From assembly GCF_003264115.1 (NCBI RefSeq), contig NZ_CP021912.1:310001-374000 (forward strand): DNA of 64,000 nt. The letters run 5' to 3'. Position 1 is the first letter of the stretch; each line of letters begins with the position of its first letter. The DNA is from Erythrobacter sp. KY5 (GTDB taxonomy: Bacteria > Pseudomonadota > Alphaproteobacteria > Sphingomonadales > Sphingomonadaceae). Below the pieces are notes generated by a model that was not told where the DNA came from, did not search any database, and was given only the letters and a program-made list of their open reading frames with translations. The position numbers were made by a program, and so were the translations under genes. Positions 1-64,000 of the stretch are shown here, piece by piece.

Positions 1-19
1 TATCGGAGGGACATGAGGG

Positions 20-877
20 GTGCAAACTGCACATACGCTCGATGTGTTGAGAACGCAGGTCGCAAAGCTGCGCGGGTCGGACGGCGCGACCATTGGCCTC
101 GTGCCGACAATGGGCGCACTGCATGAAGGGCATCTGACCCTGGTGCGCCGCGCGCGCGAGGCCTGCGACCATGTCGTCGCGAGCATTTTCGTCAATCCGA
201 CGCAGTTCGGGCCGAATGAGGATCTCGACGCCTATCCGCGCCAGTTGAAGGAAGATGCCGCCATGCTCGAAGGCGAAGGCTGCGCGCTTTTGTGGGCTCC
301 CGATGTGGCGGCGATGTATCCCGACGGCTTCGTCACCAGCATATCGGTCAGCGGAGTGAGCGAGGGGCTGTGCGGTGCCGACCGGCCCGGCCATTTCGAC
401 GGTGTCGCGACGGTCGTGAACAAGCTCTTCAACCAGGTTCAGCCCGATCTTGCCTTTTTTGGCGAGAAGGATTTTCAGCAGCTCGCCGTCATCCGCGCGA
501 TGGCGCGCGATCTCGATCTCACGCACCCGCATGTCCTTTCGATCATCGGAGTGCCGACCGTGCGCGAGGCGGACGGCCTCGCCATGTCGAGCCGCAACCG
601 CTACCTCTCGCCCCAGCACCGCGAAGCCGCCGCCACATTGCCGCGCGCGATGAAAGAGGCAATCGCCCGGATCGAGGACGGGCAGGAGGTGCAGCCGACG
701 CTGAATGCACTGGAGGACGAGTTGCTGGGCGCAGGCTTTGCCAGCGTCGATTATGCGGTGCTCGCAGATGCCGCTTCCCTTGCGCCTCTCACAAGCTTAT
801 CTGGCGCGACAGCGCGGCTCCTCGTCGCGGCAAGGATTGGCGGCACGCGGCTCATCGACAATATGGCGGTGGGCTAG
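20..877 (+). CDS. panC: Pantothenate synthetase
   Basis: This 285-aa protein is the ATP-dependent ligase that joins pantoate and beta-alanine, the last step of pantothenate (coenzyme A precursor) synthesis in the cytoplasm. The N-terminal nucleotide-binding signature [11 protein letters not shown] lies at residues 28-38, with HxGH at 35-38. [13 protein letters not shown] follows near residue 57, and FGEKD and MSSRNRYLS, the KMSKS-like segment, come further on. The length is normal for the family. The start is a GTG; a GGAGGG element lies about 10 bases upstream. An ATG seven bases earlier is in a different frame. No panB partner lies in the window. Confidence 0.97.
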
Positions 878-906
878 ATGGTCCGCTCTAGGGATACGAT
901 TTAGCG

Positions 907-1968
907 ATGTTGAAGCACTTCTGGGGGTCGCTCCTCTTCACCGCTGTCTGCCTGGCGCTTGGCGGATGGTATGGCTGGACGCTGCACGGCACGATTGGCG
1001 GGATGCTTTCGATCCTGTGGATCTGCGCGGTTCTGGCCGTGCTCGAAGTGTCGCTTTCCTTCGATAATGCCGCCGTCAACGCCTCGATCCTGAAGGACAT
1101 GGACCCGGTCTGGCAACAGCGTTTCCTCACCTGGGGTATCGCAATTGCCGTGTTCGGCATGCGCATCGTCTTCCCGATCGTCATCGTGATGGTCGCCGCA
1201 AGCCTTGGCCCGATCGACGCCGTGCGCCTCGCGCTGAGCGATCCGGCCGAGTATCAGCGCATCGTCAGCGACGCTCACATCGGACTGATGGGCTTCGGCG
1301 GCGCGTTTCTAGGCATGGTGGGGCTCAAGTTCTTTTTCGATGCCGACAAGGAGCTGAACTGGATTGCCGCAATCGAGCGCCCGCTTGCCAAGGTCGCCGA
1401 TATTGAGGCGATCTCCATCGGGCTGGTGCTGGCAGCGACATGGGCGACTTCGACGATGCTCGCAGAGGCCGATGCGCTGACCTTCATCATCGCAGCAATC
1501 GGCGGCCTTCTGACCTATCTCGCGGTCGAAATCGTCAATCACGTCCTTGAACCGCCCACGCCTTCTTCCGGCGATGTCGCCAAGGCAGGATTTGGCGCGT
1601 TTCTCTATCTCGAAGTGCTCGATGCGAGCTTCTCATTCGACGGCGTGATCGGCGCGTTTGCGCTCACCAACAATCTCATCATCATCGCCATCGGCCTTGG
1701 CATCGGGGCGATGTTCGTGCGCTCGATGACGATCTTCCTCGTGCGAAAGGGCACGATGAGCGAGTACCGCTATCTCGAACATGGCGCATTCTACGCGATC
1801 CTCGCGCTCGCCACGATCATGTACATCAACACCTTTGCGCATATTCCCGAAGTCATCACCGGCCTGATCGGTGCGGTCCTGATCGGCCTTGCCTTCTGGT
1901 CGTCGGTGCGCGCGAACCGCGCGGAGCTCAGGGGACCGACCGGAGAAGCCATAAGGCAGGAAAGCTGA
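907..1968 (+). CDS. DUF475 family (TerC-like) integral membrane protein
   Basis: This is a 353-aa polytopic inner-membrane protein with about eight to nine hydrophobic segments. Two internal repeats carry acidic membrane motifs: SFDNA at residues 51-55, and SFSFDGVIGAFAL in the second half. This paired pattern is the hallmark of the DUF475/TerC superfamily, whose members are associated with metal-ion handling and tellurite resistance. The transported ion is not determined for this subfamily, so no substrate is claimed. It follows panC by 29 bases on the same strand and may be cotranscribed. Confidence 0.85.
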   Translation: MLKHFWGSLLFTAVCLALGGWYGWTLHGTIGGMLSILWICAVLAVLEVSLSFDNAAVNASILKDMDPVWQQRFLTWGIAIAVFGMRIVFPIVIVMVAASLGPIDAVRLALSDPAEYQRIVSDAHIGLMGFGGAFLGMVGLKFFFDADKELNWIAAIERPLAKVADIEAISIGLVLAATWATSTMLAEADALTFIIAAIGGLLTYLAVEIVNHVLEPPTPSSGDVAKAGFGAFLYLEVLDASFSFDGVIGAFALTNNLIIIAIGLGIGAMFVRSMTIFLVRKGTMSEYRYLEHGAFYAILALATIMYINTFAHIPEVITGLIGAVLIGLAFWSSVRANRAELRGPTGEAIRQES

Positions 1969-2014
1969 TCCTTTGGGAGCGGGTGGCCCTGGCAGCAAGG
2001 CTTGAAGCATTTTC

Positions 2015-2043
2015 TTGACGAGGGCCGCCGAAAAATGCCAATG
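2015..2043 (+). promoter_or_regulatory. Possible promoter of tRNA-Gly
   Basis: A good -35-like TTGACG lies at 2015-2020. Seventeen bases later comes a weak -10 candidate (CCAATG), about 19 bases before the tRNA 5' end. Only the -35 element is convincing. Confidence 0.3.
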
Positions 2044-2061
2044 GCGCTTCCTCGAAAGCGG

Positions 2062-2135
2062 GCGGGTATAGCATAGTGGTAATGCTCCAGCCTTCCAAGC
2101 TGGCTAGAGGGGTTCGATTCCCCTTACCCGCTCCA
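2062..2135 (+). tRNA. tRNA-Gly (anticodon TCC)
   Basis: A 7-bp acceptor stem (GCGGGTA with TACCCGC), a D-arm with AGTGGTA, the anticodon loop CTTCCAA (anticodon TCC), and a T-arm with GGTTCGATTCC are all present. CCA is encoded at 2133-2135. It reads GGA/GGG glycine codons. The gene stands between the DUF475 gene and cysD, and no integrase or duplicated 3' end is seen nearby. Confidence 0.97.
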
Positions 2136-2199
2136 GAGCTTGCCCTTGCACAAACTTTTCTTGCCTTGTGTTGCCACGCACACCCGCTAGCTGGGTTTC

Positions 2200-3102
2200 A
2201 TGCGTAATCTCACCCATCTCGAGCGGCTCGAAGCCGAGAGCATTCATATATTTCGCGAAGTCGTGGCCGAGGCTGAAAACCCGGTGATGCTGTATTCGGT
2301 CGGCAAGGATTCGAGCGTCATGCTGCACCTTGCGCGCAAGGCGTTCTACCCCTCGCCCCCTCCCTTCCCGATGCTGCACATTGCGAGCGGCTGGGACTTT
2401 CAGGCGCTGCTCGACCACCGCGACAAGACGGTGAAGGAATACGGCCTCGAACTGATCGTCGCGCAGAACGAGGACGCCGAGGAACAGGGCATCAACCCGT
2501 TCGACACCGGCAGCGCGCTCTATTCGCAGGCGCAGCTGACCGATCCGCTGAAAAAGGCGCTGACGCAGCACGGTTTCGATGCGGCTTTCGGCGGTGGCAG
2601 GCGCGATGAGGAAAAGGCGCGGGCGAAAGAGCGCGTGTTCAGCTTCCGCACGGCAAGCCATCGCTGGGACCCAAAGAACCAGCGCCCCGAGCTCTGGAAC
2701 CTCTACAACGCGAAGAAGAACAAGGGCGAGAGCATCCGCGTCTTCCCGATCTCGAACTGGACCGAGCTCGACATCTGGCAGTACATCGCGCTCGAAAAGA
2801 TCGACATCGTGCCGCTCTACCTTTCCTCCAAACGTCCGACGGTGGAGCGTGACGGATTGCTGCTGGTCGTCGATGACGACCGCTTCCGCCTCGAAGAGGG
2901 CGAGGAGCCGGTCGAGCGTTCGGTCCGTTTCCGCACGCTTGGGTGCTACCCGCTCACCGGCGCTACCGAGAGCGAGGCGACCGACATGAACGCGATCATC
3001 CAGGAAATGCTGCTCGCGACCGGGTCGGAACGTCAGGGTCGCGCGATCGACAAGGGGCAATCCGCTTCGATGGAAGACAAGAAGCAGGAGGGCTACTTCT
3101 GA
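2200..3102 (+). CDS. cysD: Sulfate adenylyltransferase small subunit (CysD)
   Basis: This 300-aa PP-loop ATP pyrophosphatase adenylates sulfate to APS together with the GTPase subunit CysN in the cytoplasm. The PP-loop SVGKDSS is at residues 33-39, and the C-terminal half ([36 protein letters not shown]) is typical. Two normally conserved stretches differ: the usual HVDTxWKF reads HIASGWDF, and the usual GGARRDEE reads GGGRRDEE. The ATG at 2200 has no obvious Shine-Dalgarno. The stop overlaps the cysNC start by one base (TGATG), which implies translational coupling. Confidence 0.95.
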
Positions 3103-5018
3103 TGAACAAGGCTGACTCCAGCTTCCAGACCGATGCTCTCATCGCCGAGGATATCGACGCCTATCTTCAGCAGCATCAGCACAAGAGCCTGCTGCGCTTC
3201 ATCACCTGCGGCAGCGTGGATGATGGCAAATCGACCCTGATCGGGCGGCTGCTCTACGATTCCAAGATGATCTTCGAGGACCAGCTTGCGAGCCTCGAAG
3301 CCGACAGCGTCAAGCACGGTACGCAAGGGGACGAGATCGACTTCGCCCTGCTGGTCGACGGCCTTGCGGCAGAGCGCGAACAGGGCATCACGATCGACGT
3401 CGCCTATCGCTTTTTCACCACCGAAAAGCGCAAATTCATCGTCGCCGACACGCCCGGCCACGAACAATACACGCGCAACATGGTGACCGGCGCATCGACC
3501 GCCGACCTTGCGGTGATCCTTGTCGACGCGAGAAAGGGCGTACTGCAACAGACACGGCGGCACAGTTACATCACCCATTTGCTCGGCATCAGGCACCTCG
3601 TGCTGGCGGTGAACAAGATGGACCTTGTTGGCTATGATAAGGCCACATTCGACCAGATCGTCGCTGACTATTCCGCATTCGCGCAAGACGTCGGCATCGA
3701 GAAATTTACCGCGATCCCGATCTCGGGCTTCAAGGGTGACAACATCACCGCATCGCCTTCCGCGAACACGCCGTGGTACAATGGCCTTGCGCTGATCGAG
3801 CATCTTGAGACGGTCGAGGTCGCCAACACCGCGGCGCAGGAACGTTCGTTTCGCATGCCGGTTCAGTGGGTCAATCGCCCCAATCTCGACTTCCGCGGAT
3901 TTGCCGGCCAGATCACCGGCGGCACGATCAAGCCGGGCGACAATGTCCGCATCGTGCCCGCTGGCAAGACCACCACGGTGAAAACCGTCACGACCTACGA
4001 TGGCGACCTTGACGAAGGCGTTGCGGGCCAGTCGGTTACGCTGACGCTCCATGACGAGGTCGATTGCTCGCGCGGGGACGTCATCGCGGCAGCCGGCGAC
4101 CCGCCCGAAGCCTCCGACCAGTTCCGCGCCACCATCGTCTGGATGGACGAAACCGCGATGAAGCCGGGGCGCGGCTATTGGCTGAAGCTTGGTAGCCAGA
4201 TGGTCACTGCCACCGTCCAGCAGCCCGAATACGAGATCGACATGGGCAGCCTCGACCATCTCGCGGCCAAGACGCTGGAATTGAATTCAATCGGTGTCGC
4301 CGAACTTGCAACCGATCGTCCGATCACTTTCGAACCTTACTCGAAGAGTCGCCAGCTTGGCGGGTTCATCCTGATCGACAAATTCACCAACGCGACCGTC
4401 GGTGCAGGGATGATCGAGTTTTCGCTCAGGCGCGCGCAGAACGTGCACTGGCAGCCGACGACCATTACCCGCGAAGAGCACGCCGCGCTCAAGAACCAGG
4501 TGCCGCGCGTGTTGTGGTTCACCGGCCTTTCCGGCTCGGGCAAGAGCACCATTGCGAACGAGGTCGAAAAGCAGCTCGCCCTGATGAACCGCCACACCTT
4601 CCTGCTCGATGGCGACAATGTCCGCCATGGTCTGAACAAGGATCTGGGCTTTACCGAGACCGACCGGATCGAGAATATCCGCCGCATTGGCGAGGTAGCC
4701 AAGCTGATGGCCGATGCGGGCCTGATCGTGCTCACCGCCTTCATCTCGCCCTTCCGGGCAGAGCGGCAGATGGTGCGCAAGATGCTGGCGCAAGGTGAGT
4801 TCATCGAGGTGTTCGTCGACACCCCTCTCGAAGTCGCCGAGCAGCGCGATGTGAAAGGGCTCTACAAGAAAGCCCGTGCCGGCGAGCTCAAGAACTTCAC
4901 CGGCATCGACAGCCCCTATGAAGCGCCCGAAAATGCGGAGATTCGCGTCAACACCGTGGACATGACCCCGGCCGAGGCTGCCGAATACATCATCAGCCAG
5001 ATAATGCCGCTCAAATGA
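3102..5018 (+). CDS. cysNC: Bifunctional sulfate adenylyltransferase GTPase subunit / APS kinase (CysN-CysC fusion)
   Basis: This is a 638-aa fusion. Residues about 30-450 are an EF-Tu-like GTPase with P-loop GSVDDGKST (37-45), [12 protein letters not shown] and NKMDLV. It drives sulfate adenylation with CysD. From about residue 455 an APS kinase follows, with Walker [10 protein letters not shown] near 473, then [11 protein letters not shown] and [13 protein letters not shown]; it makes PAPS. The start chosen is the ATG overlapping the cysD stop, which gives the expected family N-terminus. A longer reading from 2943 would run inside cysD. The end overlaps cysQ by four bases. Confidence 0.97.
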
Positions 5019-5767
5019 GCGCTGACACCATGACCGACGCCGCGCTCGCCGCGCATCTTGCCGAGGTGGCCGGACGCATTTTGCTGGATGTACGCGCAAG
5101 CGGCATGTTTGAGGGCAAGAAGCTGGGCAAAGCGGGCGATGCGACCGCGAACGAGTTCTTGTGCCACGCCCTTCGTGCTGCGCGGCCCGATGACGGCCTG
5201 CTCTCCGAGGAAGAAAAGGACGACACCGCGCGCTGTTCGATGAGCCGCGTATGGATCGTCGATCCGGTCGATGGCACGCGCGAATATGGCGAACAGCGCA
5301 GCGACTGGGCTGTCCATGTCGGCCTTTCGATCGATGGTGTGGCGACGGTCGGTGCAGTGGCGCTTCCGGGCCTGGACGGCGGCAAAGTCCTTCGAACAGA
5401 CGCAGTCACGCCGCTCAAAAGCGCACCCGATAAGCCGCGCTTCCTCGTCAGCCGGACCCGGCCTGCAAAGGAAGCGACCGCCGTTTGCGAAACGATGGGC
5501 GGAGAGCTTGTCGCCATGGGCAGCGCAGGGGCAAAAGCGATGGCAGTGGTTCGCGGCGAGGCGGAAATCTACCTCCATTCGGGAGGCCAGTATGAGTGGG
5601 ACAGCTGCGCACCGGTCGCGGTCGCCGCCGCGCATGGGTTGCATTGTTCGCGCATCGACGGATCGTCGATCCGCTACAACATGGCCGACCCCTACCTGCC
5701 CGATCTCCTGATCTGCCGCCCCGAATATGCCGAGCGCGTGCTTGAGCTAGTCGCCGCTCTGGACTGA
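5015..5767 (+). CDS. cysQ: 3'(2'),5'-bisphosphate nucleotidase (CysQ)
   Basis: This 250-aa protein is a Mg-dependent phosphatase of the inositol-monophosphatase fold that removes PAP formed during PAPS use. Metal-binding signatures are LSEEE near residues 63-67, DPVDGTRE at 83-90, and a late WDSCAP that supplies the last aspartate. It overlaps the cysNC stop by ATGA, so it is the third gene of a sulfate-activation operon. Its 3' end overlaps the convergent lipoprotein gene by 21 bases. PAP is preferred over inositol phosphates as substrate because of the operon context. Confidence 0.92.
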
Positions 5768-6343
5768 TTCGGTCGCCGCTTCGACGGTCGGTGCCGGCAC
5801 CAGCACAAGAACCTCGACCCGCCGATTGAGCGCGCGGCCCTCTTCGTTGGGGGAGCCATCGGGTAGCGCGTTGGGCTCTATCGGGTTCTGCTCTCCGAAG
5901 ACGATCAGGTCGATCCGGTCATCGTCGATGCCCTGATCGACCAGCCATCCGGCCACCGCGAGCCCACGCGCTTCGGCTGCACGCGCATTCGCATTGTCGC
6001 TGCCCGCGCTGTCGCTGTGGGCGCGAAGGACGATCGGCCCGCCCATCGCGATCTGTTCGGAGTCCGCAATTTCAGCCAGCGCTTCAAGGGCCTGTTCGTC
6101 GAGATCGTCCCCGCCTTCGGGAAAGCCGACGGTCAGCTCGAAAGAAGAGACCGGCTGATCGGGAAGCGGCGGCTGCTCGATGTCAGAGCGCAGGATGGAG
6201 ACAGTCTCGGTCGGTTCGCCTGCGGGTGGCGCGCTTTCCTGCACCACCTCGGGCTCGTTTGCACTCTGGTCCTCTGTATTTGCCTGACACGCGCTCAGGC
6301 TCAAAATGCTCGCCAGCGCAATTATCGCGGCTCGGTACTGCAT
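5747..6343 (-). CDS. OmpA-family outer-membrane lipoprotein
   Basis: The 198-aa protein has a lipoprotein signal ending in a lipobox (LSLSAC, Cys 19) and an acidic, proline-rich linker of about 50 residues. A C-terminal OmpA-like peptidoglycan-binding domain follows, with LRAHSDSAG, the AEARGLAVAGWLV helix and NRRVEVLVL. It probably tethers outer membrane to cell wall as Pal-type proteins do, although it is not Pal in a tol operon. It is convergent with cysQ and overlaps its stop. Confidence 0.88.
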   Translation of the reverse strand: MQYRAAIIALASILSLSACQANTEDQSANEPEVVQESAPPAGEPTETVSILRSDIEQPPLPDQPVSSFELTVGFPEGGDDLDEQALEALAEIADSEQIAMGGPIVLRAHSDSAGSDNANARAAEARGLAVAGWLVDQGIDDDRIDLIVFGEQNPIEPNALPDGSPNEEGRALNRRVEVLVLVPAPTVEAATESVQSGD

Positions 6344-6362
6344 TGATATCCTCTCATTTGGT

Positions 6363-8228
6363 TCAAGTCGCTTGTGGTCTCGGCCTGACCTCGGTGGTTT
6401 TCGGCTCGCCCTCCTCTTTTGAAGGCATCTTCATTTGCGGGGGTGTGAAACTGACGATGGTGTCGCCAGCGCGCGGTTCTGGTCGCGCCGCGTGGCTAAA
6501 GAACCGCAGCGTTCCGGTCTTGCGCAGGATAAGCAGCATCGTCCCGGTGTCGGGAAGACGTTCGCGCGCATCCTGGTAATCGAATTCTTCAGAAAGCTTG
6601 GTCTTCTTGAAAACCCAGCCCTGCTTTTGTTTGTCATTCACCTCGTCAACGCCAAAGCCGCTTTCGAACAGAGCGCGGCCCCGCAGCGACAGCGGCAGCG
6701 CGTGCTTGTCGTCGCCATCTGCACTCTCGCCAAGCTGGTAGACCGAATCGCGCCCCATCTCGTGCGCGAATTCATTGCAGACGAGAGTGTTGTAAGCCTC
6801 ATTGTCGGTCGCTGCGACGAGCACTTGGAATGTTGAGAGGTCGAGATTGTGCTCGGTCGCCTCGTTCAGGATTTCGCCATGATAATAGGGAAGCCCTTCG
6901 CGCCGTGCCGCGCCGAGCCTTTGCCAGCTCTGGTCGACGATCATGACCGGCGTGTCGAGCGCAACCATTTGCCGCGCGAGCGCAATCGTCCACGGCGTCG
7001 AGCCGACGATCAGCAAACCCGGCCGCGACGATCCCTTCACCTTGAGCAATCGTGCAACCGGTTCAATCGTGAAGCCGTGCGCAATGACGGTGATCACGAC
7101 GACAGCAAAGCTGAGGCCGATAAGGATCTGGCCGCCTGCAACTCCAAGCTCGCCAAGCCGAAGCGCGAACAGGCCCGAAATCGCGACAAGCACGATACCG
7201 CGCGGGGCGATCCAGGCGACGAACAATCGCTCGTTCCAGGGAACGTCGGTTCCCAGCAGGCTGATAAGGACCGTGATGGGCCGCACGACGAACAGCAGCG
7301 CCAGCAGGAACAGCCATGGACGCACACTGGCGGTAAGATAGGTGAGTTCATCCCATTTGAGCGACGATGCAAGCAGGATGAAGATGCCCGACACCAGCAG
7401 AACTGCGACGTTCTCCTTGAAGGGATGGATCGAACGGATGCTGGAAACGTCGCGATTGGCGAGCGTGACGCCCATGACGGTTACCGCCACCAGACCCGCT
7501 TCGTGTTCGATCGCGTTGGTCAGCACGAACACGCCGATCACCACCGTGAACAGCACAGGGACCTTGAGATATTCCGGGATCGCGCCGCGCGGGAAAAGAT
7601 ACGCGATAAGGCGGGCGGCTGCATATCCGATCAGGCCGGCAATCACCGCCGAGATCAGAAGCGGCGGCACCACATCCACCACCGAGGCATCGGGAAATTC
7701 GTTGAGGCGGCGGAAATATTCGTAAGCGATAACCGCGCAAAGCGCCCCGGTAGGATCGTTGACGATGCCTTCCCATTTCAGGATCGAATTGGGGCGCGTC
7801 TGGATGTTGGACTGGCGCAATAGCGGGATCACCACGGTCGGACCGGTGACGATCAGAATGCCGCCGAACAGAACCGCGACGGGCCAGACGAGGCCCGCAA
7901 TGTAAAACCCTGCCAGCGCACCGAGAGCCCATCCGACCAGCACGCCTATTGTGGCAAGACGCCAGACGGCCTTGCCCGAGTGTCTGAGTTCGCGAAGGTC
8001 GAGGCTCAGCCCCCCTTCGAACAATATGAGCGCGACCCCGACGCTTATCATCGGGTCGAGCAATTCTCCGAAAGCGGCTTCCGGGTCGATCAGGCCGGTA
8101 ATGGGTCCGGCGATAAAGCCCGCAGCCAGCATCAGGACGATCGCAGGCCAGCCTGTGCGCCACGCAACCCACTGGGCGCCCACGCCCAATGCGCCGACTG
8201 CGGCGATCACCACGGCTTGCGATTCCAT
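6363..8228 (-). CDS. CPA1-type sodium/potassium:proton antiporter with C-terminal TrkA-N-like domain
   Basis: The first roughly 390 of 621 residues contain 12-13 hydrophobic segments of the Na_H_Exchanger fold. They include ALILFEGGLSLDL and the ion-binding Asn-Asp in GIVNDPTGA. From about residue 400 a Rossmann-like RCK_N region follows (LLIVGSTPW, VMIVDQSW, VLVAATDNEAYN), which would sense nucleotide or ions. The glycine loop is VGSTPW rather than a standard GxGxxG. The family exchanges Na+ or K+ for protons across the inner membrane; the cation here is not determinable. Confidence 0.9.
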   Translation of the reverse strand: MESQAVVIAAVGALGVGAQWVAWRTGWPAIVLMLAAGFIAGPITGLIDPEAAFGELLDPMISVGVALILFEGGLSLDLRELRHSGKAVWRLATIGVLVGWALGALAGFYIAGLVWPVAVLFGGILIVTGPTVVIPLLRQSNIQTRPNSILKWEGIVNDPTGALCAVIAYEYFRRLNEFPDASVVDVVPPLLISAVIAGLIGYAAARLIAYLFPRGAIPEYLKVPVLFTVVIGVFVLTNAIEHEAGLVAVTVMGVTLANRDVSSIRSIHPFKENVAVLLVSGIFILLASSLKWDELTYLTASVRPWLFLLALLFVVRPITVLISLLGTDVPWNERLFVAWIAPRGIVLVAISGLFALRLGELGVAGGQILIGLSFAVVVITVIAHGFTIEPVARLLKVKGSSRPGLLIVGSTPWTIALARQMVALDTPVMIVDQSWQRLGAARREGLPYYHGEILNEATEHNLDLSTFQVLVAATDNEAYNTLVCNEFAHEMGRDSVYQLGESADGDDKHALPLSLRGRALFESGFGVDEVNDKQKQGWVFKKTKLSEEFDYQDARERLPDTGTMLLILRKTGTLRFFSHAARPEPRAGDTIVSFTPPQMKMPSKEEGEPKTTEVRPRPQAT

Positions 8229-8283
8229 CGAGATAGTTAAAGCCCCTTCTGCTTGCCTGCAGACGCAACGCCCGCAGTTCGGG

Positions 8284-8823
<540 letters not shown>

Positions 8824-8949
8824 GGAAGCGCTCACTCTCGTCCCTTCAATACATTGCGTTGGAGTGCCCCAAAGCACGAGCGCCCCACCATCCGCAAGGG
8901 ATGATGAGGCGCGTCGTTCAATTCGGTGCCTGTAAGCTGTGAAGCTCAA

Positions 8950-9804
8950 TCAGGCTTTCTTCTTTTTGGTCGCCCAGATCGTCTTGTACGACAGGAAGCC
9001 GAGGATCGTAGCGAACAGCAGGAAGCCGATCACGAACCAGCCGGTCTGCTTGCGCTTGATCAGCGAAGGTTCGCCCGCCCAGGTCAGGAACGCGGTCACG
9101 TCCTGCGACATCTGCTCTTCCGTGGCTTCGGTGCCGTCGGAATAGGTGACGATGCCATCAAGAAGCTGCGGCGGCATAGCGATGTTGATGTTGTAGAAGT
9201 ACTCGTTGAAGTACAGGCCCGGAGGCGTTTCGAAGTCGGGCGACTTGGCCACGTCATCGGGATCGGGCTCGTTGTAACCCTGCATAAGCGAATAGACGTA
9301 GTGAACCCCGTCCTTGCGCGCCTTCGTGATCAGCGAAAGGTCGGGCGGGATCGCGTTGTTGTTGAACGCGCGCGCCTCGATATCGTTGGCGTAGGGGCTC
9401 GGGAACTGGTCGGTCGGGAGACCCGGACGCTCGATTACCGAACCGTCCTTCTCGTCGATGCCCGGAACCATCCAGGTCGCGGCTTCCGCACGCACTTCGT
9501 CTTCGGTGTAACCGAGGTCCTCAAGGTTGCGGAACGCGACAAATTTCAGGCTGTGGCAGGCCGAACAGACTTCCTTGTAAACCTGATAGCCGCGCTGCAG
9601 CTGTGCATAGTCCCAGGTGCCCATCGGTCCGTCGAAGGAGAACCCGCCCTCAGGGGCGATGTTGGCTTCCTGGAAAGCATAATAGTCGGGCTTTTCCGGG
9701 AAGCCTTCGCTCGCCAGCGTAAAGAGGCCGGGCGCGAGCGACCACAGCAGCAGGACCGCGGTGAGGCCGAGGCCGAGGATGATGCCTCCAAGTCGAATGG
9801 TCAT
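8950..9804 (-). CDS. petC: Cytochrome c1 of the bc1 complex
   Basis: This 284-aa subunit passes electrons from the Rieske protein to soluble cytochrome c in the inner membrane, facing the periplasm. An N-terminal signal/anchor helix is followed by the heme c site CSACH at residues 80-84. The sixth-ligand region NIAMPPQL and a C-terminal transmembrane anchor before a lysine-rich tail complete it. It is the last gene of petA-petB-petC on the minus strand. Confidence 0.96.
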   Translation of the reverse strand: MTIRLGGIILGLGLTAVLLLWSLAPGLFTLASEGFPEKPDYYAFQEANIAPEGGFSFDGPMGTWDYAQLQRGYQVYKEVCSACHSLKFVAFRNLEDLGYTEDEVRAEAATWMVPGIDEKDGSVIERPGLPTDQFPSPYANDIEARAFNNNAIPPDLSLITKARKDGVHYVYSLMQGYNEPDPDDVAKSPDFETPPGLYFNEYFYNINIAMPPQLLDGIVTYSDGTEATEEQMSQDVTAFLTWAGEPSLIKRKQTGWFVIGFLLFATILGFLSYKTIWATKKKKA

Positions 9805-9851
9805 GACCTAACTCTTTCTCGTTATCGGGTCAGTGAATGGATCAGGCTCGA

Positions 9852-11228
9852 TTATTCGGCCGGCTGCAGCGAACCGTCGGTGTCGCCACCGGGAAGCGGC
9901 TTGACCACCTTGCCCGGATTGTCGCCACCGCCCGACGTACCGCCGGGAGTGTCATCGCTGCCAAGGACAGCCTGCGTGATGGAGAACGGCAACGGCTTGG
10001 GCACTTCGATCTGGCTGATGATCGGCAGGATCACCAGGAAGTGAAGGAAGTAGTAAGCCGTGAAGATCTGGCTAAGCACGATGTAAGGCTCTTCCGCCTT
10101 GGCGCCGCCAAGGTAGAACAGAGCCGCCATGCAGGGTACGAGACCGAACCAGAAGAACTTCTTGAACAGCGGACGATACGAGCCGGAGCGAACCGGGCTC
10201 TTGTCCAGCCAGGGCAGGAAGAACCACACGAGGATCGAACCGAACATCGCGATCACGCCGAGCAGCTTGGCCTCGATCAGCACGATCCCGGTGAACGGAA
10301 TGGTGAGATCGCCGGTGAAGGCACGAAGGATCGCGTAGAACGGGTAGAAGTACCATTCCGGAACGATCAGCGCCGGGGTCGAAAGCGGGTTGGCTTCGAT
10401 CCAGTTTTCAGCGTGGCCCAGTGCGTTCGGCGCAAAGAACACGATTGCCGAGAAGAAGATCAGCACGAGACCGAGGAACCAGCCGTCCTTCACCGTGTAA
10501 TACGGGTGGAACGGAACGGTGTCGCTTTCCTGCTTCACTTCGACGCCGGTGGGGTTGGAGGAACCCGGAATGTGAAGCGCCCAGATGTGCAGGATCACGG
10601 TGCCGGCAATGATGAACGGCAGCAGGAAGTGCAGCGAGAAGAAGCGGTTCAGGGTCGAATCGTTAGGCGCATAGCCGCCGACCAGCCAGATTTGCAGCGG
10701 CTCACCGATGAACGGAATGGCGCCGAACAGACCGGTGATAACTTTCGCACCCCAGAAGCTCATCTGGCCCCAAGGAAGGACGTAACCCATGAACGCGGTT
10801 GCCATCATGAGCAGAAAGATGACCACACCGAGCAGCCAGATCATCTCGCGCGGAGCCTTGTAGGATGAGTAATACAGGCCGCGGAAAATGTGCATGTAAA
10901 TGACGACGAAGAAGAAGCTTGCGCCGTTGGCGTGGGCGTATTTCAGCAGCCAGCCATAATTCACGTTGCGCATGATGTGTTCGATCTGGCCGAACGCAAC
11001 TTCGGTGTTCGCGGCATAATGCATCGCGAGGACAACGCCGGTGATGATCTGGAACACGAGGAAGAAGCCGGCGAGCACGCCGAAGTTCCACATGTAGTTG
11101 AGGTTGCGCGGAACCGGATATCCGGCACCCACAGCGTTGTAGACCAGCCGCGGAACCGGAAGCTTTTCATCAAGCCACTTGGTGAAGTCGTTCTTCGGTT
11201 CGTACTGATTTGCCCAGGCGAAGCTCAT
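9852..11228 (-). CDS. petB: Cytochrome b of the bc1 complex
   Basis: At 458 aa this is the membrane core of ubiquinol:cytochrome c reductase. It binds two b hemes through histidines in the [11 protein letters not shown][12 protein letters not shown] region and again around LHFLLPF and HIWALHIPG. The quinol-oxidation signature PEWY is present ([11 protein letters not shown]). Eight transmembrane helices are expected. A glycine- and proline-rich tail of about 35 residues extends past the last helix. It sits 60 bases after petA and 47 before petC. Confidence 0.97.
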
Positions 11229-11288
11229 AATGATCTCTTGCTTGTTCTCAGCGATAAATTCTTAAGGTGCACGTTCAGTTACGAACGA

Positions 11289-11837
11289 TCACCCTACGCG
11301 GATGGTGGTTTCAGTCGTGAAGGTGAATTCAGGAACTTCGAGGTTGGTCGGTGCCGGGCCCTTGCGGATACGGCCGAGCGCATCGTAATGCGAACCGTGA
11401 CACGGGCAGAAGTACCCGTCGAACTCACCCTTGTTCTCGCCATCGGCAGCGCCAAGCGGCACGCACCCAAGGTGAGTACAAACACCAAGATTGACCAGAA
11501 TGTCTTCGTTGCCAGCGCCCAGACGATCTTCGAGCGTCTGCGGATCGCGCAGGCCACCAGCGTCGATCGCGGTTACTTCAGCGATTTCTTCAGGCGTCAG
11601 GCGCTTCACGAAGAGCGGCTGTTCGCGGAAGACGGCCTTGATCGACTGACCCGGTTCGAGCGAGGAGACGTCGACGTCGGTCGTGCTCGCGGCGAGCACG
11701 TCTGCGGTCGGTGCCATCTGGCTGATCAACGGATAGAGAACGGACGCACCGCCGACACCGGCCGTGCTGACAGCTGCAATGTGGATCCAATCGCGGCGAC
11801 GAACGCCCTCTTCGGTACCCTCTGCAGTGGAAGCCAT
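11289..11837 (-). CDS. petA: Ubiquinol-cytochrome c reductase Rieske iron-sulfur subunit
   Basis: The 182-aa subunit has a twin-arginine-like N-terminus (VRRRDW at residues 12-17) before one hydrophobic anchor, as in Tat-inserted Rieske proteins. The 2Fe-2S ligands are in CTHLGC and CPCHGSHYD. It takes electrons from ubiquinol and hands them to cytochrome c1. It is the first gene of the petABC unit, and a stable hairpin lies 22 bases upstream of its start. Confidence 0.97.
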
Positions 11838-11858
11838 AACGTATTACCCTGCTCGTTT

Positions 11859-11888
11859 TGCCACGAAGCGCATCCGCTCTTCGTGGCA
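11859..11888 (-). promoter_or_regulatory. Hairpin in the petA 5' leader
   Basis: Perfect 10-bp arms, TGCCACGAAG and CTTCGTGGCA, enclose a 10-base loop. They lie 22-51 bases upstream of the petA start and are not followed by a T-run on either strand. A leader structure affecting mRNA stability or translation, or an operator, is more likely than a terminator. The rest of 11889-12091 shows no gene. Confidence 0.5.
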
Positions 11889-12091
11889 TCGGTTGAAACT
11901 CTTCGCCCCGTCCGGCGCTAGAGCCATGGTGAGTGTCCCAGCCGGATGATCAACGCGCCTGCAGGCACACTGTTCCGACTTGCAGCGCCGTATACGGCAA
12001 TCTCGCGAGATTCCAACCGTGTTTTAAACACCGCTTGTTCGTTCCTGTGCAAGCCACCCGGAAGCGCCGCTGAAGAGAGGATGAGCCACCC

Positions 12092-12895
12092 TCACCCGCG
12101 CGGCAGGGCGATGGCGCTCAACTGCCTTCCGTAAGTGGGCGCCCCAGCCTGGCTTGCTCGCCGATAGGAATAGTACCGTTCGTCAGACGAATGCGTGTCG
12201 CTTCCCACCCAGCCGACTTGCGAAAGCCCCGCCGCGCGCAGCCTGGCCAGGATGTAGGCCGGAAGGTCGAAATGCCACCGCACTTTGTCCTCGCGCGTCG
12301 GCGCAGAGGCGAAGAACTGATCATGGGATGCATCGAAATGATCGCGAAACGCGCTGTCCACTTCATAGCTCTGCTGAGCGATCGTTGGCCCCAGCGCAGC
12401 GGCGATACGCTCACGCTTTGCCCCCAGCGCTTCCATCGCGGCGAGCGTGTTTTCAAGCACGCCATTATGAGCGCCGCGCCATCCGGCATGGGCTGCGCCG
12501 ATCACACCGCCTTCGGCATCGGCGAACAGAATCGGGCCGCAATCGGCAGTGACGATGCCGATCACCACGTCATGCCGCCTGGTCACCACTGCATCGGCAA
12601 CGGGGCGGCCGAGCTCCTCGTCTGGCCATTTGCGCGTCCCGGGCGTGCCGATTGTCACGACTTCGGGCGAGTGCACCTGATGCGGAGCCATGAGCGGCGC
12701 GCCAGTACGGATAGCATTGGCCGCAGCGGCTCTCACTTCGCGGACCTCGCGCGCGGTGCCCGGACCGCCATAGCCAAACTGGTGGACGCCGCCCGCATGT
12801 CCGAAAAAGCCGTGAGGCACGCCTTCGAGCATGTCGCTTCGTGCTATATCGAAAGGAGTGCCCTTGGCGCTCGCAGGTCCGCCGCCATCAGCCAT
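12092..12895 (-). CDS. pgeF: Peptidoglycan editing factor / laccase-domain protein (PgeF, YfiH family)
   Basis: The 267-aa protein belongs to the DUF152 multicopper-oxidase-like family, now known as purine nucleoside phosphorylase/laccase-domain or peptidoglycan-editing proteins. Conserved metal-site segments are QVHSPEV, VTADCGPILFAD and GAAHAGWRGA. The start chosen is the ATG that overlaps the end of pepN by eight bases, in line with coupled translation. An upstream extension of 19 residues inside pepN lacks family character. Confidence 0.9.
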   Translation of the reverse strand: MADGGGPASAKGTPFDIARSDMLEGVPHGFFGHAGGVHQFGYGGPGTAREVREVRAAAANAIRTGAPLMAPHQVHSPEVVTIGTPGTRKWPDEELGRPVADAVVTRRHDVVIGIVTADCGPILFADAEGGVIGAAHAGWRGAHNGVLENTLAAMEALGAKRERIAAALGPTIAQQSYEVDSAFRDHFDASHDQFFASAPTREDKVRWHFDLPAYILARLRAAGLSQVGWVGSDTHSSDERYYSYRRASQAGAPTYGRQLSAIALPRG

Positions 12896-15542
12896 CGAGC
12901 GAACGGCTAACCTGCTCGTAGGTGTCGCGAGAGAGGTCTTTCGCCTCGGCAATGCGCTCCAGCTCGCCCTTCATCAGCGCGGCCCGCTTTGGCTCAATCC
13001 GCCGCCAGCGCCCGAGCGCGGACACGAAACGCGCTGCGGTCTGCGGGTTGATCGGGTCGAGTTCGAGGATGACGTCGGCGATCATGCGATATCCCGAGCC
13101 ATCCGCCGCGTGGAAGCCCTGCGGATTGCCTGCAAAGGCCATGTAGAGCGAACGAACGCGGTTGGGGTTCTTCATCGTGAATTCGGGGTGCCCGGCAAGT
13201 TTCCTCACCTGCGCAATTACATCGGGGTGAAGCGAGAGCGCCTGAAGCGTGAACCACTTGTCGACCACCAGCGCATTGTCGCGATAGCGCTCGTAATAGT
13301 CGGCCAAACGCGTCTCGCGCTCGGGGCAATCGAGACCTGCGAGCGTCATCAGCGCGCCCTGACGGTCAGTCATGTTGTCGGCGCGGTCATATTGGTGCGC
13401 GGCAAGTTCGGCTGCCTTGTCGGGATCGCTCGCAGCGATAAAGCCCAGCACGACCGTCTTGACCTTTCGCGCCCCGCGACCTGCCGGGTCGTCGAATGCG
13501 ACCTGTTCAGCGCGCTCATAAAGGGCGTGAAGCTCGCTTGCACACCCATTGCCAATCGCCGCTTTCAGCGCCTCGCGCGCTTCGTGGATTGCGCCCGGAT
13601 CGGCCTTGTTGTCTCCGCTCGCCATCGCTTCGAACAGGTAGGTCTCGCTCGGCAGCATCATCAGCTCGCCGCGCATCGCATCGTCGAGCGCTTCGTCGCT
13701 GACGATTGCCTTCATGGCCTCGATAATCGCCGCCTCGCCGTCGCCGGAGGGATTGCCGCGCGCTGTTGCCACAAGGTGACCGACGGCGAGTTCCTGCATC
13801 GCTTCGTAGCGGGCAAAAGGATCGTCGTCCTTCGCAGCAAGGAAGACGAGATCGTCGCGCGCCATCTCGCGCTCTATAACGACGGGCGCGGTAAAACCCC
13901 GGTTGATCGAGACGACCGGATTCCCGCCTGCGAGCGGCAAAGAAAAGCTGTCCTCTTCCTTGTCGAAAACGATCAGCTGCTCTTCACCCAGCGCGCCGGT
14001 TGCGCGGCTGTGTACGGCGACCCGCAGCGGAATAGGCATGGGCTGCTTGTCGAGTTGCCCCGGTGTTGCGGGAAGAACCTGCTTCAACTTCAGGACAAGC
14101 GCGTCGCCTGTTTCCTCCTGCACGACGTGAATGCGAGGCGTCCCTGCCTGCGAGTACCAGAGGCGGAACTGCTCAAGGTCGAGCCCGGCGCCATCTTCGA
14201 TCGCCTTGACGAAATCCTCGCAGGTTGCCGCTTCGCCGTCGTGGCGGTCGAAATAGAGATCGGTGCCCTGACGGAAGCGCCCGACACCGGCCATCGTGCG
14301 CATCATGCGGATCACTTCGGCGCCCTTGTTGTAGACGGTCGCGGTGTAGAAATTCGAGATTTCGCGATAGCTGTCCGGGCGGATCGGATGCGCGAGCGGG
14401 CCCGCGTCTTCTGGGAATTGCGCGGCGCGAAGGATGCGCACATCCTCGATCCGCTTGACCGCTTCGCCCTGCATATCCTGCGAAAACAGCTGATCGCGCA
14501 AGACCGTGAACCCTTCCTTGAGGCTAAGCTGGAACCAGTCGCGGCAGGTGATGCGGTTGCCCGACCAGTTGTGGAAGTATTCGTGCGCGATGACGCCTTC
14601 CACGCCGTCGAAATCGCCATCGGTCGCTGTATCGACATCGGCAAGCACGTATTTGGTGTTGAAGACGTTGAGGCCCTTGTTCTCCATCGCCCCCATGTTG
14701 AAATCGCTGACCGCAACGATGTTATAAAGGTCGAGATCGTATTCGCGCCCGAAGACTTCCTCATCCCACTTCATCGAGCGGTGGAGCGATTGCAGAGCGT
14801 GGTCGGTGCGCGCGAGATCCTCCTTGCGGACCCAGATATTGCATTCGACTTCGCGGCCCGATGCGGTGGTGAAAGGTCCGCTGTTAGCGACCAGATCGCC
14901 TGCGACCAGTGCAAAGAGGTAGGAAGGCTTGGGCCACGGATCGAACCACTCGGCAAAGTGGCGACCATTACCCATGTCGCCCTCGGCCTCCTCATTGCCG
15001 TTACAAAGAAGGATCGGGAATTGCTCTTTCGAACCCTCCATCCGCACCCGGTAGGTCGAAAGGACATCGGGGCGGTCCGGGAAGAAAGTGATGCGGCGGA
15101 AGCCTTCAGCCTCGCACTGGGTGCACAGCATGCCGTTCGAGGCATAAAGTCCCATCAGCTGGGTGTTGGCGCTCGGATCGATCTCTGTGACGATCTCGAC
15201 TGTGTGAGTATCGCCGGAAAGCGTTAGGACGAGATCGGCCCCATCCATCTGCCAGTCGTCGACCGCTTCGCCATCGACCGTGACGCCGAGCGCGGTGAGG
15301 CCGTCGCCATTCAGCCGCAGCTCGCTCGATGCCTCTGCTGCCGGATTGCGTTCAACTGACAGTTTTGAGGTGATCCGCGCCTTCTCGATCCCGAGGTCGA
15401 AGTGCAAATGGGTCTCGGGAAGTAGCCAGGGATAGGGCTTGTAATCCTCTCGCCGGATCACCGGCGGCTCATGCGGCGTGGGTGCCGCATCGGCGAGTTC
15501 GGGGTTGCCTTCGGGGTTCGTCGGGTTCGTGGCGATATCCAT
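12888..15542 (-). CDS. pepN: Aminopeptidase N (M1 zinc metallopeptidase)
   Basis: At 884 aa this is a full-length PepN that removes N-terminal residues from peptides in the cytoplasm. It has the exopeptidase motif GAMEN, the zinc site HEYFHNW and the third ligand in SLKEGFTV. The tail is the helical C-terminal domain of the E. coli-type enzyme. It is divergent from the SDR gene across about 50 bases and is followed by pgeF with an 8-bp overlap. Confidence 0.97.
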   Translation of the reverse strand: MDIATNPTNPEGNPELADAAPTPHEPPVIRREDYKPYPWLLPETHLHFDLGIEKARITSKLSVERNPAAEASSELRLNGDGLTALGVTVDGEAVDDWQMDGADLVLTLSGDTHTVEIVTEIDPSANTQLMGLYASNGMLCTQCEAEGFRRITFFPDRPDVLSTYRVRMEGSKEQFPILLCNGNEEAEGDMGNGRHFAEWFDPWPKPSYLFALVAGDLVANSGPFTTASGREVECNIWVRKEDLARTDHALQSLHRSMKWDEEVFGREYDLDLYNIVAVSDFNMGAMENKGLNVFNTKYVLADVDTATDGDFDGVEGVIAHEYFHNWSGNRITCRDWFQLSLKEGFTVLRDQLFSQDMQGEAVKRIEDVRILRAAQFPEDAGPLAHPIRPDSYREISNFYTATVYNKGAEVIRMMRTMAGVGRFRQGTDLYFDRHDGEAATCEDFVKAIEDGAGLDLEQFRLWYSQAGTPRIHVVQEETGDALVLKLKQVLPATPGQLDKQPMPIPLRVAVHSRATGALGEEQLIVFDKEEDSFSLPLAGGNPVVSINRGFTAPVVIEREMARDDLVFLAAKDDDPFARYEAMQELAVGHLVATARGNPSGDGEAAIIEAMKAIVSDEALDDAMRGELMMLPSETYLFEAMASGDNKADPGAIHEAREALKAAIGNGCASELHALYERAEQVAFDDPAGRGARKVKTVVLGFIAASDPDKAAELAAHQYDRADNMTDRQGALMTLAGLDCPERETRLADYYERYRDNALVVDKWFTLQALSLHPDVIAQVRKLAGHPEFTMKNPNRVRSLYMAFAGNPQGFHAADGSGYRMIADVILELDPINPQTAARFVSALGRWRRIEPKRAALMKGELERIAEAKDLSRDTYEQVSRSLDG

Positions 15543-15595
15543 AAGTCTCGATTTAAGTTGATTTGAGGGCGGGTCCAGCGATTAGAACGTTTGGC

Positions 15596-16378
15596 ATGGC
15601 GCATTTGTTCATATTCGGCCTCGGCTACACCGCAAAACGGATCAAATCGGAGCTCAAGGAGCAAGGCTGGAGCGTCAGCGCGACGGGCAGCGACGGCGAT
15701 ATCGATTTCGGCGATAGCGACGCGGTGACAAATGCGCTCGCGCAGTCCAGCCACGTCCTGTCATCCGTCCCGCCCGACCGCAAGGCAGGGACCGATCCGG
15801 TGCTGGAGGCTTATCGTCACGCGCTGGAAGGGCGCGATCTCTATTACCTCTCCTCGACCGGAGTTTACGGCGACCAGCAAGGAGCCTGGGTGGACGAGGC
15901 CTCGCCAACCGGCGCAGGTCGTCGCAATGCACGCTCTGACGCGGACGCTGCGTGGATGGAAATGGGCGCGCGCGTTTTTCGCCTGCCGGGCATATACGGT
16001 CCGGGGCGCAGCGCGCTCGACCGGGTGCGCGAAGGTAAGGCGCGGCGGATCGACGTGCCGGGCCAAGTCTTCAGCCGGGTCCATGTCGACGATATTACCA
16101 GCGGTGTGGTCGCGGCACTGATGCAGGATGCACCGCCGGGTGCGTACAACCTTGGCGATGACTTGCCGGCGAGCGGGAACGCAGTGACAGAATATGCCTG
16201 CAAGCTGCTGCGTGTGGAGCCCCCGCCGATGCAGACGCTTGAAGAAGCCAACCTTTCCGAAATGGCGCTGGGCTTTTATTCCGAGAACCGGCGGGTGGCG
16301 AATGGCAAGGCGAAGCGCGTGCTCGGCTGGGAGCCGAGATATCCGACCTATGTCGAAGGATTATCGGCGCTGCTTTGA
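15596..16378 (+). CDS. SDR-family NAD(P)-dependent epimerase/reductase-like protein
   Basis: The 260-aa protein starts with a Rossmann loop (FIFGLGYTA), has LSSTGVYGDQQG in the active-site region and RLPGIYGPGRS later. It resembles the YeeZ-type group of atypical short-chain dehydrogenases. The substrate is unknown. The ATG at 15596 was chosen because it places the glycine loop at the family position; an upstream in-frame start would add 11 unconserved residues. Its 3' end overlaps the convergent exporter gene by 18 bases. Confidence 0.8.
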   Translation: MAHLFIFGLGYTAKRIKSELKEQGWSVSATGSDGDIDFGDSDAVTNALAQSSHVLSSVPPDRKAGTDPVLEAYRHALEGRDLYYLSSTGVYGDQQGAWVDEASPTGAGRRNARSDADAAWMEMGARVFRLPGIYGPGRSALDRVREGKARRIDVPGQVFSRVHVDDITSGVVAALMQDAPPGAYNLGDDLPASGNAVTEYACKLLRVEPPPMQTLEEANLSEMALGFYSENRRVANGKAKRVLGWEPRYPTYVEGLSALL

Positions 16379-17281
16379 TCGCAGCGCCAGAACCATTCCG
16401 ATGACCGCGAGCACCATCCCCGTGATCGTCAGCCCGGTCCAGCGATAGCCCTCGAACAGGGTCGATAGCAGCATCGCAACCGAGATTGTCAGGATCGCGT
16501 TATACGCCGTGCGCCCCGCCCCGATTTCTCGCACGAGATTGTAGTGCAGCGGGAAAGTGATGACCGATCCGATCAGCGCAAGATAGACGATGCCCGCCCA
16601 GTAATTCGGGTTCGTCGGCAGCGGAGGTGGCCCGGCGGTCAGGAGAGCGAAGCCAAGATCGAACACCGTCCCGTAGAGCATCGCCCACGCAAGCAGGCTC
16701 ACCATCGGCACCGCACGCCCGGTCGGGTTTGCCTGAATCACATTGGCAACCGATGCTGCAAGGATGCCCAGAAGCGCGAGGATGATGCCAAGCCCGACAT
16801 TGCCTCCGATCACCCCGGCATTGGGATTGGACGTCCATTCGTGAACCAGCAGGAACGACACACCGACAATCGCAATCGCGCTGCCTAGCATGAATCCGCC
16901 CTGCACTCTCTCGCCAAGAAAAGCCCGTGCCAGAAGCGCATTGGGGACCATCATCAGGCCAAACATCAAGGCGACGATACCCGATGTGACGTATAGTTCC
17001 GCATGATAGACGAACAGGAAATTGCCGCTGAACTGGAAGATGCCGACCAGCACGGCAAGCCGGTGCTCAGGCCCCGTCAGCTTCAGGCGGCGCTTCATCA
17101 GGAAAGCGACCAGAAACAAGGCGGGCGTCGCCAGAAGAAAGCGATAGAACACCGACCATGCCGCTGGAACGCCATCGATCTGGCCGGTGATGACAAGCCA
17201 GGTCGAACCCCAGATCGTGCCGGTCAGCACAAAGGGCACGATCACCCGCCAATCGAGCATTGTTTGGCTTTGCGCGTTCAC
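16361..17281 (-). CDS. DMT-superfamily (EamA) permease
   Basis: The 306-aa protein has ten hydrophobic segments in two EamA repeats (first repeat FVLTGTIWGSTWLVI). Such permeases usually export metabolites or amino acids across the inner membrane; the substrate is not apparent. The chosen GTG start overlaps the stop of the threonine-aldolase-like gene as GTGA, which suggests coupling. An ATG seven codons later (17260) is the alternative. Pairing with an amino-acid-cleaving enzyme makes amino-acid efflux a reasonable but unproven idea. Confidence 0.85.
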   Translation of the reverse strand: MNAQSQTMLDWRVIVPFVLTGTIWGSTWLVITGQIDGVPAAWSVFYRFLLATPALFLVAFLMKRRLKLTGPEHRLAVLVGIFQFSGNFLFVYHAELYVTSGIVALMFGLMMVPNALLARAFLGERVQGGFMLGSAIAIVGVSFLLVHEWTSNPNAGVIGGNVGLGIILALLGILAASVANVIQANPTGRAVPMVSLLAWAMLYGTVFDLGFALLTAGPPPLPTNPNYWAGIVYLALIGSVITFPLHYNLVREIGAGRTAYNAILTISVAMLLSTLFEGYRWTGLTITGMVLAVIGMVLALRSKQRR

Positions 17282-18297
17282 AGGTTGGCGATGGCCTTGC
17301 CAAGCGCGCTCGCATCGTCTGCGCGCGTGTCCCATGCCGTCACGAAACGCGCAGCGTCTTCGCCCCAGTCGTAAAATGCAAAGTGCTGCGCGCGCAGCGC
17401 CTCGCGTTCGGCCTGCGAAAGTCGCACAAACAACTCGTTCGCCTCTACCGGGTGCATCAGACGATCACGGCAGCCGCTCGCAATATCCTGCGCCGCCGCG
17501 TTGGCATGGCGGGCGTTGGCGAGCCACAGATCGCCTTCGAGCATGGCGAGGATCTGCGCGGCAAGATAGCGCCCCTTGCACTGAAGGTGCCCTCCACGCT
17601 TGCGGCGATACTTGACGAGGTTAGCCTGCTCGGGATCGAACAGCACCACGGCTTCTGCACTCATTCCGCCGTTTTTGATGAAGCCAAAAGCGAGGCTGTC
17701 GACCGGGCCTGCTGCATCCTTTGCCGATCCGCCAAGAAATGCAGCGGCGTTCGCAAATCGTGCCCCGTCCATATGCAGGCCAAGCCCGCGCGACCTGGCG
17801 AACGCACTCAGCGCCTCGATCTGGTCGGGCGAATAGCTACGCCCATACTCACTTGCCTGCGTGATCGCGATGGCGTGCGGCTGGACCTGATGCACGTCGT
17901 CGCGGATCGGGTCGATCAGCGCAGCAATGCCTTCAGGCGTCAGCTTGGCCCCCTCGCTACCATGGCCGTCGGCGCACAGCATCAGCTTTGCACCGTGGAG
18001 GTAGAAACCCGGAGCCCCGCCTTCGTCGACCTCGATATGCGCCTCTTCGTGGCACACCACACCGCCATGCGGCTGGCACATCGTGGCGAGCGCCAGACAA
18101 TTTGCAGCCGTCCCAGTAGCCACCCAGAGCCCTGCACATTCGCGTCCGAACAGGTCGGTGAAGCGCTCGTCAAGTTCAGCGCTCAGCGCGTCGCCATCGT
18201 AAGGGCTGTCAGCGCTGTCGGCTGCGCGCATCGCTTCCCACACTTTGGGATGGACGGGGGCTGCATTGTCCGAAAGGAAGGGCTTCATCTGTGTCAT
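17278..18297 (-). CDS. PLP-dependent threonine aldolase-like / beta-eliminating lyase
   Basis: The 339-aa fold-type I PLP enzyme is related to low-specificity L-threonine aldolase (LtaE), which cleaves threonine to glycine and acetaldehyde. The N-terminal FLSDNAAPVHPKVWEAM, the conserved HMDGARFANAAA and the PLP lysine in FGFIKNGGM support this. Substrate specificity within the family cannot be read from sequence. It is the first gene of a two-gene unit with the DMT permease and is divergent from the small GNAT gene. Confidence 0.88.
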   Translation of the reverse strand: MTQMKPFLSDNAAPVHPKVWEAMRAADSADSPYDGDALSAELDERFTDLFGRECAGLWVATGTAANCLALATMCQPHGGVVCHEEAHIEVDEGGAPGFYLHGAKLMLCADGHGSEGAKLTPEGIAALIDPIRDDVHQVQPHAIAITQASEYGRSYSPDQIEALSAFARSRGLGLHMDGARFANAAAFLGGSAKDAAGPVDSLAFGFIKNGGMSAEAVVLFDPEQANLVKYRRKRGGHLQCKGRYLAAQILAMLEGDLWLANARHANAAAQDIASGCRDRLMHPVEANELFVRLSQAEREALRAQHFAFYDWGEDAARFVTAWDTRADDASALGKAIANL

Positions 18298-18349
18298 CTT
18301 GGAACGCCTCTAACCGGCCACGCGTTTAAGGCAAGAAGGAGAAGCTCAC

Positions 18350-18679
18350 ATGACCGACATCGCCGAGAAAGTTTCGATAACCCACCACGCACAGGGACAG
18401 GGCGGCAAATATGTCGCTGTCGTCGAAGGCGAAAAGGCGCAGGGTCACCTTGAATGGGAACCGCAAGCCGGCCTTCCGCAGGAACAGGTCGCTGCCGGTG
18501 TGCGCGTCGCCACGCATACTATCGTGCCGCAAGCCATTGGCGGGCGCGGAATTGCGGGATTGCTGGTCGAGAGGCTGGTCTCGGACGCGAGGGCGAAGGG
18601 CTTCAAGATCGTGCCGCAATGCTCTTACGTGGCGAAAAAGTTTGAAGAAAACCCGGACTGGGCTGACCTCAAAGCCTAA
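18350..18679 (+). CDS. Small GNAT-family N-acetyltransferase (YjdJ-like)
   Basis: The 109-aa protein has the compact single-domain GNAT pattern. EGEKAQGHLEWEP is in the central strands, the acetyl-CoA loop region is IGGRGIAGLLVERL, and the C-terminal PQCSYV is typical of this small subgroup. Targets are unknown. An AAGGAG element precedes the ATG. Its stop overlaps the convergent PH-domain gene by four bases. Confidence 0.85.
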   Translation: MTDIAEKVSITHHAQGQGGKYVAVVEGEKAQGHLEWEPQAGLPQEQVAAGVRVATHTIVPQAIGGRGIAGLLVERLVSDARAKGFKIVPQCSYVAKKFEENPDWADLKA

Positions 18680-20232
18680 GCCGTCTGGCTCTCCAGCTGA
18701 GAAAAATCGGTGGCGGCGATCGTTTCCATGATCTTGCCACGTAGCTCGCGTGCGCGTTTGAGAGGCACGCCGGGGATCGAGAAGGTGCCGCCCGCCTGGC
18801 CCAGATGGATAGTCGCATAGCCGCGCAAACGCGCGATCGGTCCTTGCGAAATTTCGACCGAGTGGAGCTTGAGACGGGTCGCAATCTGGCTCTTGGGCGC
18901 AAGCACGCCGCGCGTTGACATGATCTGCGTGTCGCCAAGCGCGTGACGCTTGAACCGCCATGCCAGAGCATTCGCAATTACCGTCAGACCGGCCAGCACA
19001 AGTGGGATCCCGACCGCGACCGCGACCCATTCGGGCGAATAGATTGCCGTCGCAACGCCAGCGACAGCTGCCCCGAACACGAACCAGATCGATTCAACGA
19101 TTGTATTGTCGACGAGGTACTTCGCGCTCGCGCGTCGCCAGTCGGCGTCCTCGCCCGGCAGCCTGAAACCAGCAGCTTCGACGATTGGCGCGATCTCATC
19201 CATCTTTGCAAACGGGGCGACGACGTGGCTCGACGCGCCCATATCCTGAGCGAGGCTGACGAAGCTGAGGCCATGCCAACCAAAGCGGTAGCGCACGAAA
19301 CCGGTCGACAGCGATACTCCCTGCACACGGTGGATCGGCATCACCACGTCGGTCTTGGTGAAAAGCCCGCGCCTACGGCGAAAGCCGCGCGCGGTGCGCT
19401 CAAGCAGAAATCCCCACTCGCGCGCGAAGACACGGATCATGCCCGTGAGCGAACCGATGATCAGCAGAACGACGATCCCGGCAATCGCTCCAAGCACTTG
19501 CATCGTTGCATCAAGCGCACTGAGGTTGATGCCCGTCTGGTCGATCCAGTCGCGCCAGATATCGGGATCCCAGAATTTAAAGTCGAGCAATGTATCGGCA
19601 TATTGCAACAGCCCGCCCAGCACTGCGAAGACGGCCAGCGAAAACTCGAACAGGCCGAAAGTGAACAGCCTTCGCGGCCCCATCGTGAAGAGCGGTTCGG
19701 CCTGCTCTTCTGCGGGTTTGGCAAGGGCGCCCTGATCGGACGCGGCGCCCGGCTCGGCGCTTTGTTCGTCCCGCCGTTCGCGAACCAGCTGCCGCAATTC
19801 CTCACCGCGCTCTTCGGTGAGATAGGACAGGCTCAGATCTTCGCCGCCGCCCGCGCCGGTCTCGAACTTGACCGCGACGAGGCCAAACAGGCGCGGGATC
19901 AGCTTCTGCTCAAGGCTGACGTCCTGAATGCGCTCATAGGGGACCGAGCGGGCAGCGCGGCTCAAGACGCCGCTTTCCACCCGTATGTCCTGTTGCCCGA
20001 TCGTGTAGGTGAGCCGCTTCCAGGCGAGATAGCTGAACGCCGTGCCAATCGCGATGATCGCAAGCGCTGCGGGCACCGCGACCAGCAGACCGAACCCACC
20101 GGTGCTGAACATGATCGCAGCGACCGGCAGGGTGGAATTCTGCACACTCGCCAGTGCGCCGACCATCACGGTCTTGAAATCCGTGTTGCGCGGCTGGTTC
20201 ATGGGCGTTTCTGCGGGGGCCTGCTCGACCAT
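18676..20232 (-). CDS. PH domain-containing membrane protein (YdbT family)
   Basis: The 518-aa protein has paired hydrophobic segments near residues 35-65 and further pairs around 185-250 and 370-410. Each precedes a bacterial PH (bPH2) domain, for example the stretch containing DIRVESGVLSRAARSVPYERIQD. The three-domain layout matches YdbT. It lies six bases after the YdbS-like gene, and the pair is a common bacterial two-gene unit in the cytoplasmic membrane. In Bacillus the YdbS/YdbT pair is linked to resistance to an antimicrobial peptide; the role here is unknown. Confidence 0.87.
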   Translation of the reverse strand: MVEQAPAETPMNQPRNTDFKTVMVGALASVQNSTLPVAAIMFSTGGFGLLVAVPAALAIIAIGTAFSYLAWKRLTYTIGQQDIRVESGVLSRAARSVPYERIQDVSLEQKLIPRLFGLVAVKFETGAGGGEDLSLSYLTEERGEELRQLVRERRDEQSAEPGAASDQGALAKPAEEQAEPLFTMGPRRLFTFGLFEFSLAVFAVLGGLLQYADTLLDFKFWDPDIWRDWIDQTGINLSALDATMQVLGAIAGIVVLLIIGSLTGMIRVFAREWGFLLERTARGFRRRRGLFTKTDVVMPIHRVQGVSLSTGFVRYRFGWHGLSFVSLAQDMGASSHVVAPFAKMDEIAPIVEAAGFRLPGEDADWRRASAKYLVDNTIVESIWFVFGAAVAGVATAIYSPEWVAVAVGIPLVLAGLTVIANALAWRFKRHALGDTQIMSTRGVLAPKSQIATRLKLHSVEISQGPIARLRGYATIHLGQAGGTFSIPGVPLKRARELRGKIMETIAATDFSQLESQTA

Positions 20233-20238
20233 CTGCTT

Positions 20239-20976
20239 TTACAGCGTCTCGCGCTTGATGTGAGCGCGGATGGTTTCGCGCATTTCGACAGCGAGTGCGT
20301 GCCCCAGGCCGGGCAGCTGAACCGAGGCGTTGTGGCTTCCCGCTGTGTGAAGCGTCAGGGTCGCGATATCGAGCGCACGCTCAATCGGCCCCTGATCGAC
20401 ATCGATATGCTGAACCCTCCCGAACGGCACGACCGTATCGCCGCGAAAGAGTATCCCGCGCACAACGCGCAGCCGATCTCGGCTGATCTGGTAGCCGCGC
20501 GCATTGTAGCGAGCGAGCGGAATCCGGATCGCGATGAACAGCGCAACCAGGACCACAGGCCCCAGGATGATACCGGTCGGAAAGTCGAGTTCCTGGCTGA
20601 GCACAAGCTCAAGCGCGGCAGCGCCCGCGACGATCACGAGCGAAACGATGATCGCTCCCACTCGCATCAATAACTTGTAGTTGGGGTGCAGCTTTGTGAG
20701 CTCGCCCTCATCATCAAGCGGACCGAGTTGCGATTCGAGTTCGGCTTTTGCTTCGGATTGAGCGGGAGGCTGCTCCTCGACCGACGGTCGCGGAGTGTAT
20801 GTCGCATCGCGGGGATAGGGCGCGGAAGACGTTGCCTTGTTTGGCGAAGGCGGTGTTGGCGGGGCCGCCCTTGGCGCGTCCCAAGGCTTTGCGCCGCCCT
20901 TATGGCCGAACAATTGCCTTGCGCTGCCCGCCTGCTTGCCGTTGTCTCCGGCGTCATCCCCACCTGTTTCGCTCAT
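20239..20976 (-). CDS. PH domain-containing membrane protein (YdbS family)
   Basis: The 245-aa protein starts with about 110 residues of low-complexity, Pro/Ala/Glu-rich cytoplasmic sequence. Two hydrophobic segments follow, then one bPH2 domain (YQISRDRLRVVRGILFRG, then VPFGRVQHIDVDQGP). The ATG at 20976 was preferred over a start 14 codons upstream, because the extra residues are cysteine-rich and unlike the family. It is first in a unit with the YdbT-like gene. Confidence 0.85.
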   Translation of the reverse strand: MSETGGDDAGDNGKQAGSARQLFGHKGGAKPWDAPRAAPPTPPSPNKATSSAPYPRDATYTPRPSVEEQPPAQSEAKAELESQLGPLDDEGELTKLHPNYKLLMRVGAIIVSLVIVAGAAALELVLSQELDFPTGIILGPVVLVALFIAIRIPLARYNARGYQISRDRLRVVRGILFRGDTVVPFGRVQHIDVDQGPIERALDIATLTLHTAGSHNASVQLPGLGHALAVEMRETIRAHIKRETL

Positions 20977-21166
20977 GCAGCATAGATGATGAACCCGGCG
21001 CAGACACGCAAGACCCAAAGCGTCATGCTTTCGTTGAAGCAGTCAACATGTTCGATGAAGAGTGGACCACTCGAACTCGCACAGTTCGCAAGCGCGACCG
21101 CGCGCCGGTCGGTCAGGCCGCCCTTCGCAGGCATGAGCGAAGCGAGTTGCCGTGAGAGAAAAAGGA

Positions 21167-21241
21167 TGGTGCTGCTGGAGAGAATTGAACTCTCGGCCTC
21201 ACCCTTACCAAGGGTGCGCTCTACCACTGAGCTACAGCAGC
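21167..21241 (-). tRNA. tRNA-Thr (anticodon GGT)
   Basis: On the minus strand the acceptor stem GCTGCTG pairs with CAGCAGC, the D-arm contains TAGCTCAGTGGTAGAGC, the anticodon loop is TTGGTAA (GGT), and the T-arm is GAGAGTTCAATTCTCTC. CCA is encoded at 21167-21169. A short CTTTTT tract follows immediately. The intergenic stretches 20977-21166 and 21242-21328 contain no other gene. Confidence 0.97.
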
Positions 21242-21255
21242 CAATCGAGGCGCGC

Positions 21256-21284
21256 CCTATTGTCGGGTGCGCGGCGAATGTCAA
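21256..21284 (-). promoter_or_regulatory. Sigma-70-type promoter of tRNA-Thr
   Basis: Reading the minus strand, a perfect -35 TTGACA (21279-21284) is followed after exactly 17 bases by AATAGG (21256-21261). That lies 14 bases before the tRNA 5' end. Spacing and position are what a strong stable-RNA promoter should show. Confidence 0.65.
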
Positions 21285-21328
21285 GCGCGGGCTTGATGAG
21301 AGAATGCGTCCGGGGCAAGGCATGTCGC

Positions 21329-21478
21329 ATGAATGACGAAACCGGCAAGAAAATGTCGCGAGAAGAGCGCATGGCCGCAAAACTGCGTGAAAACCTTCGT
21401 CGCAGAAAGGCTCAAAGCCGCGAACTCAAAGCCGAATCAGGCGAGAACGGGGTTTCCAAGGGCGATCCTGAGGGCTAA
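21329..21478 (+). CDS. Small basic hypothetical protein (49 aa)
   Basis: The 49-aa protein has a conserved-looking core [20 protein letters not shown] rich in Arg, Lys and Glu, predicted as one long amphipathic helix, with a polar tail. Similar short RRRKAQ-type proteins occur in Alphaproteobacteria, but I recognise no function. It ends 50 bases before gpmA on the same strand. A longer reading through the tRNA-Thr gene was rejected. Confidence 0.6.
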
Positions 21479-21528
21479 CGCGCTGTCTCTTGAGGCGGGC
21501 GCGGATAGCCTGCCGCGCGGGAGCCGAC

Positions 21529-22215
21529 ATGCCTAAGTTGATTTTGGTCCGCCACGGTCAGAGCCAGTGGAACCTCGAAAACCGCTTCACGGGGTGGTGG
21601 GATGTCGATCTCACCGAAAAGGGCGTTGCCGAAGCGAAGGATGCGGGCGCGCTGATGAAGGAAAAGGGTGTCTTGCCCACGACCTGTTTCACCAGTGTCC
21701 AGACCCGCGCGATCAAGACGCTCAACCTCGCATTGGAAGACATGGGCCGCCTGTGGCTCCCTGTCGCGAAGGACTGGCGTCTCAATGAACGCCATTACGG
21801 CGGTCTCACGGGACTCAACAAACAGGAAACCCGCGACAAGCACGGCGATGAGCAAGTGCATATCTGGCGCCGCAGCTTCGACACACCGCCCCCGCCGATG
21901 GAACCCGGCAGTCAGTACGATCCCGGAGCAGATCCGCGCTACGAAGGGATCGACGTGCCCTATACCGAGAGCCTCAAGCTCACGATTGAGCGCGTGCTCC
22001 CCTATTGGGAAAGCGACATCCTGCCGGTGCTCGCCAGCGGAGAGACCGTCATCATCTCGGCGCACGGCAATTCGCTGCGCGCGCTGGTGAAGCATCTCTC
22101 GAACATCTCCGATGAGGACATTACCGGTCTGGAGATCCCAACCGGTCAACCGATTGTCTACGAATTCGATGATACCATGACGCCGGGCGAACGGTATTAC
22201 CTGAAAGACAGCTGA
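21529..22215 (+). CDS. gpmA: 2,3-bisphosphoglycerate-dependent phosphoglycerate mutase
   Basis: The 228-aa glycolytic enzyme interconverts 3- and 2-phosphoglycerate through a phosphohistidine. The catalytic motif [10 protein letters not shown] puts the nucleophilic His at residue 9. The length and the segments [15 protein letters not shown] and [10 protein letters not shown] mark the cofactor-dependent class. The ATG at 21529 was preferred over a start 13 codons upstream, since it sets the family N-terminus. Confidence 0.96.
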
Positions 22216-22229
22216 GGGGCTTTGTTTAC

Positions 22230-22721
22230 GTGGCCAAAGAAGTGTCAGGCAAGGTAGCGATCGTAATGGGGAGCCAGTCCGACTGGCCCACCATGGCTCA
22301 CGCGAGCGAGATACTGGACGAGCTTGAGGTCGAGTATGAAGCGCGGATCGTCTCCGCACATCGTACGCCCGACCGCATGAGCGCCTTTGCCAAGGGTGCC
22401 GAGGGTGAAGGTTTCGACGTCATCATCGCGGGCGCGGGCGGCGCGGCGCATCTGCCCGGCATGATCGCGGCCATGACCCACCTCCCCGTGCTCGGTGTTC
22501 CGGTCCAGTCCAAGGCGCTGTCAGGCATGGATAGCCTCCTTTCCATCGTCCAGATGCCCGCCGGGGTCCCGGTAGGCACCCTTGCCATCGGCGAGGCAGG
22601 TGCAACCAATGCGGCCCTGATGGCGGCCGCAATCCTCGCCATCAGCGACGAGGATCTGTCGGAGCGGCTTCAGGATTGGCGCGCCGCGCGCAGCAACGCC
22701 GTTGCCGAGGCCCCGGAATGA
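22230..22721 (+). CDS. purE: N5-carboxyaminoimidazole ribonucleotide mutase
   Basis: The 163-aa class I PurE isomerises N5-CAIR to CAIR in purine synthesis. It carries [12 protein letters not shown], the SAHRTPDRM loop and [11 protein letters not shown]. The start is GTG, 14 bases after gpmA. The stop overlaps the purK start as ATGA, so the two partners of the two-step AIR carboxylation are translationally coupled. Confidence 0.97.
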
Positions 22722-23791
22722 GCCCCGCCCAGCCCGGATCGACCATCGGTATTCTTGGCGGAGGCCAGCTTGGCCGAATGCTGGCGATGGCGGCGAGCCA
22801 GCTCGGCTATCGCTGCATCGGATATGCGCCAGCCGGGGACAATGTTTCTGCCGATCTGTGCGCAGACTTTTTCGAGAATGGCTGGGGCGACACGGCGGCT
22901 CTCGCAGCGTTTGCCTCGCAGTGCGATGTGGTGACATGGGAATTCGAGAATGTCCCGCTCACCGCCGTCAATGCAATGCCCGCAGACCGCCTCTCTCCCG
23001 GCGCCCGGTCGCTTGAAGTCGCGCAGGATCGCTTGGCCGAGAAGCGCTTCGTCGAAGAATTGGGCGCGCAATGTGCGCCCTATATGCGGGTCGAAAGCGA
23101 CGACGATTTTCGCAGCGCGCTGGAACGGATCGGAACGCCCGGCATCCTCAAGACAGCGCGCGAAGGCTATGATGGCAAGGGGCAGTGGCGCATCGCATCC
23201 GTTCACGAGGCCGAAGGCGTCCGCTTTCCGGGTCGTCCATGCGTGTATGAAGGCATGGTCGATTTCGACGCCGAGTTTTCGGTCATTCTCGTGCGCGGAC
23301 ATGACGGCGAAGTACATATCTGGGATTCAACCGCAAACACGCACGAAGGCGGCATGCTGGTGCGATCCACCTTGCCAGCCGGTCCGTCGGTCGAGGCACA
23401 GGTTGAGATCGCCCGCGACATCGCGCGCCGGACCGCCGATGCGCTGCAATATGTCGGGGTGCTCACGCTCGAATTCTTTGCGACCCGGCAGGGTCCCGTT
23501 TTCAACGAAATGGCGCCGCGCGTGCACAATTCGGGTCACTGGACCATCGAAGGCGCAGCGACGAGCCAGTTCGAAAACCACATCCGCGCCATTTGCGGCC
23601 TGCCGCTGGGCGCGACCGAAACGCGCTTTGCCAGCATCGACATGCGCAACATCGTTGGCGAAGAGGCGCAATCTGCCCATCGCATTCTGGCCGAAGATGG
23701 CGAGCCGCACCTTCATCTTTATGGCAAGCGCGAGGCGCGCGAGGGGCGCAAGATGGGCCATGTCACGCGGGTCAGCCACAAGGCACCGTGA
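22718..23791 (+). CDS. purK: N5-carboxyaminoimidazole ribonucleotide synthase
   Basis: The 357-aa ATP-grasp enzyme makes N5-CAIR from AIR, ATP and bicarbonate, the substrate of the neighbouring Pur[15 protein letters not shown] opens the protein, TWEFENVP is typical of PurK, and the ATP-grasp region includes [13 protein letters not shown] and [15 protein letters not shown]. The ATG overlapping the purE stop was taken as start. Confidence 0.97.
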
Positions 23792-23796
23792 AAGCA

Positions 23797-24321
23797 ATGG
23801 AAAGCCATGAAATTGTCCTGATCTACGCGCGTGCGTCCAACGGCGCGATCGGCTTTGAAGGTCGGCTGCCGTGGTATATCCCCGCGGATCTCAAGCGCTT
23901 CAAGGCGCTTACGATCGGCAAGCCAATGATCATGGGCCGCAAGACCTTCGAGAGCCTTCCAGGCCTTCTCCCCGGTCGCCGCCATATCGTGCTAACCCGC
24001 CGCGACAGCTGGGATAGCCAGGGCGCCGAGCATGTCTGCGATGTGGATGAGGCCCTGGATGCAGCGAAAAAGGGCAACGACACCGGCGAAATCGCCGTGG
24101 TCGGCGGCTCTGCCATCTACGATCTCTTTCGTCCGATGGCGGATCGCATCGAAGTCACCGAGATCCATGCCGAGTTCAAAGGCGATGTCTTCATGAAACC
24201 GCTTGGCGCGGAATGGGACGTCGTATCGCGCGAGGATCACGGCGCGCAGGGCGATACACCTGCCTACTCCTTCGTCACTTATGTACGCCGCGATGACGAG
24301 AGCGCCGAGGGCGAGGGCTGA
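23797..24321 (+). CDS. folA: Dihydrofolate reductase
   Basis: The 174-aa enzyme reduces dihydrofolate to tetrahydrofolate with NADPH. The N-terminal IVLIYARASNGAIGFEGRLP, the substrate loop LPWYIPADLKRFK, the NADPH loop MGRKTFESLPG and the C-terminal VVGGSAIYDLF identify it. The first strand carries IYARASN where many DHFRs have AVSxN or AIxxN, a mild variation. A GTG three codons upstream overlapping the purK stop is an alternative start. The stop overlaps ribF by one base. Confidence 0.95.
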   Translation: MESHEIVLIYARASNGAIGFEGRLPWYIPADLKRFKALTIGKPMIMGRKTFESLPGLLPGRRHIVLTRRDSWDSQGAEHVCDVDEALDAAKKGNDTGEIAVVGGSAIYDLFRPMADRIEVTEIHAEFKGDVFMKPLGAEWDVVSREDHGAQGDTPAYSFVTYVRRDDESAEGEG

Positions 24322-25262
24322 TGCGCTGGCTCGATCACCGTGAACAGGTCACGCAGGCGTTGCGCGGCGCGGTTATCGCATTGGGCAATTTTGACGGGTT
24401 TCACCAGGGCCATCAGGCCGTGGCGGGCGAAGCGATACGCTGGGCGCATGAAGAGGGTCGCCCCTCGATCATTGCCACATTCGACCCGCATCCGGTTCGG
24501 TTTTTCCGACCCGACGTCCCGCCCTTTCGCCTGACCACACTCGAACAGCGACAGGAATTGTACCTTGCCGCCGGAGCGACGGCGATGCTGGTGTTTCACT
24601 TTGACGGCGACCTGGCCGGAACACCTGCCGAGGACTTCATCAGCGACATCCTGATCGAGCGGTTCGGTGCTTACGGCGTGGTGACGGGCGGCGATTTCAC
24701 CTTCGGCAAGGGTGCCAAAGGCGATGTAGACCTATTGCGCGAATTCGGCGGCAAACATGGACTCAAATCACGCATAGTCGATGCGGTTGAGGGCCATGGC
24801 GACGTAGTCTCTTCCAGCCGCGTTCGCGAAGCCCTGCGCGAGGGCAAGCCGGAACTCGCAGCAGAATTGCTCACCCGCCCGTTCGCGATCCGCGGGATCG
24901 TCGAACATGGCGACAAGAATGGCCGCAAACTGGGCTATCCGACCGCAAATCTCGCGATCGACACTTATCTGCGCCCGAAATACGGCGTCTATGCGGTCAC
25001 CGGAAAGATCCTCGCCACCGGCGAAGAGCTGAAAGGCGCGGCCAATATCGGCGTTCGCCCGCAATTCGAACCGCCCAAGGAACTGCTCGAACCCTATTTC
25101 TTCGACTTTTCGGGCGACTTGTATGGTCAGGAAATCGAAGTCGCCTTTCACCACTTCCTGCGCGGCGAGGCGAAGTTTGACAGCCTTGAGGAATTGACCG
25201 TGCAGATGGAGAAGGATTGCGAGGAAGCGCGAAGGCTTCTAAGCGCCCTTCCCGATGACTGA
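24321..25262 (+). CDS. ribF: Bifunctional riboflavin kinase / FAD synthetase
   Basis: The 313-aa enzyme makes FMN and then FAD from riboflavin. The N-terminal adenylyltransferase half has GNFDGFHQGHQA and TFDPHPVRFF. The C-terminal kinase half has HGDKNGRKLGYPTANLAID. The start ATG overlaps the folA stop (TGATG), and the 3' end overlaps ileS by eight bases, so translation is probably coupled on both sides. Confidence 0.96.
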   Translation: MRWLDHREQVTQALRGAVIALGNFDGFHQGHQAVAGEAIRWAHEEGRPSIIATFDPHPVRFFRPDVPPFRLTTLEQRQELYLAAGATAMLVFHFDGDLAGTPAEDFISDILIERFGAYGVVTGGDFTFGKGAKGDVDLLREFGGKHGLKSRIVDAVEGHGDVVSSSRVREALREGKPELAAELLTRPFAIRGIVEHGDKNGRKLGYPTANLAIDTYLRPKYGVYAVTGKILATGEELKGAANIGVRPQFEPPKELLEPYFFDFSGDLYGQEIEVAFHHFLRGEAKFDSLEELTVQMEKDCEEARRLLSALPDD

Positions 25263-28137
25263 AGAAACCAAACGCGACTACAAGGACACCGTTTTCCTGC
25301 CGAAAACGGACTTCCCGATGAAAGCCGGCCTTCCCCAGAAGGAACCGGGCATTGAGGCACGCTGGCGCGAGATTGGGCTTTACGAGAAACTGCGCGAAGC
25401 ACGTCGCGGGCGCGAGAAGTTCATCCTCCACGATGGCCCGCCCTACGCCAATGGCGACATGCATATCGGCCACGCGCTGAACCACATCCTCAAGGATATG
25501 GTCTGCCGCACGCAGAACCTGATGGGCAAAGACGCGCCCTATGTGCCGGGCTGGGATTGCCACGGCCTGCCGATCGAATGGAAGGTCGAGGAACAGTACC
25601 GCAAGAAGAAGCTCGACAAGAATGCGGTCGACCCCAAGGAATTCCGCGCTGAATGCCGTGCTTACGCGCAGAAATGGGTCGATGTTCAGCGCGAGCAGCT
25701 CAAGCGCCTCGGCATCATGGGCGACTGGGACAATCCCTACCTCACGATGGATTTTGAGGCCGAAGGCACGATTGTTGCCGAGCTGATGAAGTTTGCCGAA
25801 GCGGGCAACCTCTATCGCGGCTCGAAGCCGGTTATGTGGTCCCCGGTCGAGGAGACCGCTCTGGCCGAGGCGGAGGTTGAATACGAGGACCTGACGGATA
25901 GCCCGCAGATCGATGTGGCGTTTGAGATCATCGAGAGCCCGATCGAGGAATTGGTCGGCGCGCACGCGGTGATCTGGACGACGACGCCGTGGACGATCCC
26001 GGTCAACCAGGCTTTGGCCTATGGGGCCGATGTTGAGTATGTGGCTATTGCTGGCCGCCAATACATGCTCAAGGACAAGTATGCGCCTGAAAAGCCTGAT
26101 GATCTGGAAACCCTATGGAAGGGCGTAATCCTAGTTGCGGCAAACCTGCTCGACGACTTTAGAGCTCGGTCCGCTTTCCAGATCGATAGCATCAAGACCG
26201 TGTGGCAAGGCAAGGGCTCCGACCTCGCCGGAACCAAGGTCCGCCATCCGATGCATCATCTCGGCGGGTTCTACGAGACCCCGCGTCCGATGCTCCCCGG
26301 CGATTTCGTCACGACAGATAGCGGCACCGGCATCGTTCACATGTCTCCCGACCACGGCGAGGACGATTTCGACCTGTGCAAGGCGAACGGCATCAATCCC
26401 GTCTTTGCGGTGATGGACGATGGCCGTTATCGCGACGACTGGCTCTGGCTTGGCGGCGATGATGACCGCCGTCGCAGCGTCATCAACAAGCCCTTCAACG
26501 CGCCTGACGGGCCGATCTGCTCGGACTTGCGCGAAGCGGGCGCTTTGCTCAGCGCCTCTGCCGATTATCACCACTCCTACCCGCACTCATGGCGCTCGAA
26601 AGCCAAGGTTATCTATCGCTGCACGCCGCAGTGGTTCGTGCCGATGGACGACCAGCTCGACGGCGGCGGTACCTTGCGCAGCCGCGCCATGGCCGAGATC
26701 GAGCGCGTCGAATTCGTGCCTCCCAAGGGCGAGCGCCGTATCGGTGCGATGGTCGAAGGGCGTCCCGACTGGGTGCTCAGCCGCCAGCGCGCATGGGGCG
26801 TGCCGATCACGCTCTTCGTAAAGCCAGACGGCACCTATCTTCAAGACCCGGATGTAAACGCCCGCGTCGTCGCTGCGATCCGCGAGGAAGGCGTTGATGC
26901 ATGGGAAGAGGCGCGCAAAGCCAAATTCCTTGGCGATGCGCACAATCCTGACGACTACGAGATGGTCACCGACATTCTCGACGTTTGGTTCGATTCGGGC
27001 TGCACGCATGCTTTCGTCCTCGAAAGCGGGCGCTGGCCGGACCTTACTTGGCCCGCCAACCTCTATCTCGAAGGCTCCGACCAGCATCGCGGCTGGTTCC
27101 AGTCCTCGCTGCTCCAATCGTGCGCAACACGCGGGCGTGCGCCTTACGATCAGGTGCTGACCCACGGCTTCACGATGGATGCCAAGGGTCACAAGCAGTC
27201 AAAATCGCTCGGCAACACCACCGACCCGGTCAAGATGATGGAGACGACCGGCGCCGACATCATCCGCATGTGGGCACTCTCGGTCGACTTCACCGAAGAT
27301 CACCGCATCGGCGACGAGATCATCAAGGGCGTCTCCGATCAGTATCGCCGCCTGCGCAACACCTTCCGCTACCTGCTCGGCGCGCTTGACGGGTTTGTCG
27401 GCGATATGTCCGACACCGGCGAAATTCCCGAGCTCGAGCTCTACGTCCTGTCGCTCCTCAGCGAACTCGACGCGAAGCTCAGAAAAGCGGCGGAAGAATA
27501 CGACTTCAATACCTACACACGGCTGCTGGTCGATTTCTGTAATGAGGATCTCTCTGCGTTCTTCTTCGATATCCGCAAGGACGTGCTTTATTGCGATGGG
27601 CCGGGATCGACCACGCGCAACGCTTATCGCACGGTGCTGGACCTGCTGTTCCACGCGCTCGTTCGCTACGCAGCACCGGTGCTGGTCTTCACCGCCGAAG
27701 AAGTGTGGAAGACCCGCTATCCCGAGGACGATGTTCCCGACGAGGATGGACAAGTCGGCAGCGTCCACCTGCTCGAATGGCCCAGCGTGCCCGCAGTCCC
27801 GGCAGACCGGGCGAAGTGGGATGCGCTGCGCGCCCTTCGCGAGCGGGTGACCGAAGCCATCGAACCGCTGCGCCGGGACAAGACCATCCGGTCGAGCAAT
27901 GAGGCCAACGTCACCGTACCTGCAAGCGCGGTACCAGCGGGCGTGACCGACGAACAGCTTGCCGAATTGTTCATCACCGGGACAGTGACGCGTGGCCAAA
28001 GCGACGAGGTGACAGTCACCAAGTCCACCGATGCGAAATGCGGCCGCTGTTGGCGCTTGCTTCCTGACGTGCCTGAAGATGGCGCGCTGTGCGGGCGCTG
28101 CGATAGCGCGGTCAGCGAAATGGACGCAGCGCAATGA
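25255..28137 (+). CDS. ileS: Isoleucyl-tRNA synthetase
   Basis: The 960-aa class I synthetase charges tRNA-Ile. The HIGH signature appears as MHIGHALNHILKDM and the KMSKS loop as KQSKSLGN, with Gln in place of Met. A CP1 editing domain separates them. A C-terminal zinc site is formed by CGRCWRLLPD and CGRCDSAV. It lies between ribF and lspA with overlaps on both sides, the familiar ribF-ileS-lspA order. Confidence 0.98.
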   Translation: MTEETKRDYKDTVFLPKTDFPMKAGLPQKEPGIEARWREIGLYEKLREARRGREKFILHDGPPYANGDMHIGHALNHILKDMVCRTQNLMGKDAPYVPGWDCHGLPIEWKVEEQYRKKKLDKNAVDPKEFRAECRAYAQKWVDVQREQLKRLGIMGDWDNPYLTMDFEAEGTIVAELMKFAEAGNLYRGSKPVMWSPVEETALAEAEVEYEDLTDSPQIDVAFEIIESPIEELVGAHAVIWTTTPWTIPVNQALAYGADVEYVAIAGRQYMLKDKYAPEKPDDLETLWKGVILVAANLLDDFRARSAFQIDSIKTVWQGKGSDLAGTKVRHPMHHLGGFYETPRPMLPGDFVTTDSGTGIVHMSPDHGEDDFDLCKANGINPVFAVMDDGRYRDDWLWLGGDDDRRRSVINKPFNAPDGPICSDLREAGALLSASADYHHSYPHSWRSKAKVIYRCTPQWFVPMDDQLDGGGTLRSRAMAEIERVEFVPPKGERRIGAMVEGRPDWVLSRQRAWGVPITLFVKPDGTYLQDPDVNARVVAAIREEGVDAWEEARKAKFLGDAHNPDDYEMVTDILDVWFDSGCTHAFVLESGRWPDLTWPANLYLEGSDQHRGWFQSSLLQSCATRGRAPYDQVLTHGFTMDAKGHKQSKSLGNTTDPVKMMETTGADIIRMWALSVDFTEDHRIGDEIIKGVSDQYRRLRNTFRYLLGALDGFVGDMSDTGEIPELELYVLSLLSELDAKLRKAAEEYDFNTYTRLLVDFCNEDLSAFFFDIRKDVLYCDGPGSTTRNAYRTVLDLLFHALVRYAAPVLVFTAEEVWKTRYPEDDVPDEDGQVGSVHLLEWPSVPAVPADRAKWDALRALRERVTEAIEPLRRDKTIRSSNEANVTVPASAVPAGVTDEQLAELFITGTVTRGQSDEVTVTKSTDAKCGRCWRLLPDVPEDGALCGRCDSAVSEMDAAQ

Positions 28138-28667
28138 GCGGCCTGTTCACTCGCAACCGGCTGATCGGGCTTGCGCTCGCAGCATTTGTTGCTGCCATCG
28201 ACCAGATCATCAAGTGGTACGTAATCGGTCCGCTCAACCTTCGCGGCGTGCGCCATATCGAACTGATCCCTTTCTTCGACCTCACCTACACCGAAAATCG
28301 CGGCATCTCGCTCGGCATGCTGCAAGCGACGAACATGGAAATGCGCTGGCTGCTTGTGGCGATGACCGCGTTGATTGCGCTGGTGGTGCTCGTGTGGATG
28401 ATGCGCGAGCGGCTGCTTGGCGATATTCTCGGTCTCGGCCTTATCCTGGGCGGGGCAATCGGGAATATCTATGACCGTTATTCGCTGGGCTATGTGATCG
28501 ACTATGCCGACCTGCATATCGGCACTTTCAGGCCCTTCATGATCTTCAACATCGCCGACGCCGCTATCACCATCGGCGTTGTCATCATCCTTGCGCGCAG
28601 CCTTTTCATGCGCGAAAAGGACGGCAATACGGACACGGATGGCACACCCATCCTGCGTGGAGAATAA
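28134..28667 (+). CDS. lspA: Lipoprotein signal peptidase (signal peptidase II)
   Basis: The 177-aa inner-membrane aspartic protease cleaves prolipoprotein signals. It has four hydrophobic helices, DQIIKWYV in the first, and the two catalytic aspartates in YVIDYADLH and FNIADAAITIG. The start overlaps the ileS stop as ATGA. Several lipoprotein substrates lie in this window, including the gene immediately downstream. Confidence 0.96.
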   Translation: MSGLFTRNRLIGLALAAFVAAIDQIIKWYVIGPLNLRGVRHIELIPFFDLTYTENRGISLGMLQATNMEMRWLLVAMTALIALVVLVWMMRERLLGDILGLGLILGGAIGNIYDRYSLGYVIDYADLHIGTFRPFMIFNIADAAITIGVVIILARSLFMREKDGNTDTDGTPILRGE

Positions 28668-28670
28668 GTA

Positions 28671-29081
28671 ATGCGTAACCTCAGAACCGCCATCCTGCTC
28701 GCTTCGGGCTGTGCAATGCTTGCTGCATGCGGCGGCGGCGGCGTGTTCAACCGCGACCGCCCGGACGAGTTCGCCGTGCAGCGCCAGGCTCCGCTTGTGG
28801 TGCCGCCTGACTTCTCGCTCACCCCGCCGGCTCCAGGCGCACCGCGTCCTGCAGAGGGCACGGCATCCGAACAGGCTCTCGAAGCGCTCTTTGGCGGTCC
28901 GGCACCCCGCAGCGAGATCGAAACCAGCGCTCTCGACCGTGCCGGTCAGGCCGCGCCGAGCATTCGCTCGCAAATCGGCGATCCGGACACCAACACCGTC
29001 GCCAAGGGCCGCGTAACGCGCGACATCATCGCTGCACCCGAAGGTGACGGCGCAACCGCGCAGACGCTGATTCCCGGCTGA
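28671..29081 (+). CDS. DUF3035 lipoprotein (BamF-like family)
   Basis: The 136-aa protein has a lipoprotein signal with lipobox MLAAC (Cys 20). The DUF3035 core follows (DEFAVQRQAPLVVPPDFSL), then a Pro-rich segment and a disordered tail. In alphaproteobacteria this family has been associated with the outer-membrane beta-barrel assembly machine as BamF; that link is from memory and not provable here. It begins three bases after lspA, so a lipoprotein and its signal peptidase are cotranscribed. Confidence 0.8.
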   Translation: MRNLRTAILLASGCAMLAACGGGGVFNRDRPDEFAVQRQAPLVVPPDFSLTPPAPGAPRPAEGTASEQALEALFGGPAPRSEIETSALDRAGQAAPSIRSQIGDPDTNTVAKGRVTRDIIAAPEGDGATAQTLIPG

Positions 29082-29184
29082 TTGGGTCCGCCCATCCCGG
29101 CAAAGTTCCGGTAGCTATCGCCTTAGATACCCGCCGACGGGCAGTCGCGCTTGCTCACGACACGCCAGCGAAACGCTCTTGCAG

Positions 29185-30498
29185 TCAGTCGGCGTCGGCT
29201 TCGTCATCGACCTTGCGGACGAGGATCTTGTCGATCCGGCGGTTGTCCATATCGACGATCTCGAACCACCAGCCCTGATCTGTGAAGCTCTCGCCTTCGA
29301 GCGGCAGCTTCTTCATGACCGAGAGAGCATATCCAGCAGCCGTGCCGAATTCGCGGTCTTCTGGGTATTCGAGCCCCAGCCTGTCTGCAAGCCCATCAGC
29401 CGACAGCGAACCGGAAACCAGCAGCGACCCGTCCGAACACTCGACGATCTGCGGCGTCTCGCCCTGATCCTGATCGCTGACGAAAGTGCCTGCGATGGCG
29501 GTCAAGAGATCAACCGGCGTCACGACGCCTTCGAAATGGCCGTATTCGTCATGCACGACCGCCATCGCGATCTCGGCCGATTGCAGGACGCGCAGCGCAT
29601 CCATCGCGTCTAGCTGATCGGGGACCACTTCGGCCTTTTTCATCATTGAGCGGATCGACACCGGCTCATTCGCGACGAGCGCCGCCAGCACTTCGCGCAC
29701 CTTGACGATCCCGAGGATTGCATCGGGCGAGCCTTCGGCGACCGGCAAAAGCGAATGCGGGCTTTCGCCGATCACTTCGAGGATGCGTTGCGGCTGAGCG
29801 TCGGCATCGACCCAGTCGAGTTCGGTGCGCGGGGTCATCAATTCGCGCACGGGCCTCTCGGCAAGGCGCACGACGCCGGTGAGGATCTGATGCTGGTCCT
29901 GTTCGATCACGCCAGAGCGCGTCGCATCGGCGAAAATCATTTGCAGTTCCTTCGCCGTAAGCGAAGGGCGGCCCTTGGTGCGAATGCCGAACAGCGCGAT
30001 AATCCCCGCTGATGAGGTATCGAGCAACCAGACCAGCGGCGCGGCAAGCCGGGCGAGCAAATCCATGGGCCGCGCCATCACAATCGCAATCGGGACGGCG
30101 GCGCGCAGGGCAAGCTGCTTTGGCACAAGCTCACCCACGACAACGCTGAAATAGGTCGTGAGCGCAATCACGCCGATGAAAGCCACCTGGCGCGCCGTAT
30201 CCTCCGGCACACCAAGCAGTGCGATGCGCTCTCCGATGGGCGCTTCGAGACTGGCGCCGGACAGGGCGCCGGTGACGATTGCGATGAGCGTGATACCGAT
30301 CTGAACGGTCGACAGGAATTTACCCGGCTCTTCCGCCAGCCGGATCGCAATCTGCGCCGCTTTCGAGCCGTCTTCGCTGCGCGCTCGCAATGCGCTCGTC
30401 TTGGCCGAGACGATCGCGAGCTCGGACATGGCGAAAACGCCGTTGAGCAAGATAAGCCCGGCGATGAAGATCAGGTCTGACCAGGGAAACGGTGTCAC
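29185..30498 (-). CDS. CNNM/CBS-domain membrane protein (hemolysin C / CorC-like, UPF0053)
   Basis: The 437-aa protein has four N-terminal hydrophobic segments forming a CNNM domain (LILLNGVFAMSELAIVSA near the start). Two CBS domains follow (around LMTPRTELDWVDAD and DALRVLQSAEIAMAVVHDEYG). The small CorC_HlyC C-terminal domain ends the protein. Family members are implicated in Mg2+ or Co2+ transport; the older hemolysin name is not a functional claim. Confidence 0.9.
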   Translation of the reverse strand: MTPFPWSDLIFIAGLILLNGVFAMSELAIVSAKTSALRARSEDGSKAAQIAIRLAEEPGKFLSTVQIGITLIAIVTGALSGASLEAPIGERIALLGVPEDTARQVAFIGVIALTTYFSVVVGELVPKQLALRAAVPIAIVMARPMDLLARLAAPLVWLLDTSSAGIIALFGIRTKGRPSLTAKELQMIFADATRSGVIEQDQHQILTGVVRLAERPVRELMTPRTELDWVDADAQPQRILEVIGESPHSLLPVAEGSPDAILGIVKVREVLAALVANEPVSIRSMMKKAEVVPDQLDAMDALRVLQSAEIAMAVVHDEYGHFEGVVTPVDLLTAIAGTFVSDQDQGETPQIVECSDGSLLVSGSLSADGLADRLGLEYPEDREFGTAAGYALSVMKKLPLEGESFTDQGWWFEIVDMDNRRIDKILVRKVDDEADAD

Positions 30499-30554
30499 GC
30501 TGTGAGCGCTAGCACAATTGCCGCATTGTTCCAGTCCCTTGCTTCAAGCGCTGC

Positions 30555-30592
30555 CATTCAGCTTGAATATTGCACCATTTGCATTCAGCTTG
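30555..30592. repeat. 11-bp direct repeat upstream of the OmpA-like gene
   Basis: CATTCAGCTTG occurs at 30555-30565 and again at 30582-30592, a 27-bp period. It sits in the 189-base divergent intergenic region between the CBS-protein gene and the OmpA-like gene, about 100 bases before the latter's start. It could be a tandem binding site; nothing else in 30499-30687 stands out except a strong TGGAGGAC ribosome-binding site. Confidence 0.4.
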
Positions 30593-30687
30593 CCGCAAAC
30601 GCGGGGCGGGCATGGGCGAATGGATGGAACCTCACCGATGATCGCCTGTTGTTAGGTCATGGAATATCCATCGCTTGGAGGACTATA

Positions 30688-31383
30688 ATGAAAAAATCAC
30701 GCATTCTTCTTTCCGCCATCGCAGCTGTCGCACTTCTCGGAACGAGCGCCTGTGTCACCGACCCGAACACTGGTGAGCAAAAGATCTCGCGCACCGCAAT
30801 CGGCGCTGGTGTCGGCGGCACGCTCGGCTATCTGCTTGGCGGAGTTATCGGCGGCAACACCGCCCGCATCATCGGCGCTGGCATCGGCGGTTCGGCTGGC
30901 GCGGTTGTCGGCAAGCAATTCGACGACCAGATCCGCGAACTTGACGAAGAGCTCCAGGGCACCGGGGTGGATGTCGAGGAAATCGGCGACCAGGACGCAA
31001 TTCTCGTCCGCCTGCCCGATGGCGTCACCTTCGCGAGCGGCTCTGCATCGATCAATCCGGGCTTTTACGATTCGCTCGATTCGGTCGCAAACAGCCTGAT
31101 CCAGTATCCCAACAGCCTGATCGACGTGTACGGCTTTACCGACACGACCGGTTCGGATGCGCTGAACCAGCGATTGTCAGAACAGCGCGCACAGGCGGTG
31201 GCAGATTATCTCGCGAGCCGAGGCGTTGCCCGCAGCCGCATGGAAACGCGCGGCTATGGCGAAAGCTATGACTATCTGCGCATCAAGACCGCCGACGGCG
31301 TGAACGAGCCGCTGAACCGCAGGGTCGAGATCAAGATCACTCCGATCAGTCAGGATGACGTGAACGCTGCCCGCGGGCAGTAA
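30688..31383 (+). CDS. Glycine-zipper OmpA-family outer-membrane lipoprotein
   Basis: The 231-aa protein has a lipoprotein signal with LLGTSAC. A glycine-zipper segment follows (alternating GxxxG around GAGVGGTLGYLLGGVIGG). A C-terminal OmpA domain contains FASGSASINPGF, DVYGFTDTTGSD and NRRVEIKI. It resembles YiaD-type lipoproteins that anchor the outer membrane to peptidoglycan. The ATG was fixed by the TGGAGGAC element seven bases upstream. A strong terminator follows. Confidence 0.92.
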   Translation: MKKSRILLSAIAAVALLGTSACVTDPNTGEQKISRTAIGAGVGGTLGYLLGGVIGGNTARIIGAGIGGSAGAVVGKQFDDQIRELDEELQGTGVDVEEIGDQDAILVRLPDGVTFASGSASINPGFYDSLDSVANSLIQYPNSLIDVYGFTDTTGSDALNQRLSEQRAQAVADYLASRGVARSRMETRGYGESYDYLRIKTADGVNEPLNRRVEIKITPISQDDVNAARGQ

Positions 31384-31407
31384 TTCGCTTCAAATCGAAG
31401 TAGCGAG

Positions 31408-31440
31408 AGGGCGGTCCTTGCGGGCCGCCCTTTCTATTTG
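31408..31440 (+). terminator. Rho-independent terminator after the OmpA-like gene
   Basis: A 10-bp stem, AGGGCGGTCC with GGGCCGCCCT (one G-U pair), closes a TTGC loop and is followed by TTCTATTT. It stands 24 bases after the stop. The tail touches the stop codon of the convergent phosphatase gene. Confidence 0.85.
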
Positions 31441-32210
31441 AGCGCCCTTGCGCGGTCGGCCAATCTTTCGACAGCGGCGGAATGAATTCCGCGCGCGCTG
31501 ACCAGAACGCCGAAATCGCGCGGGTCATGCTTGTTATAGGCAAGCGGATTTCCGAACGCGTCCGAAACCTGCGCGCCTGCTTCACGAGCGATCAGCGTGG
31601 CAGCCGCAATATCCCATTCGAACCCCCAGCGAAGCGTCGCCAGAAGGTCCGCGCGATCGTCAGCCACCATCGCGATCCGAAGCGCAATCGAATTGGGCTT
31701 CTCGACCGCGACGAGGTCTGAATCGGCGCTCGGCAATTGGTCTGTCGGCACGCGCGCCCCGGAAAACTGCGTGCGGGTGCTGGCCTTAAGTGGCGCGCCA
31801 TTGAGGGTCGAGCCGCGTCCGGCAAAGGAGAACCATTCTTCCTCGCGCGCTGGCGCTGAAAGCATTCCGATCAGCGGCTTGCCCGAACTGATCAGCGCGA
31901 CCGAGACGGTCCATCCGGTCCTGCCCCGAACATAATCGCGCGTTCCGTCGATCGGATCGACCAGCCAGATGAGATCGCTCCTCGTGCGAATCTTGTCGTC
32001 TGCGGTCTCCTCGGACAGCCACGCGGCGGCGGGCAACAGCTTGCCCAGTTCGCGGCGCAGGAAGGCATCGACGGCAAGGTCGGCTTCACTGACCGGATTG
32101 CCCGGCGATTTCTCCCATGTTTCGCACTCATTCCCGGCGCCAGGCCAGCGATCAAATGCGATGCGGCCCGCCTCGCGGACGATGTCTTGAAATGCTGCCT
32201 GATCAATCAT
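31434..32210 (-). CDS. Inositol monophosphatase-family phosphatase (CysQ/HisN/SuhB-like)
   Basis: The 258-aa Mg-dependent phosphatase has [35 protein letters not shown] and the late [14 protein letters not shown], covering the metal and substrate sites. Relatives act on inositol phosphate, PAP or histidinol phosphate. As cysQ is already present at 5015, this is probably a second substrate class such as HisN- or SuhB-type. Specificity is not readable from the sequence. Confidence 0.87.
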
Positions 32211-32341
32211 TGTGCGACTTTCGTAGGATGCGCCCTCGTGACGGCACTGAGGGCACTTTTCAAGTGCTCCAATCCATGCTTATGCGCTGCGCAAGAACCT
32301 CCTCCCCCACACCGATACGAGTCAAAAGGGATCACGCGCTC

Positions 32342-33541
<1,200 letters not shown>

Positions 33542-33544
33542 TCG

Positions 33545-33994
33545 ATGGGTGCTGCGGAGACCTCGACCGGGCGGTGCCTTTGCGGCGCAGTTCAGTTCGA
33601 GCTCTCCGCGCCGCCCGTTATGACACTCGCATGCCATTGCACCGGCTGTCGCAGGCTAACCGGCAGCGCCTATTCGGTGACAGGGGTCTACGCAAAATCG
33701 GCCTTCGCCGTGACCGAGGGGGAAACCGTCATCGGTGCGCTTCACGGCGAGGTGCGGCACCACTACTGTGATCGCTGCAAGAGCTGGCTTTTCACCCAGC
33801 CACCAGGGGCCGAAGTGGTGAATGTGCGCACCACGATGCTGGACGACCCGCCCGCAGCGCCGCCCTTTGTCGAAATCTACACCTCGCGGGCTTTCGCCTG
33901 GGCGCTCATCGGTGCGCCTCACAGCTACGAGGAGTTTCCGTCGCCGGAAGCATTCCCACAGCTCGCCGCAGAGTTTGGTGCTCGCGGCGATTAG
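33545..33994 (+). CDS. GFA-family (Gfa/CENP-V fold) zinc protein
   Basis: The 149-aa protein has the zinc-cysteine pattern of glutathione-dependent formaldehyde-activating-like proteins: [27 protein letters not shown], then [14 protein letters not shown]. Most such proteins lack a verified formaldehyde role. It begins three bases after sucC, although a functional link to sucC is not evident. The stop overlaps the convergent gene by four bases. Confidence 0.87.
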
Positions 33995-34506
33995 TCCATC
34001 GGCTCTAAAATAAAGAGCAACTCGTTCCCGCTCTGCATCCTGACCGCCGCTACGAGACCTTCGCCGGGCTTCGTCGGATCGGTGCAGCGCAGTGTGAGCC
34101 CATGAAAATACGCCGCGCAATCCTCAATCGCGACGAGGCGAAAAGTCAGCATGCCATCCTTCTCCTCCCACCCGGTGAGGTCGGCATTGAAATGCTTGAG
34201 GCGCAAAACGAGCGTGCCTTCTTCCTCCATAAGATAGAGATGTTCGGTAAATTGGATCGCGCCATCCTCGTTCTGCTGAACGAATGTGCCGACCATCGTG
34301 CCGCCGGTCGGGGGCAGCCAGCTTTCGAGCGCAGGCGCGCCGCCGATTCCATCGCCAACCCACTGGCCGATCAGCCAGTCCATCCGGTCAAGCGTCGCGG
34401 GCGGAGACTGGAACCCCTCCTCCCCCACACGCGTTTCCTGAGCGGCGAGCGGCAGGGCGCCGCCAAATGCCAGAATCGCGAGCAGTCCGGTCCACAAAGG
34501 TTTCAT
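33991..34506 (-). CDS. Secreted DUF6265 family protein
   Basis: The 171-aa protein has a cleavable signal peptide (hydrophobic to about residue 22, cleavage near LAAQ). A DUF6265 domain follows (MDWLIGQWVGDG, SWLPPTGGTMVGTF, then LRLKHFNADLTGWEEKD). It is lipocalin-like in style and probably periplasmic. The function is unknown, and no enzymatic motif is visible. Confidence 0.8.
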   Translation of the reverse strand: MKPLWTGLLAILAFGGALPLAAQETRVGEEGFQSPPATLDRMDWLIGQWVGDGIGGAPALESWLPPTGGTMVGTFVQQNEDGAIQFTEHLYLMEEEGTLVLRLKHFNADLTGWEEKDGMLTFRLVAIEDCAAYFHGLTLRCTDPTKPGEGLVAAVRMQSGNELLFILEPMD

Positions 34507-34618
34507 GTTTTGCCTCCCTTACTTGCACGAAAGATGATGGACGAGGGCGGCAGGGATTGGCAAGGCAGACGGCGCACAAACATGCCTTGCATGGCCCCTA
34601 TGGACCGGCCCGCCCAAC

Positions 34619-34647
34619 TTGACGTTTACGTAAACGCAAGCTAGGGC
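34619..34647 (+). promoter_or_regulatory. etfBA promoter with a perfect 14-bp palindromic operator
   Basis: A -35-like TTGACG (34619-34624) is followed after 17 bases by a weak -10 (TAGGGC, 34642-34647). The spacer starts with the palindrome CGTTTACGTAAACG at 34623-34636. A repressor bound there would block RNA polymerase. The palindrome has the form of operators used by regulators of acyl-CoA or branched-chain amino-acid breakdown (LiuR-type), which would suit etf. The rest of 34507-34680 shows no gene. Confidence 0.6.
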
Positions 34648-34680
34648 GTGCCCAAGATTATACGACAGGAAGGAACTGCC

Positions 34681-35427
34681 ATGAAAATCCTCGTCCCCGT
34701 CAAGCGGGTGATCGACTACAACGTGAAGCCACGCGTGAAGCCTGATGGTTCGGGCGTGGACCTCGCCAACGTGAAGATGAGCATGAACCCGTTTGACGAG
34801 ATCGCTGTCGAAGAAGCGATCCGCATCAAGGAAGCGGGCAAGGCTGAGGAAATCGTGGCAGTTTCGGTTGGCCCGGCAAAGGCGCAGGAAACGCTGCGCA
34901 CCGCGCTCGCCATGGGTGCTGACCGCGCGATCCTCGTTGAGACCGATGAAGAGGTCGAGCCGCTCGCCGTTGCCAAGATCCTCAAGGCCATCGCTGACGA
35001 AGAACAGCCAGGCCTCGTGCTCCTCGGCAAGCAGTCGATCAGCGACGACAGCAACCAGACCGGCCAGATGCTCGCAGCTCTCATGGGTCGCCCGCAGGGT
35101 ACCTTTGCGAACACCGTCGAAGTCGACGGCGACAGCGTCATCGTGAAGCGTGAGGTCGACGGCGGCCTTGAAACGGTCAAGCTGACCACGCCAGCGATCG
35201 TCACCACCGATCTTCGCCTGAACGAGCCGCGTTACGCTTCGCTGCCGAACATCATGAAAGCGAAGAAGAAGCCGCTCGATACCAAGTCGCCTGCCGACTA
35301 CGGCGTCGACATCGCACCGCGCCTTACCACCACCAATGTCAGCGAGCCGCCGGTTCGCCAGGCCGGTGAAAAAGTCGAAGACGTCGCCGCGCTCGTCGCC
35401 AAGATCAAGGAGCTGGGGATCGCTTAA
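34681..35427 (+). CDS. etfB: Electron transfer flavoprotein beta subunit
   Basis: The 248-aa subunit of the soluble ETF heterodimer collects electrons from acyl-CoA and related dehydrogenases. It binds [40 protein letters not shown] and the [17 protein letters not shown] loop are typical. An AGGAAGGA element before the ATG at 34681 fixes the start. It is first in etfBA, 30 bases before etfA. Confidence 0.97.
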
Positions 35428-35457
35428 GCGGCCCGGCTAAGGAGAAGGATAGACACA

Positions 35458-36390
35458 ATGAACACTCTGGTTCTGGTCGAACACGACAACACTTCTGTGG
35501 GCGACGCGACGCTTGCAGTGGTTACCGCTGCGGGCAAGCTCGGCGACGTGACCGCTCTGGTCGCTGGCAGCAATTGTGCTGGCGCTGCCGAAGCTGCTGC
35601 CAAGATTGCCGGCGTTTCGAAGGTCCTCAAGGCCGACAATGCCGCCTATGGCGAAGGCCTCGCTGAAAACGTCGCTCCGCTGGTGGCTGGCATCATGGAA
35701 GGCTACGATGCATTCCTCGCGCCTGCGACCACATCGGGCAAGAACATCGCCCCGCGCGTGGCTGCCATGCTCGACGTGATGCAGATTTCGGACATCCTCT
35801 CGGTCGAAGGCCCCAAGACCTTCACCCGTCCGATCTACGCAGGCAACGCAATCGCCACCGTCGAATCAAGCGACCCGAAGCTCGTCATTACCGTGCGCGG
35901 TACGGCCTTTGAAAAGGCCGCCGCTGAAGGTGGATCGGCGTCGGTCGAAGATGTCGCAGGTCCGGGCGATGCTGGCATCTCCAGCTTCGTCAGCCGCGAA
36001 GTCGCCGATGGCGGCGACCGCCCCGAACTGACCAGCGCAAAGGTCATCGTTTCGGGTGGCCGCGCGCTCAAGGACGGCGAAACCTTCGAGCAGATCATCA
36101 ATCCGCTCGCCGACAAGCTCGGCGCGGCCATCGGCGCTTCGCGCGCGGCGGTCGATGCGGGTTATGTCCCGAATGACTATCAGGTCGGCCAGACCGGCAA
36201 GATCGTGGCACCGGAAGTCTACATCGCGATCGGCATTTCGGGCGCAATCCAGCACCTCGCCGGCATGAAGGATTCCAAGGTCATCATCGCCATCAACAAG
36301 GACGAGGACGCGCCGATCTTCCAGGTCGCGGACATTGGCCTGGTTGCGGACCTCTTCAACGCCGTTCCGGAAGTGACGGACGCGTTGTAA
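35458..36390 (+). CDS. etfA: Electron transfer flavoprotein alpha subunit
   Basis: The 310-aa partner of EtfB carries FAD in its C-terminal domain and passes electrons to ETF-ubiquinone oxidoreductase. The FAD region [34 protein letters not shown] and [12 protein letters not shown] is intact. A GGAGAAGG element lies upstream of the ATG. A long hairpin follows the gene. Confidence 0.97.
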
Positions 36391-36406
36391 GCAATCTAAG
36401 GAATGA

Positions 36407-36442
36407 AGGTGAAGACCCGCGAGCTACTGGGGGTCTTCACCT
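36407..36442. terminator. Hairpin between etfA and the convergent 70-aa gene
   Basis: Perfect 12-bp arms, AGGTGAAGACCC and GGGTCTTCACCT, enclose a 12-base loop. No T-run follows on the plus strand, while on the minus strand the tail is T-rich (TTCATTCCTT). It may terminate both converging transcripts. The stop codon of the minus-strand gene lies inside the right arm. Confidence 0.6.
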
Positions 36443-36649
36443 AAGTCCCCGCTTGAAGCGCGCTAGGGCGTCCGGACTCCCTTCAACTTCGATCCCTCTC
36501 GAAGTGCTCTTGATGTTAAGTCCAGATCGCCTAGCCAAGGACTTTATCTCGCGTTCTGCTGCCGACTTCATGTCGCGCTCCATTGCTCTCGCGAGGTCCT
36601 TTTGTGACCGGTATGTCCGGCCACCATACTTCATTTCGAACTTGATCAT
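36437..36649 (-). CDS. Small hypothetical protein (70 aa)
   Basis: I do not recognise this 70-aa basic protein. Residues 1-10 look like a strand ([10 protein letters not shown]). A long charged helix with [20 protein letters not shown] follows, then an alpha/beta end ([15 protein letters not shown]). It starts three bases after the DUF2188 gene, so the two form a unit. The surrounding DNA is more AT-rich than the flanks. A role with nucleic acid is conceivable from its charge, but this is only a guess. Confidence 0.6.
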
Positions 36650-36652
36650 TGG

Positions 36653-36877
36653 TCATCCCTTCGGCGGGTGGGGGTCGTTGCCGTAGCTCCATGCTTCGCG
36701 AAAACGAGCGTCTCGGCCCTGAATTCGAAGTTCGGCGCCCTCGCTCATTGCTCTGTCGCGGCCATAACTGATAGCTTCGGCTTGAGTGTCAAATGCCCGA
36801 CTAAGCCGGCCATTGCCTTCGCCTCGGACACCCCAGCCTTCGCCACTTCTTACTACGTATTGATTCTTGCCTGCCAT
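36653..36877 (-). CDS. DUF2188 domain protein
   Basis: The 74-aa protein matches the short DUF2188 pattern: a [15 protein letters not shown] hairpin, [15 protein letters not shown], then [20 protein letters not shown] and a PPKG end. The family is widespread, often on accessory DNA, and of unknown function. The ATG at 36877 follows a clear GAGGTAAGT element; a longer upstream reading would cross the divergent promoter. It is divergent from the XRE gene across 73 bases of AT-rich DNA. Confidence 0.8.
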
Positions 36878-36905
36878 ACTTACCTCGTTGCAAAGTTGCG
36901 ACTCG

Positions 36906-36956
36906 ATTGCTATCTCGCAATAACAGATAAATTGCATAGGTGAAATTGCATTGCAA
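36906..36956. promoter_or_regulatory. Candidate XRE operators in the divergent promoter
   Basis: Two inverted repeats with related half-sites lie here. ATTGC-6 bases-GCAAT is at 36906-36921, and TTGCA-T-TGCAA at 36946-36956 overlaps the TTG start of the XRE gene. More TTGC copies lie between them and just upstream (near 36891-36900). This layout suits a repressor that controls itself and the divergent pair. Confidence 0.5.
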
Positions 36957-37316
36957 GAGGGGAATCCAACAAGTGGGTTCGACAACGTTCAGTTTTTTGA
37001 ACAGCTCGACCTACATCGAACTGAGAAGGGCTTGACCTGGAAGAAGGCGGCCGATGCCGCCGGGGTAAGCGCTTCTACTTTTACTCGCATCGCGCAAGGA
37101 CGAAAACCGGACGTCGACACGTTATCGGCCCTATGTCGATGGGCTCGTTTAGATGCTAATCGCTTTGTTTTGGATGAAGCGTCACGTCCGGCGCGAAAAC
37201 CGATGAACGAAGCACTTGCACTTTTCAGAGCTGACCCAAATCTATCAGAAAGTGGGAAAGTGGCGTTGGAAGCATTGGTGCGAGAAGCCTACAAGCATTT
37301 CCGCGAAGGGGCGTAG
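36951..37316 (+). CDS. XRE-family helix-turn-helix transcriptional regulator
   Basis: The 121-aa protein has a Cro/C1-type HTH at about residues 16-70 (GLTWKKAADAAGVSASTFTRIAQGRKPDVDTL, cut here into its parts: recognition helix around STFTRIAQG). A helical C-terminus follows. The likely start is TTG at 36951 with AGGTGA upstream. Its stop shares one base with the metalloprotease start. XRE plus ImmA/IrrE pairs typically act as repressor and inactivating protease. Confidence 0.82.
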   Translation: MQEGNPTSGFDNVQFFEQLDLHRTEKGLTWKKAADAAGVSASTFTRIAQGRKPDVDTLSALCRWARLDANRFVLDEASRPARKPMNEALALFRADPNLSESGKVALEALVREAYKHFREGA

Positions 37317-37879
37317 TGGCAAAGACGGCGCTCAGATGGGGCTTCAAAACAGAGGCTAATGCGTGGGCGCGTGATTTGCGCTTGGAGATGGGCTTGAATC
37401 CTGCTGCGCCCTTATGTCCTTGGAAGCTCGCGAAATATCTAGAAGTGCCAGTTTACTTGGCGAAAGACCTGTTGTCCGGCGAGCAGTTAGCGCCTCTGGA
37501 GCCTAACGATAGTGGGATTCCCTTTTCTGCCGTCACGTTCTTCGAGGGCCCCACGGCATTCGTCGTACAAAGCACATTCGTCTCGAAGAAACGTCAAGCC
37601 GCTGATCTTGCGCATGAATTGGCGCACGTCTTGTTGCGTCACGATCCCTCCGCATTTGCGTGGATTGATGGACAGCGACATTACGACGACCTTGCAGAAG
37701 CAGAGGCAAAATGGCTCGGTCCGGCTTTGCTGATTTCAGAAGAGGCCGCACTTAGAATAGTAACAAACGGATTAAGTATTGCTGACGCCTCAGATGAATA
37801 CGCGGCTTCGAAAGATGTCGTGAGAATGAGACTCAACGTGACTGGTGCACAACGGAGGCGTGGCGCGAGAGCAGCATAG
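37316..37879 (+). CDS. ImmA/IrrE family metallo-endopeptidase
   Basis: The 187-aa protein has the zinc-protease motif HELAH at residues 100-104 and a downstream acidic ligand in LAEAEAKWLG. SxKKRQAADLA precedes the motif, as in ImmA and IrrE. Known relatives cleave a cognate XRE repressor on stress (ImmA-ImmR, IrrE-DdrO). The GTG start overlaps the XRE stop by one base. Codons such as AGA, ATA, GTA and TTA near the end are unlike the neighbouring core genes and suggest acquisition. Confidence 0.88.
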   Translation: MAKTALRWGFKTEANAWARDLRLEMGLNPAAPLCPWKLAKYLEVPVYLAKDLLSGEQLAPLEPNDSGIPFSAVTFFEGPTAFVVQSTFVSKKRQAADLAHELAHVLLRHDPSAFAWIDGQRHYDDLAEAEAKWLGPALLISEEAALRIVTNGLSIADASDEYAASKDVVRMRLNVTGAQRRRGARAA

Positions 37880-37905
37880 TCATCTAGCACCCACCTTCTG
37901 GCCGC

Positions 37906-39201
37906 CTACAAAAATCCCACAATAAAGTGCAGCGTCATCCCGACGAGCCCGCCGACAAGCGTGCCGTTGATGCGGATGAACTGGAGGTCGCGGCCGACCG
38001 CGCTTTCGATGCGGCCGGTGATGGTCGTCGCATCCCAGCGCTTCACCGTTTCCGAAACGAGCGTGACGATCTCCCCGCCATAACGCGTTGCGATGCCGAC
38101 CAGCGTGCGGCGAGCGAAGCGGTTGATCTGGACCTGCAGGCGATGATCCTGTTTGAGCGCTGCACCAAGGTCGGCAAGGCCATTGCGCATCTCCGCGCCC
38201 AGCTCGCTGTCAGGATCACGCGCACGGCGGATAAGCGACTGGCGAATACGCTCCCAGACGCCCAGCCACCATTCGGCCACAGCCGGATTTTCGAGCAGGT
38301 CGCGCTTCATGTCCTCAACGCGCGCGCGGGTCTCCAGATCATGCTGGAGGTCCTGAGCCAGCTTTTCGAGGCCTTCTTCCATCTTGCCGCGCAAGGGGTG
38401 GTCGGGATCGACCAGCACCTCGGCCAGAAGCTTGTAGAGGCCATCGAGCACATTGCCCGAAATCGTCTTGTCTAGCCCGGCCCAGCGCAGCACACCGGCC
38501 ACGCGGTTGTGAATGATCTCGCGAACCGTGTCCTCGTTATCCTCAAGCGTCAGGCCAGCCCAGCGGATCAGCCCGTTGATGAGCGGCAGGTGCCGATTGT
38601 CGGTCATCGCGTTTTCGAGCATCCGTCCGGCGAGCGGGGATACCTCGAGCTTTGCCAATTGCGCGCCAAGCCCCGAACGCACCTGATTGCCGAGCCTGTC
38701 CGGGTCGAGCGATTCGAGCACTTCAGCGAGCAATTCTGCCGCGCCGCCGGTGATGCGCGATCGCGTGTCTTCGCCATTGCGATCCGGACTTTCCACGAGG
38801 AAGTCCCCGACCGCTTTCGCCACGTTCATCCCGGCCATTCGCCTTGCGACCACGGCGGGCGTCAGGAAGTTCTCCTGAAGGAACTGCGCCATCGTGTCCG
38901 CGATGCGATCCTTGTTGGATGGGATGATCGCGGTGTGCGCGATTGGCAGGCCGAGCGGGTGACGGAAGAGGGCGGTTACTGCGAACCAGTCGGCAAGTCC
39001 GCCCACCATCGCTGCTTCGGCAAAGGCGTTGACGTAGCCCCAGGCCGGATGGCCCGTCACCGCAAGGGCGTGGGTCGAAAAGAACAGCACCGCCATTGCC
39101 AGCAGCAGCCCGGTCGCCGTCCAGCGCATCCGGCGCGCGCGGTCGGCGCTCAGCGGTTCTCCGCCAAACATCAAGGGTATAGGACGCGGTGTGCTTGCCA
39201 T
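37906..39201 (-). CDS. DUF445 family membrane protein
   Basis: The 431-aa protein has two N-terminal hydrophobic segments (LLLAMAVLFFSTHALA and the YVNAFAEAAMVGGLADWFAVTALF region, given in parts). A long soluble helical region follows, with a single C-terminal hydrophobic segment. The AEAAMVGGLADWFAV motif is the family signature. Function is unknown; YjiN of E. coli belongs here. It is convergent with the ImmA gene. Confidence 0.9.
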   Translation of the reverse strand: MASTPRPIPLMFGGEPLSADRARRMRWTATGLLLAMAVLFFSTHALAVTGHPAWGYVNAFAEAAMVGGLADWFAVTALFRHPLGLPIAHTAIIPSNKDRIADTMAQFLQENFLTPAVVARRMAGMNVAKAVGDFLVESPDRNGEDTRSRITGGAAELLAEVLESLDPDRLGNQVRSGLGAQLAKLEVSPLAGRMLENAMTDNRHLPLINGLIRWAGLTLEDNEDTVREIIHNRVAGVLRWAGLDKTISGNVLDGLYKLLAEVLVDPDHPLRGKMEEGLEKLAQDLQHDLETRARVEDMKRDLLENPAVAEWWLGVWERIRQSLIRRARDPDSELGAEMRNGLADLGAALKQDHRLQVQINRFARRTLVGIATRYGGEIVTLVSETVKRWDATTITGRIESAVGRDLQFIRINGTLVGGLVGMTLHFIVGFL

Positions 39202-39262
39202 CGTGCGCGGCTCTTAACCCGAAAGAGCGCGGGATGCCACGCCCTCAAGAGCTATCTGGCGA

Positions 39263-42200
39263 TTACTCGGCAGGCTCTGCTCCCGGGCGGTGCTGGCCGG
39301 GGAAAGGCAGATCAGGCCGGGGCGCCCCATGCTCCTGAGGCACGCCCTTGCCGTCGTCGCCGGGCTTGTAGGTCAGCAGGCGTTCGCGCAGCCACGGACC
39401 GGCGCGGCGCTCGAAACCGTCGGCAAGGCTGAAGCCTGCCGGGACAATCACCAGCGTCAACAGGGTCGACATGATGAGCCCGCCGATGACGACAACGCCC
39501 ATCGGCTGACGCCAGGCACCATCGCCGCTCAGTGAAAGCGCAACCGGGACCATCCCGGCGGTCATCGCAACCGTCGTCATCACGATTGGCTGTGCACGCT
39601 TGTGCCCTGCTTCCATGATGGCTTCGAGCTTCTCGGTTCCGCGCTCCATCTCCTCGATCGCGAAGTCGATCAGCAGGATGGAGTTCTTCGAAACAATGCC
39701 GAGCAACAGCAGGATGCCGATATAGACCGGCATCGACTGCGCAAAGCCCGACAGCCAGACCAGAAGGATCCCGCCAAGCGGTGCGAGCGCGAGCGAAGTC
39801 ATGTTGACGAGAGGGCTCATCAGACGCTTGTAGAGCAGCACAAGGCAGGCAAAGACCAGAAGAACGCCGGCTATGATGGCAATCACGAGGTTCTGCTGAA
39901 GCTCCTGCTGCCAGACATCCTCACCCACGACATCGCGGATCACACCGGTCGGCAGGCTTTGCAGGATAGGCAGCTCATCGACTTCGACCTGCGCCTCGCC
40001 CTTGATAACGCCGGAGGCAAGATCGGCTCCCACCAGAACGCGGCGGTTCTGGTTGTAGCGCTGGATCGCGGTCGGGCCTGAGCCGAAGGAGATTTCAGCC
40101 ACGCGTGAGAGCGGAACGGTGCCGCCATTCGCAGTTGGAACGGGCAGGTTTTCGATCGTCGCAAACTCGCCCCGCGCGTCTTCGGAAAGCTTTACGCGGA
40201 TCGGAATCTGGCGATCCGATAGCGAGAAGCGGGCAGCGTTCTGCTCGATCTCGCCCAAGGTCGCGATGCGGATCGTCTGCGATAGCGCAACCGTGCTTAC
40301 GCCGAGTTCGGCAGCGATCTGTTCGCGCGGGGTGATGATGATTTCAGGCCGGTTGAGGTCGGCGCTGATCCGCGGTGCGACCAGCGTGTCGAGGCCGCGC
40401 ATCTGTTCAACCAGCGTTGCTGCCGTCTGTTCGAGCAATTCGGGATCGGACCCGGCGAGCATGACGGTAAGGTCTCGGCCAGATCCAAAGCCACCGCTTT
40501 GCGAACGGAACCGGACGCGGGCATCGGCAATCTGCGCCAGTTGCGGCGCAAGGTTGCGCTCGAACTCGATCGAGCTCAATTCGCGGTCTTCCCGAAGCTT
40601 GATGAAGATGGTCGAATTGCCAACGCGAATGCGCTGCAGGGTACGCTCCACATCGGGCTGTTCGCGCAGCAACGCATCGACGCGGTCGGACACACCCTTG
40701 GTGGTTGCCAGCGTGGTGCCGGGGACCATTTCGATTTCGACGGTCGAGTTTTCATCGTCGATGGTTGGCTGAAACGCTGCCGGGATCTGGCCGAAAAGCA
40801 GGATCGTCACGAGGAAAGAGAACCAGCCGACGCCCAGCATCCATACGCGGTGATCGTAGAAGCGCGCCGTCATCCACTTGACCCCGCGACCGAACGCGCC
40901 GCCCAAAGTGCCCAGGACTTCGATAAGCTTGAACCAGAAAAGCCCTGCGGCCACCGCAAGAACCGATGCGAATAGTACGAGCACGACCTCGAAAATCTTG
41001 GCTACGAACTTGTACAGCGTCGAGTTCGTGTCGTCCGAAAACGCCTCAGCCGCGCGAGTGGGAATTTCAAGACCGCTGAGAAGCCCTGAGCTGAAGAAAA
41101 GCATCGCTCCGCTCACACCGAGTAACATCAGCACGGTTGCGACCAACCCGATCGAATAGAGCCAGCGGTTGCGCGGGCTTTCGAGCCCTTCGCGGCGGCT
41201 GCGCATCTTGCCCCGGTCAAGCGTCCAGCCCAGCACCGCCATATAGCGGTCCATCATCGGGCCTTCGCCGTGAGCGCCGTGGCCTTTCGCCTTGAGGAAA
41301 TATGCCGCCATCAACGGCGTCACCATGCGAGCGACCGCCAGCGACATGAGCACCGCGACCACCACGGTCAGACCGAAGTTCTGGAAGAACTGGCCCGAAA
41401 TACCCGGCATCAGGCCAACGGGCAGGAAGACGGCAACGATACAGAAGCTGGTCGCGACCACCGGCAGGCCGATTTCGTCGGCGGCATCGATACTCGCCTG
41501 GTAAGCCGTTTTGCCCATGCGCATGTGGCGCACGATGTTCTCGATCTCCACAATCGCGTCATCGACCAGAACGCCAGCTACCAGCGCAAGCGCGAGCAGC
41601 GAGAGGAAGTTCAGGTTGAAGCCCATCAGGTCCATGAAGAAGAAGGTCGGGATCGCTGAGAGCGGGATCGCAACCGCACTGATGAAGGTGGCGCGCCAAT
41701 CGCGCAAAAACAGGAAGACGACCACGATGGCGAGAACAGCGCCTTCGATCAGCGCAGAGATCGAGCTCTTGTACTGGTCTTCGGTGTACTTGGTGCTGGT
41801 GAACATGCGAATGAAGCGGACGCCGTCTGTTTCCGCCTCGATCTTGTCCATTTCCTCGACCGCAGCTTCATAGACGGCAAGGTCAGAGAAACCGCGCCCG
41901 CGGTTCATGTAGAAGTTCACGACTTCGCGGTCCGCGACTTCGCTGATCGAGCTGCGCTCACCAAATCCGTCACGCACGGTTGCTACGTCGGACAAGCGGA
42001 TCGTGCGTCCGCCGCCCAGCTGAATCTGACGCTGGGAGAGCTCGAATGCGCTGTCATTGTTGCCAAGGACGCGCAGCGACTGGCGCGTGCCGCCAACCTC
42101 CGCAAGGCCGCCCGCCGCATCGAGGTTTTCGCTGCGCAGCACGCCGTTGATCTGCGATGCCGTTACGCCAAGCGCCTGCATCTTTGCAGGGTCGAGAATG

Positions 42201-42766
42201 ACCTCGATTTCGCGATCGACCCCGCCGAAACGGCCGACCTCGGCCATGCCTTCGATCTGGAGCAGCCGCTTTGCGACTGTGTCGTCGATGAACCAGCTGA
42301 GTTCCTCAATCGTCATGTCGTCGGCTTCGACCGCGACATAACCGATCGCATCGCCGGTCACGTCGACCTTGCCGATGCGCGGCTCGAGGATGCCATCGGG
42401 CAAGCTTGCGCGGACGCCGTTGACGGCGGTTTCGACCTCATTGACCGCTTCGATAATGTCGGTGCCGACTTCGAACTCGACGAAAGTGCTCGAATTGCCC
42501 TCGCTCGCGGTCGACTGGATCGAGTTCACGCCATTGATCGACCGCAGCGCGCTTTCAACGCGCTGGGTGATCTGGTTCTCGATCTCGGTCGGCGCGGCGC
42601 CGGGCTGGGCGATGTTCACATTGACGGCGGGAAATTCGACGTCGGGATTGTTGGTGACATCCATGCGGCTGAAGCTGACGATACCGGCGAGCAGAAGCGC
42701 GGTGAACATCACAAGCGGGATCACCGGGTTGCGGATCGACCAGGCCGAGAGATTGCGAAAGTTCAT
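39263..42766 (-). CDS. RND efflux transporter permease (AcrB/MdtB superfamily)
   Basis: At 1167 aa this is a long RND pump with two periplasmic loops and 12 helices. GVLVDDAIVEIENIVRH in TM4 carries the paired proton-relay aspartates. The N-terminus (NLSAWSIRNPVIPLVMFTAL) is standard. An insert with two extra hydrophobic stretches follows TM6 (near residues 530-640), which explains the length. The pump would export toxic compounds together with the adaptor encoded 82 bases upstream. No outer-membrane TolC partner lies in the window. Confidence 0.93.
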   Translation of the reverse strand: MNFRNLSAWSIRNPVIPLVMFTALLLAGIVSFSRMDVTNNPDVEFPAVNVNIAQPGAAPTEIENQITQRVESALRSINGVNSIQSTASEGNSSTFVEFEVGTDIIEAVNEVETAVNGVRASLPDGILEPRIGKVDVTGDAIGYVAVEADDMTIEELSWFIDDTVAKRLLQIEGMAEVGRFGGVDREIEVILDPAKMQALGVTASQINGVLRSENLDAAGGLAEVGGTRQSLRVLGNNDSAFELSQRQIQLGGGRTIRLSDVATVRDGFGERSSISEVADREVVNFYMNRGRGFSDLAVYEAAVEEMDKIEAETDGVRFIRMFTSTKYTEDQYKSSISALIEGAVLAIVVVFLFLRDWRATFISAVAIPLSAIPTFFFMDLMGFNLNFLSLLALALVAGVLVDDAIVEIENIVRHMRMGKTAYQASIDAADEIGLPVVATSFCIVAVFLPVGLMPGISGQFFQNFGLTVVVAVLMSLAVARMVTPLMAAYFLKAKGHGAHGEGPMMDRYMAVLGWTLDRGKMRSRREGLESPRNRWLYSIGLVATVLMLLGVSGAMLFFSSGLLSGLEIPTRAAEAFSDDTNSTLYKFVAKIFEVVLVLFASVLAVAAGLFWFKLIEVLGTLGGAFGRGVKWMTARFYDHRVWMLGVGWFSFLVTILLFGQIPAAFQPTIDDENSTVEIEMVPGTTLATTKGVSDRVDALLREQPDVERTLQRIRVGNSTIFIKLREDRELSSIEFERNLAPQLAQIADARVRFRSQSGGFGSGRDLTVMLAGSDPELLEQTAATLVEQMRGLDTLVAPRISADLNRPEIIITPREQIAAELGVSTVALSQTIRIATLGEIEQNAARFSLSDRQIPIRVKLSEDARGEFATIENLPVPTANGGTVPLSRVAEISFGSGPTAIQRYNQNRRVLVGADLASGVIKGEAQVEVDELPILQSLPTGVIRDVVGEDVWQQELQQNLVIAIIAGVLLVFACLVLLYKRLMSPLVNMTSLALAPLGGILLVWLSGFAQSMPVYIGILLLLGIVSKNSILLIDFAIEEMERGTEKLEAIMEAGHKRAQPIVMTTVAMTAGMVPVALSLSGDGAWRQPMGVVVIGGLIMSTLLTLVIVPAGFSLADGFERRAGPWLRERLLTYKPGDDGKGVPQEHGAPRPDLPFPGQHRPGAEPAE

Positions 42767-42848
42767 ATCGTTTCTGCCAATTCAGCTTCATGCAGGGCCG
42801 CGCGATTGCCCTTCGGACGAGGTACGAGAGGACGGGCGGCGCGGCTTA

Positions 42849-44048
42849 TCATTCTTCGTCGCCACCCTTGCGAGGTTTGACGACTTCGCCCGGATTAAGG
42901 AATCCGCCAGCGCTCAGGACGACCCGTTCGGTGCCCGACAGGCCCTCGGTGATCGCGATGCCCTGCGGCGTGGTCATGCCGGTCTTTACCGCAGTGCGAA
43001 CGGCCTTGTTCTCTTCGTCGATGACATAGACGAAGCTGCCCTCGTCATCGGCGAGAACCGCGCTCTGCGGAAGGATGGTCGCTTCAAGCGAGCCGCTGCG
43101 AATGCTGGCTGTCGCAAAGCCACCGGGCCGCAGCTCGGGCGCATAGGGCAGCGCGATACGGGCGGTGCCCTGGCGGCTCTGTTGGTCGATAGTGGGCGAA
43201 AGCTGCCAGATCTGCCCCTCGAAGGTCTTGTCGGACCCGGTCGGTACGACGCTCGCCGACACGCCTTGCGAAAGCCCTGCAAGCTGGCTTTCGCTCAGCT
43301 GCGCAAGAAGCTCGAACTCTCCCCCGCGCGCGATCACGAACAGGGCAGGTGCGCCGCCGGTGACAGTCTGCCCAGGCTCGACATTACGTTCAAGCACGTA
43401 GCCGGTTGCCGGTGCGATCACATTCAGGCGGGCGTTGCGGGCACGCAGTTCGGCAAGCTGAGCTTCGGCGACCTTGATCCTAGCCACTGCAGAATCGCGC
43501 GTGGCGGTGAGCCGGTCGATTTCGGCCTGAGAAATGAAGCCGCGTTCAACCAGTTGCAGAGCGCGGTCGAGGTTCGACTGGGCAAGCTTCGCGTCTGCAC
43601 GCGCAACATCGATCTGAGCTGCCTGCGCGGCGGCCTGCTGCGTCTGAACGGAGCGATCAATGACGGCGAGCACCTGACCTTGCTGGACCCAGTCGCCGGC
43701 ATCGACACGGACCGACAGGACCTGTCCGCCCTCACCAACGACGCCAACCGGCATCGGGCGACGTGCGGCGAGTGTGCCGGGCGCTTCGATTGTGCCGTCG
43801 ACACTGGTGCGTCCGGGAGTGACCACCGTGACCACCGGCGCTTGGTCGTTATCGTCCGCCATCGCGGCGGGCTCGCCGCCCTGAAGCGCGAAATAGGCCG
43901 CAATAGCGAGCAGCAATGCAAACAGTCCGCCCCCTGCGATCAGCAGCGTGCGGGTCAGCGAATTGGACCGCCTGAGACCATGCCGGGTCGCGACATCGGC
44001 GGGGATATCGTCCTGCGCCTCGGCTGTGATCGTGGTCGCGTAATTCAT
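42849..44048 (-). CDS. RND efflux periplasmic adaptor (membrane fusion protein)
   Basis: The 399-aa protein has an N-terminal anchor helix (about residues 33-52) and a lipoyl/barrel-sandwich half (GEGGQVLSVRVDAGDWVQQG). A long coiled-coil hairpin follows, then the second lipoyl half (VIAPATGYVLERNVEPGQ) and beta-barrel domains. It bridges the RND permease to an outer-membrane channel. It is the first gene of the pair and probably sets its regulation. Confidence 0.93.
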   Translation of the reverse strand: MNYATTITAEAQDDIPADVATRHGLRRSNSLTRTLLIAGGGLFALLLAIAAYFALQGGEPAAMADDNDQAPVVTVVTPGRTSVDGTIEAPGTLAARRPMPVGVVGEGGQVLSVRVDAGDWVQQGQVLAVIDRSVQTQQAAAQAAQIDVARADAKLAQSNLDRALQLVERGFISQAEIDRLTATRDSAVARIKVAEAQLAELRARNARLNVIAPATGYVLERNVEPGQTVTGGAPALFVIARGGEFELLAQLSESQLAGLSQGVSASVVPTGSDKTFEGQIWQLSPTIDQQSRQGTARIALPYAPELRPGGFATASIRSGSLEATILPQSAVLADDEGSFVYVIDEENKAVRTAVKTGMTTPQGIAITEGLSGTERVVLSAGGFLNPGEVVKPRKGGDEE

Positions 44049-44104
44049 TATACTTCCCTTATGCGGGTGGCTCTTTTTTGACCGGATTGCTCGGCCCGAG
44101 TGTG

Positions 44105-44158
44105 TTATACATATAAGTCACCCTTCGCAATCCCTCTTAATCATGGGGGTGCGAAGGG
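44105..44158 (-). promoter_or_regulatory. Candidate operator/promoter region of the RND genes
   Basis: A compact inverted repeat TTATA-CA-TATAA is at 44105-44116; on the minus strand it contains a -10-like TATAAC. Upstream of it a large hairpin-forming repeat pairs CCCTTCGCA (44121-44129) with TGCGAAGGG (44150-44158), with CCC/GGG pairing inside. The adaptor start is about 57 bases further. A TetR- or MarR-type repressor site is plausible; no regulator gene lies nearby. Confidence 0.5.
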
Positions 44159-44225
44159 CAATGCGCGCATCGACTGATGACTTTAAGCCTAGACGAAAGA
44201 CCTATCGCGATTCCCAACACGAGAA

Positions 44226-44255
44226 AGGCGGCGCGACATCGCTGTCGCACCGCCT
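44226..44255 (-). terminator. Rho-independent terminator after the YeaQ-type gene
   Basis: A 13-bp stem with one mismatch (AGGCGGCGCGACA with TGTCGCACCGCCT) and a TCGC loop lies 30 bases after the stop. On the minus strand a TTTCTC tail follows. Stem strength supports termination although the tail is short. Confidence 0.65.
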
Positions 44256-44284
44256 TATCGCTACTTTTTCGTGTTGTCAGGCGT

Positions 44285-44551
44285 TTAGCGCACCCGGCCA
44301 CGCTGGATAAGGTTCATGACGCCCAGTAGGACAATCGCTCCGATGACCGCGACGACCAGACCGATGATCGAAAACTCCTGCACGCTGCCGCTGATGCCGA
44401 GCAGCGGGCCTGCGATCAGGTTGCCAATCACCGAGCCGATGCAGCCCACGACGATGTTCCAGAAGATACCCATCGAGGCATCGCGATTCATGACTAGGCT
44501 CGCCAGCCAACCGGCAACACCGCCTACGATAAGTGCAATAATCCAACCCAT
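44285..44551 (-). CDS. GlsB/YeaQ/YmgE family stress-response membrane protein
   Basis: The 88-aa protein contains three hydrophobic helices, beginning MGWIIALIVGGVAGWLA, with GCIGSVIGNLIAGPLLG in the middle. It matches the transglycosylase-associated (Tag) family of small inner-membrane proteins linked to general stress. The start was set by a GGAGGAAAGA element right before this ATG; upstream in-frame ATGs were rejected. It is monocistronic with its own terminator. Confidence 0.9.
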   Translation of the reverse strand: MGWIIALIVGGVAGWLASLVMNRDASMGIFWNIVVGCIGSVIGNLIAGPLLGISGSVQEFSIIGLVVAVIGAIVLLGVMNLIQRGRVR

Positions 44552-44652
44552 TCTTTCCTCCATTTTGGTGCAGTGCGCATTGCTATAGCTGCAATGGCCC
44601 TTGGCACTCAAACAAGGGGCTGTCGGGTTGGTTCCGGATTAAAGCTGGCGGG

Positions 44653-44668
44653 AGGCGATAGTTCGCCT
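44653..44668 (-). terminator. Weak hairpin after sciP
   Basis: A 6-bp perfect stem (AGGCGA with TCGCCT) and 4-base loop begins five bases after the sciP stop. The T-tract is poor and delayed, so this may only be an mRNA 3' structure. Confidence 0.35.
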
Positions 44669-44672
44669 GGCG

Positions 44673-44972
44673 TCAGTACTTGAGCTGGCGCTCGTAGAGG
44701 TCTCGATAGTGCTGGATACGGGTCACGCGCAGACCCTGCATGCCCGAACGGTCCACCGCGCGCTGCCACGAGGCGAATTCTTCCAGCGTGAGGCCGTAGC
44801 GCTCAAGCACTTCGTCGATGGTCAGCAAGCCGCCATTGACCGCTGCGACCACTTCCGCCTTGCGGCGAACGACCCAGCGTTTGGTGGTGGGCGAAGGGAG
44901 GTCGTCGATCGTCAACGGCTCGCCAAGAGGGCCAATCACCTGTGCCGGGCGGATGTCCTGGTTCTCAATCAT
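44673..44972 (-). CDS. sciP: CtrA inhibitor SciP (DUF1153)
   Basis: The 99-aa DNA-binding regulator is of the DUF1153 family. In Caulobacter SciP represses CtrA-activated genes in swarmer cells. The LPSPTTKRWVVRRKAEVV core, the LLTIDEVLERYGLTLEEF helix-turn-helix and the C-terminal RDLYERQLKY match well. The ATG overlaps the upstream gene's stop by one base (TGATG). Its presence supports an alphaproteobacterial CtrA circuit. Confidence 0.9.
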   Translation of the reverse strand: MIENQDIRPAQVIGPLGEPLTIDDLPSPTTKRWVVRRKAEVVAAVNGGLLTIDEVLERYGLTLEEFASWQRAVDRSGMQGLRVTRIQHYRDLYERQLKY

Positions 44973-45370
44973 CAATCTTCTCTCGCATCGCCAGTTGCAG
45001 CTTGCCCCGGATTTACTTGGTCTTGGTTTTCAAGCCCTTGATATGCCGGAACCCCCTGACTTTCGGGGACAATGCCGGGCGAGCCTTTGCTTTGCTCTAA
45101 AGCAACATGGTTAACGTCTCGTTCCCCCTCTTCCTTAGTCCGAAAATAGCGAGCAGCCGCATCGGCAAAACAGTTTGCGGACGCCTCGATACTGCGTGAC
45201 GCATCGCGCCTCAGGACATGGCGAACGTCGCGCGCAGCGTTGAGCCGGGCGGTCAGCTCGTTCCAGTCCAGCACGCGAAGCGCGTCGGTGCCAAGGGCGG
45301 ATTCTCCCGCCTGGCCCCGCGCGAATCGCTCTTCGCCTGGATGTTGAATTGGCTGTGCATTCTCGAACAT
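44972..45370 (-). CDS. Hypothetical protein translationally coupled to sciP
   Basis: I do not recognise this 132-aa protein. Residues 1-75 are well ordered in style (SALGTDALRVLDWNELTARL, then RDVRHVLRRD and SFADAAARYF-like ANCFADAAARYF). The last 55 residues are Gln/Gly/Glu-rich and probably disordered. Its stop overlaps the sciP start by one base, so both are made from one message. The alternative start is an upstream GTG at 45388. Coupling suggests a cell-cycle-related role, which is inference only. Confidence 0.7.
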   Translation of the reverse strand: MFENAQPIQHPGEERFARGQAGESALGTDALRVLDWNELTARLNAARDVRHVLRRDASRSIEASANCFADAAARYFRTKEEGERDVNHVALEQSKGSPGIVPESQGVPAYQGLENQDQVNPGQAATGDARED

Positions 45371-45525
45371 GCAGATGGCTATAGGCACCGGTCGTCAAGA
45401 TCAGGTAAAACCCGCCTTTACCAATGCTTAGGAAGAACGCCGACGCTCTGAGCAACCAGTCAATCTCATCTGCGACCAGCGAGACTGGCGATCCGGGGCG
45501 CTTATCCCTATATGGCGCGCCAATC

Positions 45526-46710
45526 ATGACGACTGACACCGCTCTTGAAACCGCCAGCCCGTTCGGGCTGGACACGGCCGCCCTATTCGATCTGCCGCGC
45601 CCTGCGTCCCAGTGCCGGATCGTGGTCGCGATGAGCGGCGGGGTCGATTCGTCCGTGGTCGCAGCGCTTGCTGCCGACACCGGAGCGGAAGTGATCGGCA
45701 TCACGCTACAGCTCTATGATTATGGCGCTGCAACGGGTCGCAAGGGCGCATGCTGCGCGGGCGACGACATCGCCGATGCGCGCGCTGTTTCTGACCGGCT
45801 GGGCATCGCGCATTATGTCTTCGACCATGAAAGTGCCTTTCGTGAAGACGTGGTCGAGCAGTTCGCCGACGAGTATCTCGCAGGCCGCACGCCGGTCCCC
45901 TGCATCCGCTGCAACATGGGGCCCAAGTTCACCGACCTGTTCCGCATGGCGCGCGAGCTGGGCGCGGATTGCCTTGCGACCGGGCACTATGTCCGCCGGG
46001 TCGAAGCCGCCAAGGAAGATGGCCGCGGACCGCACCTCTACCGCGCCAATGATCCGGGCCGCGACCAGTCCTACTTCCTGTATGCGACCACGCAGGAGCA
46101 GCTCGACTATATCCGCTTTCCGCTAGGCGGTCTGCCCAAGTCCCAGGTGCGCGAGCTGGCCGAGGCCGCTGGCCTGCGCAACGCCGCAAAGCCTGACAGT
46201 CAGGACATCTGCTTCGTGCCCGACGGCAATTATGCCGGTATCGTGAAGAAGCTGCGCCCCGAAGGCGGCGTGCCCGGTGCCATCGTCCATGCCGCGACCG
46301 GCGAGACGCTGGGCGAGCACAAGGGCATCATCCATTATACGGTCGGCCAGCGCAAAGGGCTGGAGATCGGCGGTCAGCCAGAGCCGCTTTATGTCATCTC
46401 GCTGGACGCCGCATCGCGCGAGGTGCGTGTCGGGCCAAAGCGCATGCTCGGGATCGAGAGCGCGGAAGTGATCGAGACCAACCGCATCGGCGCAATCCCG
46501 GAAGGCGCGCAGCTGACTGCCAAGGTCCGCAGCCTTGCCAAGCCGGTGCCCGTGACGATCGAAGGCGATCTGGGCGAAGGCGCGACGGTGACGATGCGCT
46601 TCGACCAGCCCGAATTCGGCGTTGCTCCGGGTCAGGCGGCGGTGATCTATGCCGGTGAGCGCGTCATCGGCGGCGGCTGGATCGACGCGACCACTTCAGT
46701 CGCGTCTTAA
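45526..46710 (+). CDS. mnmA: tRNA-specific 2-thiouridylase
   Basis: The 394-aa enzyme installs 2-thiouridine at wobble U34 of Lys, Glu and Gln tRNAs. The PP-loop is [14 protein letters not shown], the catalytic cysteines sit in [10 protein letters not shown] and [11 protein letters not shown], and [10 protein letters not shown] starts the C-terminal part. The ATG at 45526 was chosen; an upstream reading adds 34 unconserved residues. The 155-base divergent intergenic region (45371-45525) shows no gene. The end overlaps the next convergent gene by four bases. Confidence 0.96.
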
Positions 46711-47066
46711 CTGTCCCACTCTTCAAGCACGCAGCCATAGCCTTCGCGGTAAGTGGCGGTGTTGGCTGTCACCAAGGGGAAGCTCGCCGTGACGCTGCGC
46801 GCATCGGCATCATCGCTGAGTGAGACCAGCTCCATGCCTCCCAGCTTGTCCTTCTCGCAATCCTCAAGGCTGCGTCCGGCGACGAAGCGGCACGAACACG
46901 CGACCCGCGCGGCATAGGACGTGCCGACCTTGGCATAGCCTTCGATCGGCGCACGGTTGGCCCAGACAGCCGCAGCAACGCCGATCGCGGCCAGCACGAG
47001 CAGCCAAAGCACAACTCGCGCTGCGAGCGATCGTTTCGCTCCTGAATTTGCCCCGCGATTTGCCAT
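46707..47066 (-). CDS. Membrane-anchored hypothetical protein with conserved-looking cysteines
   Basis: The 119-aa protein has one N-terminal hydrophobic helix ([19 protein letters not shown], residues 18-36) followed by a periplasmic domain with four cysteines. They lie in ACSCRF, LEDCEKD and GYGCVLEEW, which suggests two disulfides. I know no function for it. It is divergent from the serine-hydrolase lipoprotein across 36 bases, so the two share a promoter region and may work together in the periplasm. Confidence 0.72.
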
Positions 47067-47102
47067 TGCTTTGTCCCGACCCTTGTTCGATTGAGCGTGA
47101 CC

Positions 47103-48239
47103 ATGATCACGCGTTTCGCTTCCTCTATCGCCGCCCTCGTCTGCATTCCAGTGCTCGTTTCATGTGGCGAGGCACCGCCTGCCGAATTGCCCCCGCTGAC
47201 CGACGAAGCGCTCGCCGCCGTCACCGACGATGCGGGCGCTCCCAAGGATCAGTTGGCCCGCGCGGTGGACGAGCTCTTCACCAAGGAGGGGCTTGGCGAG
47301 ACTCGCGCGGTGCTGGTCTATGCCGACGGCAAGCTGGCGGCCGAGCGATATGCTGAAGGCTACGACGAGGAGACCCGTCACATCAGCTGGTCGATGGCGA
47401 AGACAGTGACTGCCGTGCTGATCGGGATGCTGGTTGCCGATGGGCTGCTCAGCGTCGATGAGCCTGCGCCCGTTCCCATGTGGCAGCGCAGCGGCGATCC
47501 GCGCTCTGACATCACGCTTCGCCACCTCCTCCAGATGCGCGCCGGATTGCGCCACACCGAGGCAGGCGATCCGCCCTATGAGAGCTCGGAAGTGCGGATG
47601 CTGTTCCTCGACGGGCGCGATGATATGGCGCGCTGGGCGAAGGAGCAGCCGCTCGAAGCGGAGCCCGGTGAGCGGTTCGAGTATTCGTCCAACACCACCG
47701 TCATCCTCGCTGACATTGCGGCGCGCGCTCTGACGACCAGCGATGAGCCTGCCGCCCGGCGCGAGGCGGTTGCGTCCTACCTGCAGCAGCGTCTGTTCGC
47801 CCCGCTCGGCATGTCCTCCATCGTGCCCGAGTTCGATGCGTCGGGCACGCTCATCGGCGGCAGCCTGATGCACGCATCGGCGCGCGATTACGCTGCCTTT
47901 GGCGAGTTCCTGCGCGCTGGCGGTCAGGCGCCGAGCGGTGAGCAGCTCGTCCCGCGCCGCTGGGTCGAGGCGATGCTGACGCCGAGCCCGGTTTCCGAGC
48001 ATTACGGCTACCAGATCTGGCTCAACCGGCCCGAGCCCGACCTTGAATGGCCGCATCCTTTGTTCCCCGACCGCGCACCGGCGAGCATGTTCTCGCTGAT
48101 CGGACATATGGGCCAGTACGTGCTCGTCTCACCCGAACAGCGGTTGACCGTCGTTCGCCTTGGCCACTCGACCAGCGAAGAGCGCCCGCGAATGCTGCAA
48201 GAGGCCGCAGACGTCATGGCGCTGTATCCAGTGAGGTAA
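47103..48239 (+). CDS. Class C beta-lactamase-type serine hydrolase lipoprotein
   Basis: The 378-aa protein has a lipoprotein signal (lipobox VLVSC). The penicillin-binding fold follows: nucleophile motif SMAKT in HISWSMAKTVTAV, and YSSN in FEYSSNTTVIL as the second motif. Such proteins may be esterases, D-amino peptidases or true beta-lactamases; the class here is not determinable. The ATG giving a short normal signal peptide was chosen over GTG and TTG codons just upstream. Confidence 0.87.
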   Translation: MITRFASSIAALVCIPVLVSCGEAPPAELPPLTDEALAAVTDDAGAPKDQLARAVDELFTKEGLGETRAVLVYADGKLAAERYAEGYDEETRHISWSMAKTVTAVLIGMLVADGLLSVDEPAPVPMWQRSGDPRSDITLRHLLQMRAGLRHTEAGDPPYESSEVRMLFLDGRDDMARWAKEQPLEAEPGERFEYSSNTTVILADIAARALTTSDEPAARREAVASYLQQRLFAPLGMSSIVPEFDASGTLIGGSLMHASARDYAAFGEFLRAGGQAPSGEQLVPRRWVEAMLTPSPVSEHYGYQIWLNRPEPDLEWPHPLFPDRAPASMFSLIGHMGQYVLVSPEQRLTVVRLGHSTSEERPRMLQEAADVMALYPVR

Positions 48240-48243
48240 CGCT

Positions 48244-49062
48244 TCACAGCAGGAAGCGGCCTTCCACCACTGTCACACACGGCCCGCCAAGCCATGCGCG
48301 CTCGCCTTCCAGCCTGAGTGTCAGATCGCCTCCGCGCTCGCTTGCCTGATGCGCGGTGAAGGCATTGCGGCCCAGTTTCGCCGCCCAGTAGGGCGTGAGC
48401 GCTGCGTGGGCAGAGCCGGTCACACTGTCCTCATCGACCCCTCCACCCGGCACGAAGACGCGGCTTGCAATGTCACTCTTCTCGCCCGGTGCAGTAGCGA
48501 TGAACTGATCCGCGCCCAACTTCTCCAACCCGCGATTGTCGGGGGTAAGCGCGCGCACTTCCGCCTCGTTGCGGTAGAGCATGATGTTGTAGCCAAGCTC
48601 GGATCGGTGAATGCTCTGCGGCTCAGTCCCCATCAGCGCGGCAGCGTCCGGATGCTCGGCAGGTTCGGTCGCGATGGCCGGGAGGGCGAGCGCATAGCCC
48701 CCGCCATCGGCCACGCCATCGCGCCTTACTTCGAGGACGCCGGATTTGCGCGTGCGGAAGGTCACGCGATCCCTGCCCTTCCCCCATTCATGATGGGAGA
48801 GCAGCACATGTCCGCTCGCCAGCGTCGCATGGCCGCACAGCGCGATCTCGTAAGTCGGCGTGCACCAGCGCAGCTCCCAGTCGGCCTCTCCGCTGGCATC
48901 GGGAATGACGAATGCTGTCTCGGCGAACAGGTTCTCGCCCCCAATCGCCACAAGCATCTCGTCAGGCAGCCATTCGTCCATCACCATCACTGCGGCCTGG
49001 TTGCCGCCAAACGGCTTCGCGCTGAAGGCATCGACGTGCCAGTAGGGGATCGATTGAGTCAT
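48244..49062 (-). CDS. PhzF-family isomerase-like protein
   Basis: The 272-aa protein is of the PhzF/diaminopimelate-epimerase fold. Conserved features are VDAFSAKPFGGNQAAV, the catalytic glutamate in LFAETAFV, the CGHATLASGHVL loop and SVTGSAHAAL near the C-terminus. A phenazine cluster is absent, so the family name does not imply phenazine synthesis. It starts seven bases after pdxH. The ATG chosen excludes 20 extra residues lying within pdxH. Confidence 0.9.
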   Translation of the reverse strand: MTQSIPYWHVDAFSAKPFGGNQAAVMVMDEWLPDEMLVAIGGENLFAETAFVIPDASGEADWELRWCTPTYEIALCGHATLASGHVLLSHHEWGKGRDRVTFRTRKSGVLEVRRDGVADGGGYALALPAIATEPAEHPDAAALMGTEPQSIHRSELGYNIMLYRNEAEVRALTPDNRGLEKLGADQFIATAPGEKSDIASRVFVPGGGVDEDSVTGSAHAALTPYWAAKLGRNAFTAHQASERGGDLTLRLEGERAWLGGPCVTVVEGRFLL

Positions 49063-49069
49063 AGAGGTC

Positions 49070-49732
49070 TCACGGATAGAGGAGCGTGTCAGCCCATTTG
49101 AGCGCGTCGCCTGCGCCTTCAAGCGTGAACCGGCGGCGGTCGTGAAGGCGGTTGTCGCGGTCGATCCAGAACTCGATGGCCTCAGGCCGCAGCGTGAAGC
49201 CAGTCCAGTGATCGGGGCGCGGAACCTTGCCTTCCTGTTCGTGCTTTCCCCACAATTCCTGAACCCGGTCGAGGTAGTCCTGCCGCTCGGGCAGCGGGCG
49301 CGACTGGTCGCTCGCCGCGCTGCCGACCTGGCTTTTGTAAGGGCGCGAGTGGAAGTAGGCGTCGGCGCGCTCCGGTGTCACCTCGACCAGTGGCCCTTCG
49401 ATGCGGATCTGGCGGCGCAGGCTCTTCCAGTGGAACAGCAGGCTTGCATGCATGTTGGCGCGAATCTCCCCGCCCTTGCGGCTCTGGGCATTGGTGAAGA
49501 AGGTGAAGCCGCCACCGGGCGCCTCGTCCGCGCCGTGCCCTTTCAACAGCACCATGCGCACCGACGGCCTGCCATCAGGCGTCGCGGTCGCAAGCGCCAT
49601 CGCATTGGGATCGTTGGGCTCGCTGGCCTTTGCCTCGGCAAACCACTCATCGAACAGCGCATAGGGGTCCGCGCCTGCGGGGATCACGCTATCGGCCAGT
49701 TGCGCCTGATTGAGCGTTTCGGAAGTTCCCAT
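49070..49732 (-). CDS. pdxH: Pyridoxamine 5'-phosphate oxidase
   Basis: The 220-aa FMN enzyme oxidises pyridoxine or pyridoxamine phosphate to PLP. Key segments are NAMALATATPDGRPSVRMVL, FFTNAQSRKG and the C-terminal WTGFTLRPEAIEFW and RLHDRRRF. An upstream GTG would add four residues. It precedes phzF in a likely two-gene unit. Its product serves PLP enzymes such as the one at 17278. Confidence 0.96.
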   Translation of the reverse strand: MGTSETLNQAQLADSVIPAGADPYALFDEWFAEAKASEPNDPNAMALATATPDGRPSVRMVLLKGHGADEAPGGGFTFFTNAQSRKGGEIRANMHASLLFHWKSLRRQIRIEGPLVEVTPERADAYFHSRPYKSQVGSAASDQSRPLPERQDYLDRVQELWGKHEQEGKVPRPDHWTGFTLRPEAIEFWIDRDNRLHDRRRFTLEGAGDALKWADTLLYP

Positions 49733-49757
49733 TGATTTCAGCACCTTACTTGAGAAG

Positions 49758-49780
49758 TGGACCGCATGTTACACGGTCCA
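49758..49780. promoter_or_regulatory. Inverted repeat in the pdxH/J-protein divergent region
   Basis: TGGACCG and CGGTCCA form perfect 7-bp arms around a 9-base loop, 26 bases upstream of the pdxH start. Related TGTTAC or TGTCAC words recur twice within the next 60 bases. A regulator site or leader hairpin for pdxH is possible. The rest of 49781-49966 has no gene. Confidence 0.35.
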
Positions 49781-49966
49781 GGGGGAAAAGCCGCAAAGTG
49801 TTACTTTGCCAGCGAAAAGTGTCACCTTCGCCCGGATTGCAATATGTCGCGCGCATCCACATTTAACTTCAGCTATCTACGTTCCTGCGAGTAGGAAAGA
49901 CGAACATCTTCTCCAATTCCAACCTCTCGCTTGCACCTGCAAACCGTATCACCTAGCTAACACACG

Positions 49967-50977
49967 ATGTCCGATCCATATTCCACCCTTGGCGTGGCGC
50001 GCACTGCGTCTGAAAAAGAGATCAAGAGCGCGTATCGCAAGCTCGCCAAGGAATTCCATCCCGACCGCAATACGGACAACCCGAAAGCCGCCGAGAAGTT
50101 TTCTCAGGCGACCAAGGCGTATGATCTGCTTTCGGACAAGGACAAGCGCGCCCAGTTCGATCGCGGCGAAATCGACGCCGAAGGCAACCCGATGAACCCG
50201 TTTGCAGGCATGGGCGGCGGGCGCGCTGGCGGCTTTTCGCGCGGCGGTGCCTATGGCGGCTCATATGGAGCGGGGGCCGCGCGCGGCGGATATCGCGATC
50301 AGGAGTTTGGCGGCTTCGGCAACGAGGACATGGACCTTGGCGACCTGTTCGAAGGGCTTTTTGGAACCCGCGCTCGCCAGAATGAACCGCCCCCTCGGCG
50401 CAGTGGCTTCGGTGGCCGCCCGACCCCGCCGCCAAAGCGCGGCGCGGATATCCAGTATCGCCTCGCGGTTCCCTTCGTCGATGCAGCGACAGGGCGCGAC
50501 CAGCGCATTACGCTCGCCGATGGCAAGGCGATCAATCTCAAGCTGCCCGCCGGTGTCGAGGACGGCACGCAGATGCGATTGAAGGGCAAGGGACACGATG
50601 GGCCGGGCGGCAAGGGCGACGGGATCGTCATGGTCGAGATTGGCCCGCATCCCTTCTTCCGCCGCGATGGCGACAATATCCGAATGGACCTGCCGATCAC
50701 CCTCGACGAAGCGGTCAAGGGCGGCAAGGTCAAATGCCCGACCGTCGATGGCCCGGTCATGCTCACCTTGAAGCCGGGCGCAAATGGCGGCACGGTGATG
50801 CGGCTTTCCGGCAAGGGCTGGACCAGGAAAAGCGGCAGCGGCAAGGATGGCAAGCCTGCACGCGGCGACCAGCTGGTCACGCTCGAGATTCAGATGCCGG
50901 AGGATCTGGACGGCCTTAGCGAACGACTTGGCGATTGGGTCGACCCGGCGAAACCGCGCGATAAATTCGGGCTTTAA
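49967..50977 (+). CDS. CbpA-type DnaJ homologue (J-domain co-chaperone)
   Basis: The 336-aa protein has an N-terminal J domain with HPD at residues 31-33, which stimulates Hsp70 ATPase. A Gly/Phe-rich linker follows at about 75-115. The DnaJ C-terminal substrate domains are present ([14 protein letters not shown], then [18 protein letters not shown]). The CxxCxGxG zinc fingers of true DnaJ are missing, so it belongs to the CbpA/DjlA-like class B group. Confidence 0.92.
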
Positions 50978-51004
50978 GGCCCAAGGGCGAAAGGCGAAGC
51001 ATTC

Positions 51005-52108
51005 GTGACGATGCGCCCCGAGCAATTGCAGGTCTATGACGATCCGTGGAGCGGGCCGGAAGTCCGCTCGCTCTCGCCCGAAGCCCGCCGCGCGCGCGCA
51101 CTCGAACGCCAGGCATTCTTCTCCGATCCCGGCGAACCTGCGGCCCGCCAGCCGGGCATCTTCTGGTTCATCCTGCACCATGTCGGGCCGGGCACCCGCA
51201 TCTACGAAACCGTTCGCCGCACGCTGGCCGGTACGTGGCAGGACGGCTTTATTCACGCAGGCAACCTTGCCTATCTTTCGATGCTGGCGATCTTCCCCTT
51301 CTTCATTCTCGGCTCGGCGCTGTTCGAACTGTTCGGCGGGCGCGATCTTGCCGTTTCCATGGTGCAGACCGTGGTCGCGGGCCTGCCGCCAAGCGCTGCG
51401 CAGGTGATCGCGCCGGTGGCAGAGGACGTGGTCTATGCGCGGACGGGCTGGCTCTTGTGGTTCGGTGCCGCGGTTGCCTTGTGGACCGTCTCCAGCCTGA
51501 TCGAATCGATCCGCGATATCCTTCGCCGCGCATACGGCACCCGCGCGCGCCATTCCTTTGTGCGATATCGCCTGCTGTCTGCCGGACTCATCCTTGGCGC
51601 GGTGGTGGTGCTGATGGCCTCGCTGTTCGCGCAGGTGATGATCGGAACCGCACAGGTCGTCATCATGGAGCGCTTTCCCCAGCTGCTCGAAGCGCTTGGA
51701 ACCTTGCGCCTGTCGCGCATCGTGCCCGCCGCCGGCCTGATGCTGTCGCTGTACCTGTTGTTCTATACGCTGACGCCGACCGAATACCGCGGGCGGGTCT
51801 ATCCCAAATGGCCCGGCGCGCTGTTCACCGCCGTCTGGTGGTTCGGCGTCACCATCGCCCTGCCGCCGATCCTGCGCGGCTTTTTTACCTACGACCTGAC
51901 TTATGGCAGCATGGCGGGGATCATCATCGCGCTGTTCTTTTTCTGGCTCGTTGGCCTTGGCCTCGTTATCGGGGCAGAACTGAACGCGGCGCTGGCTGAA
52001 CCGGAAAAGGACAGCTCAATCGTGCCGGCCGATGCGGCAAGGCCCGATGCGGGCTCGCAGATCGGCGCAGGCCTTGCGAAGACAGGCGCGCATGGAAGGC
52101 CCGAATAA
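51005..52108 (+). CDS. YihY/BrkB family integral membrane protein
   Basis: The 367-aa protein has about 55 cytoplasmic residues, then six hydrophobic segments. The motifs HAGNLAYLSMLAIFPFFIL, WTVSSLIESIRDILRRAYGT and LTYGSMAGIIIALFFFWLVG are typical of the YihY family, once annotated as virulence factor BrkB or RNase BN. Its function is unresolved. It begins with GTG 27 bases after the J-protein gene; an ATG two codons later is an alternative. Confidence 0.9.
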   Translation: MTMRPEQLQVYDDPWSGPEVRSLSPEARRARALERQAFFSDPGEPAARQPGIFWFILHHVGPGTRIYETVRRTLAGTWQDGFIHAGNLAYLSMLAIFPFFILGSALFELFGGRDLAVSMVQTVVAGLPPSAAQVIAPVAEDVVYARTGWLLWFGAAVALWTVSSLIESIRDILRRAYGTRARHSFVRYRLLSAGLILGAVVVLMASLFAQVMIGTAQVVIMERFPQLLEALGTLRLSRIVPAAGLMLSLYLLFYTLTPTEYRGRVYPKWPGALFTAVWWFGVTIALPPILRGFFTYDLTYGSMAGIIIALFFFWLVGLGLVIGAELNAALAEPEKDSSIVPADAARPDAGSQIGAGLAKTGAHGRPE

Positions 52109-52131
52109 GGGCGACGAAAGGGAGTACGAAG

Positions 52132-52944
52132 ATGTCGGGTCAAGGGCTGATGCAGGGCAAACGCGGGCTGATCATGGGGCTTGCGAATGACAAGTCGCTT
52201 GCCTGGGGCATTGCAAAGCAGCTTGCCGAACAGGGCGCGCAGCTGGCTTTCTCCTATCAGGGAGAGGCGCTGCTGAAGCGCGTGAAGCCGCTGGCGCAGC
52301 AGCTTGGCAGCGACATCACGATCCCTTGCGATGTATCGGACATGGCCTCGCTCGATACAGCGTTCGACGAGCTCAAGAAGCACTGGGACACGCTCGACTT
52401 CGTCGTCCACGCCATCGGCTTTTCCGACAAGAATGAACTGCGCGGCAAGTATGTCGATACCAGCCTCGATAATTTCCTGATGACGATGAACATCTCGGCC
52501 TATTCGCTGGTCGCCGTGACCAAGCGCGCGGCCGAGATGATGCCAGAAAGCGGCGGCTCAATCGTGACGCTGACCTATTACGGCGCGGAAAAGGTCATGC
52601 CGCATTACAACGTCATGGGCGTTGCCAAGGCTGCGCTGGAGACGAGCGTGCGCTATCTCGCCAACGATCTTGGCTCCTCGGGCATTCGCGTCAACGCGAT
52701 CAGTGCAGGGCCAGTAAAGACGCTGGCGGCGAGCGGGATTGGCGATTTCCGCTACATCCTCAAGTGGAATGAGCTCAACGCCCCGCTTCGCCGCAACATC
52801 ACGCTCGATGACGTGGGCGGCGCTGGCCTCTATTTCCTTTCCGACCTGTCCTCAGGCGTCACGGGAGAGGTTCATCACGTCGATGCGGGCTACCACCTTG
52901 TCGGCATGAAGCAGGTCGACGCGCCCGACATCGCGGTATCCTAA
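52132..52944 (+). CDS. fabI: Enoyl-[acyl-carrier-protein] reductase (NADH)
   Basis: The 270-aa SDR-fold enzyme completes each fatty-acid elongation cycle and is the triclosan target. GLANDKSLAWGIAKQLAEQG is the cofactor loop of FabI. The catalytic Tyr-x6-Lys is YNVMGVAK, and ISAGPVKTLAASGI is standard. It lies 23 bases after the BrkB-type gene and 23 before the polysaccharide-locus SDR. Confidence 0.96.
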   Translation: MSGQGLMQGKRGLIMGLANDKSLAWGIAKQLAEQGAQLAFSYQGEALLKRVKPLAQQLGSDITIPCDVSDMASLDTAFDELKKHWDTLDFVVHAIGFSDKNELRGKYVDTSLDNFLMTMNISAYSLVAVTKRAAEMMPESGGSIVTLTYYGAEKVMPHYNVMGVAKAALETSVRYLANDLGSSGIRVNAISAGPVKTLAASGIGDFRYILKWNELNAPLRRNITLDDVGGAGLYFLSDLSSGVTGEVHHVDAGYHLVGMKQVDAPDIAVS

Positions 52945-52967
52945 GCGACAAGCGGCCGACACCCGGC

Positions 52968-53885
52968 ATGCGGCTGTTGGTGACGGGGGCAAGCGGCTTT
53001 CTCGGCCGCGCTGTCGTGGCGAGCGGGGCAGAGGCTGGACATCACATGATCGCTGCCAGCCGTGCGGGGTCGTCTGTGCCGGGGGGTGGCGAGGTGCAGG
53101 CTTGCGGCGATCTGCTGTCAGGGCCGCAGCTCGATTTCTCGCGCGTCGATGTGGTGATCCATTGCGCGGCGAGGGTCCACATCCTCAAACGCGAGGATCC
53201 TGCCAGGGCGCAGGCCGCTTTTCACGCGATGAATGCTCAGCTTCCGGTCAGGCTGGCCAAAGCCGCGCGCGAGGCCGGGGTGCGCCGGTTCATGCAGGTA
53301 AGCTCGGTCGCAGCCATCGCCAGTGCTACCGCGCCGGGAGAAGTGCTCGACGATAACAGCAAGCCCTCCCCCACCACGCGTTACGGCGCCGCCAAACTCG
53401 CGGCGGATACAGCGCTTGGCGAGCTGGTAAGCGGCAATTTTTCAGTCGTTTCGCTGCGTCCACCAGCGATTTATGGCCCCGGGGTCGGCGCGTGGTTTGC
53501 AATGATTGCGCGCGCGGCACGGTTTGGCGTCCCTTTGCCCATTGGCCGATTCGACAATGCGCGCAGCATCGCATTCGTCGGCAATATCGCCGATGCCATC
53601 ATCGCAGGTGCCGGGTCCCACCAGAACGGATCATTTATCCTGACCGACAGCCCCCCGATCAGCGTAAGCGCGCTCTATCGCTCCCTCACCGCACTCAGCG
53701 GCTGGTCCGGGCGCGTGTGGCATTGGCCGCGTCCGCTGGTCGAACCGCTGGCGCGCGGCGCGCTGGGCGACAGGGCAAGCAGCCTGCTCGGCAATGCCGC
53801 TTTCGACGGTTCGCGGTTTGCTCGCACTTTCGAGTGGGAACCGCGAATAAACATGGATGAGGCGCTTTCGCTGAGCTTCGCCTGA
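52968..53885 (+). CDS. NAD-dependent sugar-nucleotide epimerase/reductase (WreQ/WbpV-like SDR)
   Basis: The 305-aa extended SDR has VTGASGFLGRAVV at the start, VSSVAAIAS as the serine strand, YGAAK as the catalytic Tyr-x3-Lys and RPPAIYGPGVGAWF. It is closest in style to 4-reductases/4-epimerases such as WreQ of Rhizobium etli and WbpV of Pseudomonas. Followed by a small phosphoglycosyl transferase and a FlaA1-type dehydratase, it is likely to reduce the 4-keto sugar that the dehydratase makes. Epimerase activity is the alternative. Confidence 0.82.
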   Translation: MRLLVTGASGFLGRAVVASGAEAGHHMIAASRAGSSVPGGGEVQACGDLLSGPQLDFSRVDVVIHCAARVHILKREDPARAQAAFHAMNAQLPVRLAKAAREAGVRRFMQVSSVAAIASATAPGEVLDDNSKPSPTTRYGAAKLAADTALGELVSGNFSVVSLRPPAIYGPGVGAWFAMIARAARFGVPLPIGRFDNARSIAFVGNIADAIIAGAGSHQNGSFILTDSPPISVSALYRSLTALSGWSGRVWHWPRPLVEPLARGALGDRASSLLGNAAFDGSRFARTFEWEPRINMDEALSLSFA

Positions 53886-53926
53886 TTGCCGGGCGCCGCG
53901 GGCGTCAGAGGCAAAAAGGTAAAGAA

Positions 53927-54487
53927 ATGAAGCGCTTGCTGGATTTTACCATCGCTGCGACCGGCCTGATCCTGCTCGCGCCGCTGATGGGCCTGATCGC
54001 AATTGCAATCCGGATCGATTCGCCCGGACCCGCGCTTTTCTGGTCGCAGCGTTTCGGGCGCGGCGCTCAGCTGTTCGCCATGCCCAAGTTTCGAACCATG
54101 CGAACCGATGCGCCGCAGCTACCAACCCATTTGGTTAAGGACAGCGCCAGCCTTCTGACCGGGATCGGAGGGTTTCTGCGGACCACCAGCCTTGATGAAT
54201 TGCCTCAGCTTTGGAGCGTTCTTGTCGGGGACATGAGCCTTGTCGGCCCGCGCCCGGCCCTGTTCAATCAGGCCGATCTCATTGAAATGCGTAGAGAAAA
54301 TGGCTCACACACCCTTACTCCGGGCATCACCGGATGGGCGCAGGTCAACGGGCGCGACGTTTTGACACTCCAGAGCAAGGTCGCTCTAGATGGCGAATAT
54401 CACAGGCGTCAGAGCCTGCTGTTCGATTGTCGCATACTGGCTCTGACATTCGTCAAGGTGGTTCGCGCCGACAGCATCCAGCATTAG
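53927..54487 (+). CDS. Small phosphoglycosyl transferase (PglC/WreU-type sugar transferase)
   Basis: The 186-aa monotopic enzyme has one re-entrant N-terminal helix (LLDFTIAATGLILLAPLMGL). The cluster KFRTM, the catalytic Asp-Glu in SLDELPQLW and GDMSLVGPRPAL follow. It transfers a sugar-1-phosphate from a UDP-sugar to undecaprenyl phosphate and so starts repeat-unit assembly. The absence of the long WcaJ-type N-terminal helices fits the minimal class. Neighbouring genes suggest a QuiNAc- or diNAcBac-type sugar. Confidence 0.9.
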   Translation: MKRLLDFTIAATGLILLAPLMGLIAIAIRIDSPGPALFWSQRFGRGAQLFAMPKFRTMRTDAPQLPTHLVKDSASLLTGIGGFLRTTSLDELPQLWSVLVGDMSLVGPRPALFNQADLIEMRRENGSHTLTPGITGWAQVNGRDVLTLQSKVALDGEYHRRQSLLFDCRILALTFVKVVRADSIQH

Positions 54488-54527
54488 GCACGGGCGAATC
54501 CACCCTGACTTGAAAGGGGGGCATATC

Positions 54528-56606
54528 ATGCACAGCGTTGCAAGGACGGGAGAGATAGGCACGGCGCTTGAAAGGCGCCTGTCGGGATGTGTCGATTTCG
54601 CCGTCGGCCTTGCCGCTGGTTCCATCGCCTGGCCCCGGCGGATCAAGCGGCTGGCGGTCATGACCCTCGATTTATGCCTCATCGCGCTCGCGGTGTGGGT
54701 CGCGTTTTCTCTGAGGCTCGGAGAATTTCACACTCCCGGCACTGGCTTTGCAATCCTGACGGTCGCGATGACCGGCCTGTGGTTCCCGATCGCCCTGCGG
54801 CGCGGCACCTATCGCTCGATCTTCCGCTTTGCAGGGCGCGGGGCCATCGTCTCGCTGCTGGTGTCCACGATACTCGTCACCCTGCCGCTGATCGCAGGCT
54901 TCATGCTTGTGGCGCACGATGGCATCCCGCGCACTCTCGCAATCCTTGCACCGCTCGTATTCTTCATGGCCGTCACGCTCTCGCGGATTGTCGGGCGCTA
55001 CGTGATGGTCGACCTGTTGAGCGCGCGATCAGGCGATGTGAACATCAAACGCGTCGTGATTTACGGCGCGGGCGCGACCGGGCAGCGCCTTGCCGCATCG
55101 CTCGCTGCCGAGGCTGGCATGCGGGTGGTGGGATTTGTCGACGACGATCCTGCCAAGGACGGACATTTCCTCGACGGTGCGCGCGTGCATCACTCTTCGC
55201 AGACCAGTGCACTGGTCGAACGACTGGGCGTCACGGACATCGTTATCGCGATCACCGCCATCAGTTCTGCGCGCCGCAAACACATCATCGCGGCGCTCGA
55301 ACCGATGAGCGTGAACGTGCAGACGCTGCCGCCCATGCGCGAAGTGATCGACGGGCGGATCTCCGCCGCCACTTTGCGCCCTGTCGCGATCGAGGATTTG
55401 CTGGGCCGCGCGGTCGTTCCCGAGCATGGCGACCTGTTATCGCGCGAGATTACCGGGAAGCTTGTGATGGTCACGGGCGCAGGCGGGTCGATCGGTTCGG
55501 AAATCTGCCGCCAGATCCTCGCTCAGCGCCCGGCGGCGCTGGTGTTGGTCGAAGCGAACGAATTCGCGCTCTTTTCCATCGGGTGCGAGCTTGAGGCAGG
55601 GCTTGCAACCCTTGATCCGGGAAGCCGCCCGACCCTGTACCAAAGGCTGGCCGATGTCTCGTTGCCGGGCGCGGTAGAACGTTTGTTTGCCGAGTTTACG
55701 CCCTACGCGATCTTTCACGCGGCGGCTTACAAGCATGTCCCGCTGGTCGAGGAAAACGTCCTTGAGGCGGTGCGAAACAATGTCCTTGCAACGCGCCTCA
55801 TGGCCGATGCGGCACAGCGACACGGCGTGCGCCGTTTCGTCCTCATCAGCACCGACAAGGCCGTGCGCCCGCCCAACGTCATGGGCGCAAGCAAGCGATT
55901 GTGCGAAGTGGTCCTTCAGGACCTCTCCCGTCGCTGCGGCGCGGCGACTTTCGCAATCGTTCGCTTCGGCAATGTCCTGGGGTCGAGCGGATCGGTCGTC
56001 CCGACATTTCAGCGCCAGATCGAAGCTGGCGGCCCGGTAACGGTCACCGACCGCGAAGTGACCCGCTATTTCATGACCATTTTCGAAGCTGCCCAGCTCG
56101 TGATCCAGGCTGGTGCGATGGCGCGGGGTGGGGAGATCTTTCTGCTCGACATGGGTGAGCCGGTCAGGATCTGGGATCTTGCGCATTCGATGGTGCGGCT
56201 TTCGGGTCTGTCGGTCCGCGATGCCTCGAACCCTGCCGGAGACATCGCGATCATCGAAAGCGGTTTGCGACCCGGCGAAAAACTGTTCGAGGAATTGCTG
56301 ATCGACGCAGCCGCCGCAGAGACCGAACACCCTCGCATCATGCAGGGCGCAGACAGCGCCCCTCCCGCTGCGATGGTCGCGCAGGTGCTTTCCCAGATCG
56401 AAACCGCTATCGCCAGAGACGATGTGGGCGCCTGCAAGCGTGCGCTGCGAAGTGTGGCGCCAAGCTTGCGGCTTTCTGCGCAAGAGAAAGTGGTGCGCTC
56501 GCGGCCCTATTCGCGTCCGATGGTGAAAAGGCTCGAAAGCGGCTCTGTGCGCAAGGCTGAACAGCGCATCTTTCCCGCGCCCAGCCAACAGCCAACGCAG
56601 GCCTAG
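54528..56606 (+). CDS. FlaA1/WbpM-type nucleoside-diphosphate-sugar 4,6-dehydratase
   Basis: The 692-aa protein has four N-terminal membrane helices (residues 40-165), a first Rossmann domain (VVIYGAGATGQRLAASL) and a second SDR catalytic domain (VTGAGGSIGSEICRQIL). STDKAVRPPNVMGASKR carries Met where most SDRs have the catalytic Tyr, as in WbpM-type dehydratases. It converts UDP-GlcNAc to a 4-keto-6-deoxy sugar. The ATG follows a GGGGGG-containing element; a TTG six codons earlier is less likely. Confidence 0.92.
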   Translation: MHSVARTGEIGTALERRLSGCVDFAVGLAAGSIAWPRRIKRLAVMTLDLCLIALAVWVAFSLRLGEFHTPGTGFAILTVAMTGLWFPIALRRGTYRSIFRFAGRGAIVSLLVSTILVTLPLIAGFMLVAHDGIPRTLAILAPLVFFMAVTLSRIVGRYVMVDLLSARSGDVNIKRVVIYGAGATGQRLAASLAAEAGMRVVGFVDDDPAKDGHFLDGARVHHSSQTSALVERLGVTDIVIAITAISSARRKHIIAALEPMSVNVQTLPPMREVIDGRISAATLRPVAIEDLLGRAVVPEHGDLLSREITGKLVMVTGAGGSIGSEICRQILAQRPAALVLVEANEFALFSIGCELEAGLATLDPGSRPTLYQRLADVSLPGAVERLFAEFTPYAIFHAAAYKHVPLVEENVLEAVRNNVLATRLMADAAQRHGVRRFVLISTDKAVRPPNVMGASKRLCEVVLQDLSRRCGAATFAIVRFGNVLGSSGSVVPTFQRQIEAGGPVTVTDREVTRYFMTIFEAAQLVIQAGAMARGGEIFLLDMGEPVRIWDLAHSMVRLSGLSVRDASNPAGDIAIIESGLRPGEKLFEELLIDAAAAETEHPRIMQGADSAPPAAMVAQVLSQIETAIARDDVGACKRALRSVAPSLRLSAQEKVVRSRPYSRPMVKRLESGSVRKAEQRIFPAPSQQPTQA

Positions 56607-56615
56607 GAGCTGGGC

Positions 56616-58064
56616 ATGACGCGCAGGTTCGCGCCCTTATGGTCGACGCCGATAACGACGCCGCTTGCCGTTATGCTGGCGTATCTCGTCTTTGTATTCG
56701 CGCTGGGCGGGGGCGCGCGCGCGGACATCGCATCGCTCGCACTGCTGAGGGTTGGGTCGATCGGGGTGCTTGGCTACGCGATAGCCATCCTCGATCCCGA
56801 TCAGCTGCGCGCCAACAAGGGAATGGTCGCGCTCGCAGCGGGTTGGGCGGCGCTCACCGCGCTTCACCTTGTCCCACTGCCGCCTTCCGTGTGGCACCAG
56901 CTCCCCGGCCGCGAGCTGGCGATAGCGATCGACGCGGCGACCGGGCTTGAGGACAAGTGGCGACCGATCAGCCTGGTCCCTCATCGCACGATGAACAGCC
57001 TGTTTTCCCTGACGGTGCCGATTGCAGCCCTGATGCTCGCACTCTGCCTGTCGCGCGAGCAATTGCGCCTGACGGCATTCGCGCTGGCGCTTCTGGTGTT
57101 TGCGAGCGCTCTGGTAAGCTTGCTCCAGATCATCGGCGGACCCGGCAACGCCTTCTATCTCTACCGCATCACCAATGGCGATTCCGCGGTAGGCCTGTTC
57201 GCCAATCGCAATCACAATGCGGTGTTCATCGCGATTGGCATCGCATCGCTGGGTGCGCTGTGCGGCTTGATCAAGGCCGATCCGCGTGCCGCGCAGCGAT
57301 TGCGCATGTTCGCGGCGCTTGCCGCCCTGTCGCTTGTTCCCTTCGTGATCATTACGCAATCGCGCGCTGGTCTGGCCCTGGGTGTCCTCTCGCTTGGCGC
57401 AGCATGGTGGCTGCAATCGAGTGCGTCCCATTCCAAGGGGACGGCGAAGGGCGCGCTCAAGCCAGCCTTGTTACTGGGCATGGCAGCCGTGGGTGCCACA
57501 GCCCTCGCAGCCCTGACGAGCCTGATGACCGGCGACAATGCCATTGCGCGATTGATGGCGGGCGGCCACGCCGATGATGAACTCAGAATGCGAATCTGGC
57601 CGCGCGTGATTGAGCTGGCCGCAGAGCATTTTCCCGTGGGATCGGGCATGGGCACCTTTGTCGAAGTGTTCGAAGCGGGTGAGACTTCCTCCACTTTGGG
57701 CCCTTCCTACATCAACCACGCGCACAACGATTTTCTGGAGCTCGCCCTTACCGGAGGGTTGCCCGCCGCAGTGCTGGTCGTGGTCGCGCTTTCCTGGCTC
57801 ATACTTAGGGGATTGCGCGCATTTTCCGATAGCAACGGGGCTGATCGCACGCTGCGCCGCCTTGGCGTTATCACGGTCGCACTGATCCTTCTGGCATGCC
57901 TCTACGACTACCCCTTGCGCACCCCGTCGCTCGCGACTGTCTCCATTCTGGCTCTGGTCTGGATTGCAGGCAGAGCGCCAGACAGTAGCCCTGATGCATC
58001 GGCAGCCCGCCCGCTCAACAGGCCGGCACGCAAAACCGATCCGGCCGCAAGAATGGCGGCGTGA
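56616..58064 (+). CDS. O-antigen ligase / polymerase family membrane protein (Wzy_C)
   Basis: The 482-aa protein has about 11 hydrophobic segments with the ligase-family features GLFANRNHNAVFIAIG, TQSRAGLALGVLSL and NHAHNDFLELALTGGLPA in the large periplasmic loop. WaaL-type ligases and Wzy-type polymerases share this fold. As no separate Wzy is seen in the window and the locus carries Wza and Wzz/kinase genes, a polymerase role is as likely as ligase. Confidence 0.87.
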   Translation: MTRRFAPLWSTPITTPLAVMLAYLVFVFALGGGARADIASLALLRVGSIGVLGYAIAILDPDQLRANKGMVALAAGWAALTALHLVPLPPSVWHQLPGRELAIAIDAATGLEDKWRPISLVPHRTMNSLFSLTVPIAALMLALCLSREQLRLTAFALALLVFASALVSLLQIIGGPGNAFYLYRITNGDSAVGLFANRNHNAVFIAIGIASLGALCGLIKADPRAAQRLRMFAALAALSLVPFVIITQSRAGLALGVLSLGAAWWLQSSASHSKGTAKGALKPALLLGMAAVGATALAALTSLMTGDNAIARLMAGGHADDELRMRIWPRVIELAAEHFPVGSGMGTFVEVFEAGETSSTLGPSYINHAHNDFLELALTGGLPAAVLVVVALSWLILRGLRAFSDSNGADRTLRRLGVITVALILLACLYDYPLRTPSLATVSILALVWIAGRAPDSSPDASAARPLNRPARKTDPAARMAA

Positions 58065-58110
58065 TCCATGGCCTCCAACAGGGCCGGGATCGACCAGAGG
58101 GGAGTGCATC

Positions 58111-58857
58111 ATGGGTACGACACACGCAGCGTACAGGGTTTTCGCCAAAAGGCTTGGCATCCTTCTATGCGCATCGTCTTTGCTGACAGCCTGCGCGTCC
58201 GCCCCGCCCCTTGGCGGCGCTCCCGGCCTTGATGTGGTTTCGGCCTCGCAGCTGCCCACACCCATCCCCGGTGCCGGCATTCACGCCGCGCGTCCGTATC
58301 ATGTCGGCCCTTTTGACAAACTGCGCATCGACGTCTTCGGCATCGAAGAACTCAGCGACCGCGAGGTGCAGGTTGACGCCGCCGGGCGGGTTTCGTTCCC
58401 GCTCGTGGGCAGTATCGAGGCCGCAGGAAAAACGCCCTCCGCCATAGAGGCGGAGCTGGAAAACGCGCTTTCGGCGCAATTCATCCGCAACCCGCAGGTG
58501 ACGGTGAACCTCGAAGAAACCGTCAGCCAGGTGGTCACGGTCGATGGCCAGGTTCGCGAGCCCGGCCTCTATCCCGTGATCGGGCGAATGACGCTGATGC
58601 AGGGGGTCGCAACGGCCAGCGGGCTGACGGAATTTGCGAAGGTCGATGACGTCGTCGTGTTCAGGGAAGCGGACGGGCAGCGCTACGCCGCGCTCTACAA
58701 CCTTGGGGCGATCCGGCGCGGCATCTACTCCGATCCCGAAATCTACGCCGGTGATGTGGTGGTGGTGGGCGAATCCAATTCGCGCCGCCTCTTCCGCGAC
58801 ATCCTCGCAGCCACACCGCTGCTGACCGCCCCGATCATCGCACTGCTGCAAAACTAA
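58111..58857 (+). CDS. Polysaccharide export outer-membrane lipoprotein (Wza/GumB family)
   Basis: The 248-aa protein has a lipoprotein signal ending in LLTAC. A Poly_export domain follows (VGPFDKLRIDVFGIEELSD, then VSFPLVGSIEAAGKTPSAIE). SLBB-type repeats come next (VTVDGQVREPGLYPVIGRMT). It forms the outer-membrane exit channel. The length is that of short GumB-type proteins rather than full Wza. The ATG at 58111 was fixed by a GAGGGGAG element upstream. Confidence 0.93.
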   Translation: MGTTHAAYRVFAKRLGILLCASSLLTACASAPPLGGAPGLDVVSASQLPTPIPGAGIHAARPYHVGPFDKLRIDVFGIEELSDREVQVDAAGRVSFPLVGSIEAAGKTPSAIEAELENALSAQFIRNPQVTVNLEETVSQVVTVDGQVREPGLYPVIGRMTLMQGVATASGLTEFAKVDDVVVFREADGQRYAALYNLGAIRRGIYSDPEIYAGDVVVVGESNSRRLFRDILAATPLLTAPIIALLQN

Positions 58858-58889
58858 CAAGCGCGCCCGAACGGGCCGGTGAGGCATTC

Positions 58890-61148
58890 ATGACCGACAG
58901 CACAAATCTCGTCCCCATGCGCCCCCTTGCAGCGCAAGCCATACCGCTTCCACCCGATCTGACCGGCGGGCGCGAGAGAGGCGGCATGAGGCCGGTTCTT
59001 GTGCAATATCTAGACGTCCTGCGCCGGCGCAAATGGGTCATTGCCGCTGCAATTCTGGCCGCGGTGATGGCCGCGCTTGTCATCACATTGCTCACCCGCC
59101 CGACTTATACCGCAACGACACAGGTGCAGGTCAGCCGCGAACAGGCCAATGTGACCAACGTTCAAGGCGTGGAGTCCGAAAACGTTGGGCGCGACCTTGA
59201 GTTTTACCAGACCCAGTATGAGCTGCTCGAAGCGCGTTCGCTCGCAGAGCGGGTCGTGCGCGGGCTGCGGCTCGATAGCAACGCGGATTTCTGGAACGCG
59301 CACGGCGTCGATCCCGCTGCCATCGACGAAAGCGCTCTGGCGCAGGCTGGCGACACAGGCGCGCGCGCCAAAGCGGCAGCCAGCACCTATCCCGATCCGC
59401 GCCGCAGCGTAAATGCGCGCGAGCGGGTTGCTATCGAAACGCTCCTTGAAAACGTTGCGGTCAACCCGATCCGCGGATCGTCTCTCATCGACGTCGACTA
59501 TTCCTCTTTCGACCCCGAAATGTCCGCGCGCATCGCCAATGTCTGGGTCGATGAATTCATCGCGCAGTCGATCGCGCGCAAATTCGATTCCACCGCCGAA
59601 GCGCGCAATTTCCTCGAAGGGCGTCTTGATGAGTTGCGCTCCAAGGTCGAACAATCTGAGAGAGCAGTGGTCGATTTTGCGACCCAGCAGGGGATCATCA
59701 CCCTGACAACGGAAAGCGGCGGTCAGGGCACGGCCCAGATCCGCGAACGCACGCTCGCATCGGAAAATCTGCAGGGGCTGAACGCCGAACTGATCGCTGC
59801 GACCGGCGAACGCGTTGCAGCGCAGGCGCTTGCGCGCGGCAGCGGGTCCGCTCAGACCAACGCCACGCTCGCAAGGCTTCGCGAACAGCGCGCCGTGAGC
59901 GCAGCCGAACTTGCCGAACTGATGGTACAGTTCGAACCCGGCTATCCGCGCGCCATGGCACTTGAGCAACAGATCGCTGAACTCGATAGCGCGATCTTTA
60001 CCGAAGAATCGCGGATCAGCCGCGCCGCCAGCGAGGCATTCCTTGCCGCTCAAAGGCGCGAGGCAGAGCTGCGATCACGGGTTAGCGGATTGTCCGGCGA
60101 AGTGCTGTCGCAGCGGCGCGATGCCATCCAGTACAACATATTCCAGCGCGAAGCGGATACGAACCGGCAACTCTATGACAGCCTCCTTCAACGCTACAAG
60201 GAGATCGGTGTCGCTGCGGTTTCGGCAAGCAATATCGCGGTCATCGACACAGCGGAACCGCCACAGCGTCCCTCATCGCCCAACCTGTTGCTGAACCTTG
60301 CGCTCGCGCTGGTCGCAGGCACGATCGGGGCTGGTGGCCTGGTATTCCTCCTCGAACAGAGCACCGAAGGCCTGACCGATCCAAGCAAGGTGCAGGAGGC
60401 GCTTGGCATTCCCCTTCTTGGCAGTGTCCCGCAGGTGCCCGACCATGACGACCCGGTCGAGCTTGTCGCCGATCCCAAGACTGAGATCGCCGAAAGCTAT
60501 ATCGCGATCCGGTCAAGCCTTGCCTTCACGACCACGCAAGGCGTTCCCAAGAGCTTTATGTTGGTGAGCTCGCAACCCGCCGAAGGCAAAAGCCTGAGCG
60601 CGCTTGCACTCGCGCTCGTGCTCGCGCGGATGGGCAAGCGGGTGTTGCTGATCGATGCCGACCTGCGCAATCCATCGGCGCACGCCTATCTTGGCACGCA
60701 TCGCAAGGTTGGCTTGTCGAACTATCTTGCAGGCGACGATCAGGTCAGCGCGCTGATCCAGAGCGTGCGACCCAATCTCGACCTCATGGCGTCCGGTCCC
60801 TGCGTGCCAAGCGCTGCGGAGCTGTTTTCGAGCGATCGCCTGCGCGATCTCACGTCGCGCATGACCAGAGAATACGACCACGTCATCGTGGATTCGGCCC
60901 CGGTCATCGGGCTGGCCGATGCGCCGCTCGTCAGTCAGGCCGTCGAAGCGGTCATATTCGTGGCAGAGGCGGGCCGTGTTTCCGTGCGCGGGCTCAATTC
61001 GGCGCTTGAGCGTATGGCCGCGGCGGGATCGCCGATCGTCGGCGCGATCCTCACAAAGCTCGATCGGCGATCATCGCAATACGGATACGGATACAGCTAC
61101 TCCTATTCCTATTCCGACCGGATTGAGGCGACACGCGGTGCAGCCTGA
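58890..61148 (+). CDS. Fused Wzz-type chain-length protein and BY-kinase (GumC-CpsD)
   Basis: The 752-aa inner-membrane protein has a Wzz domain with a first helix near residues 50-72, a long coiled-coil periplasmic region (around 200-420) and a second helix near 465-490. A cytoplasmic bacterial tyrosine kinase follows: Walker A SSQPAEGKSLSALAL, Walker A' LLIDADLRNPS and Walker B HVIVDSAPVIGLAD. The tail is tyrosine-rich (YGYGYSYSYSYS), the usual autophosphorylation cluster. It controls chain length and export. Confidence 0.93.
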   Translation: MTDSTNLVPMRPLAAQAIPLPPDLTGGRERGGMRPVLVQYLDVLRRRKWVIAAAILAAVMAALVITLLTRPTYTATTQVQVSREQANVTNVQGVESENVGRDLEFYQTQYELLEARSLAERVVRGLRLDSNADFWNAHGVDPAAIDESALAQAGDTGARAKAAASTYPDPRRSVNARERVAIETLLENVAVNPIRGSSLIDVDYSSFDPEMSARIANVWVDEFIAQSIARKFDSTAEARNFLEGRLDELRSKVEQSERAVVDFATQQGIITLTTESGGQGTAQIRERTLASENLQGLNAELIAATGERVAAQALARGSGSAQTNATLARLREQRAVSAAELAELMVQFEPGYPRAMALEQQIAELDSAIFTEESRISRAASEAFLAAQRREAELRSRVSGLSGEVLSQRRDAIQYNIFQREADTNRQLYDSLLQRYKEIGVAAVSASNIAVIDTAEPPQRPSSPNLLLNLALALVAGTIGAGGLVFLLEQSTEGLTDPSKVQEALGIPLLGSVPQVPDHDDPVELVADPKTEIAESYIAIRSSLAFTTTQGVPKSFMLVSSQPAEGKSLSALALALVLARMGKRVLLIDADLRNPSAHAYLGTHRKVGLSNYLAGDDQVSALIQSVRPNLDLMASGPCVPSAAELFSSDRLRDLTSRMTREYDHVIVDSAPVIGLADAPLVSQAVEAVIFVAEAGRVSVRGLNSALERMAAAGSPIVGAILTKLDRRSSQYGYGYSYSYSYSDRIEATRGAA

Positions 61149-62457
61149 ACTGGCTTCCGGCGGCTTTGCTACAAGGCGCGCCGATGCGCCGAAGCTGCGC
61201 CGAAAGCGGGGCGCGGTCACGGCCTTGATCCTTGCGCCGCTGGCTTTTGCGAGCGGAGCGCTATCGCTTTCCAATGCCCTTGTCTCCAGCGACCCGGTAG
61301 CCGCCAAGCAGCTCTATCCAACGCACCCGCAAGCGAAGGTCAGAGCGACTGACCATGAACTGGTGCAATTGCCGGGCATCGCGGCGTCCGCAGCCGAGCA
61401 AAAGGGCGCCGAGAATACCGCCTCGCCGTTCCCATCACGGCTTGAGATCGTCTCGCGCTATACTCAGTCACGCATCGAAGCGCAGGCCCTATCAAGCCTT
61501 GCTGACACGCCCTATTCGTCCGGCGCACTTCGCCAGCTCGCTCTCGTCAGCCCATCTCGCACTCGGCAGCGCGCCCTGCTCGATCTGTCGCGCAGTGTTT
61601 CGCGGCGCGACATCGGTGCTGCTGCGTTGATCGCCGGTCTGGATTTTCGCGATGGCCGTTTGCGCGATGGCCTCGAAACGCTCGACGACGCGCTCGTCAT
61701 CTCCCGGTCCCTCGATGAACGCATCTTCCCGCTGCTGCTGAGCGCCACGCGCTTTGAAGATTTCGAGCCTGCATTCCGCCCGATATTGGAGCGCGATCCA
61801 GCCTGGGGCGAGAGGCTGGCAGCGCACGCCATCCAACATGACGCCTCCGCATCGCCTTTCGCGCGCATCGCCCGCCACTTTCCGCAAGGCTCCCATGCGC
61901 TTTCGATCGACTATGGCGCGCCGCTGGTTGACCGCCTCGCTGGCGAACTCGATTTCGAGGGGGCGTTCGACGCCTACGATGCCTATTCGCCTGAGCAGCA
62001 GGACCCCGGACGCCTTGCCGATGCGCGTCTTCCCCCGCTTGATTGGCACCTGATCGACAGGATCGACACGGGCGCAAGGCTGGTCGGCTCGCTCGATCCT
62101 GCGATCGAATTCTTCGCCAAGGCGCACCGATCGGGTGAAGCCGCGCGCATCATCTTGCGGCTTGATCCGGGCGTTCACGTGCTGAGGTTTTCGTTCGTCG
62201 ACCTTCGCGGGGGGGGCGGACAGCTTTCGCTTGAGACGGTCTGCATCGACAAGGGGGGCGAGTGGACGTCTGGCACTGCGCTGGCCCCGATCGCTTCTTC
62301 CGCCGCCGCGCTCGCAATCACTGTCCCATCCGGTTGCCAATACCAATCGCTGCGCCTCGCGATTGCCGCGCGCGGCGAAGCAATCAGCGTCCTGATCGAC
62401 AAGGTCACTTTCGAACGGGCAGCCAATTCTCATTCCAGTAACGGAGAGACACTTTGA
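61138..62457 (+). CDS. Unrecognised membrane-anchored protein in the polysaccharide locus
   Basis: I cannot assign this 439-aa protein. A basic N-terminus and one hydrophobic helix (near residues 28-48) are followed by about 250 residues of helical-repeat style (ALRQLALVSPSRTRQRALLD, GLETLDDALVISRSLDERIF). The C-terminal 130 residues look beta-rich (FSFVDLRGGGGQLSLETVCI, ending before SVLIDKVTFERA). This resembles a tetratricopeptide-like scaffold joined to a jelly-roll. The GTG start overlaps the kinase gene by 11 bases and the stop overlaps the next start, so it belongs to the operon. A run of eight G lies at 62209-62216. Confidence 0.78.
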   Translation: MQPELASGGFATRRADAPKLRRKRGAVTALILAPLAFASGALSLSNALVSSDPVAAKQLYPTHPQAKVRATDHELVQLPGIAASAAEQKGAENTASPFPSRLEIVSRYTQSRIEAQALSSLADTPYSSGALRQLALVSPSRTRQRALLDLSRSVSRRDIGAAALIAGLDFRDGRLRDGLETLDDALVISRSLDERIFPLLLSATRFEDFEPAFRPILERDPAWGERLAAHAIQHDASASPFARIARHFPQGSHALSIDYGAPLVDRLAGELDFEGAFDAYDAYSPEQQDPGRLADARLPPLDWHLIDRIDTGARLVGSLDPAIEFFAKAHRSGEAARIILRLDPGVHVLRFSFVDLRGGGGQLSLETVCIDKGGEWTSGTALAPIASSAAALAITVPSGCQYQSLRLAIAARGEAISVLIDKVTFERAANSHSSNGETL

Positions 62458-63137
62458 AGGTTCTCGCTATCATTCCGGCGCGCGGCGGGTCGAAAGGCCT
62501 GCCGGGCAAAAATCTTCGGATACTGGCAGGCAAGCCGCTGATCGTCTGGTCGATCCAGCATGCGGTCAACAGCGAGGCAATCACTGACGTGGTCGTCAGC
62601 ACCGACTCGCCCGAAATTGCCGCGGTCGCGCGCGGGTGCGGGGCCGAAGTGCCGTTTTTGCGGCCTGCGCACCTTGCCACGGACACCGCACCGACCGAGC
62701 CTGTGATGCTTCACGCGCTTTGCGCGATGGAGAATATGGGCCGCAGCTATGATTGCGTTGCGCTGCTTCAGCCGACCTCGCCACTGCGCGCTAACGAGAT
62801 GAGCGCACGCGCCCTCGCCCAGCTCAAGGCCGAGGAAGCCGACAGCTTGCTGACCGTCACCGAAAGCCATGCATTCTTCTGGCGACAATCGCCGGTGCGT
62901 GCGCTCTACGATGTCGCCAACCGGCCGCGCCGACAGGACATTCCTTCTGAAAAGCGCCATTACCGGGAAACCGGCTCACTCTATCTGACCCGCCGTGACG
63001 TGCTGGTCCGTGAAGGCAACCGGCTTGGCGGGAAAATCGCGCTGCTCGAAACGCGCGAGGAGGAAGGCTTCGAGATCGATAGTCTTGCCGATTTCCGTCT
63101 GCTCGAAACCCTGATGTCGGAGGCGATCCCGGCATGA
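62454..63137 (+). CDS. neuA: Acylneuraminate/nonulosonate cytidylyltransferase (NeuA family)
   Basis: The 227-aa enzyme activates sialic acid-like sugars with CTP. It has the nucleotide motif IPARGGSKGLPGKNLR, then STDSPEIAAVAR and LLQPTSPLRAN. The start is TTG (GGAGAG six bases upstream), overlapping the previous stop. Whether the substrate is neuraminic, legionaminic or pseudaminic acid cannot be told from the sequence. It is coupled to the following synthase gene by an ATGA overlap. Confidence 0.87.
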   Translation: MKVLAIIPARGGSKGLPGKNLRILAGKPLIVWSIQHAVNSEAITDVVVSTDSPEIAAVARGCGAEVPFLRPAHLATDTAPTEPVMLHALCAMENMGRSYDCVALLQPTSPLRANEMSARALAQLKAEEADSLLTVTESHAFFWRQSPVRALYDVANRPRRQDIPSEKRHYRETGSLYLTRRDVLVREGNRLGGKIALLETREEEGFEIDSLADFRLLETLMSEAIPA

Positions 63138-64000
63138 TCATCGACACCAACCTCAAACCCTATGTGGTCTTCGCTGAGGAAGACCTGTTGGTGGCTCTTC
63201 GCAAGATCAGCGATAATCGGCGCGGCAGCGTTCTGTGCATTTCGCAGTCCGGGCGCCTGGAAGGGGTGCTTACCGACGGCGACGTTCGGCGCTGGCTGGT
63301 GGAGGCGGACCGTTTCGATTTCGACGTCACTGCGCTCAGCGTCGCCAACACGCAATTCACCGCCGCGCGTGACGGCATGGATGACGGCGCAATCCAGGCG
63401 ATGTTTTCGGACCGGGTAAGCTTCGTACCCGTCCTCGATGCGCAGGACCGCGTGGTTGCGGTTGCATGGGAAGACGCCCGGCGAATTTCGATCGGGAAGC
63501 ATTCGATAGGCGAGGATGAGCCCTGCTACATCATTGCCGAGATCGGCAATAACCATAATGGCAGCCTCGATCTCGCCAAGGATCTGATCGAACTCGCTGC
63601 CGAAGCCGGTGCCGATTGTGCAAAGTTCCAGATGCGCGACATGGCCTCGCTTTACCGGGGCGGAGGCGATGCGGGCGATCGCAGCGCGGATCTGGGTGCG
63701 CAATACACGCTCGACCTTCTGGCCCGTATGCAGCTGTCCAATGACGAGATGCTGGAAGCTTTCGATCATTGCAAATCGGTCGGGATTCAGCCGCTTTGCA
63801 CGCCGTGGGACAAGGCCAGCCTCTCCATTCTCGAAGATTATGGCATGCCGGCATACAAGCTGGCATCGGCGGATTTGACCAATCACGAATTGGTCGGCGC
63901 GCTTGCCCGAACCGGCAAGGTGCTGATCTGCTCAACAGGCATGTCCAGCCAAGCCGAGATTGAGGATGCGGCAAACCTGCTGCGACGCCACGGATCGCCT
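63134..64000 (+). CDS. neuB: CBS-domain/NeuB fusion: nonulosonic acid synthase (partial, runs off window end)
   Basis: The frame stays open through the last base, giving 289 residues so far. Residues 1-125 form a CBS-domain pair (RGSVLCISQSG, EGVLTDGDVRRWLVE, FVPVLDAQDRVVAVAW). The NeuB TIM barrel starts near residue 130 with CYIIAEIGNNHNGSLDLA, then DCAKFQMRDM, CTPWDKASL and ICSTGMSS. NeuB condenses phosphoenolpyruvate with a hexosamine to make a nine-carbon sugar. The CBS part probably binds nucleotide for regulation. The C-terminus, including any SAF domain, lies outside. Confidence 0.88.
   Translation, partial: MIIDTNLKPYVVFAEEDLLVALRKISDNRRGSVLCISQSGRLEGVLTDGDVRRWLVEADRFDFDVTALSVANTQFTAARDGMDDGAIQAMFSDRVSFVPVLDAQDRVVAVAWEDARRISIGKHSIGEDEPCYIIAEIGNNHNGSLDLAKDLIELAAEAGADCAKFQMRDMASLYRGGGDAGDRSADLGAQYTLDLLARMQLSNDEMLEAFDHCKSVGIQPLCTPWDKASLSILEDYGMPAYKLASADLTNHELVGALARTGKVLICSTGMSSQAEIEDAANLLRRHGSP

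Follow-up and report, generated by a model that had tools for sequence, protein, structure and literature searches.

Proteases of the ImmA/IrrE type cleave or inactivate a paired XRE repressor under stress, as in the ImmA-ImmR and IrrE-DdrO pairs. The CapHP, CapW and CapKS controllers provide a precedent for the control of immune operons after DNA damage (PMC13373217), and the same authors find YegP homologs following capKS in 57 cases and leave a global stress role open for them (PMC13373217). PprI is activated by single-stranded DNA, and a parallel between it and CapP has been drawn (PMC10904395). The combination of XRE with COG2856 was predicted in 2009 to be a type II toxin-antitoxin pair, and the authors of that prediction leaned towards a protease that cuts the repressor of a further component (PMC2701414).

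The locus described here lies in the genome of Erythrobacter sp. KY5, within a stretch of 64,000 nucleotides (contig NZ_CP021912.1, positions 310,001 to 374,000) referred to below as the window. Between etfA (35458-36390) and a DUF445 gene (37906-39201), this stretch carries an islet of ∼1.5 kb (36391-37905) made up of four small genes, an arrangement that an earlier note on this DNA had described and that the open reading frame coordinates bear out. On the plus strand, the gene of an XRE-family helix-turn-helix (HTH) repressor (36951..37316; 121 aa, with a tentative start codon) is followed by that of an ImmA/IrrE (M78) metallopeptidase (37316..37879; 187 aa), the two sharing the single base 37316, which confirms the reported one-base overlap. 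On the minus strand, the gene of a 74-aa DUF2188 protein (36653..36877) and an open reading frame encoding a 70-aa protein, termed P70 (36437..36649), form the first and second genes of a divergent operon; they are co-directional, with 3 nt between them, and are divided from the opposing XRE-ImmA by a promoter region of 73 bp (36878..36950) that extends from the DUF2188 start (36877) to the TTG of XRE (36951). The spacing of this pair was correctly noted, whereas its two genes had been called divergent from one another and in fact diverge only from XRE-ImmA. Where etfA and P70 end, their 3' termini hold a perfect inverted repeat of 12 bp (36407..36442), which overlaps the P70 stop codon and may serve as a two-way terminator.

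The composition of the islet is AT-richer than that of its neighbors, as had been claimed. Its GC content is 0.51–0.57 compared with ∼0.62 around it, and its genes fall below the 48 reference ORFs of the window in both GC3 (0.49–0.63 vs 0.72 ± 0.06) and codon adaptation (0.45–0.52 vs 0.68 ± 0.07). The codons enriched in the islet, per 1000, are AGA (22 vs 2.2), TTA (11 vs 1.0), CTA (11 vs 1.7), GTA (11 vs 4.7) and CGA (22 vs 7.2), so that AGA, TTA and GTA were rightly named as atypical, whereas ATA, also named, is not enriched (4.4 vs 3.6). Domain and profile searches of the four genes gave no known toxin domain, and only core genes flank the islet, with no integrase, phage gene, transfer gene or convincing attachment or flanking direct repeat at the site, in agreement with the earlier observation that toxin, integrase and phage genes are absent.

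In 43 of 43 genus relatives fetched, etfA and DUF445 are neighbors and none of the four islet proteins is present between them, the shortest spacer being 227 bp (G171, L047); the proposed comparison with close relatives thus finds the two core genes adjacent without the islet throughout. Spacer length across the genus ranges from 227 to 2951 bp (L036-L075, L079-L081), and the spacer holds one or two ∼300-aa predicted secreted proteins in most relatives, a FlbT-like or sigma-like gene in some, and a different two-gene insert in G173 (L057). Because other genes usually occupy it, the site is a generally variable one. Relatives of ImmA occur in four of 150 genomes of the family, this one counted, and the same four-gene arrangement is also present in another genus of the family (L078). 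On the best explanation, the islet is foreign-looking and sporadic and, judging from these features of the sequence, horizontally acquired.

The window encodes an HTH repressor and an M78 (HExxH) peptidase together, in overlapping genes. The peptidase matches Pfam Peptidase_M78 (PF06114, 2.9e-10), and its predicted catalytic residues, which include a HELAH motif with Glu-128 and Glu-130, are intact: H100, E101, H104, E128, E130, R172 and T176 are invariant in an alignment of six homologs. XRE matches HTH_31 (PF13560, 5.5e-8) and PF01381 (2.1e-6), and its C-terminal segment RADPNLS is conserved in compact homologs. The PADLOC profiles match the window pair weakly (capH 0.0013 for XRE, capP 0.018 for ImmA); the compact homolog of L111 matches capP at 1e-8, and the CapHP pairs of L153 and L093 give strong capH and capP matches. 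A PDB sequence search returned nothing useful for ImmA, and its matches for XRE, namely ClgR (0.0015) and the HTH protein 7t5u (0.068), are too weak to serve as a guide. The only common in-frame start codon of XRE is the TTG at 36951, with a purine-rich AGAGGGG downstream of it (36951-36975). An ATTGCAA box stands 17–27 nt before the assigned XRE start in homologs, and at that distance the window has no common in-frame start codon (no ATG or GTG). Since the TTG start lacks a good upstream ribosome-binding site, expression of XRE in this strain is uncertain, which counts against the best explanation.

The divergent promoter contains an exact palindrome, TTGCTATCTCGCAA (TTGC-N6-GCAA; 36907..36920), with near-matches at seven of eight positions at 36888-36901 and 36932-36945. 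The exact form occurs upstream of XRE in all nine compact XRE-ImmA loci examined (the window, L076, L077, L088, L111, L128, L162, L163, and L164), which are related and hence not independent trials; a class-wide search that used only ImmA supplied three of them (L162-L164). Its shuffle frequency is ≤0.004 at each of the nine loci, and the motif is found four times in 315,661 background bases and 94 times in this 3.3-Mb genome, or ∼1 per 35 kb. The cargo that faces the compact pair varies, comprising DUF2188 with P70, with a second small protein (P90), with a TIR protein or with multiubiquitin (with or without E1), as well as, without DUF2188, multiubiquitin and E1, YegP, or a 300-aa protein; some of these relatives sit at the promoters of TIR or multiubiquitin-E1 operons. 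A palindrome that is conserved while the cargo is exchanged is what a modular repressor predicts, and TTGC-N6-GCAA is probably the operator of XRE. In L163, the gene facing the compact pair and its palindrome (4386-4574) encodes YegP (DUF1508), a parallel to the published capKS-yegP loci. A kinship of DUF2188 with YegP was considered and gained no support, as hhalign gave a probability of 0.3% against one short DUF1508 sequence from L163, to which no homology is detectable. A second XRE subtype, upstream of which TTGC-N6-GCAA is absent (L078, L127), shares the promoter segment GACTTGTCTTAC...GAGAC.

The DUF2188 protein of the window matches Pfam PF09954 over the whole domain (4.3e-19) and the PADLOC model PDC-S16 (PDLC04941) over the model's length (1.3e-29). 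A literature search found no paper on the function, defence role or regulator of PDC-S16/DUF2188, nor one on P70. Its neighborhoods were sampled by the DUF2188 profile alone, once class-wide and once genus-wide, which gave 26 loci with usable upstream DNA, the window left out. In 11 of these a regulator faces DUF2188, namely an HTH protein with an HExxH (M78) protease in eight and a WYL regulator in three, as raw counts that ignore kinship among loci; more than half of the sampled genes lack either type, which also counts against the best explanation. With ∼1.3 M78 peptidases per genome in relatives, chance adjacency to DUF2188 would amount to a fraction of a percent. A DUF3892-like gene intervenes in two of the eight HTH-protease loci; such a gene stands between the HTH-ImmA module and DUF2188 in L115 and L116, with a Pfam match for L115.

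The genes downstream of DUF2188 include several immune effectors, with "TIR" and "CBASS" labels taken from PADLOC or record annotation and genes of unannotated loci called by an in-house ORF scorer that may miss small ones. CBASS cyclase and phospholipase genes follow it in L153 and L157 (cyclase 4e-150 and 6e-140). L153 comes from the same genus as the window, and there capH (1.9e-23) and capP (6.8e-57) face DUF2188, cyclase and phospholipase. ThsB-type TIR proteins follow it in L086, L088 and L159, some DUF2188-TIR loci having a WYL regulator, and multiubiquitin/E1 genes do so in other loci. DUF2188 proteins 69–73% identical to that of the window precede P70, P90, TIR or multiubiquitin; such related DUF2188 proteins before different genes indicate that the partner is exchanged. 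Its place ahead of TIR, CBASS and ubiquitin-like effectors elsewhere makes it probable that DUF2188 serves operons of this kind as a general accessory. The subfamily of the window protein occurs in 12 of 114 genus genomes, and relatives are carried by six viral contigs, two of which have a similar XRE facing DUF2188.

Other combinations were seen in the same survey. P90 (L077:8268-8540, L127:5453-5731) is a small family that takes the place of P70 behind DUF2188 and has no Pfam match (one tested). In L112, L119, L150, L151 and L152, the next gene after DUF2188 encodes a ∼208-aa protein that starts F(V/I/L)NCPFD (no Pfam match, one tested), and no controller gene was detected near the pair at these five loci. 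In L114, L117 and L126, it is followed by proteins of ∼390 and ∼270–315 aa (no Pfam match, one tested); HTH-ImmA faces two of these candidate immune operons, and the third ends at a contig edge. A ∼92-aa gene, Cas2/SinR-like by eye and without a Pfam match, precedes DUF2188 in L082, L085 and L090, and these loci face a sigma-like gene, a 140-aa gene and ImmA, possibly a protease-controlled sigma module.

P70 belongs to a rare family represented at nine loci, which are the window, L078, the plasmids L082-L084 and the genome contigs L090-L093. At all nine it lies directly behind DUF2188 (0–4 nt), and all nine face a regulatory module that includes an HExxH protein; every locus but the window and L078 was found by P70-only searches, so its neighbors were not selected for. 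The module is XRE-ImmA in the window and a related pair in L078, which is the recurrence elsewhere that the earlier note had proposed to look for, full-length CapH-CapP in L083 and L093 (Shimia, Pseudosulfitobacter), a sigma-like protein with a 140-aa protein and ImmA in L082 and L090 (Pfam M78 1.1e-14 in L082), and an RHH protein with two genes and a 309-aa HExxH protein in L084, L091 and L092, the last type matching M78 at 0.008, below the cut-off, in L091. Several P70 loci have genes annotated as restriction-modification, Cas9, transposase, recombinase or transfer functions in their vicinity. A single-sequence search of genome contigs gave no P70 match and a four-sequence alignment gave four loci, with none in viral contigs or in 288 other genomes of the class. 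P70 is under purifying selection, with pN of 0.05–0.18 against pS of 0.44–0.81 in close pairs. It has no Pfam family, and its AlphaFold model (pLDDT 85, ββ-α-ββ-α) has no significant PDB match. P70 and DUF2188 both lack a recognisable catalytic motif, a confident structural match and a Foldseek match at E ≤0.001; the best VIA Z scores, 4.6 and 4.4, are in the range of common arrangements, and no fold or function is claimed from them.

Taken together, we consider it fairly probable that the islet came in by horizontal transfer as a self-contained operon of controller and immune-type cargo, with a CapH/CapP-like, stress-released switch and a two-protein output. XRE would bind TTGC-N6-GCAA in the 73-bp promoter, as the shared palindrome suggests, and repress DUF2188-P70, with its own gene probably under the same control. 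The trigger would be stress, of which single-stranded DNA arising from damage or a phage infection is the likeliest form, and the CapP-CapH, PprI-DdrO and ImmA-ImmR pairs suggest by analogy that ImmA would then cleave XRE; the lifting of repression would allow DUF2188 and P70 to be made. P70, which stands in the effector slot, is probably the active output, with DUF2188 as its partner or accessory. The earlier note had likewise proposed a protease-inactivated XRE that controls a divergent DUF2188 and 70-aa output, and the regulatory part of that idea gains indirect backing from the intact catalytic residues, the palindrome at nine of nine compact loci, the conserved divergent layout and the placement of CapH/CapP before both DUF2188-CBASS and DUF2188-P70, whereas the proposals that stress is the trigger at this locus and that P70 or DUF2188 acts as the effector go beyond the evidence. 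Its suggestion of a defence output is better supported than before, as DUF2188 is PDC-S16 and stands first in TIR, CBASS and ubiquitin-like operons; to call the whole payload new overreaches, as DUF2188 is already a PADLOC candidate.

An unlikely alternative is an addiction module of the toxin-antitoxin type, formed by XRE with COG2856 (ImmA) or by DUF2188 with P70, in which one protein is toxic, the other neutralises it, and defence is incidental. The 2009 prediction names the first pair (PMC2701414), and the second consists of two small, closely spaced genes often found on plasmids, but DUF2188 stands before TIR, CBASS and ubiquitin-like genes in loci that lack P70 and so is not a dedicated P70 antitoxin, and one palindrome with swappable cargo is more in keeping with a regulator than with an antitoxin. 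The YegP gene of L163, which faces the same switch type and palindrome, together with the global stress role left open for YegP after capKS (PMC13373217), would suit a general response to DNA damage or oxidative stress, with DUF2188-P70 protecting host macromolecules rather than acting against phages. This reading is improbable, as the majority of the DUF2188 partners that can be identified are immune effectors and P70 is found on mobile elements, where its neighbors include annotated restriction-modification, Cas9 or transfer genes. Least credible, and very improbable, is that the islet is the remnant switch of a lost prophage or integrative element of the ImmA-ImmR type, with the two small genes as leftovers. 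XRE-ImmA pairs are typical of such elements, and the viral contigs with DUF2188 relatives agree with this origin; the site itself, however, is free of integrase, attachment repeat and phage gene, P70-DUF2188 is conserved as a pair with P70 under selection, and the four-gene arrangement recurs in another genus.

A broader proposal, which builds on the operon of controller and immune-type cargo and is held only tentatively, is that DUF2188 is a general, hitherto undescribed part of immune operons under a controller (CapHP, WYL, sigma-ImmA) and that DUF2188 with P70, 144 aa together, constitutes a new minimal anti-phage output in which P70 is a new effector type replacing TIR, CBASS or ubiquitin-like effectors. 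If true, this 1.5-kb unit would be an immune operon cut down to a controller, an operator and two tiny proteins, of a size that can be fully dissected, and DUF2188 would stand out as a gene that repeatedly opens CBASS, TIR and ubiquitin-like operons, so that knowing what it does would matter for every one of these. TTGC-N6-GCAA together with compact XRE-ImmA offers a handle for finding further cargo, new effectors included.

Among known systems, PprI/IrrE-DdrO and ImmA-ImmR share with the window an M78 protease with HExxH and downstream glutamates and an XRE repressor, whereas the window has neither ICE genes nor any hint of a Deinococcus-type regulon, its target apparently being the local two-gene operon. 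CapKS-YegP likewise has a controller, responsive to DNA damage, that faces a small uncharacterised protein, but there the controller is a kinase/STAS pair. PDC-S16, whose model the window DUF2188 matches, is listed by PADLOC as a candidate. CapH and CapP, which control immune operons such as CBASS and Bub, share the layout, with an HTH gene followed by an M78 gene and divergent from the cargo, and full-length pairs in relatives face DUF2188-P70 and DUF2188-CBASS. The window pair differs in being compact (a 187-aa protease against a 242-position model) and in its weak capH and capP matches, and its operator and trigger are putative; given those weak matches, and repressor cleavage proposed by analogy, it is not filed as CapH/CapP proper. 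By anatomy it resembles a CapH/CapP unit, and the islet probably belongs, as a very small example, to the class in which such a switch faces known anti-phage systems.
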